From: Limosilactobacillus sp.
GTDB taxonomy: Bacteria; Bacillota; Bacilli; Lactobacillales; Lactobacillaceae
Length of the DNA stretch: 64,000 nt
Direction of reading: 5' to 3'
Assembly (NCBI RefSeq): GCF_022482365.1
Contig: NZ_JAKVPE010000001.1
Coordinates: 1,674,001 to 1,738,000, forward strand
The notes under the pieces are model-generated. The model worked only from the letters and a program-made list of their open reading frames with translations. It ran no database searches and was not told the origin of the DNA. Shown in pieces: positions 1 through 64,000 of this stretch. The position numbers and the translations under genes are program-made. Positions within the stretch are counted from its first letter, which is position 1. Each line of letters opens with the position of its first letter.

Positions 1-688
1 TTGTCTGATAGTTAGCGAACTCTTTCCCATGATCCACGGTCAGCGTCTTGAGCTTGTCTTGAAGTTGACTAGCTAGTTCAAGTACGGCTTGAGTCATAGA
101 CTGACTGTCGCGGCCATGGAGCCGTTTAACAATTGTCAGGCGACTCTTACGCTCCACAAAAGTAGCCACAGCTTGACCTTTACGTTTGCCAGAAAGTACG
201 GTATCAGCTTCAAAGTGGCCGAACTCCTGGCGAGTTTCGACTTTATGAGGACGCTCCTCAATGGAGCGGCCGTGACTGAACGTACCACGCTTTTCTTTAG
301 CACGATGACGACGAATTCCATGATCAGGCAAATCGGGTAGCTGTACATCAAGCCAGCCTTGATCAATCCAGTTATAGACCGTCTTGTAGGCAATCCCAAC
401 CACATGGGCAACTTGTTCAGGGGACCACTTCTGGACTTGAATCTTTTCCTCGACCAAGTGTTTAAGGTTTTTAGTGAGCGAAGACTTCCGCCCCCGTTGA
501 CTAACCTTTTGTTCAAAGTCAGTTTGCGCTAGCTCAGCCTGGTACTCACTATTTAGCCGGTGAAGTTCGTTAAAGATGGTGGTCTTACTAAAGCCTAAGT
601 AGTTAGCGATGTATCGCAAGGAACGTCCTTCATTATGAAGTGTTTCAATGACAACACGGTTCTGGAATGATAAAATAGTGGTGCTCAT
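1..688 (-). CDS. IS30-family transposase, 3' part missing (window edge)
   Basis: A continuous frame runs from ATG at 688 off the left edge (about 229 codons visible, no stop). The protein starts MSTTILSFQNRVVIETLHNE. It has an N-terminal helix-turn-helix typical of IS30 (RSLRYIANYLGFSKTTIFNEL), a linker with WSPEQVAHVVG, and the start of the DDE integrase core: D in GHFEADTVLSGKRKG and the second D in TVDHGKEFANY. The catalytic Glu would lie beyond the edge. IS30 transposases cut and join the IS ends. It is not the same protein as the other IS30 transposase in this window. Family assignment is secure; intactness is unknown. Confidence 0.85.
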   Translation of the reverse strand, partial: MSTTILSFQNRVVIETLHNEGRSLRYIANYLGFSKTTIFNELHRLNSEYQAELAQTDFEQKVSQRGRKSSLTKNLKHLVEEKIQVQKWSPEQVAHVVGIAYKTVYNWIDQGWLDVQLPDLPDHGIRRHRAKEKRGTFSHGRSIEERPHKVETRQEFGHFEADTVLSGKRKGQAVATFVERKSRLTIVKRLHGRDSQSMTQAVLELASQLQDKLKTLTVDHGKEFANYQT

Positions 689-788
689 CAAGGCCCTTCT
701 TTCTAATGGATTGTACGGTAACACCATTAAAGACCTTGATGGGTTTTTCTGTCCACTTAAATGTTCAACTTAAATTTTACAATCTACC
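1..788 (-). mobile_element. IS30-family element, truncated by the window edge
   Basis: The transposase-start end of an IS30-type element. The outer end reads GGTAGATTGTAAAATTTAAG going inward from 788. It begins with the same GGTAGATT as the complete IS30 elements elsewhere in the window, but the rest differs, so this is a different IS of the same family. The other end lies outside the window, so the target duplication cannot be checked. Confidence 0.8.
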
Positions 789-809
789 ATAATGATAAAT
801 TTGGGGTGG

Positions 810-838
810 TTGTATTAGTCGGTAATAACACGTATAAT
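810..838 (+). promoter_or_regulatory. Promoter of the LPXTG surface protein
   Basis: TTGTAT (810-815), a 17-bp spacer and TATAAT (833-838), about 110 bp before the start codon. The AT-rich leader contains a short repeated ATTTATCGGACATAA-like stretch at 868-891 before the AGGAGGA ribosome site at 934-940. Confidence 0.6.
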
Positions 839-947
839 GAATGTGATTCAGGGAGAGCTATTATTATCGGACATAATTTATCGGACATAATCACATCTCT
901 GGGTTAATTTACTAAATTTAGTTTGTTATTTTTAGGAGGAATTTTCC

Positions 948-3185
948 ATGAAGAATAATGTAATGCATTATAAGATGTACAAGGCTAAGAAGAACATCGT
1001 CTTCGCTGGTCTTGCTACCACTGCTGTTTTGGCAGGCCTGACCCTTTCTAACGTTAACAATACTGCTTCTGCTGCTACTACTTCTGCAGCTCCAGCTAGT
1101 GCACAAGTAACTAGTGACTCCACTGCATCATCATCAGCTGCTACTACTTCATCAGCTACTAGTGACTCCACTGCATCATCATCAGCTGCTACTACTTCAT
1201 CAGCTACTAGTGACTCCACTGCATCATCATCAGCTGCTGCTAGTTCCGCTGTTGCTTCAAACGCTGTTTCCGCAGCTAACGCTAAGGTTACTAGTAACAA
1301 CGCTGCTAACTCCAGCGCTATTGCTACTAACTCCGCTGCTGTTAAGAGCGACGCTGAAAACCCTGTTCCTGCTTCCAGCAACACTACTGACCCTAAGGCT
1401 GCGGTTTCCGAAGCTAACCAACTGACTAGCCAAGCTAAGCAAATCACTGACAACACCGCTACTGCTTCTCAAAACTTGAGCAACGCTAACGCTACCCTTG
1501 CCAGTGCTTCCGCTAACGTTACTAGCGCTACTGCTGCTTACTCCGCTGCTAAGAAGGCTGCTGACGCTGCTTCCTCTAACGCTAACGCCGCTGATGCTGC
1601 TTACACTGCTGCTAAGAGCGCTGCTGAAGCTGCTAACTCCGCTGCCGTTGTTGCTCAACAAAAGGCTAACGCTGCTGGCCAAACCTACACCACTGCTTCT
1701 GACGCTCTGGTAAAGGCTAACAAGGCTGCTTCTGACGCCCAAGCTGCTGCTAACGCTGCTGGTGAAAAGCTTGAAGAAGCTAAGGCTGCCCAAACTAAGG
1801 CTGAAGCTGACTTAGCTACTGCTCACGACGCAAACATTACTGCTATTGACAACTACAAGGCTGCTTCAAATGCTGCTAGTGACGCACAAGTTGCTTACAA
1901 CAACAATGCTTCTGTTCAAAACTACACTGCTGCCCAAAACGCTTACAGTGACGCAGCCGTTGCTGAGAGCACTGCAGCTGCAACTTACAAGAAGGCACTC
2001 TCTGACTGGCACGCAGGCAACATCAGTGATGTTGAATGGAATCAAGCACAAGATGCATACCAAGCAGCAGTTGATGCATATGCTACTGCAGAACAAAACA
2101 TGACTAATGCAATGCCAGAAAATGTTTACAAAGCTGCTCAAGATGCTGAAAGTGCTGCCGCTGCCGCTTACAAGAAGGCACTTTCAGATTGGCATGCAGG
2201 CAACATCAGTGATGCAGAATGGAACCAAGCACAAGATGCATGGCAAAACGCTGTTGACACTTACGCTGTTGCTGAAAAGACATACAACGATTACAAGAGT
2301 CTTGGCGAAAAGCTTAACACTGCCAACGATAATCTGAAGGCTGCTCAACACCAAGTAATCGTTGCGCGGAACAACTACCAGGCTGCTGCTGATGCTGTTA
2401 AGACTGCTAAGGCTAACGTAGCTGCTGCTCAAAAGGCCTTCGATGACGCACGTAACGCTGAAACCGCTGCTGACGACGCTCAAGCCGTTGCTCAAGAAGC
2501 CTTCAACAAGGCTCAAGCTGCCTTTGACGAAGCACGTAACGCTGAAACTAAGGCTGACGATGCTGCTAAGGCTGCCAACGACAAGCTGGCTACTGCTACT
2601 AAGGCTTACGACGATGCTGAAAACGCTCTGACTAAGGCTGACGAAGCTGTTGAAGCTGCTCACCAAGAAGTTCTGACTGCTAACCAAAACCTGAAGGACG
2701 CTCAAGCTAACGTTGACGCTGCTCAAAAGGTTGTTAACGAAGCTGCTGCTAACGCTGCTAAGGCTTCTCAACTTCTTCAACAAGCCCAAGACTTACTGAA
2801 GAACATCAACTGGAACCAAAACAACAATGGCAACAACGGTGGTAACCAAAACAATGGTGGCAACACCAACAACGGTGGTAACACCAACAACGGTGGTAAC
2901 ACCAACAATGGTGGTAACACCAACAATGGTGGTAACACCAACAATGGTGGTAACACTAACAATGGTGGTAACACTAACAATGGTACTACTAATGGTAACA
3001 ACGGTGTTGTAAGCGGCGGTGCTGCTAACAACGGTGCTACTGTTAAGGACCATGTTATCCCTTCAAAGCAACCTGTTGCTGCCTTACCACAAACTGGTAA
3101 CGAAAACAGCGCTGCAGTTGTTGCCCTTGGTGCCGTTGCTGCTATGTTCGGTCTTGGTCTTGCTTCCAAGAAGCGTGAATTCTAA
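948..3185 (+). CDS. Ala-rich LPXTG-anchored surface protein with coiled-coil rod
   Basis: A 745-residue cell-wall protein. The N-terminus has a degenerate KxYKxGK-type signal (KMYKAKKNIVFAG, then a hydrophobic stretch ending around ASAA). Next come three copies of a 16-residue Ser/Thr/Ala repeat (about residues 55-98) and a long Ala/Lys/Glu/Asp-rich stretch with predicted coiled-coil character. Two near-identical modules contain YKKALSDWHAGNISD followed by EWNQAQDA. An Asn-Gly-Gly-Asn-Thr linker spans about 623-683, and the C-terminus has LPQTG at 713-717, a hydrophobic segment and KKREF. Sortase A should cleave LPQT/G and link the protein to peptidoglycan. Codon use is highly biased (GCT, AAC, AAG), which suggests strong expression. 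Adhesion or aggregation is a guess; no binding domain is recognisable. AGGAGGA lies 7 bases before ATG. Confidence 0.85.
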   Translation: MKNNVMHYKMYKAKKNIVFAGLATTAVLAGLTLSNVNNTASAATTSAAPASAQVTSDSTASSSAATTSSATSDSTASSSAATTSSATSDSTASSSAAASSAVASNAVSAANAKVTSNNAANSSAIATNSAAVKSDAENPVPASSNTTDPKAAVSEANQLTSQAKQITDNTATASQNLSNANATLASASANVTSATAAYSAAKKAADAASSNANAADAAYTAAKSAAEAANSAAVVAQQKANAAGQTYTTASDALVKANKAASDAQAAANAAGEKLEEAKAAQTKAEADLATAHDANITAIDNYKAASNAASDAQVAYNNNASVQNYTAAQNAYSDAAVAESTAAATYKKALSDWHAGNISDVEWNQAQDAYQAAVDAYATAEQNMTNAMPENVYKAAQDAESAAAAAYKKALSDWHAGNISDAEWNQAQDAWQNAVDTYAVAEKTYNDYKSLGEKLNTANDNLKAAQHQVIVARNNYQAAADAVKTAKANVAAAQKAFDDARNAETAADDAQAVAQEAFNKAQAAFDEARNAETKADDAAKAANDKLATATKAYDDAENALTKADEAVEAAHQEVLTANQNLKDAQANVDAAQKVVNEAAANAAKASQLLQQAQDLLKNINWNQNNNGNNGGNQNNGGNTNNGGNTNNGGNTNNGGNTNNGGNTNNGGNTNNGGNTNNGTTNGNNGVVSGGAANNGATVKDHVIPSKQPVAALPQTGNENSAAVVALGAVAAMFGLGLASKKREF
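1110..1240 (+). repeat. 48-bp tandem repeat, about 2.7 copies
   Basis: Units start at 1110, 1158 and 1206, each beginning ACTAGTGACTCCACTGCATC and encoding a Thr-Ser-Asp-Ser-Thr-Ala-Ser-rich 16-residue block. The copies are nearly identical at the DNA level, so copy number probably varies between strains. The third unit diverges after about 35 bases. Confidence 0.85.
2815..2996 (+). repeat. 18-bp tandem repeat encoding Asn-Thr-Asn-Asn-Gly-Gly linker
   Basis: Around nine units of AACACCAACAAYGGTGGT with only third-position changes encode a flexible Asn/Gly linker just before the LPQTG anchor, a position typical of wall-spanning regions. The near-identity of the units points to recent slippage expansion. 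Confidence 0.85.
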
Positions 3186-3313
3186 TTAATCTTAATTTAG
3201 AATTGTAACCCAGTAGATTTATAAAATTATGTTCGGACTATTAAACCCATTTGCCATTTAGCAATGGGGTATAGAAAACCGGGGTATCTGTCAACTGGTA
3301 TTGATGGATGCCG

Positions 3314-3347
3314 ACACCTCCCACTTAAATGTGAGAGGTGTTTTTTT
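3314..3347 (+). terminator. Hairpin with T-tract at the left end of the ISL3 element
   Basis: ACACCTC (3314-3320) pairs with GAGGTGT (3335-3341), with an inner CAC/GTG pair, followed by a run of T. It lies inside the IS, just beyond the left inverted repeat, and ends transcripts entering from the surface-protein gene. It probably evolved to insulate the transposase from outside transcription. Confidence 0.7.
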
Positions 3348-4581
3348 ACGCAAACAGACAATCAATTCTTAAAAAGAAAAATTCTTGATTGGCAAACCCA
3401 TAACAAGAGCGCTTTAAGACTTTGATCTTTCGGTTAATTCCTTCAAGAGGACCATTGGAAAATTCATACTTAACACTATTGATAACTGCTTTGAGATTCT
3501 TACGCAGAGTAGAGATAGTTGTGTCCATCTCGGTTTTAGTGGTTTGGTAGTCACGAATAGCTGATATCAATAGGTCGCTATCGCGACCAGCGATTGCCAG
3601 GGTAATATCTTGATAAGTGTCATAAACGGCTTTGAATCTGGGAAACTTACTAGTAATTAGATCAACGGCATTTTGGCGAGTCATATACTCATTGATGCCG
3701 AGTAGATAAACAGGCTTTTCAGGTCTTAAAGTGGTTGCCTTTTGATGAAATAGGCGCCACTGTGACTTAAGAATGCGGTATTCGCGACTGTGTTTGTCTA
3801 GCGTCTTAAGTAGACTAATGCGACTATTATCAAGGGCGCGACCGGCCAGTTGGACGATGTGGAAACGATCAATAATAATTTTAGCGTTAGGAAAAAGGCG
3901 ATAGATAAAGCTTTGATACTGAGCATTAAGATCAATGACTACTGATTGGACTTGGGCACGTTCCTGCTTAGAATAACGATTTTCAAAGTAATTGATAATC
4001 GAGGAAGATAGCCGATCATAAAGCTTAACGACTAATTGATGGGTTTCGCTATCACAACAAATAAAGGACATCGTTGACTTAGTGGAACGAAACTCATCAA
4101 AGCAAAGATGTTTAGGAAGCTTAGCCATGCGATAATGTGGTTGAACCCGTTCAATGATAGTTCGTCGAACGCTACTAGGGGAGCAGTGACATATTTTGGC
4201 AATCAATTCACCATTAAGGCCCTGCTTAACGAATTGCATAACCTGGCTTTTAAGCTTTTTAGATAGGGTGTGATTTTCTTTGGTTAGGCTGGTAATAGCA
4301 CCAAAGGTGCTATTACAGCATTTACAGTAGTACCGTTGTTTCCAGAGAATTAATTCATAGCGAACCCCGTCTAAACTAGCTAAGCGAATATGGGTTTTAC
4401 GGTAACCATTTCTAACGACTTTAGTAAAACCACAATTACGACAACGCGTAATTGGATACGTTAATTTAGCTGTAATTTCTCTAACGGTTTCAGGGCCAAT
4501 TTTCTTTTCCTCAACAGTTTGAACTTTAATATTGGGGTCTTTAATTCCAAGGACATCTAAGATAAAATGATTTTGGGACAT
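3346..4581 (-). CDS. ISL3-family transposase
   Basis: A DDE transposase of about 411 residues. The N-terminus carries the ISL3 zinc-finger region (CRNCGF near residue 50 and a CKCC pair further on), then a helix-turn-helix (GELIAKICHCSPSSVRR) and the DDE core with CFDEF, VVIDLNAQYQ and, near the C-terminus, NGPLEGINRKIKVLKR, which carries the conserved Glu. The start is set at ATG 4581 because AAGAAGG lies 8 bases upstream; the frame stays open to TTG at 4662 but that start has no good ribosome site. The gene looks intact and fills the IS between its inverted repeats. Confidence 0.88.
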   Translation of the reverse strand: MSQNHFILDVLGIKDPNIKVQTVEEKKIGPETVREITAKLTYPITRCRNCGFTKVVRNGYRKTHIRLASLDGVRYELILWKQRYYCKCCNSTFGAITSLTKENHTLSKKLKSQVMQFVKQGLNGELIAKICHCSPSSVRRTIIERVQPHYRMAKLPKHLCFDEFRSTKSTMSFICCDSETHQLVVKLYDRLSSSIINYFENRYSKQERAQVQSVVIDLNAQYQSFIYRLFPNAKIIIDRFHIVQLAGRALDNSRISLLKTLDKHSREYRILKSQWRLFHQKATTLRPEKPVYLLGINEYMTRQNAVDLITSKFPRFKAVYDTYQDITLAIAGRDSDLLISAIRDYQTTKTEMDTTISTLRKNLKAVINSVKYEFSNGPLEGINRKIKVLKRSCYGFANQEFFFLRIDCLFA

Positions 4582-4707
4582 TTGCATAGCCTTCTTTAAC
4601 ATGATTTTTGTGGTGAATTGATTGTACAACAGGGCACGGCAGATGTCCTTTTTTGTGTACAAAAAAACTGGTATTGATTTTCATCAATACCAGAAAGTGT
4701 AGACCCG

Positions 4708-4745
4708 AAAACCGGTAAGGGCTTGTCTCTTACCGGTTTTTGTTT
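4708..4745 (+). terminator. Original terminator of the surface-protein gene, displaced by the IS
   Basis: AAAACCGGTAAG (4708-4719) and CTTACCGGTTTT (4729-4740) form a perfect 12-bp stem with a 9-base loop, followed by further T. The ISL3 target duplication GAAAACCG is the start of this hairpin, so the IS inserted in the upstream arm and the duplication rebuilt the complete stem on the far side. The hairpin now lies about 1.5 kb downstream of the gene it presumably served. Confidence 0.75.
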
Positions 4746-4776
4746 TAAGGCCCGAAATGTCAATTTAAGTTAGAGA

Positions 4777-6055
4777 CCTAAATTTCAAGAATAAGTTAGC
4801 CACTGGACTCAAATAAATAATACTGACCAATTGATTATTGGTTGATGGAGCTGTGATATCTCTTGGTAGAAGGCCTTACGATAGATATCCATTGACGAAT
4901 GTCCATTAAACATAGCTCGTGGATAGTGATTCATCCAATCATTAGTCGCTATGATCTGAGCACTACTATAGTTATTTATAGCTTCACCTTTGGTAATCTC
5001 CTTGCGGAGAAACCGGTTATTGATCTCATTGGATCCACGTTCCCAAGGGGAATACGGATCAGCATAGAAAACATGATCGTGAACTTGTGTTAACTCACTA
5101 AATTCTGAACCGTTGTCAGAGGTTATTGTCTTAAAAATGCGATAGTAAGCATCTGTGCCCATTTTCTGGCGCAAATTTATAAAGAACTGATTTACTGCAT
5201 GCGCAGTTTTACCAGCAATTTTACTCGTGATATTAACTCGTGAAAGGCGATCAGTCATTACTAGTACAACACTGTCATTACCGTTTTTCTGTCCCTGAAC
5301 TGTATCCAGTTCCCAATGGCCAATTTCGGACCGTTGGTCCGCAGTTTGAGGTCGTTGAGCAATATTAGGCCCTAAGCACCTTTTAGCTTGCGGATGAGTT
5401 TGATGATGCTTACGTTTAGGTTTTTCAAAGAGGTCTAAATTGGACGTACGAAGCACACCCTCATTAATCCATTGATATAAAGTTACAACCGACTTTGGGA
5501 TCAGGGTGCCATCATTCATTAAATCTCGAGCCTTATAAATAACCGCTTGTGGGGAGTAATGGTGGTCGTCAAACTCACCAAGCATTAGCTGATCAGCTAA
5601 TCGTAAAAATTGCTTTGAAGAATAATATAAGCGACGACGACCAGAATGGCGGTGATGTTCAAGATATGTGGCCTGACCAGCTTCATAACTATAGATGTAG
5701 TAAGAATATTCGTAAATCTTACCATTAGATTTTTGACGACGAAGTTGGCGGACCGTACCACGGTTGAGCTCGTTATTAATTGTTTGATGATTAACTCCTA
5801 ATTGGCGACCAATTGCGCGATTGGAAAGTCCTTGCGACTTTAAAGTCGCAATCATCACACGTTCTTCTTTAGTAAGATGAGCATTCTTTTTATGAGTAGT
5901 CAATAAAATAGTAGACATGGTATCATTTAAGTGCGTCATTTGACGGACATCCTTTCATATAGGTTTGGTTCACTTAATATGATACCTGATGTCACGCCGA
6001 ATGGCGTTTTTTATTTACCACCAACTGGGTGGCTAACTTCATTCTATAATCTACC
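4777..6055 (-). mobile_element. Complete IS30-family insertion sequence, 1279 bp, copy A
   Basis: Bounded by CCTAAATTTCAAGAATAAGT at 4777 and, on the other strand from 6055, GGTAGATTATAGAATGAAGT. The two ends share AAGTTAGCCAC as the core of an imperfect terminal inverted repeat of about 27 bp. The same 1279-bp element is present at 61501-62779 in the opposite orientation. The flanks share only the trinucleotide AGA (4774-4776 and 6056-6058), consistent with the usual 2-3 bp IS30 duplication. Confidence 0.92.
4809..5939 (-). CDS. IS30-family transposase (copy A)
   Basis: A 376-residue IS30 transposase, identical in protein sequence to the copy at 61617-62747. The N-terminal helix-turn-helix shows LTKEERVMIATLKSQGLSNR and IGRQLGVNHQTINNELNRGT. 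The integrase core has GHWELDTVQGQK (first D), TITSDNGSEF (second D) and SPWERGSNEINNRFLRKEI (the Glu region). The length is normal for the family and no frame break is seen, so it is probably active. It is preceded by an AAGGATGT-type ribosome site. IS30 transposases recognise the terminal repeats and often make circular or tandem-IS intermediates. Confidence 0.93.
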   Translation of the reverse strand: MTHLNDTMSTILLTTHKKNAHLTKEERVMIATLKSQGLSNRAIGRQLGVNHQTINNELNRGTVRQLRRQKSNGKIYEYSYYIYSYEAGQATYLEHHRHSGRRRLYYSSKQFLRLADQLMLGEFDDHHYSPQAVIYKARDLMNDGTLIPKSVVTLYQWINEGVLRTSNLDLFEKPKRKHHQTHPQAKRCLGPNIAQRPQTADQRSEIGHWELDTVQGQKNGNDSVVLVMTDRLSRVNITSKIAGKTAHAVNQFFINLRQKMGTDAYYRIFKTITSDNGSEFSELTQVHDHVFYADPYSPWERGSNEINNRFLRKEITKGEAINNYSSAQIIATNDWMNHYPRAMFNGHSSMDIYRKAFYQEISQLHQPIINWSVLFI

Positions 6056-6164
6056 AGAAGAAAACAAATAGAACTGTTAGCAGCAATGGCTTTGACTGGT
6101 AATTATTTCCCACTAATCTTATTATTAGTAAGTAGAAAATGCATAGCTAGAAAGGGAGGTTAAA
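6056..6164 (+). promoter_or_regulatory. Spacer between IS30 copy A and rarA; possible 3' remnant of a lost gene
   Basis: AT-rich, holding the rarA ribosome site GGGAGG at 6154-6159. It also has one frame open from the IS edge to TAA at 6160-6162 that would encode a short hydrophobic stretch (ALTGNYFPLILLLVSRK). This could be the C-terminal tail of a membrane or wall-anchored protein whose body was removed when the IS arrived. It is equally compatible with chance. Confidence 0.25.
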
Positions 6165-7466
6165 ATGACGTTTAAGCAACCACTCGCCGACTTAATGCGG
6201 CCCGTCTCGCTGGAGCAAATGGTCGGGCAGGAACATTTGCTTGCCCCGGGGCGACCGCTCTATCAGATTATTAAAGAACACCTGGCGGTCAGCCTGCTGC
6301 TCTGGGGGCCACCTGGATCTGGCAAGACGACGCTCGCCTATGTAATGTCGAAAACGCTCCAGCTGCCCTTTGAAAAATTCAACGCATCCATTCAAAACAA
6401 GAGCCAGCTGCAGAAGCTAGTCGACCGGCACCCAGATGAAAGTTTTGTTCTCTTGCTGGATGAAATTCATCGCCTGACGAAGCCCATCCAGGACTACCTG
6501 CTCCCTTACCTTGAGAATGGCCACATCTTGCTGGTGGGGACGACCACCGAAAACCCGATCATGGCGATCCAGCCGGCGATCCGCTCCCGGTGCCAAATCT
6601 TTGAATTTTATCCGATTTCTGCCAGCAAAATTGAACCGGTGCTGATGCGGGCGGCCAAGGAACACTTGGACTTCACATTAACAGCGGAGCAGGCCCACGC
6701 GATTGCCAACAGCGGCAACGGGGACGTCCGCGTTGCCCTAAATATCCTGGATACTCTCCACGCAATGCACCCGAATGAATTGTCGATGAAGGAGATCGCG
6801 GAGTTTGCCCGCAACCAGCACTTCGCCTTTGACAAGGATGCGACCAAGCACTACGATTACCTGTCTGCCTTTCAGGATTCGATCGAGGGCTCGGACGCGG
6901 ATGCGGCCCTTTACTACCTGGCGGTAATCCTAAAATCTGGTGACCTGGAATCGGTCGTTCGCCGGCTCAAGGATGCAGCCGCGCTAGACGTCGGCCTGGC
7001 TGATCCGGCACGCGCCACCCAGGTGATCACTTTGGCAAATACCGCCCTGGAGATCGGTCTCCCGCGGGCTTCGACCCACGTAGCGATGGCAACCATCCTG
7101 TTGGCGGTGGCGCCACGTTCCGATTCGGCGATGCAGGCCTATTACCAGGCGGTGAAGGATGCCGAGCACCCGACGAATCATCCGATGCCAAAGTACCTGC
7201 AGGATTCGCACTACCAGGGAGCGGGCAAGTTACGCGGGGCGGGGGAGATGCAGAACATGTTTGACCTGCCGCACAAGATTGCCCGCCAGGAATACCTGCC
7301 CAAGGATTTGGTCGGCAAGCATTACTATGTTCCGGCACCGAACCGGGCGGAACAAAAGCTTTACTCCCAGTACCAGGCTCTGTTCAGGTATATCTATCAG
7401 CGGCCCTTTGTCCCGACCGAATTCCCAGATCACTTTGAGCACTTCACGAGCAGCCACATTAAGTAG
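6165..7466 (+). CDS. rarA: Replication-associated recombination protein A (RarA/MgsA AAA+ ATPase)
   Basis: A 433-residue AAA+ clamp-loader-like ATPase acting at stalled forks and single-stranded gaps. Walker A is GPPGSGKTT (residues 48-56), Walker B is LLLDEIHR (about 97-104), the sensor region is GTTTENP, and the C-terminal part carries the MgsA tetramerisation domain (YHYQGAG-like segment: DSHYQGAGKLRGAGEM). Length is normal for the Firmicutes protein. It stands alone, with an IS30 element directly upstream, so its promoter must lie in the 110-bp spacer or within the IS. Confidence 0.93.
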   Translation: MTFKQPLADLMRPVSLEQMVGQEHLLAPGRPLYQIIKEHLAVSLLLWGPPGSGKTTLAYVMSKTLQLPFEKFNASIQNKSQLQKLVDRHPDESFVLLLDEIHRLTKPIQDYLLPYLENGHILLVGTTTENPIMAIQPAIRSRCQIFEFYPISASKIEPVLMRAAKEHLDFTLTAEQAHAIANSGNGDVRVALNILDTLHAMHPNELSMKEIAEFARNQHFAFDKDATKHYDYLSAFQDSIEGSDADAALYYLAVILKSGDLESVVRRLKDAAALDVGLADPARATQVITLANTALEIGLPRASTHVAMATILLAVAPRSDSAMQAYYQAVKDAEHPTNHPMPKYLQDSHYQGAGKLRGAGEMQNMFDLPHKIARQEYLPKDLVGKHYYVPAPNRAEQKLYSQYQALFRYIYQRPFVPTEFPDHFEHFTSSHIK

Positions 7467-7497
7467 CAGTCATCGGAAAAGCTCCAGCTTGGCGAAA

Positions 7498-7995
7498 TCA
7501 AGTTTGACTTGCGTGCGACGTCGCCAAATGCGTTCTAAAGTAGTGCTCGTAACGTTCGATATACCATTCGTCATAGGGACGATTGTTTGCTAAGTAAAAG
7601 CTCTTATTCTGCTTCATGATGTACCCAATCAATGGGGCGTTATCGAGCGGCATTGGTGGTCGCTTTTGTGGTGCGGTCAGCAATTCGATCTTCGTCGGGT
7701 ATTGAAGCCGGTAATCTTTGCTCTTGGCATTGCAATACCCCTTGTAGTAGGTGCCGACCCGGGCATTGAAGGCTAGCTGGTCGCCGGGACGCAGCTCGCC
7801 CAGGCAAAGAAACTGCTTGCCATAGTTAAACCAGAGATGATTGGTGATCAGCTCGCCGGTGTCAAGCAAGCGGATGTTAGTCAACAAGATCGTCGGCTTG
7901 AAGGTCTGGTAGACGCGCTTATAGCCGGTGCGGGCAAATTCACCAACAAATCTTTCGCGGGTAGCGGCGCCGATATTCTTGAGTGATTTTCGCAT
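7498..7995 (-). CDS. Hypothetical protein, 165 aa, no recognised family
   Basis: The start is ATG 7995 with AAAGGAG 8 bases upstream; an upstream ATG at 8016 lacks a ribosome site. The soluble, basic protein has no signal peptide or membrane segment. A central stretch alternates beta-like segments (PTILLTNIRLLDTGELITNH, GDQLAFNARVGTYYKGY) and looks compatible with an OB-like barrel, which would suit nucleic-acid binding. That is only a shape argument. The C-terminus is Tyr/His-rich. It is convergent with rarA and only about 30 bases from it. I do not recognise it as a named family. Confidence 0.6.
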   Translation of the reverse strand: MRKSLKNIGAATRERFVGEFARTGYKRVYQTFKPTILLTNIRLLDTGELITNHLWFNYGKQFLCLGELRPGDQLAFNARVGTYYKGYCNAKSKDYRLQYPTKIELLTAPQKRPPMPLDNAPLIGYIMKQNKSFYLANNRPYDEWYIERYEHYFRTHLATSHASQT

Positions 7996-8097
7996 ACGAT
8001 TTTCTCCTTTAAGCATTTGGGCGTGGGGCCCCTACTGTTTAAAGACGTAAAATAATCAAAATGTTACGAAATTTTTTGTGGAGCAAGGAAATTATCT

Positions 8098-8160
8098 AAA
8101 ATTAAAGCTGCCATTTTCCACGCTGATCTTTTTCAGTACGGGAAATGGCGGCTTTAATTT
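8098..8160. terminator. Bidirectional hairpin terminator
   Basis: AAATTAAAGCTGCCATTT at 8098 pairs with AAATGGCGGCTTTAATTT ending at 8160, with A-runs and T-runs at both sides. It terminates the MFS gene on the minus strand. Confidence 0.8.
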
Positions 8161-8166
8161 TACTTA

Positions 8167-9342
8167 TTACACAAACTCTTCCCGTTCAGCAATTACCCCG
8201 CAAACTGTAAAGCAGACGATGATAATTACAAGCAGGGTCAAGCTGACCGACCAGTGCTGGCCGAGCACGGACAATTTTCCCGTGACCAGCGGGCCCAAAG
8301 CCGCGATTAAATAGCCACCCGACTGGACCATCCCCGAAAGGTTGCGCGTCTCGGCCACGCTCCGTGCCTTGAGGCTGAATAACGTCATCGCCAGCACGAA
8401 TGTCGTCGTTGTCCCCATTCCCAGGAAAAGCGCGGCGCAGACGTAGTAAACAAAGGAGCTTAGCGGGAAAAATAACATTCCGACCCCGATTAGGGTGATC
8501 GCTCCTGCCAAGGCCATGATAGGTTGCCGATTTTTCAGTCGGGTCGTAATGACCGGAACCAGGAAAGCAAACGGCATCGAAAATAGCTGGAACAGTCCTG
8601 CGACCAGGCTCGCCTGATCACTGGTCAGGCCGGTGTCCACCGCGATGGTCGGCAGCCAGGTCACAATGCTATAGAAGACAAAGGATTGCCCGCCGAAGAA
8701 TAGCAATAGCCACCAGGCATTCGCGTTTCTCCACATGTTTTGTCCCCGCTCATCCTGCCTCAACTCCTCTTCGCGCCGGTTATAGCGCAGGTTCGGGGCC
8801 CAAACAAGTGCGGCCACGAGGATAATGATGCTGATGATAATGACGGCGGCCTGCCAACTGGTGGCATGGGTAATTGGCGTGATGGCGTAAGCCCCGATGG
8901 CCGCGAAGAGGGTGATTGCAACGTTGTACATTCCAGTGACGCTGCCGATTTTTTCGGGAAGCTTGTCCGCGATGATTGTTGGCAAAAGGACGTTGGCACA
9001 GGTGATCGCGGCACCTACCAGAATTGTCCCAATTATTAGTGCAGCGAGGTCAAAAACGCGGAGAAAAGAACCGCTGACCATGACGATCATCGCCAGCGCG
9101 ATCGTTAGCTCGTTGCCGATGCGCCGTGCCACTGCGGAGATCATCGGTGCGAGCAATCCAAAGCAGAGCAGCGGGATCGTGGTTAAAATCCCCAGGCTGG
9201 TCGGGGTGACGTTAAAGGACCGAGCAATCTCTCTGATCACCGACGGAACTGCCGTGATGGGCATTCGCATGCAGATGCCCAGGAACAGAAAGCCGGGGAC
9301 TAAAAATGGGCTGTGGTGTTTCATCTTCTTCAAAAAAATCAT
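8167..9342 (-). CDS. MFS transporter, CynX/NimT-like
   Basis: A membrane protein of about 391 residues with 12 predicted hydrophobic segments. The N-terminus (FLVPGFLFLGICMRMPITAV) and the pattern of the first helices resemble the CynX/NimT/YeaN subgroup of the major facilitator superfamily, whose members carry cyanate, 2-nitroimidazole or other small anions. The substrate here is unknown. The gene begins 7 bases after the HAD phosphatase gene, so the two are one operon. The start is uncertain: ATG 9342 nearly overlaps its AAAGG, so a TTG at about 9330 is also possible. Confidence 0.8.
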   Translation of the reverse strand: MIFLKKMKHHSPFLVPGFLFLGICMRMPITAVPSVIREIARSFNVTPTSLGILTTIPLLCFGLLAPMISAVARRIGNELTIALAMIVMVSGSFLRVFDLAALIIGTILVGAAITCANVLLPTIIADKLPEKIGSVTGMYNVAITLFAAIGAYAITPITHATSWQAAVIIISIIILVAALVWAPNLRYNRREEELRQDERGQNMWRNANAWWLLLFFGGQSFVFYSIVTWLPTIAVDTGLTSDQASLVAGLFQLFSMPFAFLVPVITTRLKNRQPIMALAGAITLIGVGMLFFPLSSFVYYVCAALFLGMGTTTTFVLAMTLFSLKARSVAETRNLSGMVQSGGYLIAALGPLVTGKLSVLGQHWSVSLTLLVIIIVCFTVCGVIAEREEFV

Positions 9343-9349
9343 CCTTTCG

Positions 9350-10015
9350 TTAATTAATCAACATTTTGAGCAGCTGGCGGTAGTCATCGATTCCACCCGG
9401 CTGGGTCTTGTCTTGGGGATGGTACCAAATACTATCAATCCCGACCTGCCTAGCGCCCACGATGTCTGCCTGTCTGCTGTCACCGACCATCACAATGCTG
9501 CTTTGGGCATCTGCCGGCAGCTGGGCTAAGAGGTGGGTAAAAAATTCCGGCGCTGGTTTGGCCGCCCCCAGTGCCTCCGAAGTGAAGACGTTCGCAAAAC
9601 TGTCAAGCAGTCCGGCCCCGGTCAGTCGTTGAACTTGAACGGCCTCTTCGCCATTGCTGCCGACGAAGAGCCGCACCCCACGCTGGCGCAGTTGTCCCAA
9701 CAGGTAGTGACTGCCGGGAATGACGCGGTAGTTTTGCGCCAGGGTTGCCGCATACTTAGCCTGCAGCCGGGTTCCGTTGACGTGCTGGCCGTAAGTTGCC
9801 AGCAGGGTGGCGAAACGGTGGTTGAACAGGGGCGTGCGTGGGTGGCCCGCCTCGATCTGCGCCCACACGCGCTGGTTAATCTGTTGGTACCGGCGTAGTC
9901 CTCCTTCCACATCCGTAATGCCGTGGGCGAGCAGGATTTGCCGCACTCCTTCCCGTTCCCCGGCATGAAAATCCAGGAGGGTTCCATCGAGATCAAAAAT
10001 AACGTTGCGATACAT
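9350..10015 (-). CDS. yjjG: HAD hydrolase, YjjG/YfnB-type pyrimidine nucleotidase
   Basis: A 221-residue HAD phosphatase. Motif I is DLDGT (D8, D10), motif II VGSNG, motif III the Lys in AAKPAPEFF, and motif IV VMVGDSRQADI, with a helical cap between motifs I and II. The fit is best to YjjG/YfnB, which dephosphorylate non-canonical pyrimidine monophosphates and help keep them out of DNA. It is first in an operon with an MFS transporter and is preceded by a leader containing an intrinsic terminator. AAAGGAG lies 8 bases before ATG. Family is secure; the exact substrate is inferred. Confidence 0.82.
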   Translation of the reverse strand: MYRNVIFDLDGTLLDFHAGEREGVRQILLAHGITDVEGGLRRYQQINQRVWAQIEAGHPRTPLFNHRFATLLATYGQHVNGTRLQAKYAATLAQNYRVIPGSHYLLGQLRQRGVRLFVGSNGEEAVQVQRLTGAGLLDSFANVFTSEALGAAKPAPEFFTHLLAQLPADAQSSIVMVGDSRQADIVGARQVGIDSIWYHPQDKTQPGGIDDYRQLLKMLIN

Positions 10016-10131
10016 TGCTGTGCTCCTTTCTAGACAAAAAAGAGCACCCTCATCGGCCGAATTTCCGGCCCAATGAGGATGCTCATCAGTAACATGACGA
10101 CTAATTGTCGCTATTGGAATTAGTAATCGTA
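10016..10131 (-). promoter_or_regulatory. Leader of the yjjG-MFS operon with terminator and 21-codon ORF
   Basis: Transcription should start just inside 10140 from TTGACA/TATAAT on the minus strand. The leader has a small hairpin (CTAATT/AATTAG, roughly 10094-10118), then a short frame from ATG 10095 to TAG 10030 beginning Met-Leu-Leu-Met-Ser-Ile, which passes straight through the terminator hairpin and stops at the yjjG ribosome site. No clear ribosome site precedes that ATG, so translation is doubtful. A terminator inside a leader suggests attenuation or a riboswitch; no known aptamer is recognised. Confidence 0.5.
10042..10084 (-). terminator. Intrinsic terminator inside the yjjG leader
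   Basis: On the minus strand GAGCATCCTCAT pairs with ATGAGGGTGCTC, extended by GGCCG/CGGCC, and a run of six T follows. No gene lies upstream on that strand, so it can only act on the leader transcript. Confidence 0.8.
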
Positions 10132-10149
10132 AATTTATTCGTATTATAC

Positions 10150-10182
10150 ATTTTGAAGATTGAAATTGTCAAAGCCTATTAT
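10150..10182 (-). promoter_or_regulatory. Promoter of the yjjG-MFS operon
   Basis: Reading the minus strand: TTGACA, an 18-bp spacer (ATTTCAATCTTCAAAATG) and TATAAT. Both hexamers match consensus. The -10 element sits near 10143-10148, so the transcript starts about 120 bases before yjjG. Confidence 0.7.
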
Positions 10183-10275
10183 GGGTTCTTGACTAAATCC
10201 ATTAAAAACATGCACATTCTCCCCCCCATTGTATAATAAAGTTAATGGGAGCTTGAAAAATCGAGGCGAGGGATA

Positions 10276-11160
10276 ATGTTAACCGTTAAGAATCTGAATA
10301 TTTACTATGGCCGTAAGCGGGTGATTGAAAACGCCAGCTTTACCGTCCGGCCCGGGGAGATCGTCGGCCTGATCGGTCCCAACGGCGCTGGCAAGTCGAC
10401 CATCATGAAAACCCTGCTGGGGCTTACCAAGTTTAACGGCTCGGTTGTCTTCAACGACCAGCCGATCACCGAGAACAGCCACCAGGTCCTCCAGCACGTT
10501 GGCGCCCTGATCGAAAATCCGGCGCTGTACCCGTTTTTGACCGGTCTGGAGAATCTCGAGCTGTATGCCAAGGACAAACAGGGGATGCACCAGCTGATCA
10601 CCACGCTGGGGATGGATTCCTACATCGCCAAGCGGGCCGGCGACTATTCGATCGGGATGAAGCAGAAGCTGGGGATCGCCCTGGCCCTGCTCGACCACCC
10701 GGACCTGGTCATCCTGGATGAACCGATGAACGGGCTGGACATCGAGTCGACGATCTTGATTCGCCGGATCATCCACGAATACGCCGCCCGTGGCACGGCC
10801 TTTCTGATCTCCAGCCACGTGCTGAGTGAATTGCAGAAGGTGATGACGTCAGTGATCATCCTCAATCACCACCGAATCATCATGGACGAACCGATGGCCA
10901 AATTCCAACGGACGGACACCAGCAAGTACCAGCTGCTGACGGTCGACATGCCAGCCACCGAACGGCTGTTGGACCAGGCCGGCATTCACTTTGGGCGGCA
11001 AGATCCTTACCTGTTGGTCGCCGCCGAGGACATTGATGCCGTCCAACGGGTCCTGGCCGCCCACCAGATTCTGCTGCGGGAACTGGCGCCGCGGCGGCTG
11101 AGCTTCGAACAGGTCATTGTCGGCATTCTGCGTGATGAGAAAGCGGGGGATCAGCAATGA
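10276..11160 (+). CDS. ABC transporter ATP-binding protein, bacitracin/lantibiotic-export type
   Basis: A 294-residue ATPase: Walker A GPNGAGKST (34-42), signature YSIGMKQKLGIA, Walker B LVILDEPMNGLD and an H-loop in ISSHVLSE. The sequence resembles BcrA/NukF-type ATPases that work with two small permeases to pump peptides or bacitracin out of the membrane. The following two genes are exactly such permeases, and the stop overlaps the next start by four bases (ATGA). GAGG precedes ATG, and a TATAAT is present at 10232. No bacteriocin precursor is seen nearby, so a resistance or immunity role is more likely than production. Confidence 0.85.
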   Translation: MLTVKNLNIYYGRKRVIENASFTVRPGEIVGLIGPNGAGKSTIMKTLLGLTKFNGSVVFNDQPITENSHQVLQHVGALIENPALYPFLTGLENLELYAKDKQGMHQLITTLGMDSYIAKRAGDYSIGMKQKLGIALALLDHPDLVILDEPMNGLDIESTILIRRIIHEYAARGTAFLISSHVLSELQKVMTSVIILNHHRIIMDEPMAKFQRTDTSKYQLLTVDMPATERLLDQAGIHFGRQDPYLLVAAEDIDAVQRVLAAHQILLRELAPRRLSFEQVIVGILRDEKAGDQQ

Positions 11161-11915
11161 GAACTACGCTTGCCCACGAGTTCTATAAACTCATTCACCA
11201 GAAGACCACTTGGTTGACGATCCTGGTGTTGCTCGGCTTGATGATCTATGCCTGCATCCCCACGGCCTACATCACTCGGAACCTGGTTGCCCAAGATTTT
11301 GGTGCGGGTCAGTGGGCCACCATCATCATGATCGCCATCAGCGCCAATTTCGTGACAATGGAATTTCGTAACAATACGATGCCGACGGTTTTGTATAAGA
11401 GCCCCAGCAAGCAGGCCGTCTTCTGGGCCAAGCTGTTGACGCTGCTCGTCGCCAGTGTCGTTCTCCTGCTGGTTGGGCTAGTCTTTGCCCTGATCATCAA
11501 GGCAATCCTGGTCGGCAACAGGTTTCCCTGGGGCTCAACTTACCACCAGCACAGCCTGTTTGACGCCCTGCTGCTCAACATGCTCGGCGTTGCCCTCTAT
11601 CTGCTCTTTACTGTCACCCTGACGCTGCTATTGGTTTCGTGGTTTAAGTCGACCGCGACCGTGATCATCATTGGCTTCTTCATCGGCTTCCTCGGTGCCA
11701 GCATTTCGGCGGTCGTCATGCAGGCGATCCCCGGCCTGGCCAGCATCTGGGCCTGGAACCCGCTCAACATGATTAACGTCATTTCCCAGCTGGGGGACGG
11801 CACCGTCATCAAGCTCAGCCACCTGACCAACGGCGAACTGATCGCGGGTAATCTGATCTACGCCCTGATTTTCCTCTTGCTGGGCCTGCACGCCTTCAAG
11901 AAGCGCCGGATTTAA
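11157..11915 (+). CDS. ABC transporter permease 1 of the peptide-export system
   Basis: A 252-residue integral membrane protein with about six hydrophobic segments, of the lantibiotic-immunity/ABC-2 type (like BcrB/NukE). The N-terminus LAHEFYKLIHQKTTWLTILV, a short cytoplasmic anchor before the first helix, and the C-terminal YALIFLLLGLHAFKKRRI are typical. Its start overlaps the ATPase gene by four bases and the third gene follows after four. It likely forms a heterodimeric channel with the next protein. Confidence 0.82.
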   Translation: MRTTLAHEFYKLIHQKTTWLTILVLLGLMIYACIPTAYITRNLVAQDFGAGQWATIIMIAISANFVTMEFRNNTMPTVLYKSPSKQAVFWAKLLTLLVASVVLLLVGLVFALIIKAILVGNRFPWGSTYHQHSLFDALLLNMLGVALYLLFTVTLTLLLVSWFKSTATVIIIGFFIGFLGASISAVVMQAIPGLASIWAWNPLNMINVISQLGDGTVIKLSHLTNGELIAGNLIYALIFLLLGLHAFKKRRI

Positions 11916-11919
11916 GGGG

Positions 11920-12699
11920 GTGGAAACGATGCTTGCTGAATTATACCAAGAGCTCTTTAAGCTTAATCACCGGAAACTGTCCTGGCTGATCATGCTGCTG
12001 ATGCCGCTCTACATGTTGGTAATTGGTTTTGCGATGGGACGGGTCTACAGCAGCCTGCTGGTCATGTCCTGTTACGACGTCAGTACCGTCATCATGCTGA
12101 TCCTAATCATCGTCGGCTCCACGATCTTCTCCATGGAGTTTCAAAACGGGACGATTATCAACCTGATGTACCACACCAACAGCCGGGCGACAGTCTTCTT
12201 CGCCAAGTTTCTGGCCCTTCTGCTCTACGACGTCTTGCTCCACGTCGTCGCCATGGTCATCACCGTCCTCTTGAACATTGTCCCGCTAATCAACAGCCCA
12301 GTTTCCTGGACGGGAATTTACAAGTACCACCAGCCGCTGGTCGTCAACATGTTCATGCACGCCGGGGTCGACATGGTGTCCACTGGTCTAATTGTCAGCC
12401 TAATTTGCCTGGTATCGTGCCTGATCAATTCCAACGCCATCGTGATCGCGGTCAACGCCCTGTTCATTTTCATGAGCAGCGGCCTTTCGACCAACCTATT
12501 GATGGCCCACGTCGGCCCGTCGAAGATCATTCGCTGGAATCCGTTCAACATGATCAACCTGACCGACCAGTACCACAACTACGCGACCTACCACCTGACC
12601 ACGATGCTGTCGACCAACCAGCTGCTGGTTGGAACGCTGTGCTACACGGCCCTCTTCACGCTGATCGGCTACCTGATTTTCCGGAAGAAGCATTTCTAA
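11920..12699 (+). CDS. ABC transporter permease 2 of the peptide-export system
   Basis: A 259-residue, six-segment permease paralogous to the previous gene: the same N-terminal anchor (LAELYQELFKLNHRKLSWL), the same Phe-Gln-Asn-Gly-Thr segment after helix 2 and the same basic tail (LIFRKKHF). It is translated from a GGGGGTGG ribosome site immediately after its partner and followed by a strong bidirectional terminator, closing a three-gene operon. Confidence 0.82.
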   Translation: METMLAELYQELFKLNHRKLSWLIMLLMPLYMLVIGFAMGRVYSSLLVMSCYDVSTVIMLILIIVGSTIFSMEFQNGTIINLMYHTNSRATVFFAKFLALLLYDVLLHVVAMVITVLLNIVPLINSPVSWTGIYKYHQPLVVNMFMHAGVDMVSTGLIVSLICLVSCLINSNAIVIAVNALFIFMSSGLSTNLLMAHVGPSKIIRWNPFNMINLTDQYHNYATYHLTTMLSTNQLLVGTLCYTALFTLIGYLIFRKKHF

Positions 12700-12705
12700 A
12701 ATAGT

Positions 12706-12743
12706 AAAAAGCGTTTGCCGCAACCAATTGGCAAACGCTTTTT
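12706..12743. terminator. Bidirectional terminator
   Basis: AAAAAGCGTTTGCC (12706-12719) pairs with GGCAAACGCTTTTT (12730-12743). It ends the ABC operon on the plus strand and the L,D-transpeptidase gene on the minus strand. Confidence 0.85.
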
Positions 12744-12744
12744 A

Positions 12745-13431
12745 TTAATCGGTAATTACAATTTTAGTTCCCACCGGCAGGTTCTGTGACATCCACTTGG
12801 CGTCTGGGACCGAGAGGCGGATGCAGCCGTGGGAGCCGGTCGACTTCCCCAGCTTTTTGGCTTCCTTGACGTTGTAGCTGCCGTCGCCCTGGGTCGGGAC
12901 GCTGTGGAAGAGGTACTTGCCATGATCCCGCCAAGAGACGTAGTAATTGGCCCCCTCGTTGAGTGACCGGTTAAAGAAACTGTTGCCCCGTTCACGCTGG
13001 GCGTAGAAGGTGCCGGTCGGCGTCATGCTCTTGAGCTTGCCAGTCTGCTTGTCCCTAACGTACATTCCACCCGTGCTGTACATGGTATAGATGAGTTGGT
13101 TGCCGTCATACAGGTAAGTACGATTCTTCTTGAGCGACACCTTGATCCAAAAATTCTTGACCTTCGCGAGGTCGGGGTAGGGGACGGTTTCCGATGACTT
13201 GCGCCAATCAATCGGGGTCCGCATGTGAGTGCTTGAATCTCTGGTTGAAGAAGTAGTATGATCGGAGCTGGAGCTAGTCTGTGACACCGACTCGCTAATG
13301 GCCTGCTTAGCGGTGGCTTCGGTCCGGGCCTGGCGCTGGACATGGTCCCGGTGTAGCTCGGGACCTACGCCGATCAGGGCCACGAGCAGGCAAATGCCGG
13401 CGTAGATTAAGTTTTTAGTGGACAGATTCAA
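12745..13431 (-). CDS. L,D-transpeptidase (YkuD domain), membrane-anchored
   Basis: About 228 residues: an N-terminal transmembrane anchor (NLIYAGICLLVALIGVG), a Ser/Thr-rich linker and a C-terminal YkuD domain with the catalytic motif GSHGCIRLS (nucleophile Cys). Such enzymes make 3-3 peptidoglycan cross-links or attach molecules to the wall, outside the cell. The start is taken as TTG 13431 with GAAAAGAG upstream. The frame extends to GTG 13485, but a promoter (TTGATT, about 16 bp, TATAAT) overlaps that extension, so it cannot be translated from this transcript. Confidence 0.85.
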   Translation of the reverse strand: MNLSTKNLIYAGICLLVALIGVGPELHRDHVQRQARTEATAKQAISESVSQTSSSSDHTTSSTRDSSTHMRTPIDWRKSSETVPYPDLAKVKNFWIKVSLKKNRTYLYDGNQLIYTMYSTGGMYVRDKQTGKLKSMTPTGTFYAQRERGNSFFNRSLNEGANYYVSWRDHGKYLFHSVPTQGDGSYNVKEAKKLGKSTGSHGCIRLSVPDAKWMSQNLPVGTKIVITD

Positions 13432-13509
13432 AATTGGTACTCTTTTCTCTATATTAATTTTTATTATAAAGGGATTAATCACCAAATCAACAGACAGAGG
13501 GATGGAAAA

Positions 13510-13590
13510 ATGAGAAATAATTTGAAGCTTTCGTACCTGACCGCCCTATTTTTCTTCATCGTGGCGGTCATTTGTGCTAATTTTTCATGA
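13510..13590 (+). CDS. Small membrane peptide, 26 aa
   Basis: ATG AGA AAT AAT to TGA, preceded by GAGGGATGG. The peptide starts MRNNLKLSYL and continues as one hydrophobic segment ending in NFS. Its TGA overlaps an ATG in the next gene (ATGA), and the true next start lies 12 bases on, which suggests translational coupling. It resembles a single-helix membrane microprotein. No family is recognised, and it may be a leader for the next gene rather than a functional peptide. Confidence 0.45.
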   Translation: MRNNLKLSYLTALFFFIVAVICANFS

Positions 13591-13601
13591 GGTGGGGGAC
13601 A

Positions 13602-13829
13602 ATGTTAAAACGCTGCTGGGATTATATCGTAAGCCACAAGTGGTCCAAGGACATTTTGCGGGCTAATCTTCTCTTCATTGCTCTGGTGATCTGTTACAAC
13701 CTTTTTCACTTTCACCTCAAGCCAATCAGCTTTCACTTCTTCAACAAGACCTTCTGGCTGATGAACCTCTGCCTGTTCATCAAGCTTTGCTGGGATGCAT
13801 TTGATCGACTGCAAAAACAGACAAAATAA
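13602..13829 (+). CDS. Small two-helix membrane protein, 75 aa
   Basis: The start is at ATG 13602, 3 bases after a GGTGGGGG ribosome site. An in-frame ATG at 13587 overlaps the preceding stop but has no ribosome site. Two hydrophobic segments (ILRANLLFIALVICYNLF and FWLMNLCLFIKLCW) are separated by a short loop, with a basic, Gln-rich tail. It is divergent from the L,D-transpeptidase. I recognise no family. Confidence 0.6.
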   Translation: MLKRCWDYIVSHKWSKDILRANLLFIALVICYNLFHFHLKPISFHFFNKTFWLMNLCLFIKLCWDAFDRLQKQTK

Positions 13830-13830
13830 G

Positions 13831-13877
13831 GGAACAAGCACCGTCTCAAGATGACGGGGTGGCTTGCTCCCTTATTT
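13831..13877. terminator. Bidirectional terminator
   Basis: AAGGGAACAAGCACCGTC and GACGGGGTGGCTTGCTCCCTT pair with small mismatches around a short loop, with T-runs on both strands. It separates the small membrane gene from the nitroreductase gene. Confidence 0.75.
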
Positions 13878-13885
13878 TGTACGCG

Positions 13886-14488
13886 TTATTTAATCAGCTT
13901 GAAGACCTGATCCTCATCCAGGTAGTCCTTATCACCGGCCGGGGCCTCGATGGAGCCGAATGGCATTTCCGCCCGGAGCTGCCATTCAGCCGGCAGATCA
14001 AAGGCCTGGTGGATGGCGTCATCGATCAGCGGGTTATAGTGCTGGAGACTGGCGCCAATGCCTTGCTCGGCCAGCGCTGTCCAAACCGCCTGCTGGGCAC
14101 CACCGATTGCCTGTTCCGCCCATGGTGCGAAGTTGGCAGCGTAGGTTGGGAACTTCTTCTCCAGTTCATGGACCGTCGTGGTGTCCGTCAGGTAAAGGAT
14201 CGTTCCGTAGCCTGCCCGGAAGGTAGCAATCTTCTTCTTGGTTTTCTGAAAGGCGGCCGGGTCGGTCACGATCTTTTGCAGGGCTTCCTCGACAATGTCC
14301 CAAACCTTATCGCTGGCCTGGTTGAAGAGAACCACGGCCCGGACCGTTTGGCTGTTGAAGGCTGATGGCGAATTGCGCACCGTTTTCTTTACCAGGTCGT
14401 AGATTTCCTCGGGAGTCGCGGTGACTTGATCACCGAGTGCATAAATTGACCGCCGCTTGGCAGCAAGCTCATTGAATTCTGATTTCAT
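13886..14488 (-). CDS. Nitroreductase family protein
   Basis: A 200-residue flavin (FMN) oxidoreductase of the nitroreductase fold. RRSIYALGD near residue 12 is the FMN-phosphate arginine motif, NSPSAFNSQTVRAVVL the second FMN segment, and QAVWTALAEQGIGASLQHYN the dimer-interface helix. Homologues reduce nitro compounds, quinones or flavin with NAD(P)H. It is divergently transcribed from an HxlR-type regulator whose relatives sense quinones or aldehydes, so induction by electrophiles is likely. Confidence 0.85.
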   Translation of the reverse strand: MKSEFNELAAKRRSIYALGDQVTATPEEIYDLVKKTVRNSPSAFNSQTVRAVVLFNQASDKVWDIVEEALQKIVTDPAAFQKTKKKIATFRAGYGTILYLTDTTTVHELEKKFPTYAANFAPWAEQAIGGAQQAVWTALAEQGIGASLQHYNPLIDDAIHQAFDLPAEWQLRAEMPFGSIEAPAGDKDYLDEDQVFKLIK

Positions 14489-14613
14489 GATAAAATTCCT
14501 CCTTTGGTCTTTCTACTTACTAATAGTAACTTCATTTCGGAAGGCGGGCAAGACGTGAATTATTTTTCACTAGCCGATCTATGCTAAGATTAATGGAAAA
14601 GGAGGCCCTGAAA

Positions 14614-14949
14614 ATGAGCAAAGCAATCGAAAATTGCCCCGTTGACCATACGATGAGGCAAATCGCTGGCAAGTGGAAAGGGGCAATCATTCTGATGCTA
14701 TTGAACCAGTCCCACTGTCGATTTAATGAGTTAGAAAAGAAGCTACCAAACTGCTCACGCCGGATGCTGGCCCTACAACTTGGCGAACTTGTCCAGGACG
14801 GCATCGTTGCCAAGCAGGTCTACTCGACCGTTCCACCGAAAACATCCTACTCCCTGACGGCACGGGGGAAACAGTTGCGGCCGATTATCGAGGGGATGCA
14901 GCAGTGGGGTAGCAAGCCTAATCGTGCGCCTTCTTCAGCCGCTGACTAA
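14614..14949 (+). CDS. HxlR-family winged-helix regulator
   Basis: 111 residues from ATG 14614, with AAAGGAGG 8 bases upstream; the longer frame to 14581 lacks a ribosome site. The hallmarks of HxlR proteins are present: an N-terminal Cys (ENCPVDHTMRQIAGKWKGAI) and the recognition helix RRMLALQLGELVQDGIV. The family senses redox-active or electrophilic compounds through that Cys. It sits head-to-head with the nitroreductase gene (125-bp spacer), its probable target, and overlaps the 3' end of the convergent MFS gene by 32 bases. Confidence 0.88.
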   Translation: MSKAIENCPVDHTMRQIAGKWKGAIILMLLNQSHCRFNELEKKLPNCSRRMLALQLGELVQDGIVAKQVYSTVPPKTSYSLTARGKQLRPIIEGMQQWGSKPNRAPSSAAD

Positions 14950-16108
14950 TCACGACCAGCAAAACTAGTGCAACGAGGGCGTAAGCAAAGGAGTTCCAGC
15001 CCAGGTTGACCAGGCCATAGCGGCCGAGCACCTTGGCTGCCGTCAGCGAGCTGATCGCGATCCCGACGTTGTAGAAGATTGCGCTGAGCGAAGAGGCGAG
15101 CATGATGCCGGCCGGGTGCCGCTCTGTTGCGATATTCAGGAAGTAGAGCTGGACCGGGGCACTGAAGATTGGCACGATCAAACCGAGCAGGAGCAGCATC
15201 GCTAGCCCGGTGCCCGCTTTTTGCATGGCCGGGGCAAAGAGAGCCAGCAGGATCAGAATGATGACGTAGCAGACCCGCAGTCGCTGCATCCCGTTGCGCT
15301 CGCCGAGTTTTCCGGAGGCGAGGGTGCTGAGGATGTCCATGACCCCTAGCAGGACCAGAATCCAACTCAGCATCCCCGTGCTAAAGCCCAGCGTCTGGCG
15401 GATCAGCGGCCGGATGTAGGTGTAGTAGCCGTAGAGGGTCGCCGCCGCGCAGGTGGTGAAAACGATTCCGAGCCAGATGTCCCGGTCACCTAAAAGGGTC
15501 AGCTGATTCTTGATGCCGCTGCTCTGCATGGCCAGCTGCCGCGGAACCAGCAGGCTGGTGACCACCATCGCGATCGCGGTGATGATGGCAACCATCACGA
15601 AGGCGTCCTGCCAGCGCCAGTAATCGGCGATCAGGGTCCCAATCGGCAGGCCCATGACCGAGGCGACGCTAAAGCCCGAGTACACCAGCGCAGTCATCAT
15701 CGACTGCTTTTTTTGTGTCGGCGCGATCTCGAACACGATTGCCTGAATCAGGGATTCCAAGACCCCGGCGACCGAGGCGGTGATCATCCGCGAGACCAGG
15801 AAACATGGGTAGGTTGGCGAAAAGGCGCTGATGATGGTGCCGACCAAAAAGATGCCCATCAGGACCATCAGGAGCCGGTACTTGTTGAAACGATTGGTGT
15901 AGAGGGTGACGACCGGCGTCATGAAGGCGTAGGTCCAGGCGAAGATCGAGATCAGCCCGGCAATCCGGGTCAGCGATTCGTGGTAGGTGTTGGCGATCGG
16001 CGTCAGGTTCCCGACGACCATGAATTCGTTGCACCCCAGCATGAAGGCGATCAGCACGAAGGCAGCCGTGATGATGTTGAGCCGGTGATTTGATAGTTGT
16101 TTTGGCAT
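14918..16108 (-). CDS. MFS exporter, DHA1/AraJ-like
   Basis: 396 residues, start ATG 16108 with GGGAGG 5 bases upstream. Twelve hydrophobic segments; the N-terminal half has NEFMVVGNLTPIANTYHESL and the cytoplasmic loop YTNRFNKYRLLM, and a second half repeats the pattern, as in the DHA1 (SotB/AraJ/YdhP) drug or sugar efflux group. It is convergent with the HxlR gene with a 32-bp overlap. The substrate cannot be told from sequence. Confidence 0.82.
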   Translation of the reverse strand: MPKQLSNHRLNIITAAFVLIAFMLGCNEFMVVGNLTPIANTYHESLTRIAGLISIFAWTYAFMTPVVTLYTNRFNKYRLLMVLMGIFLVGTIISAFSPTYPCFLVSRMITASVAGVLESLIQAIVFEIAPTQKKQSMMTALVYSGFSVASVMGLPIGTLIADYWRWQDAFVMVAIITAIAMVVTSLLVPRQLAMQSSGIKNQLTLLGDRDIWLGIVFTTCAAATLYGYYTYIRPLIRQTLGFSTGMLSWILVLLGVMDILSTLASGKLGERNGMQRLRVCYVIILILLALFAPAMQKAGTGLAMLLLLGLIVPIFSAPVQLYFLNIATERHPAGIMLASSLSAIFYNVGIAISSLTAAKVLGRYGLVNLGWNSFAYALVALVLLVVISQRLKKAHD

Positions 16109-16169
16109 AGTATCCTCCCTTCCTGTAAGCGCTTCATCTTCATTGTAACAGACTTGAGAGGAAAAGCAT

Positions 16170-16212
16170 AAAGAGCTAGATCCCGTCAAATTAGGGTTCT
16201 AGCTCTTTTTAG
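16170..16212. terminator. Terminator after trpA
   Basis: AAGAGCTAGA at about 16171 pairs with TCTAGCTCTT ending at 16210, with a looser inner pairing CCC/GGG. It lies in the 110-bp gap between the end of the trp operon and the MFS gene. Confidence 0.7.
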
Positions 16213-16221
16213 AAAATTATG

Positions 16222-17004
16222 TTATTTCACTGGTGCAATTGCCTGTTTGATCTGCTTAGCGTAGTCAGCCAAGGCCGCCGGGGCATCCGGACCCTGCTCT
16301 TCGGTAATCTTGACACAGGCGGAACCGATAATCACCCCGTCCGCAATTTCTGCCATTCCCCGGGCCTGCTCGGGGGTGTGGATCCCAAAGCCGATCGCGG
16401 TCGGCACGTCCGTGACCTGGCGGATCCGGGCGACCAGTTCCTTCAGGTGCCGGTCGAATTCGCTCCGTTCGCCGGTGACCCCGAGGGAGGAGACCACGTA
16501 GATAAAGCCGGTCGCGCTCTTGGCGATCTTTTCGATTCGGTCCCCGGACGTCGGTGTAATCAGGGGGATGACGTCGACACCGTGGGCATTGGCAATCGGT
16601 GCCAGCTCGCCTTGCTCCTCCAGTGGCAGGTCGGGAATCACTAGCCCATTCACTCCCACCTTGGTGCATTCCTCAACGAAGGCTTCGTAGCCGTATTTGA
16701 AAACGATGTTGAGGTAGGTTAAGAAGACCAAGGGGACGTCCGTTTGCTTGCGAATGGCCTTCACCATCGCGAAGAGCTTGTCGGTCGTCAGGTCGCCCTT
16801 CTTCAGTGCCTGGACGTCCGCGGCCTGGATTACCGGCCCATCGGCAACCGGGTCGGAAAACGGGATTCCCAGCTCGATGATGTCCGCCCCGGCCTGAGCC
16901 AGGCTGACGACGTTGTTCACCGTTGCGTCTGCATCCGGATAGTTAGCGACGACGAACGGAATAAAGGCCTTTTGATTCTGAAATGCTTCTTGTAACTTAG
17001 TCAT
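16222..17004 (-). CDS. trpA: Tryptophan synthase alpha chain
   Basis: 260 residues. It cleaves indole-3-glycerol phosphate to indole and glyceraldehyde 3-phosphate in the cytosol; indole is channelled to TrpB. Visible motifs are [19 protein letters not shown] (the catalytic Asp), [13 protein letters not shown], the active-site loop and phosphate site [15 protein letters not shown], and [10 protein letters not shown]. The start is ATG 17004, overlapping the trpB stop by 8 bases; the frame extends far upstream inside trpB but that part is not coding. It is last of seven trp genes. Confidence 0.96.
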
Positions 17005-18211
17005 TAATATCAACTCCCCGGTACTTGGCAATTGCGGCAACGTCCTTGTCTCCCCGACCTGAAAGGGTGCAGACGATGATCTGATCCTTATCCATCGTCG
17101 GCGCCAGCTTTTGAACGTAGGCGACCGCGTGGCAGCTTTCGATCGCCGCGATGATTCCTTCCGTCTTGGCGATGTATTCAAAGGCGTCGACCGCCTCGTC
17201 GTCGGTGATGCCGACGTACTGTGCCCGCCCGATCGCGGCCAGGTGGGCGTGCTCTGGTCCGACGCCCGGATAATCAAGACCGGCGGAGATCGAGTAGACC
17301 GGTTTGATCTGGCCCATGGCGTTTTGAAGGAAGATCGACTTCATGCCGTGGAAAATGCCCTGGTCGCCCCGTTCGATTGTGGCGGCGGTCAGCTCGGTGT
17401 TAACCCCCTTGCCGGCTGCTTCAACCCCAATCAGCTTAACTTCCGGGTCATCGATGAAGTTGGCAAAGCTGCCGATGGCGTTGCTGCCGCCGCCGACACA
17501 GGCCACCACCGCATCGGGCAGGCGGCCTTCTACCGTTTTCAGCTGCTGTTTGGCCTCCTGACTAATCACGCTTTGGAAGTCCCGGACCATCAGCGGGTAA
17601 GGGTGGGGACCAGTGGCAGAGCCCATGACGTAGAAGGTGTCGTCGACCCGTTTAGTCCAGTCCTGCAGGGCCGCGTTAATCGCATCTTTTAAGACCATTG
17701 ACCCGGACGTGACGCTGTGAACCTTGGCGCCCAGCAGTTCCATCCGGTAGACGTTCAGCTTTTGCCGGTCGGTGTCCTCCTTGCCCATGAAGATCTCGCA
17801 TTCCATCCCGAAGAGGGCGGCGATGGTTGCCGTGGCTACCCCGTGCTGGCCGGCCCCAGTTTCCGCGATCAGGCGCTTCTTGCCCATCTTCTTGGCGAGC
17901 AGGGCCTGACCGATAACGTTGTTAATCTTGTGGGCCCCGGTATGGTTCAGATCCTCACGCTTAAAGTAGATTTTGGCTCCGCCGAGGTCCTCGGTCATCC
18001 GCTTGGCGTAGTAGAGCAGGGATGGCCGGTTGGCGTAGTTGACCAGCAAGTCCTGCAGCTCCCGTTTGAAGTCGGGGTCATTCTTGTAATGGTTGTAGGC
18101 CTTCTCCAGGCGCACCAGCTCGTTCATCAGTGTTTCCGGGATGTATTGCCCACCGTATTCGCCATAGCGGCCGGTGGTGTTTTGCGCGTAGTTTAAGCTC
18201 TTTTCTGTCAT
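16997..18211 (-). CDS. trpB: Tryptophan synthase beta chain
   Basis: A 404-residue PLP enzyme joining indole and serine. The PLP lysine is in [11 protein letters not shown], the phosphate-binding glycines in [10 protein letters not shown], and the N-terminus [19 protein letters not shown] is the usual TrpB1 start. It works as an alpha2-beta2 complex with TrpA. It overlaps trpF by 4 bases (ATGA) and trpA by 8, so the genes are translationally coupled. Confidence 0.97.
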
Positions 18212-18798
18212 TGTTCTTCCTCCATTGCTCGTACTGTCGTGATAAATTCGGCGATCTTTTGCGGATCCTTTTCTCCGGTTGTTTCAACGCCGGAGCTAAC
18301 GTCCACGCCATCGGCTTGAGTTGCCTGCAGTGCGCGGCCGACGTTTTCCGGTGTGAGCCCGCCCGCCAGGATCTGGGGCTGCTGGGCCCTTTCAAAAGGT
18401 TGCCAGTCGAGGCGGGTTGCCGTGCCGGCGCCACCGTCGTACATGATCAAGTCGGCGGTGGTGGGGTGGCTATCGGCAATTTGGTGACGGACCTGGATCA
18501 CCTTGGCACCCGCCGCCTGCAACCTTTTTACTAAGTTCTCGTCCTCATCCCCGTGGAGTTGAACGTGGGAGATGACTCCGGCTTGTACCAGCTCCAGCAT
18601 GTTATCAAATTCGGCGTTGACGAAGACGCCGACCGTTTGGATCGCCGGGTCCAGAAGCTGGCGAAGCTCCAGTGCCCGCTCGAAGCTGACCTGGCGCCGG
18701 CTGGGGGCGAAGACGAAGCCGACAAAATCGGGTTGGTATTGGTTCAGCACCGTGACCGTTGCCGGGTCCTGGATGCCACAGATCTTAATCAGGGTCAT
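18208..18798 (-). CDS. trpF: Phosphoribosylanthranilate isomerase
   Basis: A 196-residue TIM barrel. The opening [11 protein letters not shown] holds the catalytic Cys (KICG); the catalytic Asp is in [13 protein letters not shown], and the phosphate sites are [10 protein letters not shown] and [17 protein letters not shown]. It performs the Amadori rearrangement to CdRP before TrpC. It overlaps trpC by one base and trpB by four. Confidence 0.95.
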
Positions 18799-19580
18799 CA
18801 GCTCTCCCCCTTTAACTCCTTGACCTTAGCGACTTTATTTTTCGCCCGCATCAGGGTTTCCCCGATCAGGACGCCGTTAACCCCGGCAGCCTTCAAGAGC
18901 TGAATGTCCGCCGCGCTCTTAATGCCGCTTTCCGCGATGAAGATCTTGTCGGCGGGAACGGCCTCCCGGAGGCGCAGGCAGTTGTCCGGCGCGACCGTGA
19001 AGTCCTTTAGGTTCCGGTTGTTGACGCCGATCATTTGGGCGCCGGCCTCTAAAGCAACCTTGACTTCATCGGCATCGTGGGCTTCGACCAGAGCGGCCAG
19101 TCCCAACTGGTGGGCGAGCTTTAGGTAGTCGGCCACCTGCTGGGGGGTCAGAATTGCCACGATCAGCAGGATAATTCTGGCGCCAGCGGCCCGGGCCTGG
19201 TAGATCATGTAATCATCAATGATGAAGTCCTTCCTTAGTACCGGCACCGAAACTTCACGGGTGATGTCTTCCAAATAGGCGAGGCCTCCGCGGAAAAAGT
19301 CGGGTTCGGTTAAGACGGAGATGGCGGTTACGCCGGCCTGGGCGTATTCTTTAGCAATCTTTTGGTAGTCAAAGTCTGGAGCAATCAGGCCCTTTGATGG
19401 TGAAGCCTTCTTGACCTCGCCGATGATGTGAACGCCGTCGTCGCGGAAAAGCTGGTAGACGGCATTGGCGTCCGGTCGTGGCGTTGCCAGGGCCCGCTTT
19501 TTCATCTCCGCGCGGTCAGTTTTGGCAAGGGCGGCCGCCAGTCGCGTCCGGCGCTTGGCAACAATTTCGTCGAGGATCAT
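18798..19580 (-). CDS. trpC: Indole-3-glycerol-phosphate synthase
   Basis: A 260-residue TIM barrel. Key segments are GEVKKASPSKGLI (catalytic Lys), ISVLTEPDFFRGG, LRKDFIIDDYMIYQARAAGA, IGVNNRNLKDF and the phosphate-binding AESGIKSAADI. It converts CdRP to indole-3-glycerol phosphate, the TrpA substrate. It begins directly after the trpD stop. Confidence 0.96.
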   Translation of the reverse strand: MILDEIVAKRRTRLAAALAKTDRAEMKKRALATPRPDANAVYQLFRDDGVHIIGEVKKASPSKGLIAPDFDYQKIAKEYAQAGVTAISVLTEPDFFRGGLAYLEDITREVSVPVLRKDFIIDDYMIYQARAAGARIILLIVAILTPQQVADYLKLAHQLGLAALVEAHDADEVKVALEAGAQMIGVNNRNLKDFTVAPDNCLRLREAVPADKIFIAESGIKSAADIQLLKAAGVNGVLIGETLMRAKNKVAKVKELKGES

Positions 19581-20594
19581 TTAGTCCACCGCCTTCGTTG
19601 CGGCAATCACCTCGTCCAGCTTCTTGGCCGCGGCACCGGAGTCGATCAGCCTAGCGGCCTGGTTGACCCCGCCCTGGATGCCCAGCTCTGGGTAGGCGGT
19701 GTAGATTGCTAGTCCGGCGTTTAGGAGAACGACATCGCGCTTAGCACCGTGCTTGCCGGACAAGACGTCGCGGGTGATCTGGGCGTTTGCGGCGGGCTCG
19801 CCACCGACAATTTCTTCGTGCGGTGCGCGGGTCAGTCCGTAGTCTTCCGGCTTGATCACGTACTGCTTGATCTCACCGTTGCGCAGCTCCGCAACCTGGG
19901 TTGGCGCCGAGATGGAGGCTTCGTCCAGCCCGTCTTCACCATGGATTACCAGGGCGTCGGTGATTCCCAGCCGGTCCAGCACCTGGGCCATTGGGACGAG
20001 CAGGTCGGCACTGTAGACGCCTAGTACTTGCTTCTTGGCATGGGCCGGATTGGTGAGGGGCCCGAGAACGTTGAAGATGGTGCGGATGCCGAGCTCCTTG
20101 CGAACGGGCCCGACGAAGCGCATGGCCTGGTGGTATTCCTGGGCGAAGAGGAAGGCAAAGCCGGTCTTCTTGAAGATGGCTTCGTTTTGCTCAACCGGAA
20201 TGTTCAGTCGCACGCCCAGCGCTTCCAGTACATCGGCAGCCCCGCTCTTGGAGGAGGCGGCCCGGTTGCCGTGCTTGGCAACGGGGATGCCCGCGGCGGC
20301 GATGACGAAGGCGGAGGTGGTGGAGATGTTGAAGGAGTTGGACCCGTCGCCACCGGTGCCGACGATTTCCAGTGCGTCGTCGCTGGCGTTGAACGGCAGG
20401 GCGTGACTGCGCATGGAGGAGGCGGCGCCGGCAATTTCATCGGCGGTTTCGCCCTTCATTGCCAGTGCGGTCAGGAAGGCGGCTTTTTGGACCTCGCTGG
20501 CCTGGTTTTCCATGATTTCGTTGGTGACCTGGTTGGCCTCCTCAAAGCTCAGGTTTTCGCGGTTAGTTAATTTTTTAATTGCTGCATCAATCAT
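19581..20594 (-). CDS. trpD: Anthranilate phosphoribosyltransferase
   Basis: 337 residues. It transfers phosphoribose from PRPP to anthranilate. Motifs are EIVGTGGDGSNSFNIST (the PRPP-binding glycine loop), KHGNRAASSKSGAADVLEALG (Lys and Ser contacts), the FGPVRKELGIRTIFNVLGPL region and GEDGLDEAS (metal site). It overlaps trpG by 8 bases and is not fused to it. Confidence 0.96.
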   Translation of the reverse strand: MIDAAIKKLTNRENLSFEEANQVTNEIMENQASEVQKAAFLTALAMKGETADEIAGAASSMRSHALPFNASDDALEIVGTGGDGSNSFNISTTSAFVIAAAGIPVAKHGNRAASSKSGAADVLEALGVRLNIPVEQNEAIFKKTGFAFLFAQEYHQAMRFVGPVRKELGIRTIFNVLGPLTNPAHAKKQVLGVYSADLLVPMAQVLDRLGITDALVIHGEDGLDEASISAPTQVAELRNGEIKQYVIKPEDYGLTRAPHEEIVGGEPAANAQITRDVLSGKHGAKRDVVLLNAGLAIYTAYPELGIQGGVNQAARLIDSGAAAKKLDEVIAATKAVD

Positions 20595-21183
20595 TGTGGT
20601 TTCCTCCTGTCATTTGTAAGTAGTTTTTGATGATTTGCTGGCCGACTTTTTGATCGGTCATTATTGATTCGGGGTGAAATTGGACGCCGTAGACTTTCTG
20701 CTCAGGATCCTCGACTGCTTGGATCGTTCCATCGGTGGCCGTGGCCGTTACCTTGAGCTGGCTCGGAAGCGTTGCCGGATCGATCACCAGTGAGTGGTAA
20801 CGAGCGGCGGTGAACCGGAGCGGGCAGGCAGCAAAGAGTTCGCTAGCCGTATGCTGGCTGATCGTGTCGGTCTTGCCGTGCATCAGTTCCGGCGCGTGGA
20901 TGATCCTGGCCCCGTAGGCTTCGCCGATTGCTTGGTGCCCGAGGCAGACGCCCAGGATGGGGATTTGCCCCAGAAAATGTTTCAGGATGGCCAGGGTATT
21001 GCCGGCATCTTGCGGCTGGCCGGGCCCGGGTGAAAGGATGATGCCATCAGGGTTCCGAGCCGCCAGCTCGTCAGCTGTGACCTGGTCGTTTTTGAGAACC
21101 TTCACCGGCTGGGGGCTGAGGGTGCCAATTAGTTGGTAGAGGTTGTAGGTAAAGCTATCGTAGTTATCAATTAAGTACAGCAT
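20587..21183 (-). CDS. trpG: Anthranilate synthase component II (glutamine amidotransferase)
   Basis: 198 residues from ATG 21183 (GGAGGG 6 bases upstream). Class I amidotransferase: nucleophile Cys in ILGVCLGHQAIGEAYG, with the His and Glu in VYGVQFHPESIMT. It supplies ammonia to TrpE. The N-terminus MLYLIDNYDSFTYNLYQLIG is the standard start; the open frame further upstream lies inside trpE and is not coding. It overlaps trpE by 17 bases. Confidence 0.96.
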   Translation of the reverse strand: MLYLIDNYDSFTYNLYQLIGTLSPQPVKVLKNDQVTADELAARNPDGIILSPGPGQPQDAGNTLAILKHFLGQIPILGVCLGHQAIGEAYGARIIHAPELMHGKTDTISQHTASELFAACPLRFTAARYHSLVIDPATLPSQLKVTATATDGTIQAVEDPEQKVYGVQFHPESIMTDQKVGQQIIKNYLQMTGGNHND

Positions 21184-22639
21184 CTTCAACCCTCCGATCC
21201 GCCTGCAGCAGTGCGTTCTTGATGCCGCTGGCCTTGTTGTTGAATTCCTGGTATTCGCGCTTGGGGATGCTGTCGGCGACGATTCCCGCACCGGAATGAA
21301 TGACGACTTGGTCACCCTTCCGGTAGGCGAGGCGAATACCGATGCAGAAGTCGAGGTCGCCGTCGAAATCAAAGTAGCCGAGGCAGCCACCGTAGACGCC
21401 GCGCTTGCGACCCTCCAGCCGGTTAATGATCTGCATTGCCGAGACTTTGGGTGCCCCCGAGAGGGTACCGGCGGGCAGGACGGAGTTGATGATGTCGATC
21501 CCGTTTAATTGGGGTGCGACCGTGCTCTCAACCGTTGAACCAAGGTGCATGACGTTTGAAAACTTGAGCAGGGCTCGTTCCTTGGTCACGTGAACGGTGC
21601 CAAATGTGCTGACCCGGCCCAGGTCGTTGCGTCCTAGATCGATCAGCATGTTATGCTCGGCGACCTCCTTGGCGCTGGACTGGAGCTCACGGGCGAAGCG
21701 GTCATCTTCGGCCTTCGTCTTGCCCCGGCGCCGGGTGCCCGCCAGCGGGTAGGTGTAGAGGCTTTCCTGGCGCTTCGTAATCAGCGTCTCCGGTGAAGCC
21801 CCGAGGATTTCAAAGTCGCCGTCGTGGAAGTAGAACTGGTAGGGCGAGGGGTTGGCTTGGAAGACGGTAGTGGCCGCTCCCAGTAGGCTGCCGGTCATGT
21901 GAGCAATCTGTGGGTTGGAGAGGATCACCTGGAAGATGTCACCGTCGACAATGTGGCGCTGGGCGGTTGCAACCTTCTCGACGAACTGGTCGAGAGTGAA
22001 CTGCATTTGAAAGTCGCCCAGCAGCTTGAACGGTTCCTCTCCTTTGCGGGTTAGCTGAAGTAGCTGCTCCTTCATTTTCGCCAGTTTGGCAAGCGTGTCC
22101 TGGTAGGAGGAGGTAAATTCCTCTTTTGTCAGGACCTGACTGAGGGTGATCTCCTTGGTGCGGTGATTGAAGGCGATCACGGACTTAACCAGCAACAGTT
22201 CGGCGTCGTCCAGCTTCAGATCATCTCGGAGGGGAACATCCAGCTGGGGCGTGACGTACTTGGCATAGTCGTAGGCAAAGTAGCCAGCCAGGCCGCCAGT
22301 GAAGGGTGGCAGGCCGGGAAGCCGCGGCGTGCGGTACTGGTTCAGCAGGGTGGTTGCAAGGGTTGCAAAGCCACCGTTTTGAGAGTGTTGCTCGTGAGTC
22401 TGCAGGTCGGTGACCGTCAGCTGGTGATCACGGTAACGAAATGATTTTTCGGGGTTCAGGCAGATGAATGAGTAGCCGTCCTCCTTTTCCTTGGGCTTTC
22501 CTGTTAAGAGAAATGCCGGGGAGTCGGGATGATTGAGGGCCCGGAAGACTTCGCGGGGGTTGAACGTGGCGTCCTGGTACGTAAGCGTCACGGGAACGGC
22601 GGGGAAGTCAGCGAGGTATTGACTGAGTTCTTCTTTCAT
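21167..22639 (-). CDS. trpE: Anthranilate synthase component I
   Basis: 490 residues; it makes anthranilate from chorismate with ammonia from TrpG. Chorismate-binding signatures are SPSPYQFYFHDG-like NPSPYQFYFH, EILGASPETLI, YPLAGTRRRGKTKAEDDR, and near the end GYFDFDGDLDFCIGIR and HSGAGIVADSIP. The N-terminal regulatory domain is present but lacks an obvious LLES tryptophan-feedback motif, so feedback strength is uncertain. First gene of the operon, directly after the T-box leader. Confidence 0.96.
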   Translation of the reverse strand: MKEELSQYLADFPAVPVTLTYQDATFNPREVFRALNHPDSPAFLLTGKPKEKEDGYSFICLNPEKSFRYRDHQLTVTDLQTHEQHSQNGGFATLATTLLNQYRTPRLPGLPPFTGGLAGYFAYDYAKYVTPQLDVPLRDDLKLDDAELLLVKSVIAFNHRTKEITLSQVLTKEEFTSSYQDTLAKLAKMKEQLLQLTRKGEEPFKLLGDFQMQFTLDQFVEKVATAQRHIVDGDIFQVILSNPQIAHMTGSLLGAATTVFQANPSPYQFYFHDGDFEILGASPETLITKRQESLYTYPLAGTRRRGKTKAEDDRFARELQSSAKEVAEHNMLIDLGRNDLGRVSTFGTVHVTKERALLKFSNVMHLGSTVESTVAPQLNGIDIINSVLPAGTLSGAPKVSAMQIINRLEGRKRGVYGGCLGYFDFDGDLDFCIGIRLAYRKGDQVVIHSGAGIVADSIPKREYQEFNNKASGIKNALLQADRRVEDAVLN

Positions 22640-22997
22640 TGTTTCGCGTCCTTTCTAAGGGGGTACAAAAAAATCCGCCCATAACATTTGCATGATCATG
22701 CAAAGTTAAGGACGGATTAATTCCGCGGTGCCACCTTAGTTCGGCTATGGTAAAAAAGTATCCACTTATCCTAATAGACACTTACATAACCGCTCCTCAG
22801 CAGAGTACGTATTCATACTCCTAGCAACTGACGTATGCTTGTACGTTTTCCCATACTTGTCAGGGACTTTCAGGGAAACCCTCGGTGGTCCATTTAGCTG
22901 CCTGCGTTCGATTACACTCTCACCACGGTAACTCTCTGTGCGTGCACAACAGCCTTGATCTCCACCTCATTGGTTTGTATGGACGAATTATTAAGTT
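22640..22997 (-). promoter_or_regulatory. T-box riboswitch, tryptophan-specific, controlling trpEGDCFBA
   Basis: On the minus strand the leader shows the T-box sequence AAGGTGGCACCGCGG (around 22723-22737) and a Stem I with distal AGAGAG/GTGG elements. The specifier TGG (22890-22892) lies between GCAGC-TAAA and A-CCACC, and CCACC pairs with an upstream GGTGG. Uncharged tRNA-Trp would pair with UGG and with the T-box bulge, stabilising the antiterminator and allowing transcription of the trp genes. Confidence 0.93.
22666..22719 (-). terminator. T-box-controlled terminator ahead of trpE
   Basis: On the minus strand AATCCGTCC pairs with GGGCGGATT around an inner GCATGATCATGC palindrome, followed by seven T. 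It competes with the T-box antiterminator. Confidence 0.88.
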
Positions 22998-23003
22998 GTC
23001 ACC

Positions 23004-23032
23004 ATCGTAAAGGAGAGCAGATTAAAAGTCAA
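23004..23032 (-). promoter_or_regulatory. Promoter of the trp operon
   Basis: On the minus strand: TTGACT (23027-23032), a 17-bp spacer and TACGAT (23004-23009), placing the start near 22997, just ahead of T-box Stem I. Confidence 0.7.
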
Positions 23033-23196
23033 GGAGTTTTTTAATCTTTTTTTAATTTTACGATTAATTCAGATTTGTTAAGGCCGTTGATTTTACTTTC
23101 CACAGTACACTGCTTAAAAAAAGAATAAATGAGAGAAGACTTAAGTAAAGTAAAAGGAAACACCTCTTTGATAAATGAAAAATCAAATCACCTATG
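23033..23196. other. AT-rich spacer between trp and maltose operons
   Basis: Long A and T runs with no convincing ORF, hairpin or known site. I see nothing functional here beyond the flanking promoters. Confidence 0.5.
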
Positions 23197-23234
23197 TGCA
23201 AACGGTTGCATTGAAATTTATTCGGCAGTAATAT
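23197..23234 (+). promoter_or_regulatory. MalR/CcpA-type operator overlapping the malT promoter
   Basis: TGCAAACGGTTGCA (23197-23210) is a perfect LacI-family palindrome with the central CG typical of MalR and cre sites. It overlaps a -35 TTGCAT (23206-23211), which has a 17-bp spacer to TAATAT (23229-23234). Repression by a maltose-responsive LacI protein, possibly with catabolite control, is inferred. No regulator gene is adjacent. Confidence 0.75.
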
Positions 23235-23285
23235 GAAAGCGTAATCATTTTATAATTATTCATTTATCATTGGAGGCGCAATTAT

Positions 23286-24632
23286 ATGAGTGGGAAAAAA
23301 GTAAAAAAACAACTACCAACTCTCGCTTTCTCGGTATTGATGCTAATGACGTTTGGGAACCTGGGGACCTCGATGGCCTTTGCTCTGCAGAGTGCCAACA
23401 TGGGGCGGATCTTCCAAACCCTGGGTGCTGACCCAACCAAGTTAGGCTGGTTCTTCATTCTGCCACCGCTGGCGGGGATGGTTGTTCAGCCGTTAGTGGG
23501 TTACTTCTCCGACCGGACCTGGATCCCAAAGATTGGGCGGCGGCTGCCGTATCTGATCTTGGGGACCATCGTGGCCGTCATCGTGATGTGCCTGCTGCCT
23601 AATTCCGGTTCTTTCGGTTTTAAAACCTCAACAGCACTGTGGTTTGGTGCCATCGCCATTCTGTTCATGGATCTTTCCTCGAACATGTCGATGCAACCAT
23701 TCAAGATGATGATTTCCGATATGGTTAACGACGAACAAAAGGACCAGGCATGGTCATGGCAGACGATTTGGGGCAACATTGGTTCCGTTGCTGCGGACCT
23801 GTTTCCATTCTTCCTGACCTGGATCGGTGTTAAGAACATCGCCGCTAAGGGTGAACTGCCTGATTCTGTTAAGTGGTCGTTCTACATCGGTGCTGCGATC
23901 CTGGTTGTTTCTTCTGCTTTCACGATTTGGAAGGTTGATGAATACGACCCAGAAACTTACGCTAAGTATCACGGTTTAGACCAAAACACCCAAATTAGTG
24001 AAAACTTCTTCACGATCGTTAAGCATGCTCCAAAGGTCTTCTGGACCCTAGGGATTGTTGAGTTCTTCTCCTGGACTGGTTTCCAGTACCTGTGGACTTA
24101 CGGTGCCGGTACGGTTGCCCAAAATATCTGGCACACTACTAACGCATCCAGTGCTGCCTACCAGGCTGCCGGGAATTGGTTTGGTGTTCTGTCCGCCGTT
24201 GAAGTCGGCGTGGCCATTATTTACGGTTTAGTTCTACAAAAGCTGAATGATAAGATCCGGAAGCCCGCTTATGCGCTGGGAATGGTTCTAGGTGCCCTTG
24301 GTTTCTGGGGACTGTCCGTTGCACCAACTAAGCTGTGGTCATTCATTGCCTTCATCGGAATTGGGATGTGCTGGGTTACGATTAACTCGATTCCATTCAC
24401 GATCTTAACCAATGCGCTGGATGGAAAGCACGATGGTACTTACATGGGACTATTCAACTGCTGGATTTGCTTCCCACAGATCGTAGCTTCTATCTGCTCA
24501 TTCGCACTTTACCCAATGCTGGGCAACTACATGCCACATATGCTGGTAGTTTCTGCTGTCTTGGCCCTGATTGGTGCGTTCACGGTCTACGTTGTTAAGG
24601 AAACTTCTGTTGAAAAGGGTGACATTGATTAA
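23286..24632 (+). CDS. malT: Maltose/oligosaccharide:H+ symporter (GPH/SLC45-like MFS)
   Basis: A 448-residue, 12-helix transporter. The N-terminus has NLGTSMAFALQSANMGRIFQ and the loop GYFSDRTWIPKIGRRLPYL, characteristic of SLC45-like sugar symporters, with FMDLSSNMSMQPFKMM in the middle. It imports maltose or maltodextrins with protons. GGAGG lies 9 bases before ATG. Its TAA overlaps the next ATG by one base (TAATG), coupling uptake to the intracellular glucanohydrolase. A MalR-type operator lies upstream. Confidence 0.88.
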   Translation: MSGKKVKKQLPTLAFSVLMLMTFGNLGTSMAFALQSANMGRIFQTLGADPTKLGWFFILPPLAGMVVQPLVGYFSDRTWIPKIGRRLPYLILGTIVAVIVMCLLPNSGSFGFKTSTALWFGAIAILFMDLSSNMSMQPFKMMISDMVNDEQKDQAWSWQTIWGNIGSVAADLFPFFLTWIGVKNIAAKGELPDSVKWSFYIGAAILVVSSAFTIWKVDEYDPETYAKYHGLDQNTQISENFFTIVKHAPKVFWTLGIVEFFSWTGFQYLWTYGAGTVAQNIWHTTNASSAAYQAAGNWFGVLSAVEVGVAIIYGLVLQKLNDKIRKPAYALGMVLGALGFWGLSVAPTKLWSFIAFIGIGMCWVTINSIPFTILTNALDGKHDGTYMGLFNCWICFPQIVASICSFALYPMLGNYMPHMLVVSAVLALIGAFTVYVVKETSVEKGDID

Positions 24633-26398
24633 TGAATTTAGCTGCTATTTACCATCGTCCCGAAAGTGAAATGGCCTTTCTCTATGACCCACAGACGATG
24701 CACATTCGCTTGCGGACAGCTAAGGGCGATGTCAAAGCTGTTCAGCTGTTGCACGGTGATCCCTACAGCCTGCGCAGTTTGGCCGGGATCGAACCGCCAT
24801 TCTATACGAAGCCAACGCCGATGAAGAAAATTCTGGCGGATGACTTGTATGATTATTGGCAGATTGCGGTCACCGAACCGAAGAAGCGTTTGGCCTACGC
24901 CTTTGATATCACCGGTGTTGACGGAACTCGGGTTATTTATACCGATCGGGGTTACATCCAGCCAAACGATCAAGAAGCATTGGACGAGATGAACACCTAT
25001 TTCCGGATGCCATTTTTCCAGGAGATCGATATGTTCCATGCTCCAGAATGGGTTAAGAAAACAGTCTGGTACCAAATTTTCCCGGAGCGCTTTGCCAACG
25101 GTGACAAGACCAATGACCCGGCTGGCACGAAGCCGTGGAATTCTAGTGACCACCCCGGCCGGCAGGATTTCTACGGTGGTGATTTGCAAGGGGTTCTTGA
25201 TCATCTTGATCACTTGCAGGAGCTGGGAGTTAATGGAATCTACTTTAACCCGCTCTTTAAGGCACCGTCGAACCATAAGTACGATACTGAGGATTATTAC
25301 CAGATTGATCCGCACTTCGGTAATGCCGATCTGTTCAAGAAAGTTGTCAAGGAAGCACACAAGAGAGGCATCAAGGTGATGCTCGATGCCGTCTTCAACC
25401 ACATTGGGGATAAGTCGCCACAATGGCAAGACGTTCTCAAGAATGGTCAAGATTCTAAGTATGCTGGCTGGTTCCACATCAATCAATTCCCGGCAGCCTA
25501 TACGCCGACTAAGAATTTTGAATTCACACCGGACGCTACCTACGACACCTTCGACTATACGCCACACATGCCAAAATTAAATACTGCTAATCCTGAGGTG
25601 CAGGATTACCTGCTCGGGATTGCCAAGTATTGGATCGAAGAGTTCGATATTGATGCCTGGCGCCTGGACGTGGCGAACGAAATTGATCATCACTTCTGGA
25701 AGAGATTCCACCAGGAAACGACGGCCCTTAAGCCAGACTTCTATATCCTGGGTGAGATCTGGCACACTTCACAGGCTTGGCTGAACGGGGATGAATTCAG
25801 TGGTGTAATGAACTACAGCTACACTGGTGCCATCCTCGACCACTTCGTCAACCACCGACTCGGGGCTGATCAAATGATCGAGCAACTGAGCAATCAGTTG
25901 ATGAAATACCGCGATCAGACCAATCAGATGATGTTCAACGTCCTCGATTCTCACGATACGGCCCGGATCATGACTCAGGCTCATGATAATCGGGAGTTGG
26001 TCAAGCAGACCTTCGCCTTTACCTTCCTGCAGCCGGGGACACCGTCGATTTATTACGGAACTGAATACGGGATGGATGGTGAAAACGATCCGGACTGCCG
26101 GAAGCCGATGAACTGGGAGCCGGACACAACGGCCCAACAGATGTTTGCAAGCTTTAAGGACCTGGTTGCCCTGCGCAAAGATTATGCTCATCTGATCGCA
26201 GGCGGTGAGATCAGCTTTAAGATTCTGCCAAACGGTCTGATTGAAGTTCGTCGCACGGGTGCGGGGCATGAGCTCACCGGCCTTTTCAACACCACCGGCG
26301 CACCGGTTGATGCGGAAATTAAGGGCCAGTTGCTCCTTAGCCAGGGGATCTCGAATAGTCAACTTGCTCAGGATGGCTTCGCAATTACGCTCAACTAA
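24632..26398 (+). CDS. Neopullulanase/cyclomaltodextrinase/maltogenic amylase (GH13_20)
   Basis: A 588-residue intracellular enzyme with an N-terminal CBM34-like domain (about 1-125) and a GH13 barrel. Conserved regions: DAVFNH (I), WRLDVANE with the nucleophile Asp (II), ILGEIWH with the acid/base Glu (III), NVLDSHDT (IV), plus the subfamily sequence YQIFPERFANGD. No signal peptide. It hydrolyses maltodextrins, cyclodextrins and pullulan to small sugars imported by the preceding symporter. Confidence 0.9.
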   Translation: MNLAAIYHRPESEMAFLYDPQTMHIRLRTAKGDVKAVQLLHGDPYSLRSLAGIEPPFYTKPTPMKKILADDLYDYWQIAVTEPKKRLAYAFDITGVDGTRVIYTDRGYIQPNDQEALDEMNTYFRMPFFQEIDMFHAPEWVKKTVWYQIFPERFANGDKTNDPAGTKPWNSSDHPGRQDFYGGDLQGVLDHLDHLQELGVNGIYFNPLFKAPSNHKYDTEDYYQIDPHFGNADLFKKVVKEAHKRGIKVMLDAVFNHIGDKSPQWQDVLKNGQDSKYAGWFHINQFPAAYTPTKNFEFTPDATYDTFDYTPHMPKLNTANPEVQDYLLGIAKYWIEEFDIDAWRLDVANEIDHHFWKRFHQETTALKPDFYILGEIWHTSQAWLNGDEFSGVMNYSYTGAILDHFVNHRLGADQMIEQLSNQLMKYRDQTNQMMFNVLDSHDTARIMTQAHDNRELVKQTFAFTFLQPGTPSIYYGTEYGMDGENDPDCRKPMNWEPDTTAQQMFASFKDLVALRKDYAHLIAGGEISFKILPNGLIEVRRTGAGHELTGLFNTTGAPVDAEIKGQLLLSQGISNSQLAQDGFAITLN

Positions 26399-26431
26399 AA
26401 TTAATTGACTCTCTTTAATACAACAAGCTGA

Positions 26432-26466
26432 AAAGGCTCGGGAATTTCATCCCGGGTCTTTTTTTA
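26432..26466 (+). terminator. Terminator of the maltose operon
   Basis: GGCTCGGGA and TCCCGGGTC pair (one wobble) around a short loop, followed by seven T. Confidence 0.8.
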
Positions 26467-26514
26467 CGATAAGAGGTAGGAGAGTGGGGTAGCTATGTTA
26501 AACCTTAGAAGAAT

Positions 26515-26592
26515 TTATCGGTGCAATCATCAGAGTATCGGTGCAAAATCGGCTAATTTTGCACCGATACTTTTTAAATTGCACTGATTAGG
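26515..26592. repeat. Nested inverted repeats around ATCGGTGCAA, with T-tract
   Basis: AGTATCGGTGCAAAAT (26534-26549) and ATTTTGCACCGATACT (26556-26571) form a perfect 16-bp stem with a 6-base loop, followed by T-run. A further outer pair, ATCGGTGCAAT near 26518 and ATTGCACTGAT near 26579, encloses it. It can act as a terminator, but the repeated GGTGCAA units also look like binding half-sites. It lies 45-120 bp ahead of the HAD gene. Confidence 0.65.
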
Positions 26593-26638
26593 CCAAATGC
26601 GATAGTATTAAACAAAATCAATTAAGGAGAATTTCACT

Positions 26639-27295
26639 ATGCAAGCAATCCTCTTCGACCTCGACGGGACCTTGACCGCCTCGGGCCCCGGCATCATCAA
26701 ATCGGTTCAGTACACCCTCGAGCAGATGGGCTGCCCCGAACCCGACCCGCAAAAGCTGCGATTCTTCATCGGGCCGCCGATTATCACGGCACTGCGCCAG
26801 TATCGTCCGTTCAGCCTGGCGGAGGCCAAACGGGCGGCCGCAATTTACCGGGCCTACTACCGTGAGCACGGCGTCTTTGACAACCAGCCTTATCCCGGGG
26901 TCGCTCATATGCTGCGGGCCCTCCAGAAAACTGGCCTCAAAGTAGCGGTGGCCTCCTCTAAGCCCGAGAACCTGGTTCACCTGATCCTGGAACACTTTGA
27001 TCTGGCCCAGTATTTCGACGAGCTGGTGGGTGCCAGCCCGGACGGCACGCGCGCCGGCAAAGCGCTCGTGATTGAAGAAGCCTTGCGCCGGTTGGATCTG
27101 GCGGATGCCCGTGACCAGGTGCTGATGGTCGGCGACACCTACAACGACGTCAACGGCGCCAAGGAGACCCGGCTGGATTGCTGGGGCGTCAGCTACGGTT
27201 ACGGGACCAAGAAGGAGCTGCGCGATGCCGGGACCACGGTGATTATCGATGACGTGCCGACCCTGGAAGAAAAACTGCTCAAACTTGCTAATTAA
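26639..27295 (+). CDS. HAD hydrolase, phosphoglycolate-phosphatase-like (Gph type)
   Basis: 218 residues with FDLDGT (motif I), VAVASSKPE (II), RAGKALVIEEAL (Lys region, III) and VLMVGDTYNDVNGAKE (IV), and a four-helix cap. Closest to Gph/PpaX-like phosphatases of Firmicutes, which dephosphorylate phosphoglycolate, 5'-nucleotides or pyrophosphate. The exact substrate is not deducible. AAGGAG lies upstream. Monocistronic, or linked loosely to the AlkD gene 120 bp downstream. Confidence 0.82.
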   Translation: MQAILFDLDGTLTASGPGIIKSVQYTLEQMGCPEPDPQKLRFFIGPPIITALRQYRPFSLAEAKRAAAIYRAYYREHGVFDNQPYPGVAHMLRALQKTGLKVAVASSKPENLVHLILEHFDLAQYFDELVGASPDGTRAGKALVIEEALRRLDLADARDQVLMVGDTYNDVNGAKETRLDCWGVSYGYGTKKELRDAGTTVIIDDVPTLEEKLLKLAN

Positions 27296-27418
27296 CGCAT
27301 TGCAAAACACAGCGTTCACGCGGAAGAAATGCTTCTTCGGCGGGGGCGCTTTTTACTTGTCTGCGAAACCGTTTTCGCGGATAATTGAAGATAAACAGTG
27401 TCACGAGGAGAGAGGGAA

Positions 27419-28084
27419 ATGCTTACTTACCAAGCCCTCCGCACTGCCTTCGAGCAGGATGCCGATTCTGTTGCGGCCGCGGGGATGAAGAAATATATGC
27501 GCAACCAGTTTGCGTTTTACGGCTACCAGACCAAGCCCCGCAAGGCCATCTACCACGATGGACTGCGGGATGCCAAAAAGTCCGGGCAAATTGACTGGGA
27601 GTTGCTGGAACAGTGCTGGCAGGACCCGCACCGTGAGCTGCAGTACTTCGTGTGCGACTACCTGATTGCCATGGAGAAGCACCTGCAGATGACCGATCTG
27701 CCGAAGATTGAACGCTTCGTCCGCTCCAAGCAGTGGTGGGACACGATCGACACCCTGGTGAAGCCGATCAGCTACCTGACCTGGAACGATCCGGCCGGTC
27801 CGACGTTGATGCTGAAATGGTCCCAAGATCCCGACTTCTGGGTTCGCCGGGTGGCAATTGAATTTCAGCTGCTGCGCAAGGGCGAGACGGATACCGCGTT
27901 GCTGGCGCAAATCATCGAGAATAACCTCGGCAGTCAGGAGTTCTTCATCAATAAGGCGATCGGTTGGGCACTGCGCGATTATTCAAAGACCAATCCGGCC
28001 TGGGTGGCGGACTTCATCAATCGGCACCAAGAAGATTTAAGCAAGCTGTCGATCCGCGAGGGCAGCAAGTATTTGAAGAATTGA
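27419..28084 (+). CDS. DNA alkylation repair protein, AlkD-like HEAT-repeat glycosylase
   Basis: 221 residues from ATG 27419 with GGAGAGAGGG upstream; a start 21 bases earlier has no ribosome site. All-helical HEAT-like repeats typical of AlkC/AlkD: KYMRNQFAFYGYQTKPRKAI at the start, ELQYFVCDYLI, WWDTIDTLVKPI and WVRRVAIEFQLL, ending with SIREGSKYLKN. AlkD excises bulky or cationic N3/N7-alkylpurines without flipping the base. Followed 13 bases later by the TMEM175 gene. Confidence 0.88.
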   Translation: MLTYQALRTAFEQDADSVAAAGMKKYMRNQFAFYGYQTKPRKAIYHDGLRDAKKSGQIDWELLEQCWQDPHRELQYFVCDYLIAMEKHLQMTDLPKIERFVRSKQWWDTIDTLVKPISYLTWNDPAGPTLMLKWSQDPDFWVRRVAIEFQLLRKGETDTALLAQIIENNLGSQEFFINKAIGWALRDYSKTNPAWVADFINRHQEDLSKLSIREGSKYLKN

Positions 28085-28097
28085 AAGGGTGATGAAG

Positions 28098-28673
28098 ATG
28101 AACAAAAGTCGATTAGAGGCGTTTACCGACGCGATCGTGGCGATTGCGGCGACGATCATGGTGCTGGAATTGCACACGCCACAGGAACCAACGATTCACG
28201 GGCTACTTGAGGAGGGGCCAACTTTTCTGACCTACATCGTCAGCTTCGTGCTGATCTACCTGGTCTGGTACAACCACCACAATATTTTCAAAAAGGCCAA
28301 GGTGATCACGACTCAGACCTACATTTACAACGGACTGTGGATCTTCTGGTTGACCCTGATCCCGTTCACGACGCGCTGGGTAGGGACCGCCCCGGATCAA
28401 ACGCTGCCGGAACTGATCTATACGCTGGACCTCTTTCTCTGGAGCCTGTCCTTTCAACTGATGGATCGGCAGATTATCAAGGACAATCCAGAGGTGCCGC
28501 GAGACGAGACCAATTCGTTCGGCTTCCGGGCGGCGCTGTATTCGGTCTACGCAATTTCAATAATCATGGCCTTCTTTATTCCGGTGGGCTCGTTGATCCT
28601 AATCGGCTTTATCGACATCGCCTGGGTATTCATCGTCAACCGCAGCTACTGGCAACAAAATGAGACAAAGTAA
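28098..28673 (+). CDS. TMEM175-family potassium channel-like membrane protein
   Basis: 191 residues from ATG 28098 (AAAGGG 8 bases upstream). The first helix carries the family signature RLEAFTDAIVAIAATIMVLEL (consensus RxxxFSD), followed by five more hydrophobic segments. Bacterial TMEM175 proteins form tetrameric K+ leak channels. Directly behind the AlkD-like gene and before a strong terminator. Confidence 0.82.
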   Translation: MNKSRLEAFTDAIVAIAATIMVLELHTPQEPTIHGLLEEGPTFLTYIVSFVLIYLVWYNHHNIFKKAKVITTQTYIYNGLWIFWLTLIPFTTRWVGTAPDQTLPELIYTLDLFLWSLSFQLMDRQIIKDNPEVPRDETNSFGFRAALYSVYAISIIMAFFIPVGSLILIGFIDIAWVFIVNRSYWQQNETK

Positions 28674-28725
28674 AAGCAGCTTAATTCTGTTTCACGAGAA
28701 ACAGAATCGAGCTGCTTTGCTTTTT
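28673..28725 (+). terminator. Strong hairpin terminator
   Basis: AAAGCAGCTTAATTCTGTTTC pairs with GAAACAGAATCGAGCTGCTTT around ACGA, followed by T-rich sequence. It is symmetric enough to work on both strands. Confidence 0.82.
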
Positions 28726-28910
28726 ATTGTACCGCCTTGCGCCCGTACCGCACCCAATACAGTGTTGAAATCACGATCAGGAAGACGACCCCGATCGACA
28801 CGGAGATTCGAGTATCCGGATTGATGAGCATGAAGATCAGAATCAAACATTCCTGGCAAAACGCTCGAATCGTAAATTGCCAATTCGGTCTCCTGAATAG
28901 TGGATTTTGT
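28724..28910 (-). pseudogene. Remnant of a small membrane protein gene
   Basis: One minus-strand frame is open from about 28910 to TAA 28724 and ends with a convincing membrane segment and basic tail (ISVSIGVVFLIVISTLYWVR, then YGRKAVQ). No start codon with a ribosome site is present; the first ATG (28831) would give only 35 residues. A -35 TTGACA inside a MarR-type operator lies just upstream (28898-28916), but the matching -10 and the gene's beginning are missing, as if a deletion removed them. The original family is not recognisable. Confidence 0.5.
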
Positions 28911-28916
28911 CAACTA
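28898..28916. promoter_or_regulatory. MarR-type operator, copy beside the gene remnant
   Basis: TAGTGGATTTTGTCAACTA is a dyad TAGTKGA-N5-TCMACTA. The same 19-bp dyad occurs in the promoter of the nearby marR gene at 29865-29883. Confidence 0.6.
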
Positions 28917-28930
28917 TTACTGCGAAAAAA

Positions 28931-29377
28931 TTAACCAAGCGGTGCATGGGTCATCTTGACGTGGGGCGTGGACTTGTAGATAAACGGCGCGCCTTGGCTT
29001 TCAAAGCCAACCCGGCGGTAGAAGCCCTGGACCTGTTCCTGGGACTCGATGGCGATTGGGGCATTAGGATAGTTGGCCTTAATCGTCTGCATGATCTGGT
29101 CCAGCAGCTGGCCGCCCATTCCCTGACCGCGCACGGCCTTGCTGGTGACGACCCGGCCGAATGAAACGGTCTGGCCGTCGTCGAGCAAAAAGACCCGGGC
29201 GTAGGCAACAATTTGGCCGTCCGGCGTCTCGTTGAAGATGTGGATGGCGGCTAAATCGCGGCCGTCGACTTCCTGGTAGATCCGCTTCTGGGCGACGACG
29301 AAAACGGACATCCGCAGCTGCAGGATGGCGTAGAGTTCCTTAGTAGTCAGTTGATCGAAGTGCTTGATTTTCCACAT
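28931..29377 (-). CDS. GNAT acetyltransferase, ElaA family
   Basis: 148 residues. The opening (HFDQLTTKELYAILQLRMSVFVVAQ) is the ElaA pattern, the acetyl-CoA loop is in VRGQGMGGQLLDQIM, and the C-terminal segment VQGFYRRVGFESQG completes the fold. Substrate unknown. It follows marR by 15 bases, so it is autoregulated with it. Confidence 0.85.
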   Translation of the reverse strand: MWKIKHFDQLTTKELYAILQLRMSVFVVAQKRIYQEVDGRDLAAIHIFNETPDGQIVAYARVFLLDDGQTVSFGRVVTSKAVRGQGMGGQLLDQIMQTIKANYPNAPIAIESQEQVQGFYRRVGFESQGAPFIYKSTPHVKMTHAPLG

Positions 29378-29392
29378 AGTAGTCTCCCTTTC

Positions 29393-29821
29393 TTACTTAA
29401 ACAACAGCTGATTGATGGTCATGATGCACTTGAAGTAGCGCTCCTGCTCCTCTTCCGAAAGGTCGCTGATCAGGCCCTCGATGAGCAGGTTGGATTTCTG
29501 GTTGATGTCGTCGCAGACCACTTGGCCCTTGTCGGTCAGTGCGATGTTGACTGAGCGGGAGTCTGTTGGCGATGGGGTCTTGGCAATCAGACCCTTGTCG
29601 GTCAGCCGCTTGATGGTCCGACTGGCGTAGCTTTTGTCCAGCTGGAGCCGGTTAGCGACCATCATCGGTGTCGACAGGTGGTTGATGCCGATTTCGAGGA
29701 GGATGCGCCCCTCCGGCCAGGTCAGCTTGGTGTCAAAGGTGCGCTTGTTCAGCACCCCCAGGACCTGGGTGTAGTGACGGTTGAACGCCCGGACTTCGTT
29801 GATTTGTTGTTCAGATAGCAT
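29393..29821 (-). CDS. MarR-family transcriptional regulator
   Basis: 142 residues with the winged-helix pattern ARIL-like GRILLEIGINHLSTPMMVAN, recognition helix LQLDKSYASRTIKRLTDKGL and wing KTPSPTDSRSVNIALTDKG. The two-gene operon with the acetyltransferase gene is preceded by TGGACA, a 17-bp spacer and TATAAT, with a 19-bp dyad over the -35, so it very likely represses itself. The ligand is unknown. GGAGG lies before ATG. Confidence 0.9.
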   Translation of the reverse strand: MLSEQQINEVRAFNRHYTQVLGVLNKRTFDTKLTWPEGRILLEIGINHLSTPMMVANRLQLDKSYASRTIKRLTDKGLIAKTPSPTDSRSVNIALTDKGQVVCDDINQKSNLLIEGLISDLSEEEQERYFKCIMTINQLLFK

Positions 29822-29851
29822 CTTTTGGCCTCCGTTTATTTGTTGAAACTG

Positions 29852-29883
29852 ATTATAGTGTCTTTAGTTGATTTTGTCCACTA
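29852..29883 (-). promoter_or_regulatory. Promoter and operator of marR-elaA
   Basis: Dyad TAGTTGATTTTGTCCACTA (29865-29883) overlaps the -35 TGGACA (29875-29880 on the minus strand); the -10 TATAAT is at 29852-29857 with a 17-bp spacer. Confidence 0.7.
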
Positions 29884-29898
29884 TTTTTCAAAATAAAA

Positions 29899-29935
29899 AT
29901 CCGTGACCAAGTTTGCTGATCACGGATGGATGCAA
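29899..29935 (-). terminator. Terminator of the antiporter gene
   Basis: ATCCGTGA (29899-29906) pairs with TCACGGAT (29920-29927); on the minus strand the stem is followed by a T-rich stretch, just after the antiporter stop codon. Confidence 0.7.
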
Positions 29936-29937
29936 AT

Positions 29938-31533
29938 TTAGTTGATGTAGGAATCCAAAACGACCATCTCGGCATTCATAGTTTCGCGGTAGAGGCGGTT
30001 GTAGTCGGCGGTACTGAGCCCCAACCGCTGGTAGTTGGCCAATAGAAAGGCCCGCTCTGCCCGAAAGGCAACGCGGAAGGTATTAAGGGCAGTGTTGATC
30101 CGTTCCTCGGTAAATTCCTCGTGCCGCACCATCCGGGTCCATTCGTGCCAGAATTCCTTCAACGAGGTCTGTCCCTTCTGACTCCGCAGGTCAAAGGAGA
30201 CCGCTAACTTAACCTCGTCAGGGATGCTGAGTTGCTGAATTTCGTGAATGGCGTGGCCGACCATTTCGTCCCGCAGCTCCTGGATCCGACTCGCCCGGTC
30301 CTTGTTAAACTTTTGTGGCTGCAGAATAAAGCGAAAGGCGATTGTTGGGACAATCATGCTGAGGATGATCAGCGTACTTTCCGCCATCAGAATCAAGTTG
30401 AAGTCCTGGCGATGAACCTGCGTTTCGGCAATCGTAAAGGCCAGGGCGAAGGTGACAGCACCGTGAATTCCACCGAGCGAGAAAATCCAGGCAGCACGCC
30501 GGGAATTGTGATGGACGATCCGGACGTAGAGGTAGCGGATTAGCAGATTCGCGACGTAAAGAGCGATGCCGACGCCGACCCAAACCAGGGAGCCGTAGTG
30601 AATGGCTGGATTCTTGATCATCCGGACCAGCATGATTCCCAAGATAACAAAGACCGCGCCGTTCAGGGTGTCATTAATTAGGCGGACGATCTCGTTGCCA
30701 TCATAGGCGAGAACCGGGTTGCTGAGTTCGCTTCGTTCGCCCTCGGCGTTGTGAATCAGGCCGGCAAAGACGACGGCGATGATTCCGGAGACACCGCACG
30801 CTTCGGCTGAGTAGTAAATGAGATAGGGGGTCAGGAGGTACATTAGCTTCAGGGGCGTTCCGTTGTTATAGGTGTTACCAATGAAATTCATCCGGGACCG
30901 CAGCATGGCCTGGCGGATGAATACCAGGATGATGGCGATGATGGCCCCCAGTGCCACACCACCAACGGCTGAGTAGAGAAAGTTCCAGAGGGTCTGGCCG
31001 TAATTAATATAGCCGTTGACGTACCAAAGAAGCGCCATGTTGAGCAGAACAATCCCCGAGGCGTCGTTAAACAGTGATTCGAGCTTTAGGGAAGTATTCT
31101 GCTGGCGCGGCACGATCAGGCCGTTGGTGACGGACTCGGTGGCCGTGGCATCCGTCGGTGTGCTGATTGCGGCAAGAATGAAGGCCAGCGGCAAGCCGAT
31201 CGGAAAGAGGGCCGCGACGGCAAAGCCACCGGCGAGGGCGCAGAGAATCACCATCCCGACCGTCAGGCTGATGATCAGTTTGAGGTTGCGTCCCACCAAG
31301 TTCATCCGGGTGTGCTGTCCTTCGAAGAATAGTAGGGGTGCAATAATGATCCCCATGAAAAAGTCGGCGTCAAATTCCATCACGTGACGGTTGAGAAAGG
31401 GAACTAGGGCGATGGCCATTCCAATGAAAATACTGATGTAGTTAACCGAGATCTTCGAAAACAGCCACCTGCTGATGACGATGCTGAAGATGACGGCCAC
31501 GGCGATGACGGCGGATGAAACTAAAATTTCCAT
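29938..31533 (-). CDS. Cation:proton antiporter, NhaP/CPA1 type
   Basis: 531 residues: about 12 membrane segments (1-410) and a C-terminal cytoplasmic tail of about 120. The helix pair IAPLLFFEGQHTRMNL, the discontinuous-helix sequence STPTDATATESV and the ion-binding LESLFNDASGIVLLN (paired Asn-Asp) are CPA1 hallmarks. It exchanges Na+ (or K+) for H+ at the membrane and supports pH and salt tolerance. Single gene with a GGGGAG ribosome site. Confidence 0.9.
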   Translation of the reverse strand: MEILVSSAVIAVAVIFSIVISRWLFSKISVNYISIFIGMAIALVPFLNRHVMEFDADFFMGIIIAPLLFFEGQHTRMNLVGRNLKLIISLTVGMVILCALAGGFAVAALFPIGLPLAFILAAISTPTDATATESVTNGLIVPRQQNTSLKLESLFNDASGIVLLNMALLWYVNGYINYGQTLWNFLYSAVGGVALGAIIAIILVFIRQAMLRSRMNFIGNTYNNGTPLKLMYLLTPYLIYYSAEACGVSGIIAVVFAGLIHNAEGERSELSNPVLAYDGNEIVRLINDTLNGAVFVILGIMLVRMIKNPAIHYGSLVWVGVGIALYVANLLIRYLYVRIVHHNSRRAAWIFSLGGIHGAVTFALAFTIAETQVHRQDFNLILMAESTLIILSMIVPTIAFRFILQPQKFNKDRASRIQELRDEMVGHAIHEIQQLSIPDEVKLAVSFDLRSQKGQTSLKEFWHEWTRMVRHEEFTEERINTALNTFRVAFRAERAFLLANYQRLGLSTADYNRLYRETMNAEMVVLDSYIN

Positions 31534-31656
31534 GGTTGCTCACTCCCCTGCTTAATATAGGTTTATTATACTAAGTGGGCATAGAACGTTACAAATGATA
31601 GGCATTTCACATTGCAGATAACTGTGATTAAAATTGGTATTGAGAGGTGAATGAAA

Positions 31657-32001
31657 ATGCAAATCAAGGTAAGCAACAGCCAGTATGAGATCAAGTTTGA
31701 ATTGAACGATAGCCAGGCGGCCCGGGACCTTGCCGCCCAGTTGCCAATCAAGACGCAGGTGAAGGACTACAGCAACGACGAGAAGATTTTCTATCCCGCC
31801 AAGAAGCTGGGAACCAGTGCGACGCCGGAAACAGCCACCCATGCTGGTGACCTGGCCTACTTTGCCCCCTGGGGAGATGTGGTCATGTACTACCGTGATT
31901 TCGGCGCTTATCCGGGACTATACCGTTTGGGTCACGTGGTTGCGCACCAGGAACAAATCGAACGGCTGACGGGTGAAATTACGATCATCCGGGTGGAATA
32001 A
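31657..32001 (+). CDS. Cyclophilin-like fold protein, 114 aa
   Basis: The start is at ATG 31657 (GAGGTG 7-8 bases upstream); ATG 31651 is too close to it. The beta-rich sequence with LNDSQAARDLAAQLP, YPAKKLGTSATPETATHAGD and LAYFAPWGDVVMYYRDF matches the bacterial cyclophilin-like family of small flavoprotein-neighbour proteins. These have the barrel of cyclophilin, but the prolyl-isomerase residues are not evident. Function unknown. Stands alone before the SDR/MerR pair. Confidence 0.78.
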   Translation: MQIKVSNSQYEIKFELNDSQAARDLAAQLPIKTQVKDYSNDEKIFYPAKKLGTSATPETATHAGDLAYFAPWGDVVMYYRDFGAYPGLYRLGHVVAHQEQIERLTGEITIIRVE

Positions 32002-32054
32002 ATGCTAGTCGCGCTCATGATGTTTGGGGATATTTTTGCATTTTTTCAAAATTC

Positions 32055-32086
32055 CGCTTTACTTGGAGTTCACTCCAAGTGCTATC
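32055..32086 (+). promoter_or_regulatory. MerR-type promoter with 19-bp spacer and palindromic operator
   Basis: TTTACT, a 19-bp spacer and TATCCT. The spacer holds the dyad ACTTGGAGTTCACTCCAAGT (32061-32080). Over-long spacers with a central dyad are the signature of MerR-activated promoters. A related dyad occurs at 59669-59688 ahead of the second MerR/SDR operon. Confidence 0.8.
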
Positions 32087-32133
32087 CTCTTTTTCGTTAG
32101 GAAGTTTAATCTAAGCTAGAAAGGAGAATTATC

Positions 32134-32859
32134 ATGAGTGTTAAGGATAAAGTTGTAATTATTGCAGGTGCTTCGAGCGGGATCGGTGCGGCGACCGCAA
32201 AACTGCTCGCCCAGCAGGGAGCCAAGTTAATGTTGCTGGCTCGGCACCAGGAACCCCTGAACAAAATTAGAGACCAGTTCCCTTCGGCGGCAATTCTCAC
32301 CAAGGCCGTTGACGTTACCGACCGTGCTCAGGTCCAAGCCGCTGTCAACGAGACCAAGGAAAAGTTCGGGCGGATCGATGCGATGTTCAATAATGCTGGA
32401 ATCATGCCGATCAGTAATCTGGCGGACTTGAAGTACGATGATTGGGCGAATACCATTAACATTAACGTGATGGGCGTGCTGAACGGGATCTACGCGGTTC
32501 TGCCAATCATGCGTGCCCAGGGACGGGGACACATTCTGTCGACCAGTTCCGTTGCCGGCCACAAGGTCTTTCCGGGATTCGCGGTTTATAGCGGGTCGAA
32601 GTTTGCAGTGCGTGCGATCATGGAAGGGTTGCGTCAGGAAGAGGCTGCCAACCACATTAAGTCCACGATCATTACGCCGGGTTCGGCCACGACTAACCTC
32701 TACACGCCAACGACCGCCGATGAGCAGGCAGCTCGGGAAAACGCCAACGTTTCCCTCCGGCCGGAAGACGTTGCCCAGCAGGTTGTCCGGGCAATTGACA
32801 CGCCGGATAACGTGACGGTCAGCGAGGTTCAGGTGCGGCCAATCGAACAACAATACTAA
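32134..32859 (+). CDS. Short-chain dehydrogenase/reductase
   Basis: 241 residues, classical SDR: cofactor glycines in IAGASSGIGAATAK, NNAGIMP, active-site Ser in STSSVAGHKVF and Tyr-x3-Lys in YSGSKFAV. The absence of an acidic residue after beta-2 (LLARHQEP) suggests NADP(H). Substrate unknown. Driven by a MerR-type promoter and followed 13 bases later by the broken merR gene. Confidence 0.88.
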   Translation: MSVKDKVVIIAGASSGIGAATAKLLAQQGAKLMLLARHQEPLNKIRDQFPSAAILTKAVDVTDRAQVQAAVNETKEKFGRIDAMFNNAGIMPISNLADLKYDDWANTININVMGVLNGIYAVLPIMRAQGRGHILSTSSVAGHKVFPGFAVYSGSKFAVRAIMEGLRQEEAANHIKSTIITPGSATTNLYTPTTADEQAARENANVSLRPEDVAQQVVRAIDTPDNVTVSEVQVRPIEQQY

Positions 32860-32872
32860 TGGGGAGGTCACC

Positions 32873-33298
32873 ATGGCGGATTTAACAATTACTCAGATGA
32901 GTAAGAAATACAAAATTAAGACTGACACGCTGCGCTATTACGAGCGGATTGGTCTGTTGCCGCCAGTTCCACGCCGGGCCAATGGCAATCGCTACTACAA
33001 CGAGGGCTTGCAGGACTTGCTGGAGATGATCATTTGCCTGCGTCATTCCGACGTTCCGGTGGAAACCCTGATTGATTAAACACAGCTCCTTCAGCAGGGG
33101 GATGCCACTCTTCAAGCCCGCCAGGATCTTCTGGAGGAACAGCTTGCAATTTTGAAAAACAAGCAGGCAGTTCTGCAACGGGCGGTGGATCGGTTGGCCT
33201 TCAAGGTTAAGCTGTACCAGACCGGCGAGATCAAGAAAAACAAGAATTACTTTAACGAGCTCCACATCATGGACGACGATGTGGATGCGAAAAACTAG
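32873..33298 (+). pseudogene. MerR-family regulator interrupted by one in-frame stop
   Basis: The N-terminal MerR domain is normal: TITQMSKKYKIKTDTLRYYE, RANGNRYYNE and the helix around CLRHSDVPVETLID. Then TAA at 33077-33079 stops translation after 68 codons. The same frame continues for 72 more sense codons as the expected coiled-coil and C-terminal part (LQARQDLLEEQLAILKNKQA, YQTGEIKKNKNYF) to TAG 33296. MerR proteins usually have Tyr near this point, so a single TAY-to-TAA change is the simplest cause. The truncated product may still bind DNA but lacks the dimer helix. Confidence 0.85.
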
Positions 33299-33300
33299 CT

Positions 33301-33342
33301 AAAACCCGGACTTCAGCAATTTCTGCCGAAGCCCGGGTTTTA
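33301..33342. terminator. Bidirectional terminator, copy 1 of an identical pair
   Basis: AAAACCCGGACTTCAGCAAT at 33301 folds with the following TTCTGCCGAAGCCCGGGTTT. The 39 bases 33301-33339 are identical to 39297-39335. It ends the merR remnant and, on the other strand, the nitronate monooxygenase gene. Confidence 0.85.
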
Positions 33343-33354
33343 CTGATTAATATT

Positions 33355-34335
33355 TTAGATCAGACCGTCGCAAAGTTCGTCAATAACGTCCTTTACCGGC
33401 TTGATTTCGTGAATCGTGCCGATCCCAGTACCGGTCGAAACGTAGCCGTTATCGGTGTCGCCCATTAGCATCCCTACGCGCATTCCTTGTGTGCCACCCA
33501 TTGCTTTGTTAATTTCAGCATTCGGTGCCAGTTCCTTATCGAGCTTCAATAGTTCAGCAGGCTTTTTGCCAGGCAGGGACCGCCAGTATGATGGTTCAGA
33601 ACGGAATAAACCGAGATCCTCACCGGTAGAATTGACAATTTGCTCTTTAATGTTTTGGGCAACGGGACTCTCGTCAACAGGAATAAACGCACTTCCGCAG
33701 AAGAGGCCTTGTGCTCCTAGGTCGAATGCAGCCTTAGCGCTTCGGTTATCGCAAATTCCACCAGCGGCCATGACGGGTGTGTGGTCAACCGCGTCCACAA
33801 TCATTGGAACGATGGAAAAAGTACCGATAACCTTGCTTGGCAGCATTCCTCCCTCATCGAACCCGGTGGCGACAATCACATCAACGCCGAGCTTCTCAGC
33901 CTTCTTGGTTCCTGCAATAGTGGGGTTGAGTTCACGGAAAATAATCTTGACGTTGTGCTCCTTTAGCTGGCTGACGATGTCTTCGTGCAGTTCACCTGAA
34001 TAAACAACCGCCGGCACGTTTTCCTCGAGGACCATTTTGAGCATCGGGGTAAAGTAAACATCATTCCCCAGCACGTCGGTCCCTTCTGCGCGGTACAGAT
34101 TGACCGCAAATGGTTTATCAGTTAACTGGCGAACTTTCTTGACTTCGCGCCGCATCCGTTCTGCGGTCTCCTGTGGCGATTTGGTGACAGTAGTTTGACC
34201 GGCGTTGGGGCCTAGACAGCCTAAACCACCGGCATTGCTGACCGCTGCGACAAGGCGAGCGTCAGTAATCCAGCCTAAAGGTCCTTGGACGACTGGCTTG
34301 GTAATGTTTAATGCTTCGCAAATTTGGTTAGTCAT
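33355..34335 (-). CDS. Nitronate monooxygenase / 2-nitropropane dioxygenase-like flavoprotein
   Basis: A 326-residue FMN TIM barrel. KPVVQGPLGWITDARLVAAV at the N-terminus, IVATGFDEGGML, VMAAGGICDNRSAKAAFDLG and AQGLFCGSAFI match the NMO/FabK family. Homologues oxidise nitronates or act as enoyl-ACP reductases; the lack of an adjacent fatty-acid gene favours NMO. First gene of the LysR-centred redox island on its left edge. Confidence 0.85.
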   Translation of the reverse strand: MTNQICEALNITKPVVQGPLGWITDARLVAAVSNAGGLGCLGPNAGQTTVTKSPQETAERMRREVKKVRQLTDKPFAVNLYRAEGTDVLGNDVYFTPMLKMVLEENVPAVVYSGELHEDIVSQLKEHNVKIIFRELNPTIAGTKKAEKLGVDVIVATGFDEGGMLPSKVIGTFSIVPMIVDAVDHTPVMAAGGICDNRSAKAAFDLGAQGLFCGSAFIPVDESPVAQNIKEQIVNSTGEDLGLFRSEPSYWRSLPGKKPAELLKLDKELAPNAEINKAMGGTQGMRVGMLMGDTDNGYVSTGTGIGTIHEIKPVKDVIDELCDGLI

Positions 34336-34361
34336 AATGAATCTCTCCTTAAATGATTTCT

Positions 34362-35045
34362 CTAATAGCGTTGAGTGGGAATGGGGTTGTTGCCACTGAC
34401 TAGGGTGATCCGTTGACGGATAAATTGATGCTGTTCAACGATATCGATGACCGCTTGAGCATAGTCGGCATAGCTAATGTAATCATGTTTGCCGTTATTG
34501 GGGTTTTTGGAATGGGCGGGATGAAATTCCTCACCCTCCACGACATAATGCCCGGTTTTACGACCATTTCGATCGAAATTATAGGTTGGGGTTGCATAGG
34601 TCCAGTCAACGTCGCTAAAGCTGCGTAAAATCTTTAATCCTTCGGCGTGCGCACTGCAAAGGTCCTGCATGTAGTCAGGGTAGTAAAGTGGCAATTCCTG
34701 TAAAGTCCGGGTGTGTTCCCGATTGATGTAGAGGGTATTCGCGCCGCCGACCTTAATGTAGTGAACAGAGGTGTGACGAATGAGACGAATAACGTGTAGA
34801 AGGCCGTTATAGTGGACGGTTTCAGTCATTGGCGACCAGGCGCCGATTGCGTCCACAATTGCATCAATCCCTTGTAAATCGGTTTTGTCTAGGTCAAAAA
34901 TACTTTTGATGATTAAACGCTGGGCAGGGAGATTAAGTCGGTGCTTTTGGTGAGCAAGGCCGATCATTGTATGACCGCGACGGGCCCCTTCGTTAATAAT
35001 CAGACGCCCAGCATGACCATAAGCTCCAATTACCATGATTTTCAA
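34362..35045 (-). CDS. NAD(P)-binding Rossmann protein, atypical SDR (NmrA-like), paralogue 1
   Basis: 227 residues beginning MKIMVIGAYGHAGRLIINEG with the glycine motif GAYGHAG, then DAIVDAIGAWSP and HYIKVGGANTLYI. The C-terminal half has DWTYATPTYNFDRNGRKTGH and the YISYADYAQAVIDI region. It is a tandem duplicate of the next gene (same length, same segment order). Reductase or redox-sensing role; substrate unknown. Moderately AT-rich compared with flanking genes. Confidence 0.75.
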   Translation of the reverse strand: MKIMVIGAYGHAGRLIINEGARRGHTMIGLAHQKHRLNLPAQRLIIKSIFDLDKTDLQGIDAIVDAIGAWSPMTETVHYNGLLHVIRLIRHTSVHYIKVGGANTLYINREHTRTLQELPLYYPDYMQDLCSAHAEGLKILRSFSDVDWTYATPTYNFDRNGRKTGHYVVEGEEFHPAHSKNPNNGKHDYISYADYAQAVIDIVEQHQFIRQRITLVSGNNPIPTQRY

Positions 35046-35057
35046 ATTATCACCTCG

Positions 35058-35738
35058 TTATCGTTGCTGGTGGGGTTTATCCCCGTGAATGAGTGTGACT
35101 CGTTGGCGAATGAACGTTTGCTGGATAATACTATCGACAATTCCCTGGGCGAAATCGGCGTAGCTAATGTAGTCATCCTTACCGTTGTCTCCTGCAAAAT
35201 TGGCTTTAAACTCCTCGCCAGCGACGTGATAATCACCAGTTGCCGGACCGTGGGGATCAAAATTGTATGCGGGGGTAAAGTATGTCCACGGAAGGTTAGA
35301 ATAAGTTCTGAGAAGATCGAGTGCCTTTTGGTGAGCATCGCACATAAACTTAAATTTGGTTGGGTAATAGCTAGTCAGGCTCTGCAGGGTTTGCGAGTGG
35401 TCGGGATCAATGTAGAGCGTGTTGGTGCCACCAACTTTAAGCAACCGGGTGCTGTTTTGAAAGCTTTCCAATAATTGGGCAAGGTGCCACAGTCCTTGGT
35501 AGATGTTGGCAGCCGAGGACTTATTCCAGCCCGCTGTGGTGTCTAAAATTGTGTCATAACCGGTAACGTCATTTTGCGTGAGCTTCTTAATATCCTTGAT
35601 TAGAACCTCAGCCGTGCCCAAGTCAACATCAGGATGCTTGCGGTGACCAACTGCCGTGACTTGAATTTCTTGTTTCTGTGCTAAGCGAACTACTTTTTGA
35701 CCAACTTTTCCGAATGCGCCAACTACCATTATTTTCAC
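35058..35738 (-). CDS. NAD(P)-binding Rossmann protein, atypical SDR, paralogue 2
   Basis: 226 residues, MKIMVVGAFGKVGQKVVRLA with GAFGKVG, followed by the same landmarks as its neighbour (LLKVGGTNTLYI, WTYFTPAYNFDPHG, DDYISYADFAQGIVD). The two genes are 12 bases apart and co-transcribed toward the nitronate monooxygenase gene; this one is first, divergent from lysR. Tandem duplication followed by divergence is evident. Confidence 0.75.
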   Translation of the reverse strand: MKIMVVGAFGKVGQKVVRLAQKQEIQVTAVGHRKHPDVDLGTAEVLIKDIKKLTQNDVTGYDTILDTTAGWNKSSAANIYQGLWHLAQLLESFQNSTRLLKVGGTNTLYIDPDHSQTLQSLTSYYPTKFKFMCDAHQKALDLLRTYSNLPWTYFTPAYNFDPHGPATGDYHVAGEEFKANFAGDNGKDDYISYADFAQGIVDSIIQQTFIRQRVTLIHGDKPHQQR

Positions 35739-35892
35739 AATATTACCTACTTTCTATTGATTGGCGATGAATAATAAGATTATCAGTTCAGCGCTTACAT
35801 TTGTTATCATAAGTGGTAAGACGAAACGAACCAATTTCGTTTTTTAATCGAATCAATTAAATTTTTAGATACGTTGAATTGGGAGGGGTAGA
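35739..35892. promoter_or_regulatory. Divergent promoter region with putative LysR half-sites
   Basis: Contains AACCAATT (35829-35836) and AATCGAATCAATT (35847-35859). Very similar units (AATCAAACCAATT and the dyad AACCAATT-N9-AATTGGTT) occur at 36807-36836 before the aldo/keto reductase gene, so the same regulator probably binds both regions. GGGAGGGG precedes lysR. Confidence 0.5.
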
Positions 35893-36777
35893 ATGTTCGA
35901 TCAGATGAAGTGCTTTATTGCCCTAGTTGAGGCCCGCAGTTTTACAAAGGCTGCCGAAAATCTGAATATGTCACAGTCTTCGCTATCACAAAAGATCAAG
36001 AACTTAGCCGTTTCAAATAATTTGACCCTCCTGACCCACCACGGACGGAGCTTTGAACTGACTAGGGCCGGCGAATACTTTTATCAGCACAGCAAGAACA
36101 TTGTGGACGATGTTGAAAAACTGGTTGCCGAGACAAAGCTGATCGAAAAGGAAGATAATGGAATCTATACCTTGCGGATTGGCTATCTTCGGAAGTTCGG
36201 AACGCAGGACTACCTCAGAACGGTGAACGAATTTTCCAAAAAATATCCGGATGTTGAAATCCAGATCGCCAGTGGTTCCTATCAGCAACTGTTTGAGATG
36301 ATTCAAAATGACCAGATTGATATTAACTTTTCTGATTCCCGCCAGGATCTCTCGGATCGCTATCAAAATCAGTATTTAGCGACGGCCGATTATATGGTGG
36401 CCGTCTCCACAAAGTCCTTCTTAAACTATTCGAACAAGATTGATACGACCGACTTAGTGGATCTGCCGTGCATTCTAGTGGCCGGCGTCGATGACTTTGA
36501 GTCGGAACGGACCTACTATCGGGAGATTTTAGGGATTGCGAGTCCCTTTAAGGTTGTTAAAAGTTTTGGCGAGGCTCAGATGTTGGCCGCGGCCGGGCAG
36601 GGCTACTATATTTGCAACCGGCGGACGGCCAAGCAGATCGACCCGACGATCAATAAAACGTTGCAGCTATTCAATCATCAAAATCGCCTTGTCGAGAAAT
36701 ACTACACTTACTGGAAAAAGAATAATTCCGGTTACTATATCGAGAGCTTTTCCCAAATGCTTAAGGACATGTTTTAA
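35893..36777 (+). CDS. LysR-family transcriptional regulator
   Basis: 294 residues; N-terminal helix-turn-helix (MFDQMKCFIALVEARSFTKA then AENLNMSQSSLSQKIKNLAV) and a two-lobed ligand-binding domain (YTLRIGYLRKFGT, IQIASGSYQQLFEMI, DINFSDSR). Divergent from the tandem Rossmann genes and upstream of an aldo/keto reductase operon; shared half-sites in both spacers make it the likely local regulator. Ligand unknown, perhaps an electrophile or quinone. Confidence 0.88.
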   Translation: MFDQMKCFIALVEARSFTKAAENLNMSQSSLSQKIKNLAVSNNLTLLTHHGRSFELTRAGEYFYQHSKNIVDDVEKLVAETKLIEKEDNGIYTLRIGYLRKFGTQDYLRTVNEFSKKYPDVEIQIASGSYQQLFEMIQNDQIDINFSDSRQDLSDRYQNQYLATADYMVAVSTKSFLNYSNKIDTTDLVDLPCILVAGVDDFESERTYYREILGIASPFKVVKSFGEAQMLAAAGQGYYICNRRTAKQIDPTINKTLQLFNHQNRLVEKYYTYWKKNNSGYYIESFSQMLKDMF

Positions 36778-36806
36778 TCGCATGTCTTTTTTTTATTGCA
36801 ATTTTT

Positions 36807-36836
36807 AATCAAACCAATTCAAAAACAAAATTGGTT
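36807..36836. promoter_or_regulatory. Putative LysR operator upstream of the aldo/keto reductase operon
   Basis: A perfect dyad AACCAATT (36812-36819), 9-bp spacer, AATTGGTT (36829-36836), preceded by AATC as in the copy near 35847. Confidence 0.55.
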
Positions 36837-36889
36837 GGCGTCTGCTGGCCACTTATACTGAACGTAAAATCACAGGAAGGAGTGAGTAG

Positions 36890-37705
36890 ATGAAAACAAT
36901 AACCCTCAACGATGGGCTGTCAATGCCACAGCTGGGCTTTTGCGCCTATGGAATTTCAAACCAGGAGGTCGGCACGGCTGTTCGGGAGGCAATCCGAGTC
37001 GGTTATCGGGGAATTGATACCGCACAATTTAATCGCAATGAGGCCGGTACTGGCCAAGGAATTCGCGCTTCGGGGATTGAACGGAGCCAGTTGTTTGTAA
37101 CTACCAAGGTGCAAACGGATGGCTTTACAGCTACCAAGCGTGGATTGGACGATTCCCTTCGTCGAGCCCAACTAGATTACTTTGACCTAGTCTTGATCCA
37201 CTGGCCGATGCCGGACACGCTGGGAACCTATCGCGCGTTAGAAGAAGCCCGCCGCGAAGGCAAAGTCCGCTCGTTAGGACTCTCGAACTTTAATATTGCT
37301 CAGATCAAGGAGCTGCTAGCGGCTACGGATGTAAAACCGGTAGTTGATGAAATTGAAACTCACCTTTTTTCCCAACAGAAAAAGCTTCACCGGTTTTTAG
37401 AGCAGCACCAGATTGTCCACGAAGCCTATGCGCCATTTGGAGAAAATGTCTCGTTGATGACGGAAATTCCTTTAGTTCAGTGGTTAGCCAAGAAGTACCG
37501 GAAAGCACCAACGCAAATAATTCTGCACTATCTCATCCAATCGCAAATCGTGGTTAATGTCCGCTCAACCAATCCGGCCCACATTAGGGCCAACTTAGCG
37601 CTCTTTGATTTTCAGCTGCTGTCAGAGGAAGTGGCCGCGCTCCGGGACCTCGATCGGCACCAACCACTAATTGACTGGCCGCTGACGATGCGAGTTGACG
37701 AATAG
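36890..37705 (+). CDS. Aldo/keto reductase
   Basis: 271 residues. AKR barrel: GYRGIDTAQFNRNEAG, where the usual catalytic Tyr after Asp-Thr-Ala is replaced by Phe-Asn (most family members have a Tyr about 5 residues after the Asp), LVLIHWP with the His, and GLSNFNIAQIKELL. The Asp-Thr-Ala-Gln-Phe sequence and Lys in TTKVQTDGF should be compared with canonical members, because the substitution might weaken catalysis. NADPH-dependent reduction of carbonyls is the family role. First of three co-oriented genes. Confidence 0.82.
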   Translation: MKTITLNDGLSMPQLGFCAYGISNQEVGTAVREAIRVGYRGIDTAQFNRNEAGTGQGIRASGIERSQLFVTTKVQTDGFTATKRGLDDSLRRAQLDYFDLVLIHWPMPDTLGTYRALEEARREGKVRSLGLSNFNIAQIKELLAATDVKPVVDEIETHLFSQQKKLHRFLEQHQIVHEAYAPFGENVSLMTEIPLVQWLAKKYRKAPTQIILHYLIQSQIVVNVRSTNPAHIRANLALFDFQLLSEEVAALRDLDRHQPLIDWPLTMRVDE

Positions 37706-37731
37706 GAAAATCTACAGGAGGTAAATTTTTG

Positions 37732-38334
37732 ATGAAAAAGGTATTGATTATTGGTGCGACCGGGAACGTTGGTTCGGCTACCCGGAAGCAGCTTTTGCAA
37801 GAAACAAATACCCAGCTAACGCTCTTTTCGCGTCACGCGGATCAATTGACAATCGATCCGCACCGTGAACGGGTGCTTAATGGGGATGCCAATCAAATGG
37901 CAGATCTCACGGCAGCAATTGAAGGGCAGGATGTCGTCTTCGCTGCCCTGAGTGGTCGCGTTGATCAATTTGCCCAAAACATTATCCAGGCAATGGATCA
38001 GCAGGATGTCCACCGGTTAATCTTTATTTGCTCAATGGGAATCTATAACGAGGTTCCAGAAAGCATCAGCACTTATAACCTGAAGAACGAACCGATTCTC
38101 AAATTCTATCGTGCAGCGGCCGATGCCATTGAGGACTCTGACTTAGATTACACAATTATTCGGCCAGGCTGGTTTACTGACGGTCCGGTTAATTATGAAA
38201 TTACACATAAAGGTCAACCATTTGCCGGCCATGATGCTTCCATCAGCAGCATCGCGGATTTAGTCAAGCAGCTAATCGTTAAGGATGATTTTGGCAACCG
38301 GGACAACTTGGGGATTAATACCCCGAACAAGTAA
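37732..38334 (+). CDS. NAD(P)H-binding protein (NmrA/SDR-a type)
   Basis: 200 residues from ATG 37732 (AGGAGG 10 bases upstream). MKKVLIIGATGNVGSATRKQ carries GATGNVG; DVVFAALSGRVDQF and LIFICSMGIYNEVPES follow, then DLDYTIIRPGWFTDGPVNYE. This pattern is typical of small NAD(P)H-binding reductases. A third Rossmann gene of this type in the island. Co-transcribed with the aldo/keto reductase and the hydrolase. Confidence 0.8.
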   Translation: MKKVLIIGATGNVGSATRKQLLQETNTQLTLFSRHADQLTIDPHRERVLNGDANQMADLTAAIEGQDVVFAALSGRVDQFAQNIIQAMDQQDVHRLIFICSMGIYNEVPESISTYNLKNEPILKFYRAAADAIEDSDLDYTIIRPGWFTDGPVNYEITHKGQPFAGHDASISSIADLVKQLIVKDDFGNRDNLGINTPNK

Positions 38335-38346
38335 GGAGCAGGAAAA

Positions 38347-39261
38347 ATGAAAAAAGTTAGCTTTTACAATTACAACGGTCAGGGAATTACGATGGTCGCG
38401 AATGTTTTCTTCCCGCCTGAATTTGATGAAAAAAAGCAGTATCCGGCAATTATCTTTACTCACCCTGCCGGTGGCGTTAAGGAACAGACAAGCGGCCTAT
38501 ATGCCCGGCAAATTGCACAGGCAGGATTTGTCACAATTGCTTTTGATGCCAGTTACCAGGGTGAAAGCTCTGGTCTGCCTCGCCACCTGGAGAATCCCTA
38601 CATTCGGGTGGAAGACATCAGTGCGGTCGTTGATTACCTTACGACCTTGGAATACGTTGACGCCGCACGGATTGGTGCAGCTGGAATTTGCGCTGGCGGT
38701 GGCTATACCGTTAACGCCGCAATTAACGATAAGCGGATTAAGGCACTGGCAACAGTCAGTGCAGCTAACTTTGGTGCAATGATGCGTAATGGCTGGACAA
38801 ATAACCAGGATGATGCCGCCGCACTGCCGATGTTGAAGCAAGCTGCCGAAGCGCGGACAAAGGATCGGCTTAATAATACTTATCAAACTGTTCCGTTGGT
38901 TCCCCTCAAGGAAGAGGATGCGCCAACCGAAGAAATGCGGCAGGCATGGGAATATTACAAGACGCCGCGGGGGGCACACCCAAATTCTGTAGGTTACGCG
39001 ACATTCCGGAACTTTACTCAGGTACTGACTTACGACGCTTTCTTTAAGGCCAACGTATTTCTAACCCAGCCGCTGCTGGTGATTTACGGCACCCAGGCAG
39101 ACAGTAAGTGGGTGAGTGAACGTTTAATGGCGGAGGCGGCCACTAAGGATAAGCAGGCTGTCGAGATCGCGGGGGCCAATCACATGGAACTGTACGACAA
39201 GCCTGAATATGTCAGCCAAGCGGTGGCCGCGATGGATAAGTTCTTCGCTGCAAAACTGTAA
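38347..39261 (+). CDS. Alpha/beta hydrolase, dienelactone-hydrolase-like
   Basis: 304 residues. Nucleophile elbow GICAGGG (Cys where most esterases have Ser, as in dienelactone hydrolases), Asp in YGTQADSKWV, His in AGANHMELYD. THPAGGVKEQTSGLYA forms the oxyanion region. Likely a soluble esterase, lactonase or thioesterase. GGAGCAGG lies before ATG; last gene of the operon, ended by the second copy of the duplicated terminator. Confidence 0.82.
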   Translation: MKKVSFYNYNGQGITMVANVFFPPEFDEKKQYPAIIFTHPAGGVKEQTSGLYARQIAQAGFVTIAFDASYQGESSGLPRHLENPYIRVEDISAVVDYLTTLEYVDAARIGAAGICAGGGYTVNAAINDKRIKALATVSAANFGAMMRNGWTNNQDDAAALPMLKQAAEARTKDRLNNTYQTVPLVPLKEEDAPTEEMRQAWEYYKTPRGAHPNSVGYATFRNFTQVLTYDAFFKANVFLTQPLLVIYGTQADSKWVSERLMAEAATKDKQAVEIAGANHMELYDKPEYVSQAVAAMDKFFAAKL

Positions 39262-39296
39262 ATTAAAAATGTCGGATGGATTATGCATGTAAACGA

Positions 39297-39338
39297 AAAC
39301 CCGGACTTCAGCAATTTCTGCCGAAGCCCGGGTTCTTT
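39297..39338. terminator. Bidirectional terminator, copy 2 of an identical pair
   Basis: 39297-39335 is identical to 33301-33339. It ends the hydrolase operon on the plus strand and the SDR gene on the minus strand. Confidence 0.85.
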
Positions 39339-39347
39339 AATTCAATT

Positions 39348-40088
39348 TTACATTGGTTGGCCGGTCGAGATCTCAAAACCCGCGGTGACCGGGATCGTCT
39401 CCCCGGTAATCGCGCTGCCGGCGTCACTTGCGACAAAGTAGATGGCCGCGGCCACTTCTTCTGGTTCCACGATCCGGTTGAGGGGACTGTTCTTGGCGAA
39501 CTTAGCCTTGTCCTGGTGGAAGAGCGGCGTGTTGGTCGGGCCCGGTGCAACGACATTGACCCGGATGTTGTGCTTGCCGTAGTCAATCGCCATCGCCCGG
39601 GTCATGTTGAGAATCGCTCCCTTGGCGGCGTTATAGGCGACCATCGCCCGGTCCCCGGCCATTCCGGACACCGAAGAGATGTTGACGATGCTGCCGCGGT
39701 TCTGTTTGATCATGCCCGGCAGGAAGGCCTTGCTGACCAGGTAGGTGCCTTTGACGTCGACCGCAAAGATCCGGTCCCAGTCCTCCTCACTGGTCTCGTG
39801 CAATTCGCCGTGGATGACGATCCCGGCGTCGTTGACCAGGGCCTCGACCGTCCCGAATTTGGCGATGACCGCCTGGCGCATCTTTTCCACCTCCGCGGCC
39901 TTGCTGACGTCGGCCTGGCAGAAGAGTACCTGATCCGGCGAATACTGCTGGCCCAGCTGCTGTTCTACCTGGGCGCCCTTGTCCGCTTCCAGGCCAACGA
40001 CGGCGACGTTCCACTGGTGTTTTAAGAAGAGCTCGGCGGCCGCCAGCCCGATGCCGGAGGTGCCACCCGTAATTACGACTGTTTGCAT
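39348..40088 (-). CDS. Short-chain dehydrogenase/reductase (FabG-like)
   Basis: 246 residues from ATG 40088 with AAAGGGG 9 bases upstream. GGTSGIGLAAAE, NDAGIV, NISSVSGMAGDRAMVAYNAA with Ser and Tyr, then Lys of AYNAAKGA. GLEADKG after beta-2 suggests NAD(H). The C-terminal INVVAPGPTNTPLF and ITGETIPVTAGFEI are classical. Substrate unknown. High GC, unlike the island it adjoins. Confidence 0.87.
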   Translation of the reverse strand: MQTVVITGGTSGIGLAAAELFLKHQWNVAVVGLEADKGAQVEQQLGQQYSPDQVLFCQADVSKAAEVEKMRQAVIAKFGTVEALVNDAGIVIHGELHETSEEDWDRIFAVDVKGTYLVSKAFLPGMIKQNRGSIVNISSVSGMAGDRAMVAYNAAKGAILNMTRAMAIDYGKHNIRVNVVAPGPTNTPLFHQDKAKFAKNSPLNRIVEPEEVAAAIYFVASDAGSAITGETIPVTAGFEISTGQPM

Positions 40089-40273
40089 ATTTGCATGCCC
40101 CTTTCGTTTTCCGTTAACTCTATTAAGCCACCATTTCACGCAATCGGCAATCGAATTGATCATTCATAAGTTTTTCTAATCAATGCAATAAGAAGGCAGA
40201 ATTGGAAGGCGGCACGATCCCCGGTATGATACAGGTGTAATCACGAATTAGTAAATTAACGAGGTGGATCAAA

Positions 40274-41305
40274 ATGAAAAAAGCATTCTTAGAAGGCAAG
40301 GGTCAGGTTGTCATCAAGGACGTTGACAAGCCAAAGATCGAACATGACGATGACGTTATCTTAAAGCTCGTCCGGGCCAGTGTCTGTGGCTCCGACCTGT
40401 GGTTCTACCGGGGCATCGACCCTGCTACCAACGACAACAGCGGTCACGAATGTATCGGGATCGTTGAGGAAACCGGGAGCGCCATCACCACGGTCAAGAA
40501 GGGCGACTTCGTGATCGCGCCGTTCACCCACGGCTGCGGTCACTGTGCCGCCTGCCTGGCCGGTTACGATGGCAACTGCCTGACCTACAGCGACATCTGG
40601 TCCGCAGATTGCCAGGCCGAGTACGTTCGCTACCAGCACGGTCAGTGGGCCCTGGTGAAGATTCCTGGCCAGCCGGAAGACTACAGTGACGGGATGCTGG
40701 CTTCCCTCCAGGCATTGTCTGACGTCATGCCGACCGGCTACCACGCTGCCCGGAGCGCCAACGTTCAAAAGGGTGACACGGCCGTCGTCATCGGTGACGG
40801 TGCGGTCGGCCTCTGTGGTGTCATTTCCGCTAAGCTGCGTGGCGCTAGCCGGATCATCCTGATGAGTCGGCACGAAGACCGGGCCAGCTTGGGTCGCGAG
40901 TTCGGTGTCACCGATGTCGTGGCCGAACGGGGCGACGAGGCGGTTGCCAAGGTCATGGAACTGACCAACAATGCCGGTGCCGACGCCGTGCTGGAATGCG
41001 TTGGTTCTCGCCAGTCGATGGAAGAAGCGCTGAAGATGGTTCGTCCTGGCGCCGTGATCGGCCGGGTTGGTGTGCCTCACGACGAAAAGTTCGACCTGGG
41101 AATTTCCTTCCACGCCAACGCCGGAATCACCGGTGGGACGGCGGCCGTGACCACCTACGACAAGGGCTTCCTGCTGAAGGCGGTTCTGGACGGCGACATT
41201 CAGCCTGGGAAGGTCTTCACCAAGTCCTACAAGCTGGACGACATTGAACAGGCATACGCCGACATGGACCAACGGAAGACGATCAAGTCCCTGCTGACGT
41301 TCTAA
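40274..41305 (+). CDS. Zinc-dependent alcohol dehydrogenase (MDR superfamily)
   Basis: 343 residues. Catalytic zinc: CGSDLW, GHECIGIVEE and, later, the DIWSADCQ region; structural zinc: CGHCAACLAGYDGNC. The Rossmann motif is VVIGDGAVGLCGVISAKLRG, followed by SRHEDR, which suggests NADP(H). Medium-chain dehydrogenase related to Tdh/FrmA-like enzymes. A C-terminal fragment of a paralogue survives at 54904-55140. Single gene, strong codon bias, terminator after it. Confidence 0.9.
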   Translation: MKKAFLEGKGQVVIKDVDKPKIEHDDDVILKLVRASVCGSDLWFYRGIDPATNDNSGHECIGIVEETGSAITTVKKGDFVIAPFTHGCGHCAACLAGYDGNCLTYSDIWSADCQAEYVRYQHGQWALVKIPGQPEDYSDGMLASLQALSDVMPTGYHAARSANVQKGDTAVVIGDGAVGLCGVISAKLRGASRIILMSRHEDRASLGREFGVTDVVAERGDEAVAKVMELTNNAGADAVLECVGSRQSMEEALKMVRPGAVIGRVGVPHDEKFDLGISFHANAGITGGTAAVTTYDKGFLLKAVLDGDIQPGKVFTKSYKLDDIEQAYADMDQRKTIKSLLTF

Positions 41306-41328
41306 TGGCATTAAGATTGATGGGTTGG

Positions 41329-41357
41329 GGATCCGGCTGCGGTGGCCGGGTCCTTTT
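41329..41357 (+). terminator. Terminator after the alcohol dehydrogenase gene
   Basis: GGATCCGGC pairs with GCCGGGTCC (one wobble), followed by six T. Confidence 0.8.
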
Positions 41358-41435
41358 TTGCATTTACGGATCGTCAGCGCTGAAGATTTGGCGGAAGACG
41401 GTTATAATTAGTAAGTAAAGAGGAGATGACATTTG

Positions 41436-42251
41436 ATGGAATATCTAACGTTAAATACCGGTGCCAAGACCCCCGTGCTGGGCTTCGGCACCTACCAGAT
41501 CAGCCCACGGGACACGGCCGCGGCCGTCGAAACCGCAATTGAGACTGGCTACCGGCTGATCGACACCTCGCAGGACTACTACAACGAACGACAGGTCGGC
41601 GACGGGATCAAGGCGTCCGGCATCGATCGCCACGAGCTTTTCCTGACGACCAAGGTGGACACCGACGGCTACGAAGACACGAAGCGGGGGATCGAGGAGT
41701 CGCTGAAAAAACTACAGACCGACTACCTTGACCTGATGATCCTGCACTGGCCGCGGCCCCAGTCACTGGGCGCCTACAAGGCCCTGGAGGAATACTACCG
41801 GGCTGGGACAACCAAGGCGATTGGTCTGTCGAACTACAACATCCAAGAGACCAAGGACCTAATCGCCCACACCGAGGTCATGCCGGCGGTCGACCAGATT
41901 GAAACCAACCTGTCACTTCAGCAGGGCAAGATGCACAAGTTCCTTACCGGCCAGGGGATCATCCACGAAGCGTGGTCCCCACTGGCCCAGGGTGGCCGGG
42001 CCCTCAACAACTACCCGACGCTGAAGAAGATTGGTGACAAGTACGGTAAGACCGGCGTCCAGGTCCTCCTGCGTTTCCTGACCCAAGAGAAGATCATGAC
42101 GATTCCGCGGTCGATTAATCCGGCCCACATCAAGGCCAACTTTGAAGTGCTGGACTTCCAGCTGACCTCAGACGAGCTCAAGCAGATCCGGGCACTGGAC
42201 CAACACCGGTCGGCAATCGGCTGGCCAGCGAATATGGTCGTGGATGCGTAA
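41436..42251 (+). CDS. Aldo/keto reductase
   Basis: 271 residues from ATG 41436 (GAGGAGATG region upstream). GYRLIDTSQDYYNERQVG gives the catalytic Asp and Tyr, TTKVDTDGYE the Lys, MILHWPRPQ the His; GLSNYNIQETKDLI follows. It closely parallels the AKR at 36890 (same length, same landmarks) but keeps the Tyr and belongs to the GC-rich host background. Confidence 0.87.
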   Translation: MEYLTLNTGAKTPVLGFGTYQISPRDTAAAVETAIETGYRLIDTSQDYYNERQVGDGIKASGIDRHELFLTTKVDTDGYEDTKRGIEESLKKLQTDYLDLMILHWPRPQSLGAYKALEEYYRAGTTKAIGLSNYNIQETKDLIAHTEVMPAVDQIETNLSLQQGKMHKFLTGQGIIHEAWSPLAQGGRALNNYPTLKKIGDKYGKTGVQVLLRFLTQEKIMTIPRSINPAHIKANFEVLDFQLTSDELKQIRALDQHRSAIGWPANMVVDA

Positions 42252-42261
42252 AATTACAGTT

Positions 42262-42296
42262 AAAGCCCACGGTGCTATTTGAGTGCCGCGGGCTTT
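42262..42296 (+). terminator. Terminator after the aldo/keto reductase gene
   Basis: AAAGCCCACGG and CCGCGGGCTTT pair with one mismatch; T-rich sequence follows. Confidence 0.7.
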
Positions 42297-42381
42297 AATT
42301 ATCTTTAGGGGATTATTAGGCTTTGCATCCGCGTGCCAGGAAGGTATACTATTAAAAAAATTATTTTCTGGAGGCCCGGAG

Positions 42382-42783
42382 ATGAAGCTGAAATACCTAA
42401 CCCGTTCCCTGTTCGGAATTATCGTTGCCATGTTCTTGCTGCTGCCGGCGGTCCATGCGGAGTCCACGCATTCGCAGGTCTGGATTTACGACCGCAACGG
42501 CAAATTGCTGAAGCACTACACCCATGCCAAAAACAAAAAGAAGGTTCACGAGATCAACGTGGCGATCGGGGACGCGGGTGGTACGGCCGAAAAGTCAGCG
42601 AACCTCTATCCCAAGAAGCCGAAAAACGTTCCGGTGAAGTATACGTACGAACTGACGGACTACCACCACAAGAGCAAGGCGGTCATCTATGCCAACCGCG
42701 AGATGTATATTCACGCCCACGGAATTGTCGTTAAGGTGAAGCTGAATCGGCACCAGTATAGGGTGTTGACGGATGTGGATTAA
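42382..42783 (+). CDS. Small secreted protein, 133 aa
   Basis: The start is at ATG 42382 (GGAGG 9 bases upstream). Signal peptide MKLKYLTRSLFGIIVAMFLL then PAVHAES, cleaved probably after HAE or AHA-like VHA. The mature part (about 108 residues) is basic, His/Tyr/Lys-rich, with no Cys and no anchor, so it is probably released or held to the wall by charge. I recognise no domain. Confidence 0.7.
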   Translation: MKLKYLTRSLFGIIVAMFLLLPAVHAESTHSQVWIYDRNGKLLKHYTHAKNKKKVHEINVAIGDAGGTAEKSANLYPKKPKNVPVKYTYELTDYHHKSKAVIYANREMYIHAHGIVVKVKLNRHQYRVLTDVD

Positions 42784-42830
42784 AATGTACATGATAAAAT
42801 ATAGAGGCTAGGTTTAAGGAGGCGAACACC

Positions 42831-43217
42831 ATTAACACAGAGCGGCTACTGAACAGTAATTATAAATGGCCTAAAAATGGGTATTTCGTTAAGAAACATG
42901 GCAGTAGTGACGAAATTGTCACGCCATTTGTGGATAGTATCAATGACAAAATCTCCATCTATGTTGACCGATTACCTGATGGGAAAATTCTCTTAAACGA
43001 TGACGGGTATACGCTAAATAATTTAGAAATGTTGGGTATTGCCTGGACCTCATCAAAAAAAGAATTACTCGATGAGGTTTGCCAACGCTTTAAGCTTAAG
43101 ATCATTGAAGAAGAAACTTTAGCAATTCAGGGTAATAAAAATGAATTCTCATTAATGAAAGATCGGCTTATTTCGGCAATTTTGCAGATAAATGAGCTTG
43201 CTTTTACGCAGCATTGA
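42831..43217 (+). CDS. DUF1828-like protein with an apparent ATT start
   Basis: The frame contains the DUF1828 pattern (ITPFVDSINDKISIYVDRL-like VTPFVDSINDKISIYVDRLP, then LNDDGYTLNNLEMLGI). GGAGG at 42818-42822 is followed 8 bases later by ATT 42831, with no ATG, GTG or TTG nearby. From ATT the protein is 128 residues; the first canonical start, GTG 42930, would remove 33 residues including part of the conserved region and has no ribosome site. Either ATT is used, or a former ATG has mutated. AT-rich and probably acquired; function unknown. The DUF1829 partner domain often fused to it is absent. Confidence 0.6.
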   Translation: MNTERLLNSNYKWPKNGYFVKKHGSSDEIVTPFVDSINDKISIYVDRLPDGKILLNDDGYTLNNLEMLGIAWTSSKKELLDEVCQRFKLKIIEEETLAIQGNKNEFSLMKDRLISAILQINELAFTQH

Positions 43218-43238
43218 TTGTCAGAAAAATATTAATCC

Positions 43239-43267
43239 TTGACAGCTTACTTTTAATCAGCTATGAT
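43239..43267 (+). promoter_or_regulatory. Promoter of the transsulfuration-luxS operon
   Basis: TTGACA (43239-43244), 17-bp spacer, TATGAT (43262-43267). The predicted start is near 43275, only about 20 bases before the leader-peptide ATG. Confidence 0.8.
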
Positions 43268-43296
43268 GATTGCAAACTTGAGAAGGGAAATTTGCC

Positions 43297-43389
43297 ATGC
43301 TGAACAATTTATTTGTTAACGCAAATACTTGTTGTTGTGAATCGCGTCTAATGCGGTCCACAATTTTGGCGTCCTCATTTTTAAGTTAA
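43297..43389 (+). CDS. Cysteine-rich leader peptide, 30 aa
   Basis: ATG 43297 with GAAGGG 9 bases upstream, stop TAA 43387. The peptide begins MLNNLFVNANTCCCESRLMR and ends in LSS-type hydrophobic residues (ILASSFLS). Codons 12-14 are three consecutive TGT (43330-43338). It lies between a consensus promoter and an intrinsic terminator ahead of cysteine-biosynthesis genes, so the run of Cys codons is likely a ribosome-stalling sensor of Cys-tRNA charging. Confidence 0.75.
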   Translation: MLNNLFVNANTCCCESRLMRSTILASSFLS

Positions 43390-43467
43390 AAATGAACTAG
43401 TTCAAATTAAAGTGAAACCCATTAGGCGCAAATTCAAGGAAATCATTCCGTGAATTTGCGCCTTTTT
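43337..43467 (+). promoter_or_regulatory. Attenuator: antiterminator versus terminator before cysK
   Basis: The terminator is GGCGCAAATTCA (43425-43436) with TGAATTTGCGCC (43451-43462), a perfect 12-bp stem followed by TTTTTGTTTTT. A competing helix pairs TGAATcGCGTCTAATGcGGT (43337-43357, right after the Cys codons) with ACCCATTAGGCGCaaATTCA (43417-43436): about 18 pairs with small bulges, using the same upstream terminator arm. An additional hairpin TCATTTTT/AAAAATGA surrounds the leader stop codon. The two folds are mutually exclusive; which one a stalled ribosome favours needs a folding calculation. Confidence 0.75.
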
Positions 43468-43499
43468 GTTTTTAAATCTTGCAAAGAAGTGATTCAACC

Positions 43500-44414
43500 A
43501 TGCTTGTAACAGACACCTACCAGCTCATCGGCCACACGCCGTTGTTAAAACTAGCGATTGACGCGCCCAATCATGCCAACATCTACGCCAAGCTTGAGAT
43601 GTTCAACCCCGGCGGCAGTATCAAGGACCGCCTGGGGATGGCCCTGATCCAGCGCGGCCTGGCAGAGGGCAAAATCAACCCGGCGACGACGATCATCGAA
43701 CCGACGGCGGGCAACACCGGGATCGGGGTCGCCATTGCCGCCATCAAATACCACCTGAGGGTCAAACTGATCGTCCCGGAGAAATTCAGCTTTGAAAAGC
43801 AGACCCTGATGCGGGCCCTCGGCGCCGAGGTGATCAACACGCCGAGCGAGGACGGAATCCGCGGCGCCATCGACTACGCCAAGGACCTAGCGGCCAAGCT
43901 CGGCAACGCCTACGTCCCGTTGCAGTTCCAAAACCCCGCCAACCCGGACGTCTATCAACGGACGCTCGGCCCGGAGATCCTGGCCGACATGGACAACCAA
44001 CCGATCGCGGCCTTTGTCGCCGGGGCCGGCAGCGGCGGCACCTTCGCGGGAGCAGCCAAGGCCCTTCAGGCGGCCTATCCCGAGATCAAGAGCTACGTGG
44101 TGGAACCGGCGGGCTCAATCTTAAACGGCGGTCCGGAACACCCGCACCGCACCGAGGGGATCGGGGTCGAATTCGTCCCACCGTTCTTCAAGGGCCTGGA
44201 CATTACGGGCGTCAAGACGATCGAAGACGATGACGCCTTCTACTACGTCCGCTGGGCCGCCAAGAACCTGGCGCTCTTCATTGGCAGCTCGAGCGGGGCA
44301 GCACTGGCGGCCAGTCTGGAAGTGGCCAAGGACCTGCCGGCGGGCGCCAACATTGTGACGATTTTCCCCGACTCCAGCGAACGTTATCTGAGCGAAAACA
44401 TCTACGAAAAGTAA
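43500..44414 (+). CDS. cysK: Cysteine synthase / cystathionine beta-synthase-like PLP enzyme
   Basis: 304 residues from ATG 43500 (AAGAAGTGA upstream). PLP Lys42 in [23 protein letters not shown] (substrate loop), [15 protein letters not shown] (phosphate glycines) and [17 protein letters not shown]. It lacks the CBS regulatory domains. It forms Cys from O-acetylserine and sulfide, or cystathionine from homocysteine and serine; the neighbouring cystathionine lyase and luxS genes favour the second reaction. First gene after the Cys leader attenuator. Confidence 0.9.
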
Positions 44415-44436
44415 TTTGAAAAGAGAGGTAATTAAA

Positions 44437-45582
44437 ATGACGAAGTTTAACACCCAATTGATTCACGGCGGCAACAGCGAAGACCCAGCAACCGGGGCGG
44501 TTTCAACCCCAATCTATCGTTCCTCAACCTTCCACCGGCACGTCCTCGGTGGCGAGCCTAAGTGGGAGTACTCGCGGACCGGCAACCCAACCCGGGCATC
44601 GCTGGAAAAGCTGATGGCCCAGCTGGAAGGCGGGGTGGCCGGATTCGCCTTTGCCTCTGGCTCTGCCGCCATCCACGCGGTCTTCTCCCTCTACTCCCAG
44701 GGTGACCACTTCATCGTCGGCAAGGATGTCTACGGGGGCACCTTCCGCCTGATCAACAAGGTCTTGAAGCGCTTTGGGATGGAGTTCACCGTCGTCAACA
44801 CCCGCGACTTGCAGGCGGTTGAAGACGCCATCCAGGGCAACACGGTCGCCATCTACTTCGAGACGCCGACGAATCCGCTCCTTCAAATTACGGACATCGA
44901 AGCGATTGCCAAGATCGCCAAGAAGCACGGCATCAAGACGATTATTGACAACACCTTCGCCACGCCGTACAACCAGCGGCCGCTGACCCTCGGCGCGGAC
45001 ATCGTCGTCCACTCCGCCACCAAGTACCTCGGCGGCCACAGTGACGTCGTGGCCGGGATTGCGGTGACGAACGACCAGGAGATTGCCGACCAGCTGGCCT
45101 TCCTGCAGAACTCGATCGGCAGCACCCTCGGCCCGGACGACAGTTGGCTCCTGCAGCGGGGGATCAAGACATTGGCGGCGCGAATGCGGGTGCACCAGGA
45201 AAATACCGACGCGGTGATTGACTTCCTCCAGGGTGACGACCACATCGCCAAGATCTACTACCCAGGACTGAAGAACTTCCCTGGTCACGACATCGCGGCC
45301 AAGCAGATGAGAAACTTCGGCGCGATGATCTCCTTTGAACTGCAGCCAGGACTGAGCGCCAAGAAGTTCGTCGAGAGCCTGCAGTTGATTGACCTGGCCG
45401 AGAGCCTGGGCGGGATCGAAAGCCTGATCGAGGTGCCGGCCGTCATGACCCACGGCTCGATTCCGCGGGAAATTCGGCTCAAGAATGGGATTGCCGACGA
45501 ACTGATCCGCCTGTCCGTCGGGATTGAGGACCCTGAGGACATCATCGCCGACCTCAATCAGGCCCTCGCCAAGTTGGACTAG
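44437..45582 (+). CDS. Cystathionine gamma-lyase/synthase family PLP enzyme
   Basis: 381 residues from ATG 44437 (AGAGAGG upstream). YSRTGNPTRASLE, GFAFASGSAAIHA, DNTFATPYNQRP, PLP Lys196 in HSATKYLGGHSD, and EVPAVMTHGSIP near the end. As gamma-lyase it would split cystathionine to cysteine, 2-oxobutyrate and ammonia, completing reverse transsulfuration. A gamma-synthase (MetB) role cannot be excluded from sequence. Confidence 0.9.
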   Translation: MTKFNTQLIHGGNSEDPATGAVSTPIYRSSTFHRHVLGGEPKWEYSRTGNPTRASLEKLMAQLEGGVAGFAFASGSAAIHAVFSLYSQGDHFIVGKDVYGGTFRLINKVLKRFGMEFTVVNTRDLQAVEDAIQGNTVAIYFETPTNPLLQITDIEAIAKIAKKHGIKTIIDNTFATPYNQRPLTLGADIVVHSATKYLGGHSDVVAGIAVTNDQEIADQLAFLQNSIGSTLGPDDSWLLQRGIKTLAARMRVHQENTDAVIDFLQGDDHIAKIYYPGLKNFPGHDIAAKQMRNFGAMISFELQPGLSAKKFVESLQLIDLAESLGGIESLIEVPAVMTHGSIPREIRLKNGIADELIRLSVGIEDPEDIIADLNQALAKLD

Positions 45583-45731
45583 GGGTAAGACGATGAATTT
45601 TCTCCAAGCCCTTGAGTTCAGCCATCTGGATCGCCAGCCACCCGGTCCGCGCAACTCCTGGTGGCAAAGACTGCTGCGGACGGTCGCAGGCAAAGTCAAA
45701 GCGTGTAATAAACGGAAAGGAATCCTAGATT

Positions 45732-46208
45732 ATGGCAAAAGTAGAAAGTTTTACATTGGATCACACGAAGGTTAAGGCCCCCTATGTCCGCCTGATTACG
45801 GTTGAGGAGGGGCAGCGAGGCGACAAGATCAGCAACTACGATCTTCGCCTCGTCCAGCCCAATACGAATGCGATCCCGACCGCGGGCCTACACACGATTG
45901 AGCACCTCCTGGCGGGCCTGCTGCGGGATCGCTTGACCGGCGTGATCGACTGTTCGCCCTTTGGCTGCCGGACCGGCTTCCACTTGATCACCTGGGGCGA
46001 GCACTCCACGACCGAGGTCGCCAAGGCACTCAAGTCTTCGTTGGAGGAGATCGCCTACGAGACCAAGTGGGAGGACGTTCAGGGGACGACCATCGAATCC
46101 TGCGGGAACTACCGCGACCACTCGCTCTTCTCCGCCAAGGAATGGTCGAAGAAGATCCTGAGTGAGGGGATTTCGGATAAGCCGTTCGAGCGCCACGTCG
46201 TTGATTAA
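45732..46208 (+). CDS. luxS: S-ribosylhomocysteine lyase
   Basis: 158 residues. Zinc ligands H54 and H58 in HTIEH with E57, and C124 in [10 protein letters not shown]; catalytic Cys79 in FGCRTGFH. It cleaves S-ribosylhomocysteine to homocysteine and DPD (the AI-2 precursor). Together with the two upstream enzymes it recycles the methionine/SAM sulfur into cysteine. AAAGGAA lies before ATG; a 150-bp spacer separates it from the lyase gene, with no terminator visible in it. Confidence 0.95.
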
Positions 46209-46320
46209 CGTGACTGGGGAAACTCCTTAAGATTGTTATGCATTTTTCACCTGGGGGCGGGCAATTTCTCCCGCACCTAGTTAATTTTATAATTTCCTCA
46301 TAGAATTTTAATAAATATCG
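46209..46320. other. Spacer after luxS
   Basis: TTTTTCACCTGGGGGCGGGC and GCACCTAG suggest a weak hairpin (TAGTTAAT/ATTTTATA region AT-rich). No convincing terminator for the luxS operon is seen here; the next promoter starts at 46321. Confidence 0.3.
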
Positions 46321-46349
46321 TTGCATTTCTCAGAATCCGGTGCTAATCT
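46321..46349 (+). promoter_or_regulatory. Promoter of the hydratase-hicD T-box operon
   Basis: TTGCAT (46321-46326), 17-bp spacer and TAATCT (46344-46349); predicted start near 46356 at the base of Stem I. Confidence 0.65.
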
Positions 46350-46355
46350 ACTGAC

Positions 46356-46658
46356 AATCAATTCAAGCAAAACAAAGACGTTGACCGAGAATGGATGGTC
46401 CGCTCCGTTGCAGAGAGCCGGTGGTTGGTGAGAACCGGCAGAAGAGCGAACCCTTCCTAATCACTCGTGAGTCGTATGTCGAACGTGATTTTCTAGTAGA
46501 ACGTACTGGTAGCACCCATTATCGTGCCGGCTAATTGCCACGAATTGTGACTGTTGGTTGAGGCGGCATTCTGTATGCCGTAAAGAAAGGTGGTACCACG
46601 CACTCAGCGTCCTTTTTAATTCCCCAAGCGGGAGTTAGAAAGGACGCTTTTTTTAGCA
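46356..46658 (+). promoter_or_regulatory. T-box riboswitch controlling the hydratase-hicD operon, probably isoleucine
   Basis: T-box sequence AAGGTGGTACCACG at 46587-46600, distal Stem I with AGAGAG, GCCGGT/ACCGGC and the TTGGTG loop, and a terminator GCGTCCTTT (46608-46616)/AAAGGACGC (46639-46647) followed by seven T. By the same geometry as the trp leader (codon, A, lower helix), the best specifier is ATC at 46460-46462, just before A-CTCG, which pairs with CGAG. That would be isoleucine; the assignment is tentative, since the loop could be drawn with other codons. Confidence 0.85.
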
Positions 46659-46676
46659 TTAAAGGTGGTGATGGAC

Positions 46677-46766
46677 ATGTCAGATAGCGACATTGCAGGC
46701 ATTATTAAGATTAGAAAATTATTAAAGAAAACAAATAACAATCGCTTAGTCGTAGTTAACGATTAA
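46677..46766 (+). CDS. Small ORF, 29 aa, Ile/Leu/Val-rich, between T-box and hydratase gene
   Basis: ATG 46677 preceded by AAAGGTGGTG; stop TAA 46764. The peptide starts MSDSDIAGIIKIRKLLKK and continues with NNN, then VVV near the end. It has four Ile, three Leu and three Val codons in 29. It lies downstream of the T-box terminator and 57 bases before the hydratase start, with GGGGAAACCCC just after its stop. Either a translated leader peptide or a tiny functional protein. Confidence 0.5.
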   Translation: MSDSDIAGIIKIRKLLKKTNNNRLVVVND

Positions 46767-46823
46767 CGGGGGAAACCCCACTAAGAGGTAACGGCGACTG
46801 GGCACCAAGAGGAGGAAATACCC

Positions 46824-47633
46824 ATGACAGAACAGAACGTTACCTTAAATTCCAAGCAAGAAGAATTCGCCCAAGCACTCTACAAGGCCTACCAAAGCAA
46901 GCAGCCGCTGAAAATGGCCGACTGGGACGGGGTTGTCACCGATGACGATACCGCCTACGCAGTTCAGGACCGGTTCGCCGAACTAAAGAAGCTGCCGACC
47001 GGGGGCTACAAAGTTTCCCTGACCAGCAAGCAGACCCAGGACATGTTTGATTCCGACAGTCCCCTCTATGGTCAGCAGGTCGACTCGCACTTCCTGCCGT
47101 CACCGGCCCTGCTTTCTCTTACGGAGCAAACGATGGCCCCGCTGTTAGAAGTTGAGCTTGGCTTCCGGGCTCGCGAAGACCTCAAGCCGAGTGACAGCCT
47201 CGACGACCTGTTGCACAAGACGACCGTTTGCGGCACCCTGGAGCTGCCCGACAGCCGCTTTGCCGACTGGTTCCCCGACCTGAGCAAGTATAACGTCATG
47301 AGTGACTGCGCGGTTGGTGGCTACGTCGTCTACGGAACGGAACGCCCGGCGGATGAAGCCTTCGCCAGCGTGGACGAGGCGGCTGAAGTCAATGCGACCC
47401 TTTACCACGATGGCAAGGAGGAGGCCAGCGGCAAGTCGAGTGAGGTCCTGGGCAACCCGTTCAAGTCCCTCGCCTGGCTGGTCAGCAAGCTCGCCGACCA
47501 GGGCAAGACCTTCCGTGCCGGCCAACTGGTTTCATCCGGCACCTTCCTTCTCCCACCGCACCTGACCAAGGGGAAGTGGGAAGTTGAATTTGACCACGGC
47601 TTCGGCAAAGTCACGGTCAACGTTACGGATTAA
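46824..47633 (+). CDS. Fumarylacetoacetate-hydrolase-fold 2-oxo acid hydratase/decarboxylase
   Basis: 269 residues, similar in layout to 2-keto-4-pentenoate hydratase and 2-oxohept-3-enedioate hydratase (MhpD/HpcG): YKVSLTSKQTQDMF, the metal-ligand segment LEVELGFRAREDL, GTLELPDSRF, and SSGTFLLPPHLTKGKWEVEF near the C-terminus. A metal-dependent enol/keto acid enzyme; aromatic catabolism is not expected here. Its partner reduces branched 2-oxo acids, so a 2-oxo acid substrate is likely but unproved. GAGGAGG lies upstream. Confidence 0.75.
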   Translation: MTEQNVTLNSKQEEFAQALYKAYQSKQPLKMADWDGVVTDDDTAYAVQDRFAELKKLPTGGYKVSLTSKQTQDMFDSDSPLYGQQVDSHFLPSPALLSLTEQTMAPLLEVELGFRAREDLKPSDSLDDLLHKTTVCGTLELPDSRFADWFPDLSKYNVMSDCAVGGYVVYGTERPADEAFASVDEAAEVNATLYHDGKEEASGKSSEVLGNPFKSLAWLVSKLADQGKTFRAGQLVSSGTFLLPPHLTKGKWEVEFDHGFGKVTVNVTD

Positions 47634-47678
47634 TTGAATGAAGAGAAGAAGAGAGAATTAAGAGAGGAAGGATTGCTT

Positions 47679-48629
47679 ATGACTAGAAAAGTAGCAGTTG
47701 TTGGAATGGGACACGTTGGCGCCACGGTTGCGCACTACCTTGTTGCTGGCGGATTTACCGATGATTTAGCACTGTATGATACCAATGAGGCCAAGGTGCG
47801 TGCCGACGCCCTCGATCTGCGGGACGCGATGGCCAACCTGCCTTACCACACGAACCTGACCGTTAACGACTATTCACAATTGCGTGACTGTGACGTGGTC
47901 GTCTCCACCCTGGGGAAGTCGAAGCTGGTCGACACGCCTGACCACGATCGCTTCGCCGAATTCAAGTTCACCCGTACCCAAGTGCCATTGGTGGCCAAGC
48001 AGCTGGTGGACAACGGCTTCCACGGCAAGCTGGTCGACGTCACCAACCCGTGTGACGTCATCACCTCGATGTATCAAAAGCTGACCGGGTTGCCGAAGAA
48101 CCACGTGCTGGGAACGGGAACCCTGCTGGACTCCGCCCGGATGCGGGCCTGCGTCGGGGATGCCCTGCACGTCGATTCCCGCTCCGTGGATGGCTTCAAC
48201 CTGGGGGAGCACGGTAATTCCCAGTTCACGGCCTGGTCCACGGTGCGGGTCCTGGGCAAGCCAGTTCTTGATCTGGCTCTGCAACGGCATCTCGACCTGG
48301 CCAGCATGGAAGAACGGGCGCGCCAGGGCGGCTACCTGGTTTACAAGGGCAAGAAGTACACCAACTACGGGGTTGCCACCGCGGCGGTTCGGCTGACCAA
48401 CGCGCTCCTCAATGATTCACGAACTGTGATGCCGGTCTCCAACTACCGGGAGGAGTACGGGACCTACCTGTCATACCCGGCGGTTGTCGGTCGCGATGGG
48501 GTCGTCGAACAGTTGCACCTCGACCTGACGCAGGCAGAAGAAAAGAAGCTGGAAACCTCCGCCAACTACATCAAGGACCGCCTCCAGGCCGAGGAAGAAC
48601 GGGCCACCCAATTGGAAGCAGAAGCATAA
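47679..48629 (+). CDS. L-2-hydroxyisocaproate dehydrogenase (LDH/MDH superfamily)
   Basis: 316 residues from ATG 47679 (GAGGAAGG upstream; the earlier ATG 47634 has no site). NAD fold VAVVGMGHVGATVAHYL; VVVSTLGKSKLVD; NPCDVITSMYQ; catalytic His and neighbours in GFNLGEHGNSQFTAWSTV. It strongly resembles L-HicDH of lactobacilli, which interconverts branched 2-oxo acids (from Leu, Ile, Val) and 2-hydroxy acids, regenerating NAD+. Control of this operon by an Ile-type T-box fits that role. Confidence 0.9.
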   Translation: MTRKVAVVGMGHVGATVAHYLVAGGFTDDLALYDTNEAKVRADALDLRDAMANLPYHTNLTVNDYSQLRDCDVVVSTLGKSKLVDTPDHDRFAEFKFTRTQVPLVAKQLVDNGFHGKLVDVTNPCDVITSMYQKLTGLPKNHVLGTGTLLDSARMRACVGDALHVDSRSVDGFNLGEHGNSQFTAWSTVRVLGKPVLDLALQRHLDLASMEERARQGGYLVYKGKKYTNYGVATAAVRLTNALLNDSRTVMPVSNYREEYGTYLSYPAVVGRDGVVEQLHLDLTQAEEKKLETSANYIKDRLQAEEERATQLEAEA

Positions 48630-48732
48630 TAACGAAAATCTCCCTCTACATCGAAATAAGCCACGTGCAGTTCTTTCAGGCAGGCTGGCGTGGAAGTCGG
48701 CAAGGGGCTGCGGAAAAGTCCCTTACCGATAG

Positions 48733-48776
48733 AAGCACCGTTTGAAATTTCATTTGAGATTTCAAACGGTGCTTTT
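48733..48776. terminator. Strong bidirectional terminator
   Basis: AAGCACCGTTTGAAAT (48733-48748) and ATTTCAAACGGTGCTT (48759-48774), a perfect 16-bp stem with a 10-base loop. It ends the hicD operon. Confidence 0.85.
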
Positions 48777-48858
48777 GGTTTATTTAAAAAGAAAACAGCG
48801 ACAACCGAAGTTACCGCTGAAATAGTCATTTCCCGCCGGTATCAAATTACATTGAGAT

Positions 48859-48993
48859 TTACCTCAAGCGATGATCGATCCAGCATTCAATAGCCTTTTT
48901 AATTGCAAATTTGATTACCCTTTTAAAAGTTTTCAAAATTTGCTTAACGAGCCTATTAGGCACGATCAGGATAATAAGGAACCAATGTCCCAC
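48859..48993 (-). CDS. Small hydrophobic/basic peptide, 44 aa, with hairpin-masked ribosome site
   Basis: GTG 48993 to TAA 48859. The peptide opens with a hydrophobic stretch (GHWFLIILIVPNRLVKQ) followed by a strongly basic amphipathic part (KTFKRVIKFAIKKAIE). The ribosome site GGAGG is followed by TGACTCC, so GGAG-GTGA-CTCC folds on itself just before the start. These are the features of type I toxins: a short membrane-active peptide with masked initiation. No match to Fst/Lpt or TxpA sequences is apparent. Confidence 0.4.
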   Translation of the reverse strand: MGHWFLIILIVPNRLVKQILKTFKRVIKFAIKKAIECWIDHRLR

Positions 48994-49077
48994 AGGAGTC
49001 ACCTCCCACTGCACATGGTTAAAGAGGGAGCTACCCACTTCGCTGTGCATTATTATTGTATCATGTTCCAAATATGC

Positions 49078-49178
49078 TATACTTTATGTATCAGGATAAT
49101 AAGGTCGGTGTGCAAACCGATATAGAGGTAGCCCCTCTTATCGAGCCGGCGGGGCATCTGAAAAGACGCCCTTTTTTT
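49078..49178 (+). ncRNA. Putative small RNA with intrinsic terminator
   Basis: A TATACT at 49078-49083 (weak -35 TTGTAT at 49056) and a terminator hairpin GGGGC-TCT/AGA-GCCCT (49151-49171) with seven T. No coding capacity. It contains GAGGTAGCCCCTCTT (49124-49138), which is similar to GGGTAGCTCCCTCTT in the divergent minus-strand transcript of the 44-aa peptide. The two would be transcribed divergently from the same 100-bp spacer. Confidence 0.4.
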
Positions 49179-49210
49179 GTTTGTCGTGAATCTATTACCA
49201 ACTAATATGC

Positions 49211-49325
49211 TAAAATATATGGATCACATAAGGAGTATTGGCACGGGCTTCAGTTCGTTGCTTGATTCGAGCTGACAAGACGGCGGGACAGAATTTGTTT
49301 GTGAGTTCTGTCCCGCCGTCTTTTG
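49211..49325 (+). ncRNA. Second short transcript unit ending in a 17-bp terminator
   Basis: An extended -10 (TATGCTAAAAT, 49206-49216), an AAGGAG at 49230, no convincing ORF, and a perfect hairpin AAGACGGCGGGACAGAA (49277-49293)/TTCTGTCCCGCCGTCTT (49306-49322) followed by TTTT. It may be a small RNA or the remains of a deleted gene's promoter and terminator. Confidence 0.35.
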
Positions 49326-49399
49326 CTTTATATCGATTGTTTATCTGCCCGGCTTCCATCGGCTATAATTTAAGAAAAGGATCATAGGAGGAATTTTAG

Positions 49400-49852
49400 A
49401 TGACAAGCTTCGCAATCTATCCATTCTCTTTCGGCAATTTACGGATTGGCGTTGCTGATGGGCTGATCGTTTCGATCCAAAAGACGAATGCGACAGAGCC
49501 GGGAGAGTGCACGCCACTGACGGAGCGCGCGAATGCCCAGCTTACCGAGTACTTGGCAGGTAAACGGCAGAAGTTTGATCTTCCCTATCGTTTCCACGGA
49601 ACGGCATTCCAGGAGGAAGTCTGGCACGCTTTGGAACAAATTCCCTACGGCACTACCCGAACCTGCCAGGAAATTGCCACAAGCATTCATCGTCCTAAGG
49701 CTGTGCGAGCGGTTGGGTCTGCGATTGGCAAGAACCCGCTGCTGATCGTGGTACCCTGCCACCGGGTACTGGGCGCCAATGGCCGATTGACCGGTTATGC
49801 GGGTGGCCTGGCGATGAAAAAGGATCTGTTAAAGATCGAAGCTAACTCGTGA
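49400..49852 (+). CDS. ogt: Methylated-DNA-[protein]-cysteine S-methyltransferase
   Basis: 150 residues. Active-site PCHR at 119-122 (acceptor Cys120) in LLIVVPCHRVLGANG; the helix-turn-helix and Arg finger lie in IPYGTTRTCQEIATSIHRPK and AVRAVGSAIGKNP. It removes alkyl groups from O6-guanine by suicidal transfer. AGGAGG lies 9 bases before ATG. Single gene. Confidence 0.95.
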   Translation: MTSFAIYPFSFGNLRIGVADGLIVSIQKTNATEPGECTPLTERANAQLTEYLAGKRQKFDLPYRFHGTAFQEEVWHALEQIPYGTTRTCQEIATSIHRPKAVRAVGSAIGKNPLLIVVPCHRVLGANGRLTGYAGGLAMKKDLLKIEANS

Positions 49853-49920
49853 TAAGATTGATTTGACGAATCTATAACGGCAGAAACGAACGGCTTCTTT
49901 TAATGAGGGGATGGGTTATT

Positions 49921-52125
49921 TTGACAACGATCGATTTGAATTTTGTTGAACAGCTTTCACTTGAAGAGCGTGCGGCCCTGGTTTCCGGAAAGGACTTCTG
50001 GTTTACCGCCCCGGTCGACGGGGTTCCGGCGATGATGATGACCGATGGTCCGTCCGGCCTGCGAAAACAGGTCGACACCGGGGATGCCCTGGGCATCAAT
50101 AAGTCGGTGGATGCCGTCTGCTTCCCGGCGTCCGCGCTGACCGCCAGTTCCTTCAACGATGACCTTCTTTACCAGCTGGGGGAGCACCTGGGCGTGGCGG
50201 CGAATGCCGAAAACATTGGAGTCCTGCTCGGCCCCGGCGTTAATATCAAGCGGAGCCCGCTGGCCGGGCGGAACTTCGAGTACTTTTCCGAGGATTCACT
50301 GCTGGCTGGCCGGATGGGAACGGCCTACGTCAAGGGTGTCCAGAGCAAGGGTGTTGGGGTCAGCGTCAAGCACTTTGCCGCCAACAACCGTGAGGACCAG
50401 CGCTTTACCTCCAGTTCAAACATCAGTGAGCGGGCCCTGCGCGAGATCTACCTGGCCCAGTTTGAACGAATCGTCAAGCAGGCCCACCCGGCAACGATCA
50501 TGTGCTCCTACAACCGCCTCAACGGGACACTGAATTCACAAAATCAGCGCCTCTTGACCGATATTTTGCGCAACGAATGGGGCTTCCAAGGCCTGGTCAT
50601 GTCCGACTGGGGCGCGGTAGCCGATCACATTGCCGCCATCAAGGCCGGTTTGGACTTGGAGATGCCAGGGAAGGGGCAGGTCTCAACGGACGAAATCGTG
50701 GCGGCGGTCAAGAGCGGCGACCTCCAGGAATCCACCCTCAACCGCTCCGTCCTGCGTGTCCTGAAGATGGCCAAGCGCTTTGCAGCGGAAAATCAGCCGG
50801 CGGTGAGATACGACAAGGAGGAGCAGCACGACTTTGCCCGCAAGGTGGCCGACGACGGGATCGTCCTGCTCAAAAACGACCAGGACCTTCTGCCACTCAA
50901 GGACCAAAAGCTGGCAATCGTTGGTGAGCTGGCCGCAAAACCGCGGTTTGAGGGTGGCGGCAGCTCCCACGTCAACGCCCACCACGTCGTTAGCCCGCTG
51001 GCGGCGGCACCGGACCAGGCCAGCTACTACCAGGGCTACACCTTGTCCGATGACCAGGTTGACGATAACCTGACCCAGGAGGCCATTGCGGGTGCCCAAA
51101 ATAGTGACGTGGTCGTCTTCTTTGCCGGCTTCCCTGAAGAAATGGAAACCGAGGGCTTTGACAAGACCAGCCTGGCCCTGCCCAAGAACCAGAACCAGCT
51201 GCTGGAAGAACTTCTCAAGGTCAACTCCCACGTGGTCGTGGTTCTGCAGAACGGCTCGGTCGCCGAGCTGCCATGGGCCGATCAGGTGCCGGCAATTGTC
51301 GAGACCTACCTGGCGGGTGAGCCCGTTGGTGAGGCAACCTGGGACATCCTGCTGGGGCGGGTTAACCCGTCTGGCAAGCTGGCCGAGAGCTTCCCAATCC
51401 GGCTTGAAGATAACCCAACCTATGGTACCTTTGGCAAGAATCACGACGAAGAAAACTACTACGAGGGGATCTTCGTCGGCTACCGCTACTACGACCTGCA
51501 CGCCATTCCGGTCCGCTTCCCATTCGGGCACGGCCTCAGCTACACAACTTTCGCTTACCGGGATCTTGCGATCAAAGAGGGCGCCGACAGCGTCACGGTC
51601 AGCTTTAAGATAAAGAACACGGGAAAACGTGCCGGCAAGGAAGTACCCCAGGTTTACGTCGGCAATCACGCCAGCCGGGTCGAAACACCGGTCCGGGAGC
51701 TGCGGCAGTTCACCAAGGTTGAGCTAGCCCCGGGTGAGGAAGAGACGATCACCCTTGACCTGCCACGGCGGGCCTTCAGCTGGTACAATGCCAAGGCAAA
51801 ACGCTGGGAGGCCGACAATGGCGAGTACGTGATCGAGGTCGGCAGCTCCTCGCGCGACATTCGGCTGACGGGCACACTCCAGCTGACGATCGGCTACGAT
51901 CCCAACCAGACGATCACCGCTGAGACCTACGTTGGTGAGCTGATGGCCCGCCAAGATCCGGCAATTGAGGCGGCCTTGAAGAAGGCCGGCCTGCTGGAGA
52001 TTATCAAGCAGGCACTGGCCAGCCCGGAAGGCAAGGCGATCTTTGCCAACATCCCGCTGCGTTCGCTGACGATGACAGGGGTCAAGCATCAACAGATTGA
52101 GGACTTTCTTCAACATGTCAATTAA
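49921..52125 (+). CDS. Beta-glucosidase, glycoside hydrolase family 3
   Basis: About 734 residues from TTG 49921 (GAGGGG 10 bases upstream; ATG 49903 lies before that site). Family 3 N-terminal barrel with NIGVLLGPGVNIKRSPLAGR, KHFAANNREDQR and the nucleophile Asp in LVMSDWGAVADH; C-terminal sandwich with the EMETEGFDKTSLALP loop; a fibronectin III-like domain (VSFKIKNTGKRAGKEVPQVY) and an extra C-terminal tail of about 80 residues. No signal peptide, so it is cytoplasmic and hydrolyses imported beta-glucosides. Confidence 0.92.
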   Translation: MTTIDLNFVEQLSLEERAALVSGKDFWFTAPVDGVPAMMMTDGPSGLRKQVDTGDALGINKSVDAVCFPASALTASSFNDDLLYQLGEHLGVAANAENIGVLLGPGVNIKRSPLAGRNFEYFSEDSLLAGRMGTAYVKGVQSKGVGVSVKHFAANNREDQRFTSSSNISERALREIYLAQFERIVKQAHPATIMCSYNRLNGTLNSQNQRLLTDILRNEWGFQGLVMSDWGAVADHIAAIKAGLDLEMPGKGQVSTDEIVAAVKSGDLQESTLNRSVLRVLKMAKRFAAENQPAVRYDKEEQHDFARKVADDGIVLLKNDQDLLPLKDQKLAIVGELAAKPRFEGGGSSHVNAHHVVSPLAAAPDQASYYQGYTLSDDQVDDNLTQEAIAGAQNSDVVVFFAGFPEEMETEGFDKTSLALPKNQNQLLEELLKVNSHVVVVLQNGSVAELPWADQVPAIVETYLAGEPVGEATWDILLGRVNPSGKLAESFPIRLEDNPTYGTFGKNHDEENYYEGIFVGYRYYDLHAIPVRFPFGHGLSYTTFAYRDLAIKEGADSVTVSFKIKNTGKRAGKEVPQVYVGNHASRVETPVRELRQFTKVELAPGEEETITLDLPRRAFSWYNAKAKRWEADNGEYVIEVGSSSRDIRLTGTLQLTIGYDPNQTITAETYVGELMARQDPAIEAALKKAGLLEIIKQALASPEGKAIFANIPLRSLTMTGVKHQQIEDFLQHVN

Positions 52126-52140
52126 ATCAAAATAAAGCAA

Positions 52141-52178
52141 AGCGGCTCCCCGGCAGAAAACTGTTGGGGAGCCGTTTT
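52141..52178 (+). terminator. Terminator after the beta-glucosidase gene
   Basis: CGGCTCCCC (52143-52151) and GGGGAGCCG (52166-52174), followed by TTTT. Confidence 0.8.
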
Positions 52179-52302
52179 GTGCTGCCCATAGTGCCTTCCT
52201 TGATAATCCACAACATCTCCCCACTTCGTTCACAATTAATCTGCTTGACATTCACATCTTTCTAGTATGATCAATGAAATTTGGATAAGGAGCAGAACGC
52301 CT

Positions 52303-53943
52303 ATGAGCAAAAAAAAGAAATGGATCCTTGGGGCAGTCGTCGCGATCCTGCTCGTGATCGGGGGCACGATGCTGGCACAGCGCAAGTCGCTGGGGATTAT
52401 TTCCGACCGGCAAATCGCCAAAAACATCGACAGTCGGGTGATCAGGGAGAACCCGACGACCAGCGCAACGAAGAAGTACGCCAAAATCGTCAGGACAACC
52501 AAGCGGACCCTGAACAACGCCTACGTGAAGGTTAATCCCTACAAGACCTCGCCGCTGACGGCACTGGTAATTTTCAAGACTGACAAGGCGGCCCACGTCA
52601 CCTACACCGTGGTGGGGAAGACGAGTGAGACGTCGATCACTAACAGCGTCAAGGGCTACAGCAAGACCCACCAGGTGCCGATCGTGGGATTGTACGCCGA
52701 CTACGCCAACCAGGTGCGGATTAAGGTGAAGTACAAGGACGGAACGACGGAGACCAGGACGCTGACGATTCAGACCGGCAAATTGCCAAAGGAACTGCAG
52801 AGCACGAAGATCACTATTTCCAAGAGTGACAAGTCGAAGATGTCCGTCGGCAAAAACGACTTGACCTACATCAACAAGACTTCGCAGGATCCGTTCGCGG
52901 TCGACAGCGATGGCCAGATTCGTTGGTACTCAACGCTTTGGAGCCGCCACACCTTCGTTCAGCTGAAGAACGGTCACCTGCTGATCCAGAACAAGGAGAG
53001 CGGCAAGACCGCCTACAACATTCTGAACGAAACCGACTACCTCGGTCGCATTTACCGGCGCTACAAACTGAGCGATAAGTTGGGCCGTAGCTCGGAGGAG
53101 AAGGTGATCACCGCCGTTCACCACGATGCCGTCGAACTGCCGAACGGTAACTTCCTGGTAACCATTTCCGGTGGGGACAAGTATGTCGAGGACGTCATCG
53201 CGGAGATCAACCGGAAGACCGGGAAGGTTGAAAAGGTGATCGACATGAAGAAGATCCTGCCGGCAAGCATGTACCGTAATTACAAGAGCACCAGCTCCAG
53301 CAGCGGCAAGATCGACTGGCTGCACATGAACTCGCTCTACTACGATACCAAGACCGGTAACCTCTTGATGTCAGCGCGGAACCAGGACATCATCCTCTCG
53401 ATGAATTACAAGACGAAGAAGATTAACTGGATCTACTCTGGCAAGAAGAAGAGCTCCTGGCCACTCAAGTACCGCAGCAAGGTCCTGACGCCAACGAAGG
53501 GCACGACCATCACTGGGGGCCAGCACTACCTGTCGCTACTGAGCGAAAAGAATGGCAAGCTGAAGATTCTGCTGTATGATAACAACATCGACGTCACGAA
53601 CGGTGACAAGCAGACCTCCGGGAAGTACTCCCAGGCCGTCGAGTACGTCATCAATACCAAGAAGAAGACGATCAAGCAGACTTGGTCCTACGGCAAGAGC
53701 CTCGGGAAGGCCAACTTTACCCGGGTGATCGGCTCGGCCCAGCGCTTGAGCAATGGCAACACCCTGATTGACTTCGGCTACAAGAACGACGGAAGCGAAA
53801 GCAACATCATTGAGGTCAATAAGGCCGGTCAGCAGGTCTGGAACCTGACGATCAGCTCCTCGAAGGCGGCCAAGACCTACGTCTATCGGGCGCTGCGGGT
53901 TCAATTTACCCCAAGCAACTTTGTCTTTGACGCTACTAAATAA
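52303..53943 (+). CDS. Arylsulfate sulfotransferase, membrane-anchored
   Basis: 546 residues from ATG 52303 (AAGGAG 9 bases upstream). An N-terminal uncleaved anchor (KKKWILGAVVAILLVIGG), an N-terminal beta domain (YVKVNPYKTSPLTALVIF), then a six-bladed propeller with VHHDAVELPNGNFLVT and DWLHMNSLYYDTKTGNLLMS, the usual His-containing blades of PAPS-independent arylsulfotransferases (ASST). Such enzymes move sulfate from one phenol to another outside the cell. Related Gram-negative enzymes have a disulfide; no Cys is visible here. Substrate unknown; gut phenols or host sulfates are plausible. Confidence 0.85.
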   Translation: MSKKKKWILGAVVAILLVIGGTMLAQRKSLGIISDRQIAKNIDSRVIRENPTTSATKKYAKIVRTTKRTLNNAYVKVNPYKTSPLTALVIFKTDKAAHVTYTVVGKTSETSITNSVKGYSKTHQVPIVGLYADYANQVRIKVKYKDGTTETRTLTIQTGKLPKELQSTKITISKSDKSKMSVGKNDLTYINKTSQDPFAVDSDGQIRWYSTLWSRHTFVQLKNGHLLIQNKESGKTAYNILNETDYLGRIYRRYKLSDKLGRSSEEKVITAVHHDAVELPNGNFLVTISGGDKYVEDVIAEINRKTGKVEKVIDMKKILPASMYRNYKSTSSSSGKIDWLHMNSLYYDTKTGNLLMSARNQDIILSMNYKTKKINWIYSGKKKSSWPLKYRSKVLTPTKGTTITGGQHYLSLLSEKNGKLKILLYDNNIDVTNGDKQTSGKYSQAVEYVINTKKKTIKQTWSYGKSLGKANFTRVIGSAQRLSNGNTLIDFGYKNDGSESNIIEVNKAGQQVWNLTISSSKAAKTYVYRALRVQFTPSNFVFDATK

Positions 53944-53947
53944 ATAG

Positions 53948-53986
53948 AAAAAATCTGAGGTGGAGCTTGTTCATCTCAGATTTTTT
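53948..53986. terminator. Bidirectional terminator
   Basis: AAAAAATCTGAG (53948-53959) pairs with CTCAGATTTTTT (53975-53986). It ends the arylsulfotransferase gene and the convergent lysR gene. Confidence 0.85.
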
Positions 53987-53989
53987 GCT

Positions 53990-54865
53990 TTATCGGGTTG
54001 ATTCTGCTGGCCAGAGCGTGCTGAGTTCCTGCAGAACCGGGCGCAGCTGTGCGCGGCGGCTCTTGAGGTAGGAGACGTAGAAGGTCATCGTGGCCGCGGC
54101 GTCCGTGATTGGAATGCGGACCCGGTCGTTATCGGGACGCTTGGGCTGGTGGGTCTCCCAGTCGGTGACGTTGGTGCTGAAGTAAGGGAAGTTGGAATAC
54201 TTGGTGATTTCGGTCATCGCGTCCCGCTGCGCCTGGTAGAGAAACTTGGCGTCGGGGATGTTGTCCTGGATGATTTGCTTCCAGGGGCCAATGTCGCTGA
54301 GGACGACGAAGCTCAATCCCCGCAGCTCTTTGAAGGTTACCCGTTGCTTATTAGCGAGGTACATGAACTGGTCGAGGTTGACCATCAGGTGTTCTTTGCC
54401 AATGAAAAGCGACTCGATCTGGTCATTTTGGATTTCCTGGTCGCTGAAGATGAGGGAGTACTGGTGATCCAGCAGGGCGGAATTAACGTCCTGGCGCAGG
54501 ACAAAGTGGCGGTCGACCGCGACGTTGAAGTCCTGCTTTAGGTGTTCGGCGATCGGCAGCGGCCCCGGGGCAATGGTGCCGATTTTGATGGTCTGCTGGG
54601 TTTGGTCGAAATTGCGAATCTGGGTGACAAAATCCTGGTTGGCTGCTAGGAGCTTTTTGGCCTGTTGGGCCGCCAACTGGCCGGTTTTGGTCAGGGTGAT
54701 CTTGTTAGGCTGGCGGTCAAAGAGGGTGACACCCAATTCCTCCTCCAGTTTTTGCATCCCCCGGGTGACGGTCGGCTGGGTGACCATTAATTTTTCGGCG
54801 GTTTTTGCCAGCGTCTGGGTCTTGCTGAAGACGACGAGCTCTTCTAATAGGTAGTTATCGATCAT
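53990..54865 (-). CDS. LysR-family transcriptional regulator
   Basis: 291 residues from ATG 54865 (GAGGTGG upstream). Helix-turn-helix ELVVFSKTQTLAKTAEKLMV, TQPTVTRGMQKLEEELGVTL; a ligand domain with IKIGTIAPGPLPIAEHL. Divergent from a remnant of a zinc alcohol dehydrogenase gene, presumably its former target; the deletion also changed the spacer, so its own promoter may be altered. Ligand unknown. Confidence 0.87.
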   Translation of the reverse strand: MIDNYLLEELVVFSKTQTLAKTAEKLMVTQPTVTRGMQKLEEELGVTLFDRQPNKITLTKTGQLAAQQAKKLLAANQDFVTQIRNFDQTQQTIKIGTIAPGPLPIAEHLKQDFNVAVDRHFVLRQDVNSALLDHQYSLIFSDQEIQNDQIESLFIGKEHLMVNLDQFMYLANKQRVTFKELRGLSFVVLSDIGPWKQIIQDNIPDAKFLYQAQRDAMTEITKYSNFPYFSTNVTDWETHQPKRPDNDRVRIPITDAAATMTFYVSYLKSRRAQLRPVLQELSTLWPAESTR

Positions 54866-54903
54866 TTGCTCCACCTCACAATACTTACTTCAGTATACAC
54901 CAT

Positions 54904-55140
54904 GCGTATGCTCGGGACTGGGTCGGCGTTCCACAGACGGAACCAAAGTCCAACCAGCTGTTCTGGAAGAACGTTGGCCTGCGCGGCGGGATCGCATCCG
55001 TAACAAAGCCGGACAAGGAAATCTTGCTCCAGGCGGTTCTGGACGGCAAGATCAACCCCGGGAAGGTCTTCACGAAGAGCTTCAAGCTGGATGATGTTCA
55101 GGACGCCTACGCGGCCATGGACAAGCGGGAAGCAATAAAA
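54904..55140 (+). pseudogene. C-terminal remnant of a zinc alcohol dehydrogenase
   Basis: An open frame reads WVGVPQTEPKSNQLFWKN, GLRGGIASVTKPDKEILLQA and VFTKSFKLDDVQDAYAAMDK, matching residues about 250-335 of the alcohol dehydrogenase at 40274 (same VGVP, VFTKS and LDD blocks). Everything before it, including the zinc sites and start, is missing, and the last few residues differ. Directly divergent from lysR. A large deletion of the N-terminal three quarters is the simplest explanation. Confidence 0.85.
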
Positions 55141-55151
55141 TATGGGAGTAA

Positions 55152-55188
55152 AAGGGAACTGCCTATCCGGGTGGTTCCCTTACTGTTT
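55152..55188 (+). terminator. Terminator behind the alcohol dehydrogenase remnant
   Basis: AAGGGAAC (55152-55159) pairs with GTTCCCTT (55174-55181). It borders the low-GC TetR island. Confidence 0.6.
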
Positions 55189-55189
55189 A

Positions 55190-55810
55190 TTAACTTTGAT
55201 AGAGCGAAAATGGGTTTTTAAGCCCATCAATACCAAAGCGATTTGTGAGCGTAATGTAGTACCCGTTTTGGAGTAACCCTACTATTAGCTCGTTAATTTC
55301 ATTTAGCTGGAGTGAGGTATTGCAAATGCTGCTGAGAAGGATCTCGATGATGGAATTGAAAGCACAATTAAGGAGCTGTTTTTCATCTTCTGATTGAGAA
55401 ACGGCATTTTTATCGATACAGACACGCAGAAGAAAATCACGAAGACTTTTAAGATAGTTTTCCGCGAAGAATGGATCGCGGCGTTCCAGCACTAAAAGGC
55501 GAATGTAGTCCTTGGTTATTTCTTCGCTATAACATTCATAGAGAATCCGGTTGAAGTCAGCAAGCTCTGGCTCCTTTTCGCTGATTTGGTGGCATTTGTG
55601 TTCAAGAGCGAGATTAAGCTCTGCTTCGATCTTTTCAAGAACAGCGTAGACATCATGAAAGTGATTGTAAAAAGTGCCGCGACCAATGCCACACAGATCG
55701 GCAAGCTCTTTAACAGTTATTCGATTGATCGGTTTTTCTTGGTATAGTTCCCAAAAAGAAGACAGGATCTTGCTATCGGTTTCTTTTCTGGCATTTGTAT
55801 AGATTCCCAT
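55190..55810 (-). CDS. TetR-family transcriptional regulator
   Basis: 206 residues from ATG 55810 (AGGAGG 11 bases upstream); the extension to 55864 lacks a site. Helix-turn-helix: SKILSSFWELYQEKPINRIT then VKELADLCGIGRGTFYNHFH, a good TetR match. The long helical C-terminal part has no known ligand family. It is AT-rich and uses different codons from its neighbours, and is divergent from the lipocalin-like gene, its likely target. Confidence 0.85.
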   Translation of the reverse strand: MGIYTNARKETDSKILSSFWELYQEKPINRITVKELADLCGIGRGTFYNHFHDVYAVLEKIEAELNLALEHKCHQISEKEPELADFNRILYECYSEEITKDYIRLLVLERRDPFFAENYLKSLRDFLLRVCIDKNAVSQSEDEKQLLNCAFNSIIEILLSSICNTSLQLNEINELIVGLLQNGYYITLTNRFGIDGLKNPFSLYQS

Positions 55811-55974
55811 TTTAAAATTATCCTCCTGTTTTAAAATTTGAACACTAAGATCAAGATTGCTCATTGAATACTTAAGATGCGCCCGATATCATGAACAACA
55901 TACGAAGGTCATAGCTAAATTATGAAGATAAATTAAACGCTGTGTCAATATTTTAATCAGGAGGAATTGCAACA

Positions 55975-56955
55975 ATGGATCAAAATATGATGGTGAATCC
56001 CCAAAAAGATTTGGCATATAAAAAAGATTTTCAGGCAAATTCATGGTTTGCCATTGGTCACTTCGAGGTGGATGGACAGTTACTTAATTGGCTGTACCAC
56101 ATTATCATCACTAAAATGGGGCCCTTGGCAATCGTGGACTCCAACTTCTCTGTTTATAATGAAACAACAGGCGAATATCATTATAGCGATCAGTTGTTTA
56201 GCAAAATGCGCTGCAACTTCAAGGAGTTTGCCACCCCGAATGGGCAGGGCTTTTCGATTAAATGCCCGATGGGTGAAATTTCTGGAAATCCAGAAGAAAT
56301 TCATGTAGAGGCAATGATGAAAAATGGTCGGGTCAATTGCGATCTGAAGCGTACTAGGGAGTATCTCTATAATGCCGGTACGGGAAGCTTTATGACATTC
56401 CTTGGCGGTCGGGTTCAACAGTTTTCCATGGCACATATGGATTCTACTGGCAGCCTTACGATTGGCAGGAAAAAATATCCGATTTCAGGTGATTCGTGGT
56501 TTGATCGGCAGTGGCAATTTTCGAAAAAAGAGCGGAAAACAATGAACATGCATAGTGATTGGAGATGGGTGTGGATGGATCTAAACCTCGACAACGGAGA
56601 CACCATCAGCCTATGGGATATGCACGATTTGAAAAATAAAACAACCAAAACGTGGGGAACGATACTGCATGCTGATGACAGTCAAGAAGTTGTGGAAATT
56701 GATCCGATTGAAAAAGAAGCAGGCAATTACTGGAAAAGCTCTGTATCGAAAAATAAGTATCCAACAAGCTTTATTGTAAAGATACCGTCGAAGCAAGCAG
56801 TCCTTAAGGTTACCACGGATGTCCAGGATCAGGAAATTGTTAGCAAAATGCCACTATTTACAAAGTACGAATCCGGAAGTAAAATTGCGGGAACCTATGA
56901 GGGAAAGGACGTTACCGGGTATACTTATGTGGAGTTGCTTGGAAAGTGGCAATGA
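55975..56955 (+). CDS. Lipocalin-like protein, AttH/CrtC (carotenoid 1,2-hydratase-like) family
   Basis: 326 residues. Two lipocalin-like halves: SWFAIGHFEVDGQLLNWLYH in the first, and the family motif GDSWFDRQWQFSKKERKT (consensus WfDreW) in the second, followed by WVWMDLNLDNGDTISLWDM. Homologues include AttH and hydroxyneurosporene hydratase; most bacterial members are uncharacterised and bind hydrophobic ligands. No signal peptide. AT-rich with its own TetR regulator: probably acquired as a pair. AGGAGG lies 10 bases before ATG. Confidence 0.75.
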   Translation: MDQNMMVNPQKDLAYKKDFQANSWFAIGHFEVDGQLLNWLYHIIITKMGPLAIVDSNFSVYNETTGEYHYSDQLFSKMRCNFKEFATPNGQGFSIKCPMGEISGNPEEIHVEAMMKNGRVNCDLKRTREYLYNAGTGSFMTFLGGRVQQFSMAHMDSTGSLTIGRKKYPISGDSWFDRQWQFSKKERKTMNMHSDWRWVWMDLNLDNGDTISLWDMHDLKNKTTKTWGTILHADDSQEVVEIDPIEKEAGNYWKSSVSKNKYPTSFIVKIPSKQAVLKVTTDVQDQEIVSKMPLFTKYESGSKIAGTYEGKDVTGYTYVELLGKWQ

Positions 56956-57007
56956 TAGCACTATGGAAGTGAAGAAGCTGAATTAGAGCTTTGAACCCAA
57001 ACACGCA

Positions 57008-57046
57008 AACAGGACCAGCAAGCATTTCGCTTGCTGGTCCTGTTGC
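57008..57046. terminator. Bidirectional terminator
   Basis: AACAGGACCAGCAAGC (57008-57023) and GCTTGCTGGTCCTGTT (57029-57044), a perfect 16-bp stem. It ends the lipocalin gene and the nitroreductase operon. Confidence 0.88.
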
Positions 57047-57048
57047 AC

Positions 57049-57714
57049 TTAATTCAGTTCTTGATAAATGTCACTCAACGGCTGCCGAACCTTGGGCTTG
57101 ATTGGCTGATCGCGGTAGCCAAAGCTGACGAGGACCGAAACCCGCCACTTGGTCGGGTCCATGAAGCCCTTGCTTGCCAGGTAGTCGTTCATCTGGGCGT
57201 AGTTGAAGCCCTCAATCGGGCAAGAGTCGATATCGAGCTCCGCGGCTGCCGTCATCATGTTAGCCATGGCAATGTAGGTTTGCTTGCTGGTCCAATCAAA
57301 GCGGGCCCGATCGCTATCCAGCTTGAGGTCGCGCTCCTGGAAATTCTTGAAGTGCTGGGATGGGGCCGAAGTTGGTGAATAGTGCTTGCCCTTGATGTTC
57401 TCCACCAGGTCCTTCACGTAGTCGCTGTCGTAGGTCACGTCCGTCCGGGCCAGGATGATCAAAATCTTGTCCGCCCCGTTCAGGCTGTTGACCGCGCCCC
57501 AGGCAAAGGGTCGGATGTCGTCCCGGATCTGCTGGTTGTTGATTAACAGGAAGCGCCAGGGCTCGTAGCCAAAGGAACTCGGGGACAGGCGGCCCGCCTC
57601 AAGGATCGTCTGCCAATCCGCCTCACTGATGTGCTTGGTCGGATCATACTTCTTGGTGGCGTAGCGACGATTGGCCGTTGCCACGATCTGTTGCCGAATT
57701 GCTTCCTTATCCAT
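57049..57714 (-). CDS. NAD(P)H-dependent nitroreductase (NfsB type)
   Basis: 221 residues: FMN-phosphate motif RRYATKKYDPTKHI, SPSSFGYEPWRFLLI (second FMN loop), QTYIAMANMMTAAAELDIDS (interface helix) and CPIEGFNYAQMNDYL. NfsB/YdgI-like, reducing nitroaromatics or quinones. Last of four genes controlled by the MerR promoter near 59680. Confidence 0.9.
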   Translation of the reverse strand: MDKEAIRQQIVATANRRYATKKYDPTKHISEADWQTILEAGRLSPSSFGYEPWRFLLINNQQIRDDIRPFAWGAVNSLNGADKILIILARTDVTYDSDYVKDLVENIKGKHYSPTSAPSQHFKNFQERDLKLDSDRARFDWTSKQTYIAMANMMTAAAELDIDSCPIEGFNYAQMNDYLASKGFMDPTKWRVSVLVSFGYRDQPIKPKVRQPLSDIYQELN

Positions 57715-57727
57715 ACTGGTTCCCCTC

Positions 57728-58249
57728 CTAATTTACGTGCTGGCGGTTGCGGTAGTCCTTGACCTCCCGAAAACGGGCCAGCTCTTCTTTCTGACCGCTT
57801 TCCTCCAGATGGCGTTCGTACTGCTTGGCCAGGTCGGGCACGACCTCGCTGCTTCCCGGAACCAGGTGAATTTTCTCCGTCCCGGCGTCCACGGCGGTTT
57901 GGTAGTACCATTCCTTGAACTTGAGGTAGGACAGCGTGTCGAGCAGGTCGTTAATCTGGGTTCGCAGCTCCCGCTCATGGTCTGCTAAGAGCTGGGCCCG
58001 CGCTTCCAGGGTTGAGTCGCCGACCATCCGCATGCTGACGAACTTGGCAATGTCGCTTACTGACACACCTGCGTTCTTCAGGCAGATAATTGTCCGCATC
58101 AGGTGAACGTCATTTTCCGTGAAAATCCGCCGACCGCTGCTGCTCTTCTTCACGAACGGCAACAGGCCCTGTTTGTCGTAGTAGCGAATTGTGTCAATTG
58201 TCAGGCCAAGCATGGTTGCGACCTGGCCAATGCTGTAATTGTTAGCCAT
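57728..58249 (-). CDS. MerR-family transcriptional regulator
   Basis: 173 residues: YSIGQVATMLGLTIDTIRYY, DKQGLLPFVKKSSSGRR, TENDVHLMRTIICLKNAGVS and the dimer helix region LEARAQLLADHERELRTQIN. No metal-binding Cys, so it belongs to the group that senses aldehydes or electrophiles, like AdhR. It is the intact counterpart of the broken merR at 32873, and likely binds the dyad at 59669-59688 and perhaps the related one at 32061. Confidence 0.9.
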   Translation of the reverse strand: MANNYSIGQVATMLGLTIDTIRYYDKQGLLPFVKKSSSGRRIFTENDVHLMRTIICLKNAGVSVSDIAKFVSMRMVGDSTLEARAQLLADHERELRTQINDLLDTLSYLKFKEWYYQTAVDAGTEKIHLVPGSSEVVPDLAKQYERHLEESGQKEELARFREVKDYRNRQHVN

Positions 58250-58261
58250 TGTTCTTCCTTT

Positions 58262-59089
58262 TTAGTCGTCTGTTGATAATGAAATGTCCTTGTGACTTTC
58301 GATTTCCTTAACCAGGCCCTGCAGGTTTTCCAGGCCACCGTTGTAGGCGAATTCGCCCAGTGGCAGGTGGGCCGGCGTGTCCGGACTTTCGACGGCATCA
58401 ATAATTGCCTTGGCAATCAGCTTCGGGTCGCCAGGAGACTTGGTGACGCCCTCGTCCATCGTTTCGACCATCTGCTGGTAACCGGCGTAGTCAGCGATTT
58501 GTGGCACCTGCTTTTGCGAGGAAGCGCCAGACCAGTTCGTCCGGGCGCCGCTTGGTTCTACCGCCAGCACCTTGATGCCCAGCGGGGCCAGCTCCTTGCG
58601 CAGCGTGTCGGAATAGCCTTCGACCGCGTACTTGGTGGCCGAGTAGAAGCCCATCGTCGGCAGGGTCGTCAGTGCCAGGGCCGAGGAAATATTGACGATC
58701 GTCCCGGACTTGTGCTGACGGAATTGTGGCAGGAATGCCTTGGTCACCTCGGCCAGGCCGAAGACGTTGACCTCAAACATGTAGCGGACTGCCGCCATGT
58801 CGCTCTCCTCAATCGTTGAGAAATAGCCCAGGCCGGCGTTGTTGACCAGCACGTCGATCTGCTTGCTGAAGGCCAATGCCTCGCGGGCCGCGCTCTTGAT
58901 CTCTTCCGGCTTGGAAACGTCGACCAGGACCTTCTTGATCTGACCGTGGTTGTACTGGTCGAGGTAGTCAAGGTCGCTCTTCTTCCGGGCGGTGGCGATC
59001 AGCTGCACGTCATCCTTCTGTGCCAATTGTAATGCAAGTTCCTTACCGAAGCCACTTGAAGTTCCGGTTACCATCCATGTCTTTGTCAT
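58262..59089 (-). CDS. Short-chain dehydrogenase/reductase
   Basis: 275 residues from ATG 59089 (GGAGG 9 bases upstream). TGTSSGFGKELALQLA (the cofactor loop with Phe in place of Ile), NNAGLGYFST, NISSALALTTLPTMGF with the Ser, and Tyr-x3-Lys in YSATKYAVEG. The extended C-terminal region (PSGARTNWSG) is typical of the oxidoreductases annotated as DltE-like or retinol-type SDRs. Co-transcribed with merR. Confidence 0.88.
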   Translation of the reverse strand: MTKTWMVTGTSSGFGKELALQLAQKDDVQLIATARKKSDLDYLDQYNHGQIKKVLVDVSKPEEIKSAAREALAFSKQIDVLVNNAGLGYFSTIEESDMAAVRYMFEVNVFGLAEVTKAFLPQFRQHKSGTIVNISSALALTTLPTMGFYSATKYAVEGYSDTLRKELAPLGIKVLAVEPSGARTNWSGASSQKQVPQIADYAGYQQMVETMDEGVTKSPGDPKLIAKAIIDAVESPDTPAHLPLGEFAYNGGLENLQGLVKEIESHKDISLSTDD

Positions 59090-59102
59090 TTTCATCAACC
59101 TC

Positions 59103-59615
59103 CTAGTAGTTTTCCTTTGCAGCCTTTACCAAACCATCGAGCCAAGCCTGGTGCCCGTTGAGCATCGGGTTGGGCTTCTGAACTGCCAAGTCGGCGGCGG
59201 ACTTGCCGATTTGAGATTCCTGAGTCAGCAGGCGGACCCGCTTGCCCGGCAGCTGTTCGATCAAGAAGGCGTGGTAGACGTCAATTGAGGAATCCTCATC
59301 GCCGTCGTTCCAACCGTGCCATGCCAGGCGAGCCGTGGGGTCATCCGCGCTTGGTGCCACCAGCTCCATCACCTGGGCGTCGATTGGAAAGCCAAAGGTG
59401 TCGAAGTGGAAGCGTTCCGCATAGTGCAGCAGGCTGTTTTCGCCGTTGGTCAGCTCAATGTTGGCGGCGTTGTCGTAGTAGCGCTCCCACTTGGACGTGT
59501 CGACCAGGTAGCGCCAGATGTCGGCAGTCGTCAGGTCGCTGGCGATCACCTCGTTGGAAACAAAGTTATCGGTTGTCCCGGGTAAGAACCGGGTGGGAAA
59601 TTGAATTGATTGCAT
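59103..59615 (-). CDS. SRPBCC (START-like) domain protein
   Basis: 170 residues. The START/polyketide-cyclase-like fold begins SNEVIASDLTTADIWRYLVD, then SKWERYYDNAANIEL, ARLAWHGWNDGDEDSSIDVY and the long C-terminal helix. Hydrophobic ligand binding is the common property; no enzyme residues are evident. First gene of the MerR-controlled operon. Confidence 0.78.
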   Translation of the reverse strand: MQSIQFPTRFLPGTTDNFVSNEVIASDLTTADIWRYLVDTSKWERYYDNAANIELTNGENSLLHYAERFHFDTFGFPIDAQVMELVAPSADDPTARLAWHGWNDGDEDSSIDVYHAFLIEQLPGKRVRLLTQESQIGKSAADLAVQKPNPMLNGHQAWLDGLVKAAKENY

Positions 59616-59663
59616 TGTAAATTGCCCCTTTCAAATTGATTTATCTTTGACGTTGGTCACAGC

Positions 59664-59700
59664 TTATTACCTGGAGCCGACTCCAGGTCAAGGGCAAATT
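59664..59700 (-). promoter_or_regulatory. MerR-type promoter and operator of the SRPBCC-SDR-merR-nitroreductase operon
   Basis: On the minus strand TTGACC, a 19-bp spacer, TAAGCT, with the dyad ACCTGGAGCCGACTCCAGGT (59669-59688) in the spacer. Same design as 32055-32086 (consensus ACYTGGAG-N4-CTCCARGT). Confidence 0.8.
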
Positions 59701-59809
59701 TCAACTTTTTTGAAAAAGTCTGTCTGCTGTTCGCATAGTGAACAAAGAACCGCGATGATGGTCAATTCGCAGTTTAGATGTTAACTTGAACTTATATAGG
59801 AAGGTGGGG

Positions 59810-60286
59810 GTGAGCACGATCGATTGGCAAAAGGACTCAAAGCAATTGCAAACGGCGGTTAAGCTGGCGGCCCAGGGCAAAACAAGCTTGGCACGTCAGC
59901 AATTGGCAAAGCTGCTGGCCGGCGGTTCAATGAAGGCTGGCCGGTACCTGGCCGTGCTGGATTTGGAAATCGCGGCCAAGCGGGGCGACATCACGGCCAA
60001 GATCGCCTTGGCCAATCTCTATGAGCTCGGTTCGATCGTCGACCGGGACCTGAGCCGGGCGGTGGCCCTTTACTGCTCCGCACTGGAAGACAACCACCGG
60101 GACACGGCCGGCTTCATGCTGGCCGCGGGGGCCGACCTCGGCTTGGGCCGGATCGCCTTCTTTAACCACGACTTTACCCACGCCCGGGTCCATTTTGAAA
60201 GAGCGGCTGCGACGGGGCGGCCGGAAATCAAGGACATGGCGACCGCCTACCTGACTTTAATGAGGAAAGGAAATGATGAAAAATGA
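59810..60286 (+). CDS. Sel1/TPR-like repeat protein
   Basis: About 158 residues from GTG 59810 (AGGAAGG close upstream); a TTG at 59786 is an alternative. All-helical, with KTSLARQQLAKLLAGGSMKA and a good Sel1-type unit (AKIALANLYELGSIVDRDLS then RAVALYCSALEDN). Such repeats are protein-binding scaffolds. Overlaps the aldo/keto reductase gene by four bases (ATGA), so the two are translated together. Confidence 0.65.
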   Translation: MSTIDWQKDSKQLQTAVKLAAQGKTSLARQQLAKLLAGGSMKAGRYLAVLDLEIAAKRGDITAKIALANLYELGSIVDRDLSRAVALYCSALEDNHRDTAGFMLAAGADLGLGRIAFFNHDFTHARVHFERAAATGRPEIKDMATAYLTLMRKGNDEK

Positions 60287-61140
60287 AGTTAACCTCAATG
60301 AGCGATACCTACACATTAAATAACGGCGTGCAGATTCCGGTGATTGGCTTCGGTACTTGGCAGACGCCGGACGGGGACGTTGCCAAGGCCGCGGTGAAGG
60401 CGGCCATCCAGGCGGGCTACCGCCACATCGATACCGCGGTGGCGTATGGCAATGAGCAGAGCGTCGGCGCGGGAATAAAGGAGAGCGGCATTGACCGGCA
60501 CCAGTTGTTCATCACGAGCAAGCTCTTTAATGACGCCCACAGCTACGACGCGGCCGCCCAGTCGATTGATCGCAGCCTGCAGAATCTACAGACCGACTAC
60601 CTGGACCTGTACCTGATCCACTGGCCTAACCCGGTCGCGATCCGCGATCACTGGCAAGAGGGGAACGCGGCGGCCTGGCGGGCAATGGAGGATGCCGTGC
60701 GGGCCGGCAAGCTGCGGGCGATCGGCGTTTCCAATTTCCGGCGGCAGCACCTGGATGCTCTGTTGAAGACGGCGACGATCAAGCCGGCGGTCAATCAGAT
60801 CATGCTCAACCCGAGCGATCTACAGCCGGCAGTGACAAAAACGAACGCGGAACTAGGACTCTTGAGTGAGGCTTACAGCCCGTTGGGAACGGGTGGCCTG
60901 CTGGGCAACGCGACGGTTAAACAGGTGGCCGCGGAGACCGGCAAGTCCCCGGCCCAGGTGTTGATTCGCTGGTCGCTCCAGCACGGTTTCCTCCCGTTGC
61001 CCAAGTCCATTCACCCGCAGTACATCCAGGCCAATACCGACGTGTTTGACTTTGAACTGACGGTGGCACAGATGACCGCCTTGGATGCGCTGCACGGGGT
61101 CAGCGGCTTGGCGCTGGACCCGGACCAAGCTCAATTTTAA
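60283..61140 (+). CDS. Aldo/keto reductase
   Basis: 285 residues. GYRHIDTAVAYGNEQSVG (catalytic Asp and Tyr), TSKLFNDAHSYDAAA with the Lys, YLIHWPNP with the His, GVSNFRRQHLDALL, and PLPKSIHPQYIQANTDVFDF. A 2,5-diketogluconate-reductase-like carbonyl reductase. Third AKR in the window, more distant from the other two. Coupled to the Sel1-like gene. Confidence 0.88.
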   Translation: MKLTSMSDTYTLNNGVQIPVIGFGTWQTPDGDVAKAAVKAAIQAGYRHIDTAVAYGNEQSVGAGIKESGIDRHQLFITSKLFNDAHSYDAAAQSIDRSLQNLQTDYLDLYLIHWPNPVAIRDHWQEGNAAAWRAMEDAVRAGKLRAIGVSNFRRQHLDALLKTATIKPAVNQIMLNPSDLQPAVTKTNAELGLLSEAYSPLGTGGLLGNATVKQVAAETGKSPAQVLIRWSLQHGFLPLPKSIHPQYIQANTDVFDFELTVAQMTALDALHGVSGLALDPDQAQF

Positions 61141-61153
61141 TTACAGGTGGATG

Positions 61154-61184
61154 AAGCACTCGCTGTTGTGGCGGGTGCTTTTTT
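61154..61184 (+). terminator. Terminator after the aldo/keto reductase gene
   Basis: AAGCACTCGC (61154-61163) and GCGGGTGCTT (61171-61180) with a wobble, followed by T. Confidence 0.8.
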
Positions 61185-61198
61185 GAATTTGGCGAAAA

Positions 61199-61261
61199 GA
61201 AGGCCCGATAAATCTGCGGATTCACGCAATAGTTGCGTAAATTTGTGGATTTATCGGGTCT
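61199..61261. repeat. Long imperfect palindrome, 30-bp arms
   Basis: Arms AAGGCCCGATAAATC...ACGCAA and TTGCGT...GATTTATCGGGTCTT around TAG. Of six mismatched positions in the 30-bp arms, five become G-U pairs in a plus-strand RNA, so the transcript would fold into an almost continuous 30-bp hairpin. It lies between a terminator and the 20-bp repeat cluster. Confidence 0.7.
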
Positions 61262-61317
61262 TAAAAGTGGAAAAGGTGATTTTGACCAGTTCATCCTTTT
61301 TTGTGGGCGGCACTTTA

Positions 61318-61404
61318 TTGTTCTGCATACAAGACCAATATTCGCTATTTTTGTTCTGTATACAAGACCATTTTTCGACTTTTTTGGTCTTGTATGTAGA
61401 ACAA
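61318..61404. repeat. Three 20-bp repeats, two direct and one inverted
   Basis: TTGTTCTGCATACAAGACCA (61318-61337), TTGTTCTGTATACAAGACCA (61351-61370) and, inverted, TGGTCTTGTATGTAGAACAA (61385-61404). Copies 2 and 3 can form a stem of about 22 bp. Direct copies are spaced 33 bp. It could be an operator array, the foot of a lost gene, or part of a mobile-element end. No ORF. Confidence 0.7.
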
Positions 61405-61486
61405 AAGTTAAGGGCTACTTTGCAAATTGAGGTAGCCGGCTGCGATGTTAATTTACTTGCACACTCTCACCATTTATTTTATTTGT

Positions 61487-62793
61487 GTGAAAGTAATTTC
61501 GGTAGATTATAGAATGAAGTTAGCCACCCAGTTGGTGGTAAATAAAAAACGCCATTCGGCGTGACATCAGGTATCATATTAAGTGAACCAAACCTATATG
61601 AAAGGATGTCCGTCAAATGACGCACTTAAATGATACCATGTCTACTATTTTATTGACTACTCATAAAAAGAATGCTCATCTTACTAAAGAAGAACGTGTG
61701 ATGATTGCGACTTTAAAGTCGCAAGGACTTTCCAATCGCGCAATTGGTCGCCAATTAGGAGTTAATCATCAAACAATTAATAACGAGCTCAACCGTGGTA
61801 CGGTCCGCCAACTTCGTCGTCAAAAATCTAATGGTAAGATTTACGAATATTCTTACTACATCTATAGTTATGAAGCTGGTCAGGCCACATATCTTGAACA
61901 TCACCGCCATTCTGGTCGTCGTCGCTTATATTATTCTTCAAAGCAATTTTTACGATTAGCTGATCAGCTAATGCTTGGTGAGTTTGACGACCACCATTAC
62001 TCCCCACAAGCGGTTATTTATAAGGCTCGAGATTTAATGAATGATGGCACCCTGATCCCAAAGTCGGTTGTAACTTTATATCAATGGATTAATGAGGGTG
62101 TGCTTCGTACGTCCAATTTAGACCTCTTTGAAAAACCTAAACGTAAGCATCATCAAACTCATCCGCAAGCTAAAAGGTGCTTAGGGCCTAATATTGCTCA
62201 ACGACCTCAAACTGCGGACCAACGGTCCGAAATTGGCCATTGGGAACTGGATACAGTTCAGGGACAGAAAAACGGTAATGACAGTGTTGTACTAGTAATG
62301 ACTGATCGCCTTTCACGAGTTAATATCACGAGTAAAATTGCTGGTAAAACTGCGCATGCAGTAAATCAGTTCTTTATAAATTTGCGCCAGAAAATGGGCA
62401 CAGATGCTTACTATCGCATTTTTAAGACAATAACCTCTGACAACGGTTCAGAATTTAGTGAGTTAACACAAGTTCACGATCATGTTTTCTATGCTGATCC
62501 GTATTCCCCTTGGGAACGTGGATCCAATGAGATCAATAACCGGTTTCTCCGCAAGGAGATTACCAAAGGTGAAGCTATAAATAACTATAGTAGTGCTCAG
62601 ATCATAGCGACTAATGATTGGATGAATCACTATCCACGAGCTATGTTTAATGGACATTCGTCAATGGATATCTATCGTAAGGCCTTCTACCAAGAGATAT
62701 CACAGCTCCATCAACCAATAATCAATTGGTCAGTATTATTTATTTGAGTCCAGTGGCTAACTTATTCTTGAAATTTAGGGTGAAAGTAATTTC
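61487..62793 (+). mobile_element. Complete IS30-family element, copy B, with 14-bp flanking direct repeat
   Basis: The element is 61501-62779 (1279 bp), identical in all inspected parts to copy A but opposite in orientation. It is flanked by GTGAAAGTAATTTC on both sides (61487-61500 and 62780-62793). A 14-bp duplication is longer than the 2-3 bp usual for IS30. The matched flanks show that no recombination with copy A has exchanged ends since this insertion. Confidence 0.92.
61617..62747 (+). CDS. IS30-family transposase (copy B)
   Basis: A 376-residue protein identical to the transposase at 4809-5939, intact from helix-turn-helix to the DDE core (WELDTVQG, TSDNGSEF, NEINNRFLRKE). AAAGGATG lies 9-10 bases before the ATG. 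The identity of the copies implies recent transposition or duplication. Confidence 0.93.
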   Translation: MTHLNDTMSTILLTTHKKNAHLTKEERVMIATLKSQGLSNRAIGRQLGVNHQTINNELNRGTVRQLRRQKSNGKIYEYSYYIYSYEAGQATYLEHHRHSGRRRLYYSSKQFLRLADQLMLGEFDDHHYSPQAVIYKARDLMNDGTLIPKSVVTLYQWINEGVLRTSNLDLFEKPKRKHHQTHPQAKRCLGPNIAQRPQTADQRSEIGHWELDTVQGQKNGNDSVVLVMTDRLSRVNITSKIAGKTAHAVNQFFINLRQKMGTDAYYRIFKTITSDNGSEFSELTQVHDHVFYADPYSPWERGSNEINNRFLRKEITKGEAINNYSSAQIIATNDWMNHYPRAMFNGHSSMDIYRKAFYQEISQLHQPIINWSVLFI

Positions 62794-62840
62794 ATATTCA
62801 TGCTCTGATAACGGTGTAAATTCAAATGCCTATCAACTAA

Positions 62841-62886
62841 AAGAAGATTAGTGAGTTGGCAAGGGCTCACTAATCTTCTTTTTTTA
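62841..62886. terminator. Bidirectional terminator
   Basis: AAGAAGATTAGTGAG (62841-62855) and CTCACTAATCTTCTT (62866-62880), perfect, followed by T. It serves the lysR gene on the minus strand. Confidence 0.85.
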
Positions 62887-62904
62887 TTGCTCTGTCGCAA
62901 AATT

Positions 62905-63774
62905 CTACTTTAGGTAGTCAATAATCAGATCAACCACTTGCCGGTGCTTTTTGCCATAGACCAAGCCAAAGGGCGCGCTGAAGTCCCAGTCGACGGTCTG
63001 TGCCTTCAGCATGGGGTGGGCGGTTTGCCAATCTTCGGCAGAACAGAGGAGCCAGTTATTCTCGACGCAGGCATTCAGGACGGGGATATCAAAGCCGTGA
63101 ATGTCTTTAATCTTAATCGCGGGGTCCTTTTCCAAGAGATCCCGCACCTGGTCAAAACACGCAAATTCCCCGCGCGGCGAGAGGGCGATCGTCTGGCCCT
63201 TCAAATCTGCCATGGTGAGCCGATCCTTTTTGCTCAAGGGGTTCTGCACCGGCACGGAAATCCTTAGCGGCGTGACGTCCAGCTCGGTCGCTGCCAGGTT
63301 GAAAGCCTTCAATAGATTCAAGTCATAGACTGACGAAACGAGGTCGAATTCTTTGTTGATCCCGGCCAGAAACTCGTTAAAACTGCCCAGTGCGCAGGAA
63401 CAGGGGATGAATTGAAACGAGATGTTCGGGTGCTTTTGGCTAAGCTCCAGCCATAAATTATTGGTTCCTACTCCCGTGGCGAGCGGGCCCACCCCGATTT
63501 TGACGACCTGCTTTTCTTCCGCGAGGTTTTGGGCATGGCTGATCGACTGGGTATAGGCGGCCACGAGCTTTTTGACGTCCTGATAAAAGGACTTGCCGGC
63601 TGTGGTTAGCGAAACCCCGCTGTGGGTCCGGTCGAAGAGGGTGACGTGAATGTTTTTCTCTAGGGCATTGATCTGTTTAATAACGGCCGGCGCGGAAATG
63701 AAAAGCTGACTGGCGGCCTTGTTAAAGCTTTTATTTTCGGCCACCGCGATGAAAGTTGTTAGTTGATCGTTCAT
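62905..63774 (-). CDS. LysR-family transcriptional regulator
   Basis: 289 residues from ATG 63774 (AAAGGGTG upstream). Helix-turn-helix TTFIAVAENKSFNKAASQLF and ISAPAVIKQINALEKNIHVT; a ligand domain with VVKIGVGPLATGVGTNNL. Divergent from a nitroreductase gene that starts at 63900, its likely target. Ligand unknown. Confidence 0.88.
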   Translation of the reverse strand: MNDQLTTFIAVAENKSFNKAASQLFISAPAVIKQINALEKNIHVTLFDRTHSGVSLTTAGKSFYQDVKKLVAAYTQSISHAQNLAEEKQVVKIGVGPLATGVGTNNLWLELSQKHPNISFQFIPCSCALGSFNEFLAGINKEFDLVSSVYDLNLLKAFNLAATELDVTPLRISVPVQNPLSKKDRLTMADLKGQTIALSPRGEFACFDQVRDLLEKDPAIKIKDIHGFDIPVLNACVENNWLLCSAEDWQTAHPMLKAQTVDWDFSAPFGLVYGKKHRQVVDLIIDYLK

Positions 63775-63899
63775 TGATATCACCCTTTTAACCTTTAGTT
63801 ATTAGCTAATAACATTTTAGTACTTCCGCTTCCCCCGCGCATGAACTATCATACTTACAGAAAGTAAGAAAGATATCAAAACAGAACGGAGGATTGGAA

Positions 63900-64000
63900 A
63901 TGGAATTTATTGATACTGTAAATAATCGTCACTCAGTTCGTGACTTCAAGTCACAGCCAGTTGCCAAAGAAGATCTTGAAAAAATTGTTGAAACTGCCGG
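63900..64000 (+). CDS. Nitroreductase family protein, 5' part only (window edge)
   Basis: ATG 63900 with GGAGG 8 bases upstream. The 33 visible residues begin MEFIDTVNNRHSVRDFKSQP, with the FMN-phosphate motif RHSVRDFK, and continue VAKEDLEKIVETA, the standard nitroreductase start. The rest is outside the window. Head-to-head with a LysR gene. Confidence 0.8.
   Translation, partial: MEFIDTVNNRHSVRDFKSQPVAKEDLEKIVETA

Follow-up and report, generated by a model that had tools for sequence, protein, structure and literature searches.

The mccA/cysK-type operon of Limosilactobacillus sp. lies behind a leader which we regard, with high confidence, as a ribosome-mediated transcription attenuator that responds to cysteine via the charging of Cys-tRNA. 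Translation of the leader very probably decides whether the downstream genes are switched on. A short open reading frame (ORF) with a run of Cys codons, three predicted helices, their conservation, compensatory changes in their pairs and the repeated placement of the element before putative genes of cysteine acquisition can be read from the sequence; what we infer is the stalling of the ribosome, the role of Cys-tRNA as its signal and the kinetics of the switch.

Anatomy of the leader and the genes behind it

The features upstream of and within the operon are compiled in Table 1 in coordinates of the window, i.e. the whole stretch of 64,000 nucleotides that was analysed. A preliminary description of this DNA had listed a consensus promoter, a 30-codon ORF with a ribosome site and three adjacent TGT codons, and a 12-bp terminator with a T-tract, all of which were borne out by the sequence. 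The encoded leader peptide is MLNNLFVNANTCCCESRLMRSTILASSFLS. A competing helix of about 18 pairs had also been described; it is real and takes the 5' arm of the terminator, but comprises 14-15 pairs, namely 43344-43353 with 43420-43429, 43339-43342 with 43432-43435 and perhaps 43355 with 43418. While promoter, ORF, terminator and competing helix had thus been recognized, a third helix, hairpin 1:2, had been missed. This hairpin has its foot in the Cys codons and ties up the antiterminator strand, and it would be opened by a ribosome located on these codons. In relatives its two outermost pairs and the pair 43341-43357 are not well conserved. Segment 2 is common to hairpin 1:2 and antiterminator 2:3, and segment 3 to antiterminator 2:3 and terminator 3:4, which is the classical attenuator layout.

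Table 1. Features of the leader and of the genes behind it (window coordinates)
Feature	Position	Strand	Basis
Sigma-70-type promoter TTGACA-N17-TATGAT	43239..43267	+	11/12 consensus matches; direct reading
Shine-Dalgarno-like AAGGGA ahead of leader ORF	43283..43288	+	sequence
Leader peptide ORF, 30 aa + stop (ATG 43297, TAA 43389)	43297..43389	+	sequence; conserved in relatives
Three consecutive Cys codons TGT TGT TGT, proposed sensor	43330..43338	+	sequence; relatives use TGT and TGC
Hairpin 1:2 (43335-43345 with 43353-43363)	43335..43363	+	MFE fold; compensatory changes
Antiterminator helix 2:3, 5' strand	43339..43355	+	pairing and covariation
Antiterminator helix 2:3, 3' strand, overlapping terminator 5' arm	43418..43435	+	pairing and covariation
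Intrinsic terminator 3:4 (43424-43435 with 43452-43463) and T-tract	43424..43467	+	fold; compensatory changes
mccA/cysK-type gene, PALP family, cystathionine beta-synthase or cysteine synthase like	43500..44414	+	PF00291
Cystathionine gamma-lyase/beta-lyase family gene (mccB-like)	44437..45582	+	PF01053
luxS	45732..46208	+	PF02664; above NCBIfam cut-off

The MFE fold of the window leader contains hairpin 1:2 (within 43333-43365) and terminator 3:4, the latter consisting of 12 pairs followed by TTTTT and situated between the leader ORF and the ATG of mccA at 43500. A simple terminator scan with a loop limit of 8 did not list terminator 3:4, because its loop of 16 exceeds this limit. For the 211-nt leader a folding energy of -62 kcal/mol was obtained, compared to -40.3 (sd 4.1) in 200 shuffles (z -5.3). 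Short ORFs of 14-45 codons with distinct stops were counted on both strands of the window (n=1080): CCC occurs in three of them, CC together with an ATG and a Shine-Dalgarno match in five, and CCC together with both in one, which is the leader ORF. Cys accounts for 20 of 2636 residues in nine neighbouring genes. The conservation of the leader across genera, described below, makes a chance origin untenable.

The product of the mccA/cysK-type gene scores below the curated NCBIfam cut-offs of the cysK and cystathionine beta-synthase models, and the lyase below the cut-off in the NCBIfam models shown. Therefore the two genes are called mccA-like and mccB-like here, following the names used in Bacillus. 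luxS is possibly the third gene of the predicted transcription unit; no terminator site was found on the + strand at 45583-45731 by the simple scan, which also misses long-loop terminators. In a tally of 98 operons (97 loci extending at most about 4 kb past mccA, and the window), luxS was seen in five, namely the window, L149, L153, L157 and L161. It follows without a cysE in between in the window only, while in the other four it comes after cysE; in 59 of the 98 operons the lyase is followed by cysE, and luxS is not within reach. The location of luxS behind this leader is unusual.

Conservation of the leader peptide and of the RNA pairing

mccA was found in 105 of 397 Lactobacillaceae genomes, representing 15 of 40 genera. 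A first set of 52 Lactobacillaceae mccA loci comprised 20 from a search of the genus and 32 named ones, some of them from the same genome, and an upstream ORF with a Cys run was present in 49. Among the exceptions, L058 has 115 nt of upstream sequence only, L008 retains both leader and terminator, behind an intron-like insertion, and in L009 another ORF ends 3 nt before mccA codon 2, with no leader within the locus examined. Named genera with the leader include Limosilactobacillus, Paucilactobacillus, Oenococcus, Loigolactobacillus, Companilactobacillus, Lentilactobacillus, Secundilactobacillus, Lactiplantibacillus, Periweissella, Leuconostoc and Ligilactobacillus. The search for Cys-codon ORFs before mccA-type genes of the Lactobacillaceae, which the preliminary description had proposed, was successful in 96 of the 97 loci of a second set, which was drawn from the 105 genomes with mccA (loose rule; some genomes in common with the first set), the exception L185 having 115 nt upstream only. 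By the same rule, a background of 9/48 was obtained for mccA loci of Bacillales and other groups and of 1/10 for paralogous cysK loci of the genus. A stricter rule, which demands an ATG or GTG start, a Shine-Dalgarno sequence and 20-45 aa, retained 92/97 and 49/52 Lactobacillaceae loci, as opposed to 1/48 in the other groups and 0/10 paralogous cysK loci. The bare pattern CC or CxC is present in some short ORF at 14 of the 48 mccA loci outside the Lactobacillaceae, and the Cys ORFs at these loci (14 by the bare pattern, 9 by the loose and 1 by the strict rule) were taken as background. Models R1 and R2, both containing the Cys codons as sequence columns, detected no leader with a Cys peptide at these 48 loci; L063 (R1, E 5e-4), the sole hit in the 600 nt before mccA and on its strand, was rejected, as it has no Cys peptide.

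Two broad classes of leader peptide were distinguished, CCC..RLMR and, with a longer spacer, CCC/CC RTTRFWRCSAC or CC STTRFRCCTAC. Among 105 unique leaders the Cys run has a length of three in 70 and of two in 35. TGT and TGC are used in these leaders, which had been picked for CC, in a ratio of 87/18 at position 1, 68/37 at position 2 and 66/4 at position 3. Eight of 149 loci were left out of this set (L008, L009, L058, L114, L119, L185, L191 and L195), although L114, L119, L191 and L195 do carry a Cys-run ORF by the loose rule. The terminator is replaced in three relatives (L002, L005 and L006).

A further model, R3, was built from the same 22 leaders but starts after the third Cys codon and has no Cys-codon columns. 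At E<=1e-6 it gave 39 hits in 26 of 47 genomes of the genus. The loci of 30 hits were read, 12 being mccA leaders used in R3 and 18 lying outside it; they all come from one genus and hence are not independent. At all 30, at least two Cys are encoded in the three codons directly before the hit, and an in-frame ATG accompanied by a Shine-Dalgarno match is likewise present. These observations bear on the possibility of a riboswitch leader (T-box, SAM riboswitch or an unknown class) that binds a metabolite or tRNA and in which the short ORF is incidental. A structured 5' leader with a terminator ahead of a sulfur operon would suit such an element, T-boxes and S-boxes play this role in related bacteria (PMC6004538), and a T-box match is present further downstream at 46372-46617. 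This match, however, is the only one to Rfam at gathering score within 30000-64000. The covariance models of the T-box (RF00230) and the SAM riboswitch gave no match at 43200-43520, and a permissive search of that interval yielded 14 hits, all under gathering scores and none of the T-box or SAM family. With Cys codons placed directly before hairpin 1:2 even when the model lacks those columns, we consider a riboswitch very unlikely.

Covariation of the helices had likewise been suggested as a check, and 1:2, 2:3 and 3:4 all show compensatory changes; the counts are inflated by relatedness, and the columns of 2:3 overlap those of 1:2 and 3:4. In the class A alignment (21 sequences), 88.2% of the cells of 1:2 and 3:4 are paired versus at most 47.4% in slid controls, with 32 both-side changes versus 10.4 in shuffles. 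For 2:3, 90.1% of the cells are paired versus at most 51.8% when slid, and the excess of both-side cells is modest (9 versus 3.5; reached by 10 of 500 shuffles). A larger alignment holds 73 distinct hits of R2, a model whose structure includes 1:2 and 3:4 only, 2:3 being absent. Here the ten core pairs of 2:3 are paired in 93.2% of the cells versus 26.8-60.0% when slid, both-side changes occur in 8 of the 10 pairs (reached by 15 of 500 shuffles), and 66 both-side cells were counted versus 18.9 in shuffles (reached by 0 of 500). For 1:2 and 3:4, the helices to which this alignment was fitted, 200 both-side cells were counted versus 51.3; one pair of 1:2 is unpaired in 41 of the 73 leaders. Class B leaders show the same 1:2 and 3:4 folds, with a both-side change in 10 of 24 predicted pairs. 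The three relatives with a replaced terminator and duplicate leaders were left out of alignments A1, A3 and A5; for A3 and A6, 5 nt were removed from the 3' end of L013, L020 is included in A3 and not in A1, L048 and L059 are included in A4 and not in A2, and A5 represents 74 chosen sources in 73 distinct rows.

For 58 distinct pairs of segments 2 and 3, the mean pairing energy was -16.5 kcal/mol for own and -10.9 kcal/mol for swapped partners, which was equalled in 0 of 5000 permutations, while 14% of single swaps of segment 3 were at least as strong. A looser test on 41 leaders gave means of -20.5 (own) and -15.0 (swapped); in this test the own partner had no advantage over swapped or shuffled ones in some leaders (e.g. 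L004 and L011), and L043 was not better than shuffles. The predicted antiterminator 2:3 is exclusive with the terminator and is kept with compensatory changes. As the conservation check thus found both the Cys codons and the alternative helix kept in relatives, the attenuation reading of the preliminary description is supported.

The pairing data also weigh on two other explanations. The palindrome of the terminator is conserved in sequence in the alignments and was labelled a 'palindromic regulatory motif' (Liu et al. 2012, cited in PMC6004538), as might be the case if it were mainly the operator of a regulatory protein. Its conserved 5' arm, however, is accounted for by having two pairing partners, the 3' arm of the palindrome and segment 2, compensatory changes being found in both pairings, and in the aligned leaders the palindrome ends in a T-tract and comes after the Cys-codon hairpin, so that we regard an operator as extremely improbable. 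The other explanation is an arrest peptide, in which the nascent chain would halt the ribosome on cysteine or another small molecule and not on uncharged tRNA. Residues past the Cys run are indeed conserved within classes (e.g. SRLMR, TTRFWR), but they are encoded by the segments that form 1:2 and 2:3 and are accounted for by RNA pairing, and the two classes differ in peptide while keeping the pairing. Moreover, L234, a candidate copy, has a stop right after CCC and yet keeps the RNA parts. On account of the pairing and of L234 the arrest peptide was set aside, and hardly any likelihood is left to it.

Proposed mechanism and ribosome position

Ribosome-mediated attenuation of the trp/his type combines leader codons of the regulated amino acid with mutually exclusive 2:3 and 3:4 helices, stalling of the ribosome leading to antitermination. 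The predicted anatomy of the lactobacillar leader has those features of such attenuators that can be tested on a sequence. In the proposed mechanism, RNA polymerase would start just past the promoter and a ribosome would follow along the leader ORF. When Cys-tRNA is ample, the ribosome would be located over segment 2 (43344-43353), or would have finished with hairpin 1:2 formed; segment 3 (43420-43435) would then be free for segment 4, and transcription would end before mccA. When Cys-tRNA is scarce, the ribosome would stop with Cys codon 1 or 2 in the A-site, covering the foot of hairpin 1:2, and segment 2 would stay free. Upon emergence of segment 3, the free segment 2 would pair with it and pre-empt the terminator, and mccA, the lyase gene and perhaps luxS would be transcribed.

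Which ribosome position favours antitermination had been left unsettled in the preliminary description; it was computed here on the assumption that the footprint reaches 12 nt beyond the first base of the A-site codon. Under this assumption, the antiterminator strand stays free if the A-site is at Cys codon 1 or 2, but not if it is at codon 3 or beyond. At equilibrium, the full-length window leader terminates when free (0.99), and the probability of the antiterminator is 0.23, 0.85 and 0.16 with the ribosome at Cys1, Cys2 and Cys3, respectively. Across 73 full-length leaders at equilibrium, the antiterminator exceeded 0.5 in 16 (Cys1), 13 (Cys2) and 6 (no ribosome), i.e. the terminator is mostly favoured even with a stalled ribosome. 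A cruder folding survey gave 9 clear shifts in the 74 foldable of 105 leaders. Before arm 4 is made, antitermination was favoured in 67 of the 73 leaders with the ribosome at Cys1, in 66 at Cys2 and in 0 at Cys3, in 0 with the ribosome over segment 2 and in 65 with no ribosome. Folding with ribosome-blocked segments, another check put forward in the preliminary description, hence produced a clear effect of ribosome position before arm 4 is made, a state in which the leader without a ribosome also allows antitermination, and a weak one at full-length equilibrium. Equilibrium folding was rejected as a proof of switching, since it did not carry over to most leaders, and this counts against the attenuation reading. 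As the antiterminator forms without a ribosome before arm 4, termination has to depend either on a ribosome translating through segment 2 or on hairpin 1:2 being trapped kinetically; together with the weak shift at equilibrium this means that the switch must be kinetic. The conserved hairpin 1:2 suggests that untranslated leaders terminate, whereas the energies alone do not.

Further copies and relation to known systems

The genome containing the window has a size of 2.34 Mb. At E<=0.001, R2 identified two sites in it, the mccA leader and a second copy at 1930208-1930342 (E 2.5e-21) with the leader peptide MFNKPFVNASVCCCGSRLMRPMFWRAHF. This copy precedes genes for a permease, an ATPase and a family-3 binding protein; the best NCBIfam models for this transporter are cystine ABC transporter ones, below cut-off. 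Within the Lactobacillaceae, R2 gave 35 sites at E<=1e-6 that have no mccA match behind them on the same contig; one of these (at a contig edge, G363) may be the leader missing from L185. All 32 of these sites that were examined have a C-C or C-x-C ORF, and they are followed by a transporter (8), a lyase and then a transporter (7), a lyase (15) or a MetA-like gene and then CysK (2); family models were run on the window lyase, the L209 transporter, L218 and L242, and other genes were judged by length and N-terminal sequence. Since the L. paracasei gene with the annotation metA is stated to code for a serine acetyltransferase (PMC6004538), MetA-like and CysK would form a cysteine pathway. R1 added lyases behind CFC or CC leaders (L212-L217, L223) and OppA-like lipoproteins behind CCCC leaders (L218, L220, L221 with two in tandem, and L222); in L219, grouped with the CCCC leaders L218-L222, the sequence ends before a gene. 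Among weak R2 hits (E 1e-6 to 1e-3), L258 (CPC, transporter) and L265 (CC, OppA-like by eye) look real, and L259-L264, L266-L268 and the second site of L239 were not judged real. Between 1e-7 and 1e-4, R1 yielded sites that lack a Cys ORF (L227, L228, L278-L282 and L284), and weak R1 hits were therefore not counted. By these assignments, the genes downstream of the leaders would serve cysteine, the amino acid of the putative control codons.

Among 345 Lactobacillales genomes, R1 matched seven genomes of another family at E<=1e-5. Six of these belong to one genus (5e-19 to 1.3e-14) and have a CC leader before genes that are mccA-, lyase- and cysE-like by eye; the seventh, from another genus (5.7e-6), has no Cys ORF. 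R2 gave no hit outside the Lactobacillaceae in the 345 genomes of the order. mccA-type genes are located on 33 plasmid records, 32 of them from Lacticaseibacillus, and the element was present on 3/3 plasmids checked, the L. fermentum one being weak with R1 and yet encoding CCC. The cysteine gene cluster has been called highly mobile (PMC6200037). On balance, we lean towards the view that the attenuator is a main cysteine sensor of the Lactobacillaceae: one RNA family with at least two structural classes, which would govern a regulon of cysteine synthesis from homocysteine, cystathionine lyase, cystine import, MetA-like/CysK and an OppA-type importer, which is found on plasmid-borne operons, reaches a second family of the Lactobacillales and takes the role of the T-boxes or regulatory proteins used elsewhere.

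In L. paracasei FAM18149, expression of cysK2-ctl1-cysE2 was described to be higher by a log2 of about 3 in cysteine-deficient than in methionine-deficient medium (PMC6004538), which is a comparison of two starvation media; repression by cysteine had been found earlier (Bogicevic et al. 2012b, as cited in PMC6004538). The operon has excess 5'-UTR reads and no T-box, and its authors suggest premature termination and an antisense RNA, the available text of their report naming no sensor (PMC6004538). A FAM18149 plasmid carries a cysteine synthase-lyase-serine acetyltransferase operon behind a CCC leader ORF and the palindrome AAGGGCGCGAAA...TTTCGCGCCCTT (R1, 144 bits). Because strain and gene order agree, we take this operon to be the published cysK2-ctl1-cysE2. 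The motif AAAGGGCGCGAA-N(11-18)-TTCGCGCCTTTT was reported before lactobacillar cystathionine synthase/lyase genes (Liu et al. 2012, as cited in PMC6004538). In class B members terminator 3:4 corresponds to this motif, and FAM18149 has the same palindrome, but, as far as the citing report relates, neither a leader peptide nor an antiterminator or sensor was described along with the motif or possible terminator (PMC6004538). The preliminary claim that the element is undescribed in lactobacilli consequently holds in part: the terminator palindrome is already in print as an unexplained regulatory motif, while no description of a Cys leader-peptide attenuator in lactobacilli was found in the literature searched, which covers few subscription journals.

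Cysteine T-boxes sense uncharged tRNA-Cys by direct binding, without a leader peptide, and control cysteine genes by antitermination. The proposed attenuator would share with them uncharged tRNA-Cys as the signal and cysteine genes as targets, but its leader has no T-box match. A cysteine T-box is present in FAM18149 before a transporter (PMC6004538). Ribosome-mediated attenuation has been shown in a Bacillota species for Rli60 upstream of Listeria ilv-leu (PMC5864092). Our leader resembles Rli60 and the trp/his type in having an ORF with codons of the regulated amino acid and exclusive 2:3 and 3:4 helices; it differs in the amino acid, cysteine, in its Lactobacillaceae host and in being known from sequence. 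Histidine leader peptides have been predicted before hisS paralogues of bacilli (PMC2965389) and are likewise predicted Firmicutes attenuators in place of T-boxes, but for histidine and other genes. The uORFC-8-2 motif upstream of cysS in Rhodobacterales, with predicted Cys-tRNA attenuation (PMC8632094), is similar by its description in that tandem Cys codons in a uORF, a first stem containing them and a 3' intrinsic terminator are present, whereas the phylum is another and the target is cysteinyl-tRNA synthetase. Cys-codon leaders have further been reported for cys operons of mycobacteria and Propionibacterium acnes and for cbs of Bifidobacterium longum (PMC1262725). These also are uORFs with a Cys-codon run before cysteine genes; for the mycobacterial ones no conserved terminator hairpin was found and Rho is suggested in that report, in which the Cys codons are placed near the stop, whereas the lactobacillar leader has a clear terminator and antiterminator and its Cys codons in mid-ORF.

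The kind of attenuator itself is thus known, and the novelty lies in its breadth in lactobacilli and in a likely sensor for a reported operon. For the L. paracasei operon, with a reported cysteine response and suspected premature termination but no mechanism, a likely sensor is supplied, and the orphan palindromic motif is explained as the terminator of the proposed attenuator. The transporters behind the leader become candidate importers of cysteine/cystine (or cysteine peptides), and the genes behind it bear on sulfur flavour in cheese. Taken together, these results suggest that classical leader-peptide attenuation forms a widespread cysteine regulon in lactobacilli, where T-boxes would be expected.

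Leaders outside Lactobacillaceae and before transporter-type genes

The Cys-codon element was also found in loci L272-L277, which belong to a family other than Lactobacillaceae (family f3, genus g83); a CC leader lies there upstream of mccA-, lyase- and cysE-like genes. In locus L221 (G353:C6), two OppA-like lipoprotein genes stand side by side, each preceded by a putative CCCC leader attenuator of its own. CC is replaced by C-x-C (CLC, CPC) in the transporter leaders of L253, L254, L257 and L258.

A T-box leader downstream in the window

A T-box leader precedes two further genes. A Pfam search with the first (threshold 0.001) returned no match; the second belongs to the lactate/malate dehydrogenase family.

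Positions of the T-box leader, the genes behind it and the leader of relative L234
Feature	Location	Match
T-box leader	window 46372-46617	RF00230, 100 bits
First gene	window 46824	
Second gene	window 47634	
L234 leader	L234 209-341	

Rearranged leaders and the peptide beyond the Cys run

In L208 (G037), an insertion of ~1.9 kb resembling a group II intron separates the leader terminator from mccA immediately 3' of the terminator T-tract, and terminator and leader are both intact upstream of it. An unrelated hairpin replaces the terminator body in L002, L005 and L006, where the Cys codons and the antiterminator strand are retained and the leader-to-mccA distance is ~140 nt greater.

Alignments A2/A4 of the longer-spacer class B leaders show conserved Cys codons at the C-terminus of the peptide (RCSAC, RCCTAC) and a conserved stretch, GGCCTGTTAAGCATTGACTTTT, in the region of the stop codon. 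The L234 leader carries a stop codon immediately 3' of CCC and retains the downstream RNA helices, and this early stop offers a natural test of whether residues after CCC matter.
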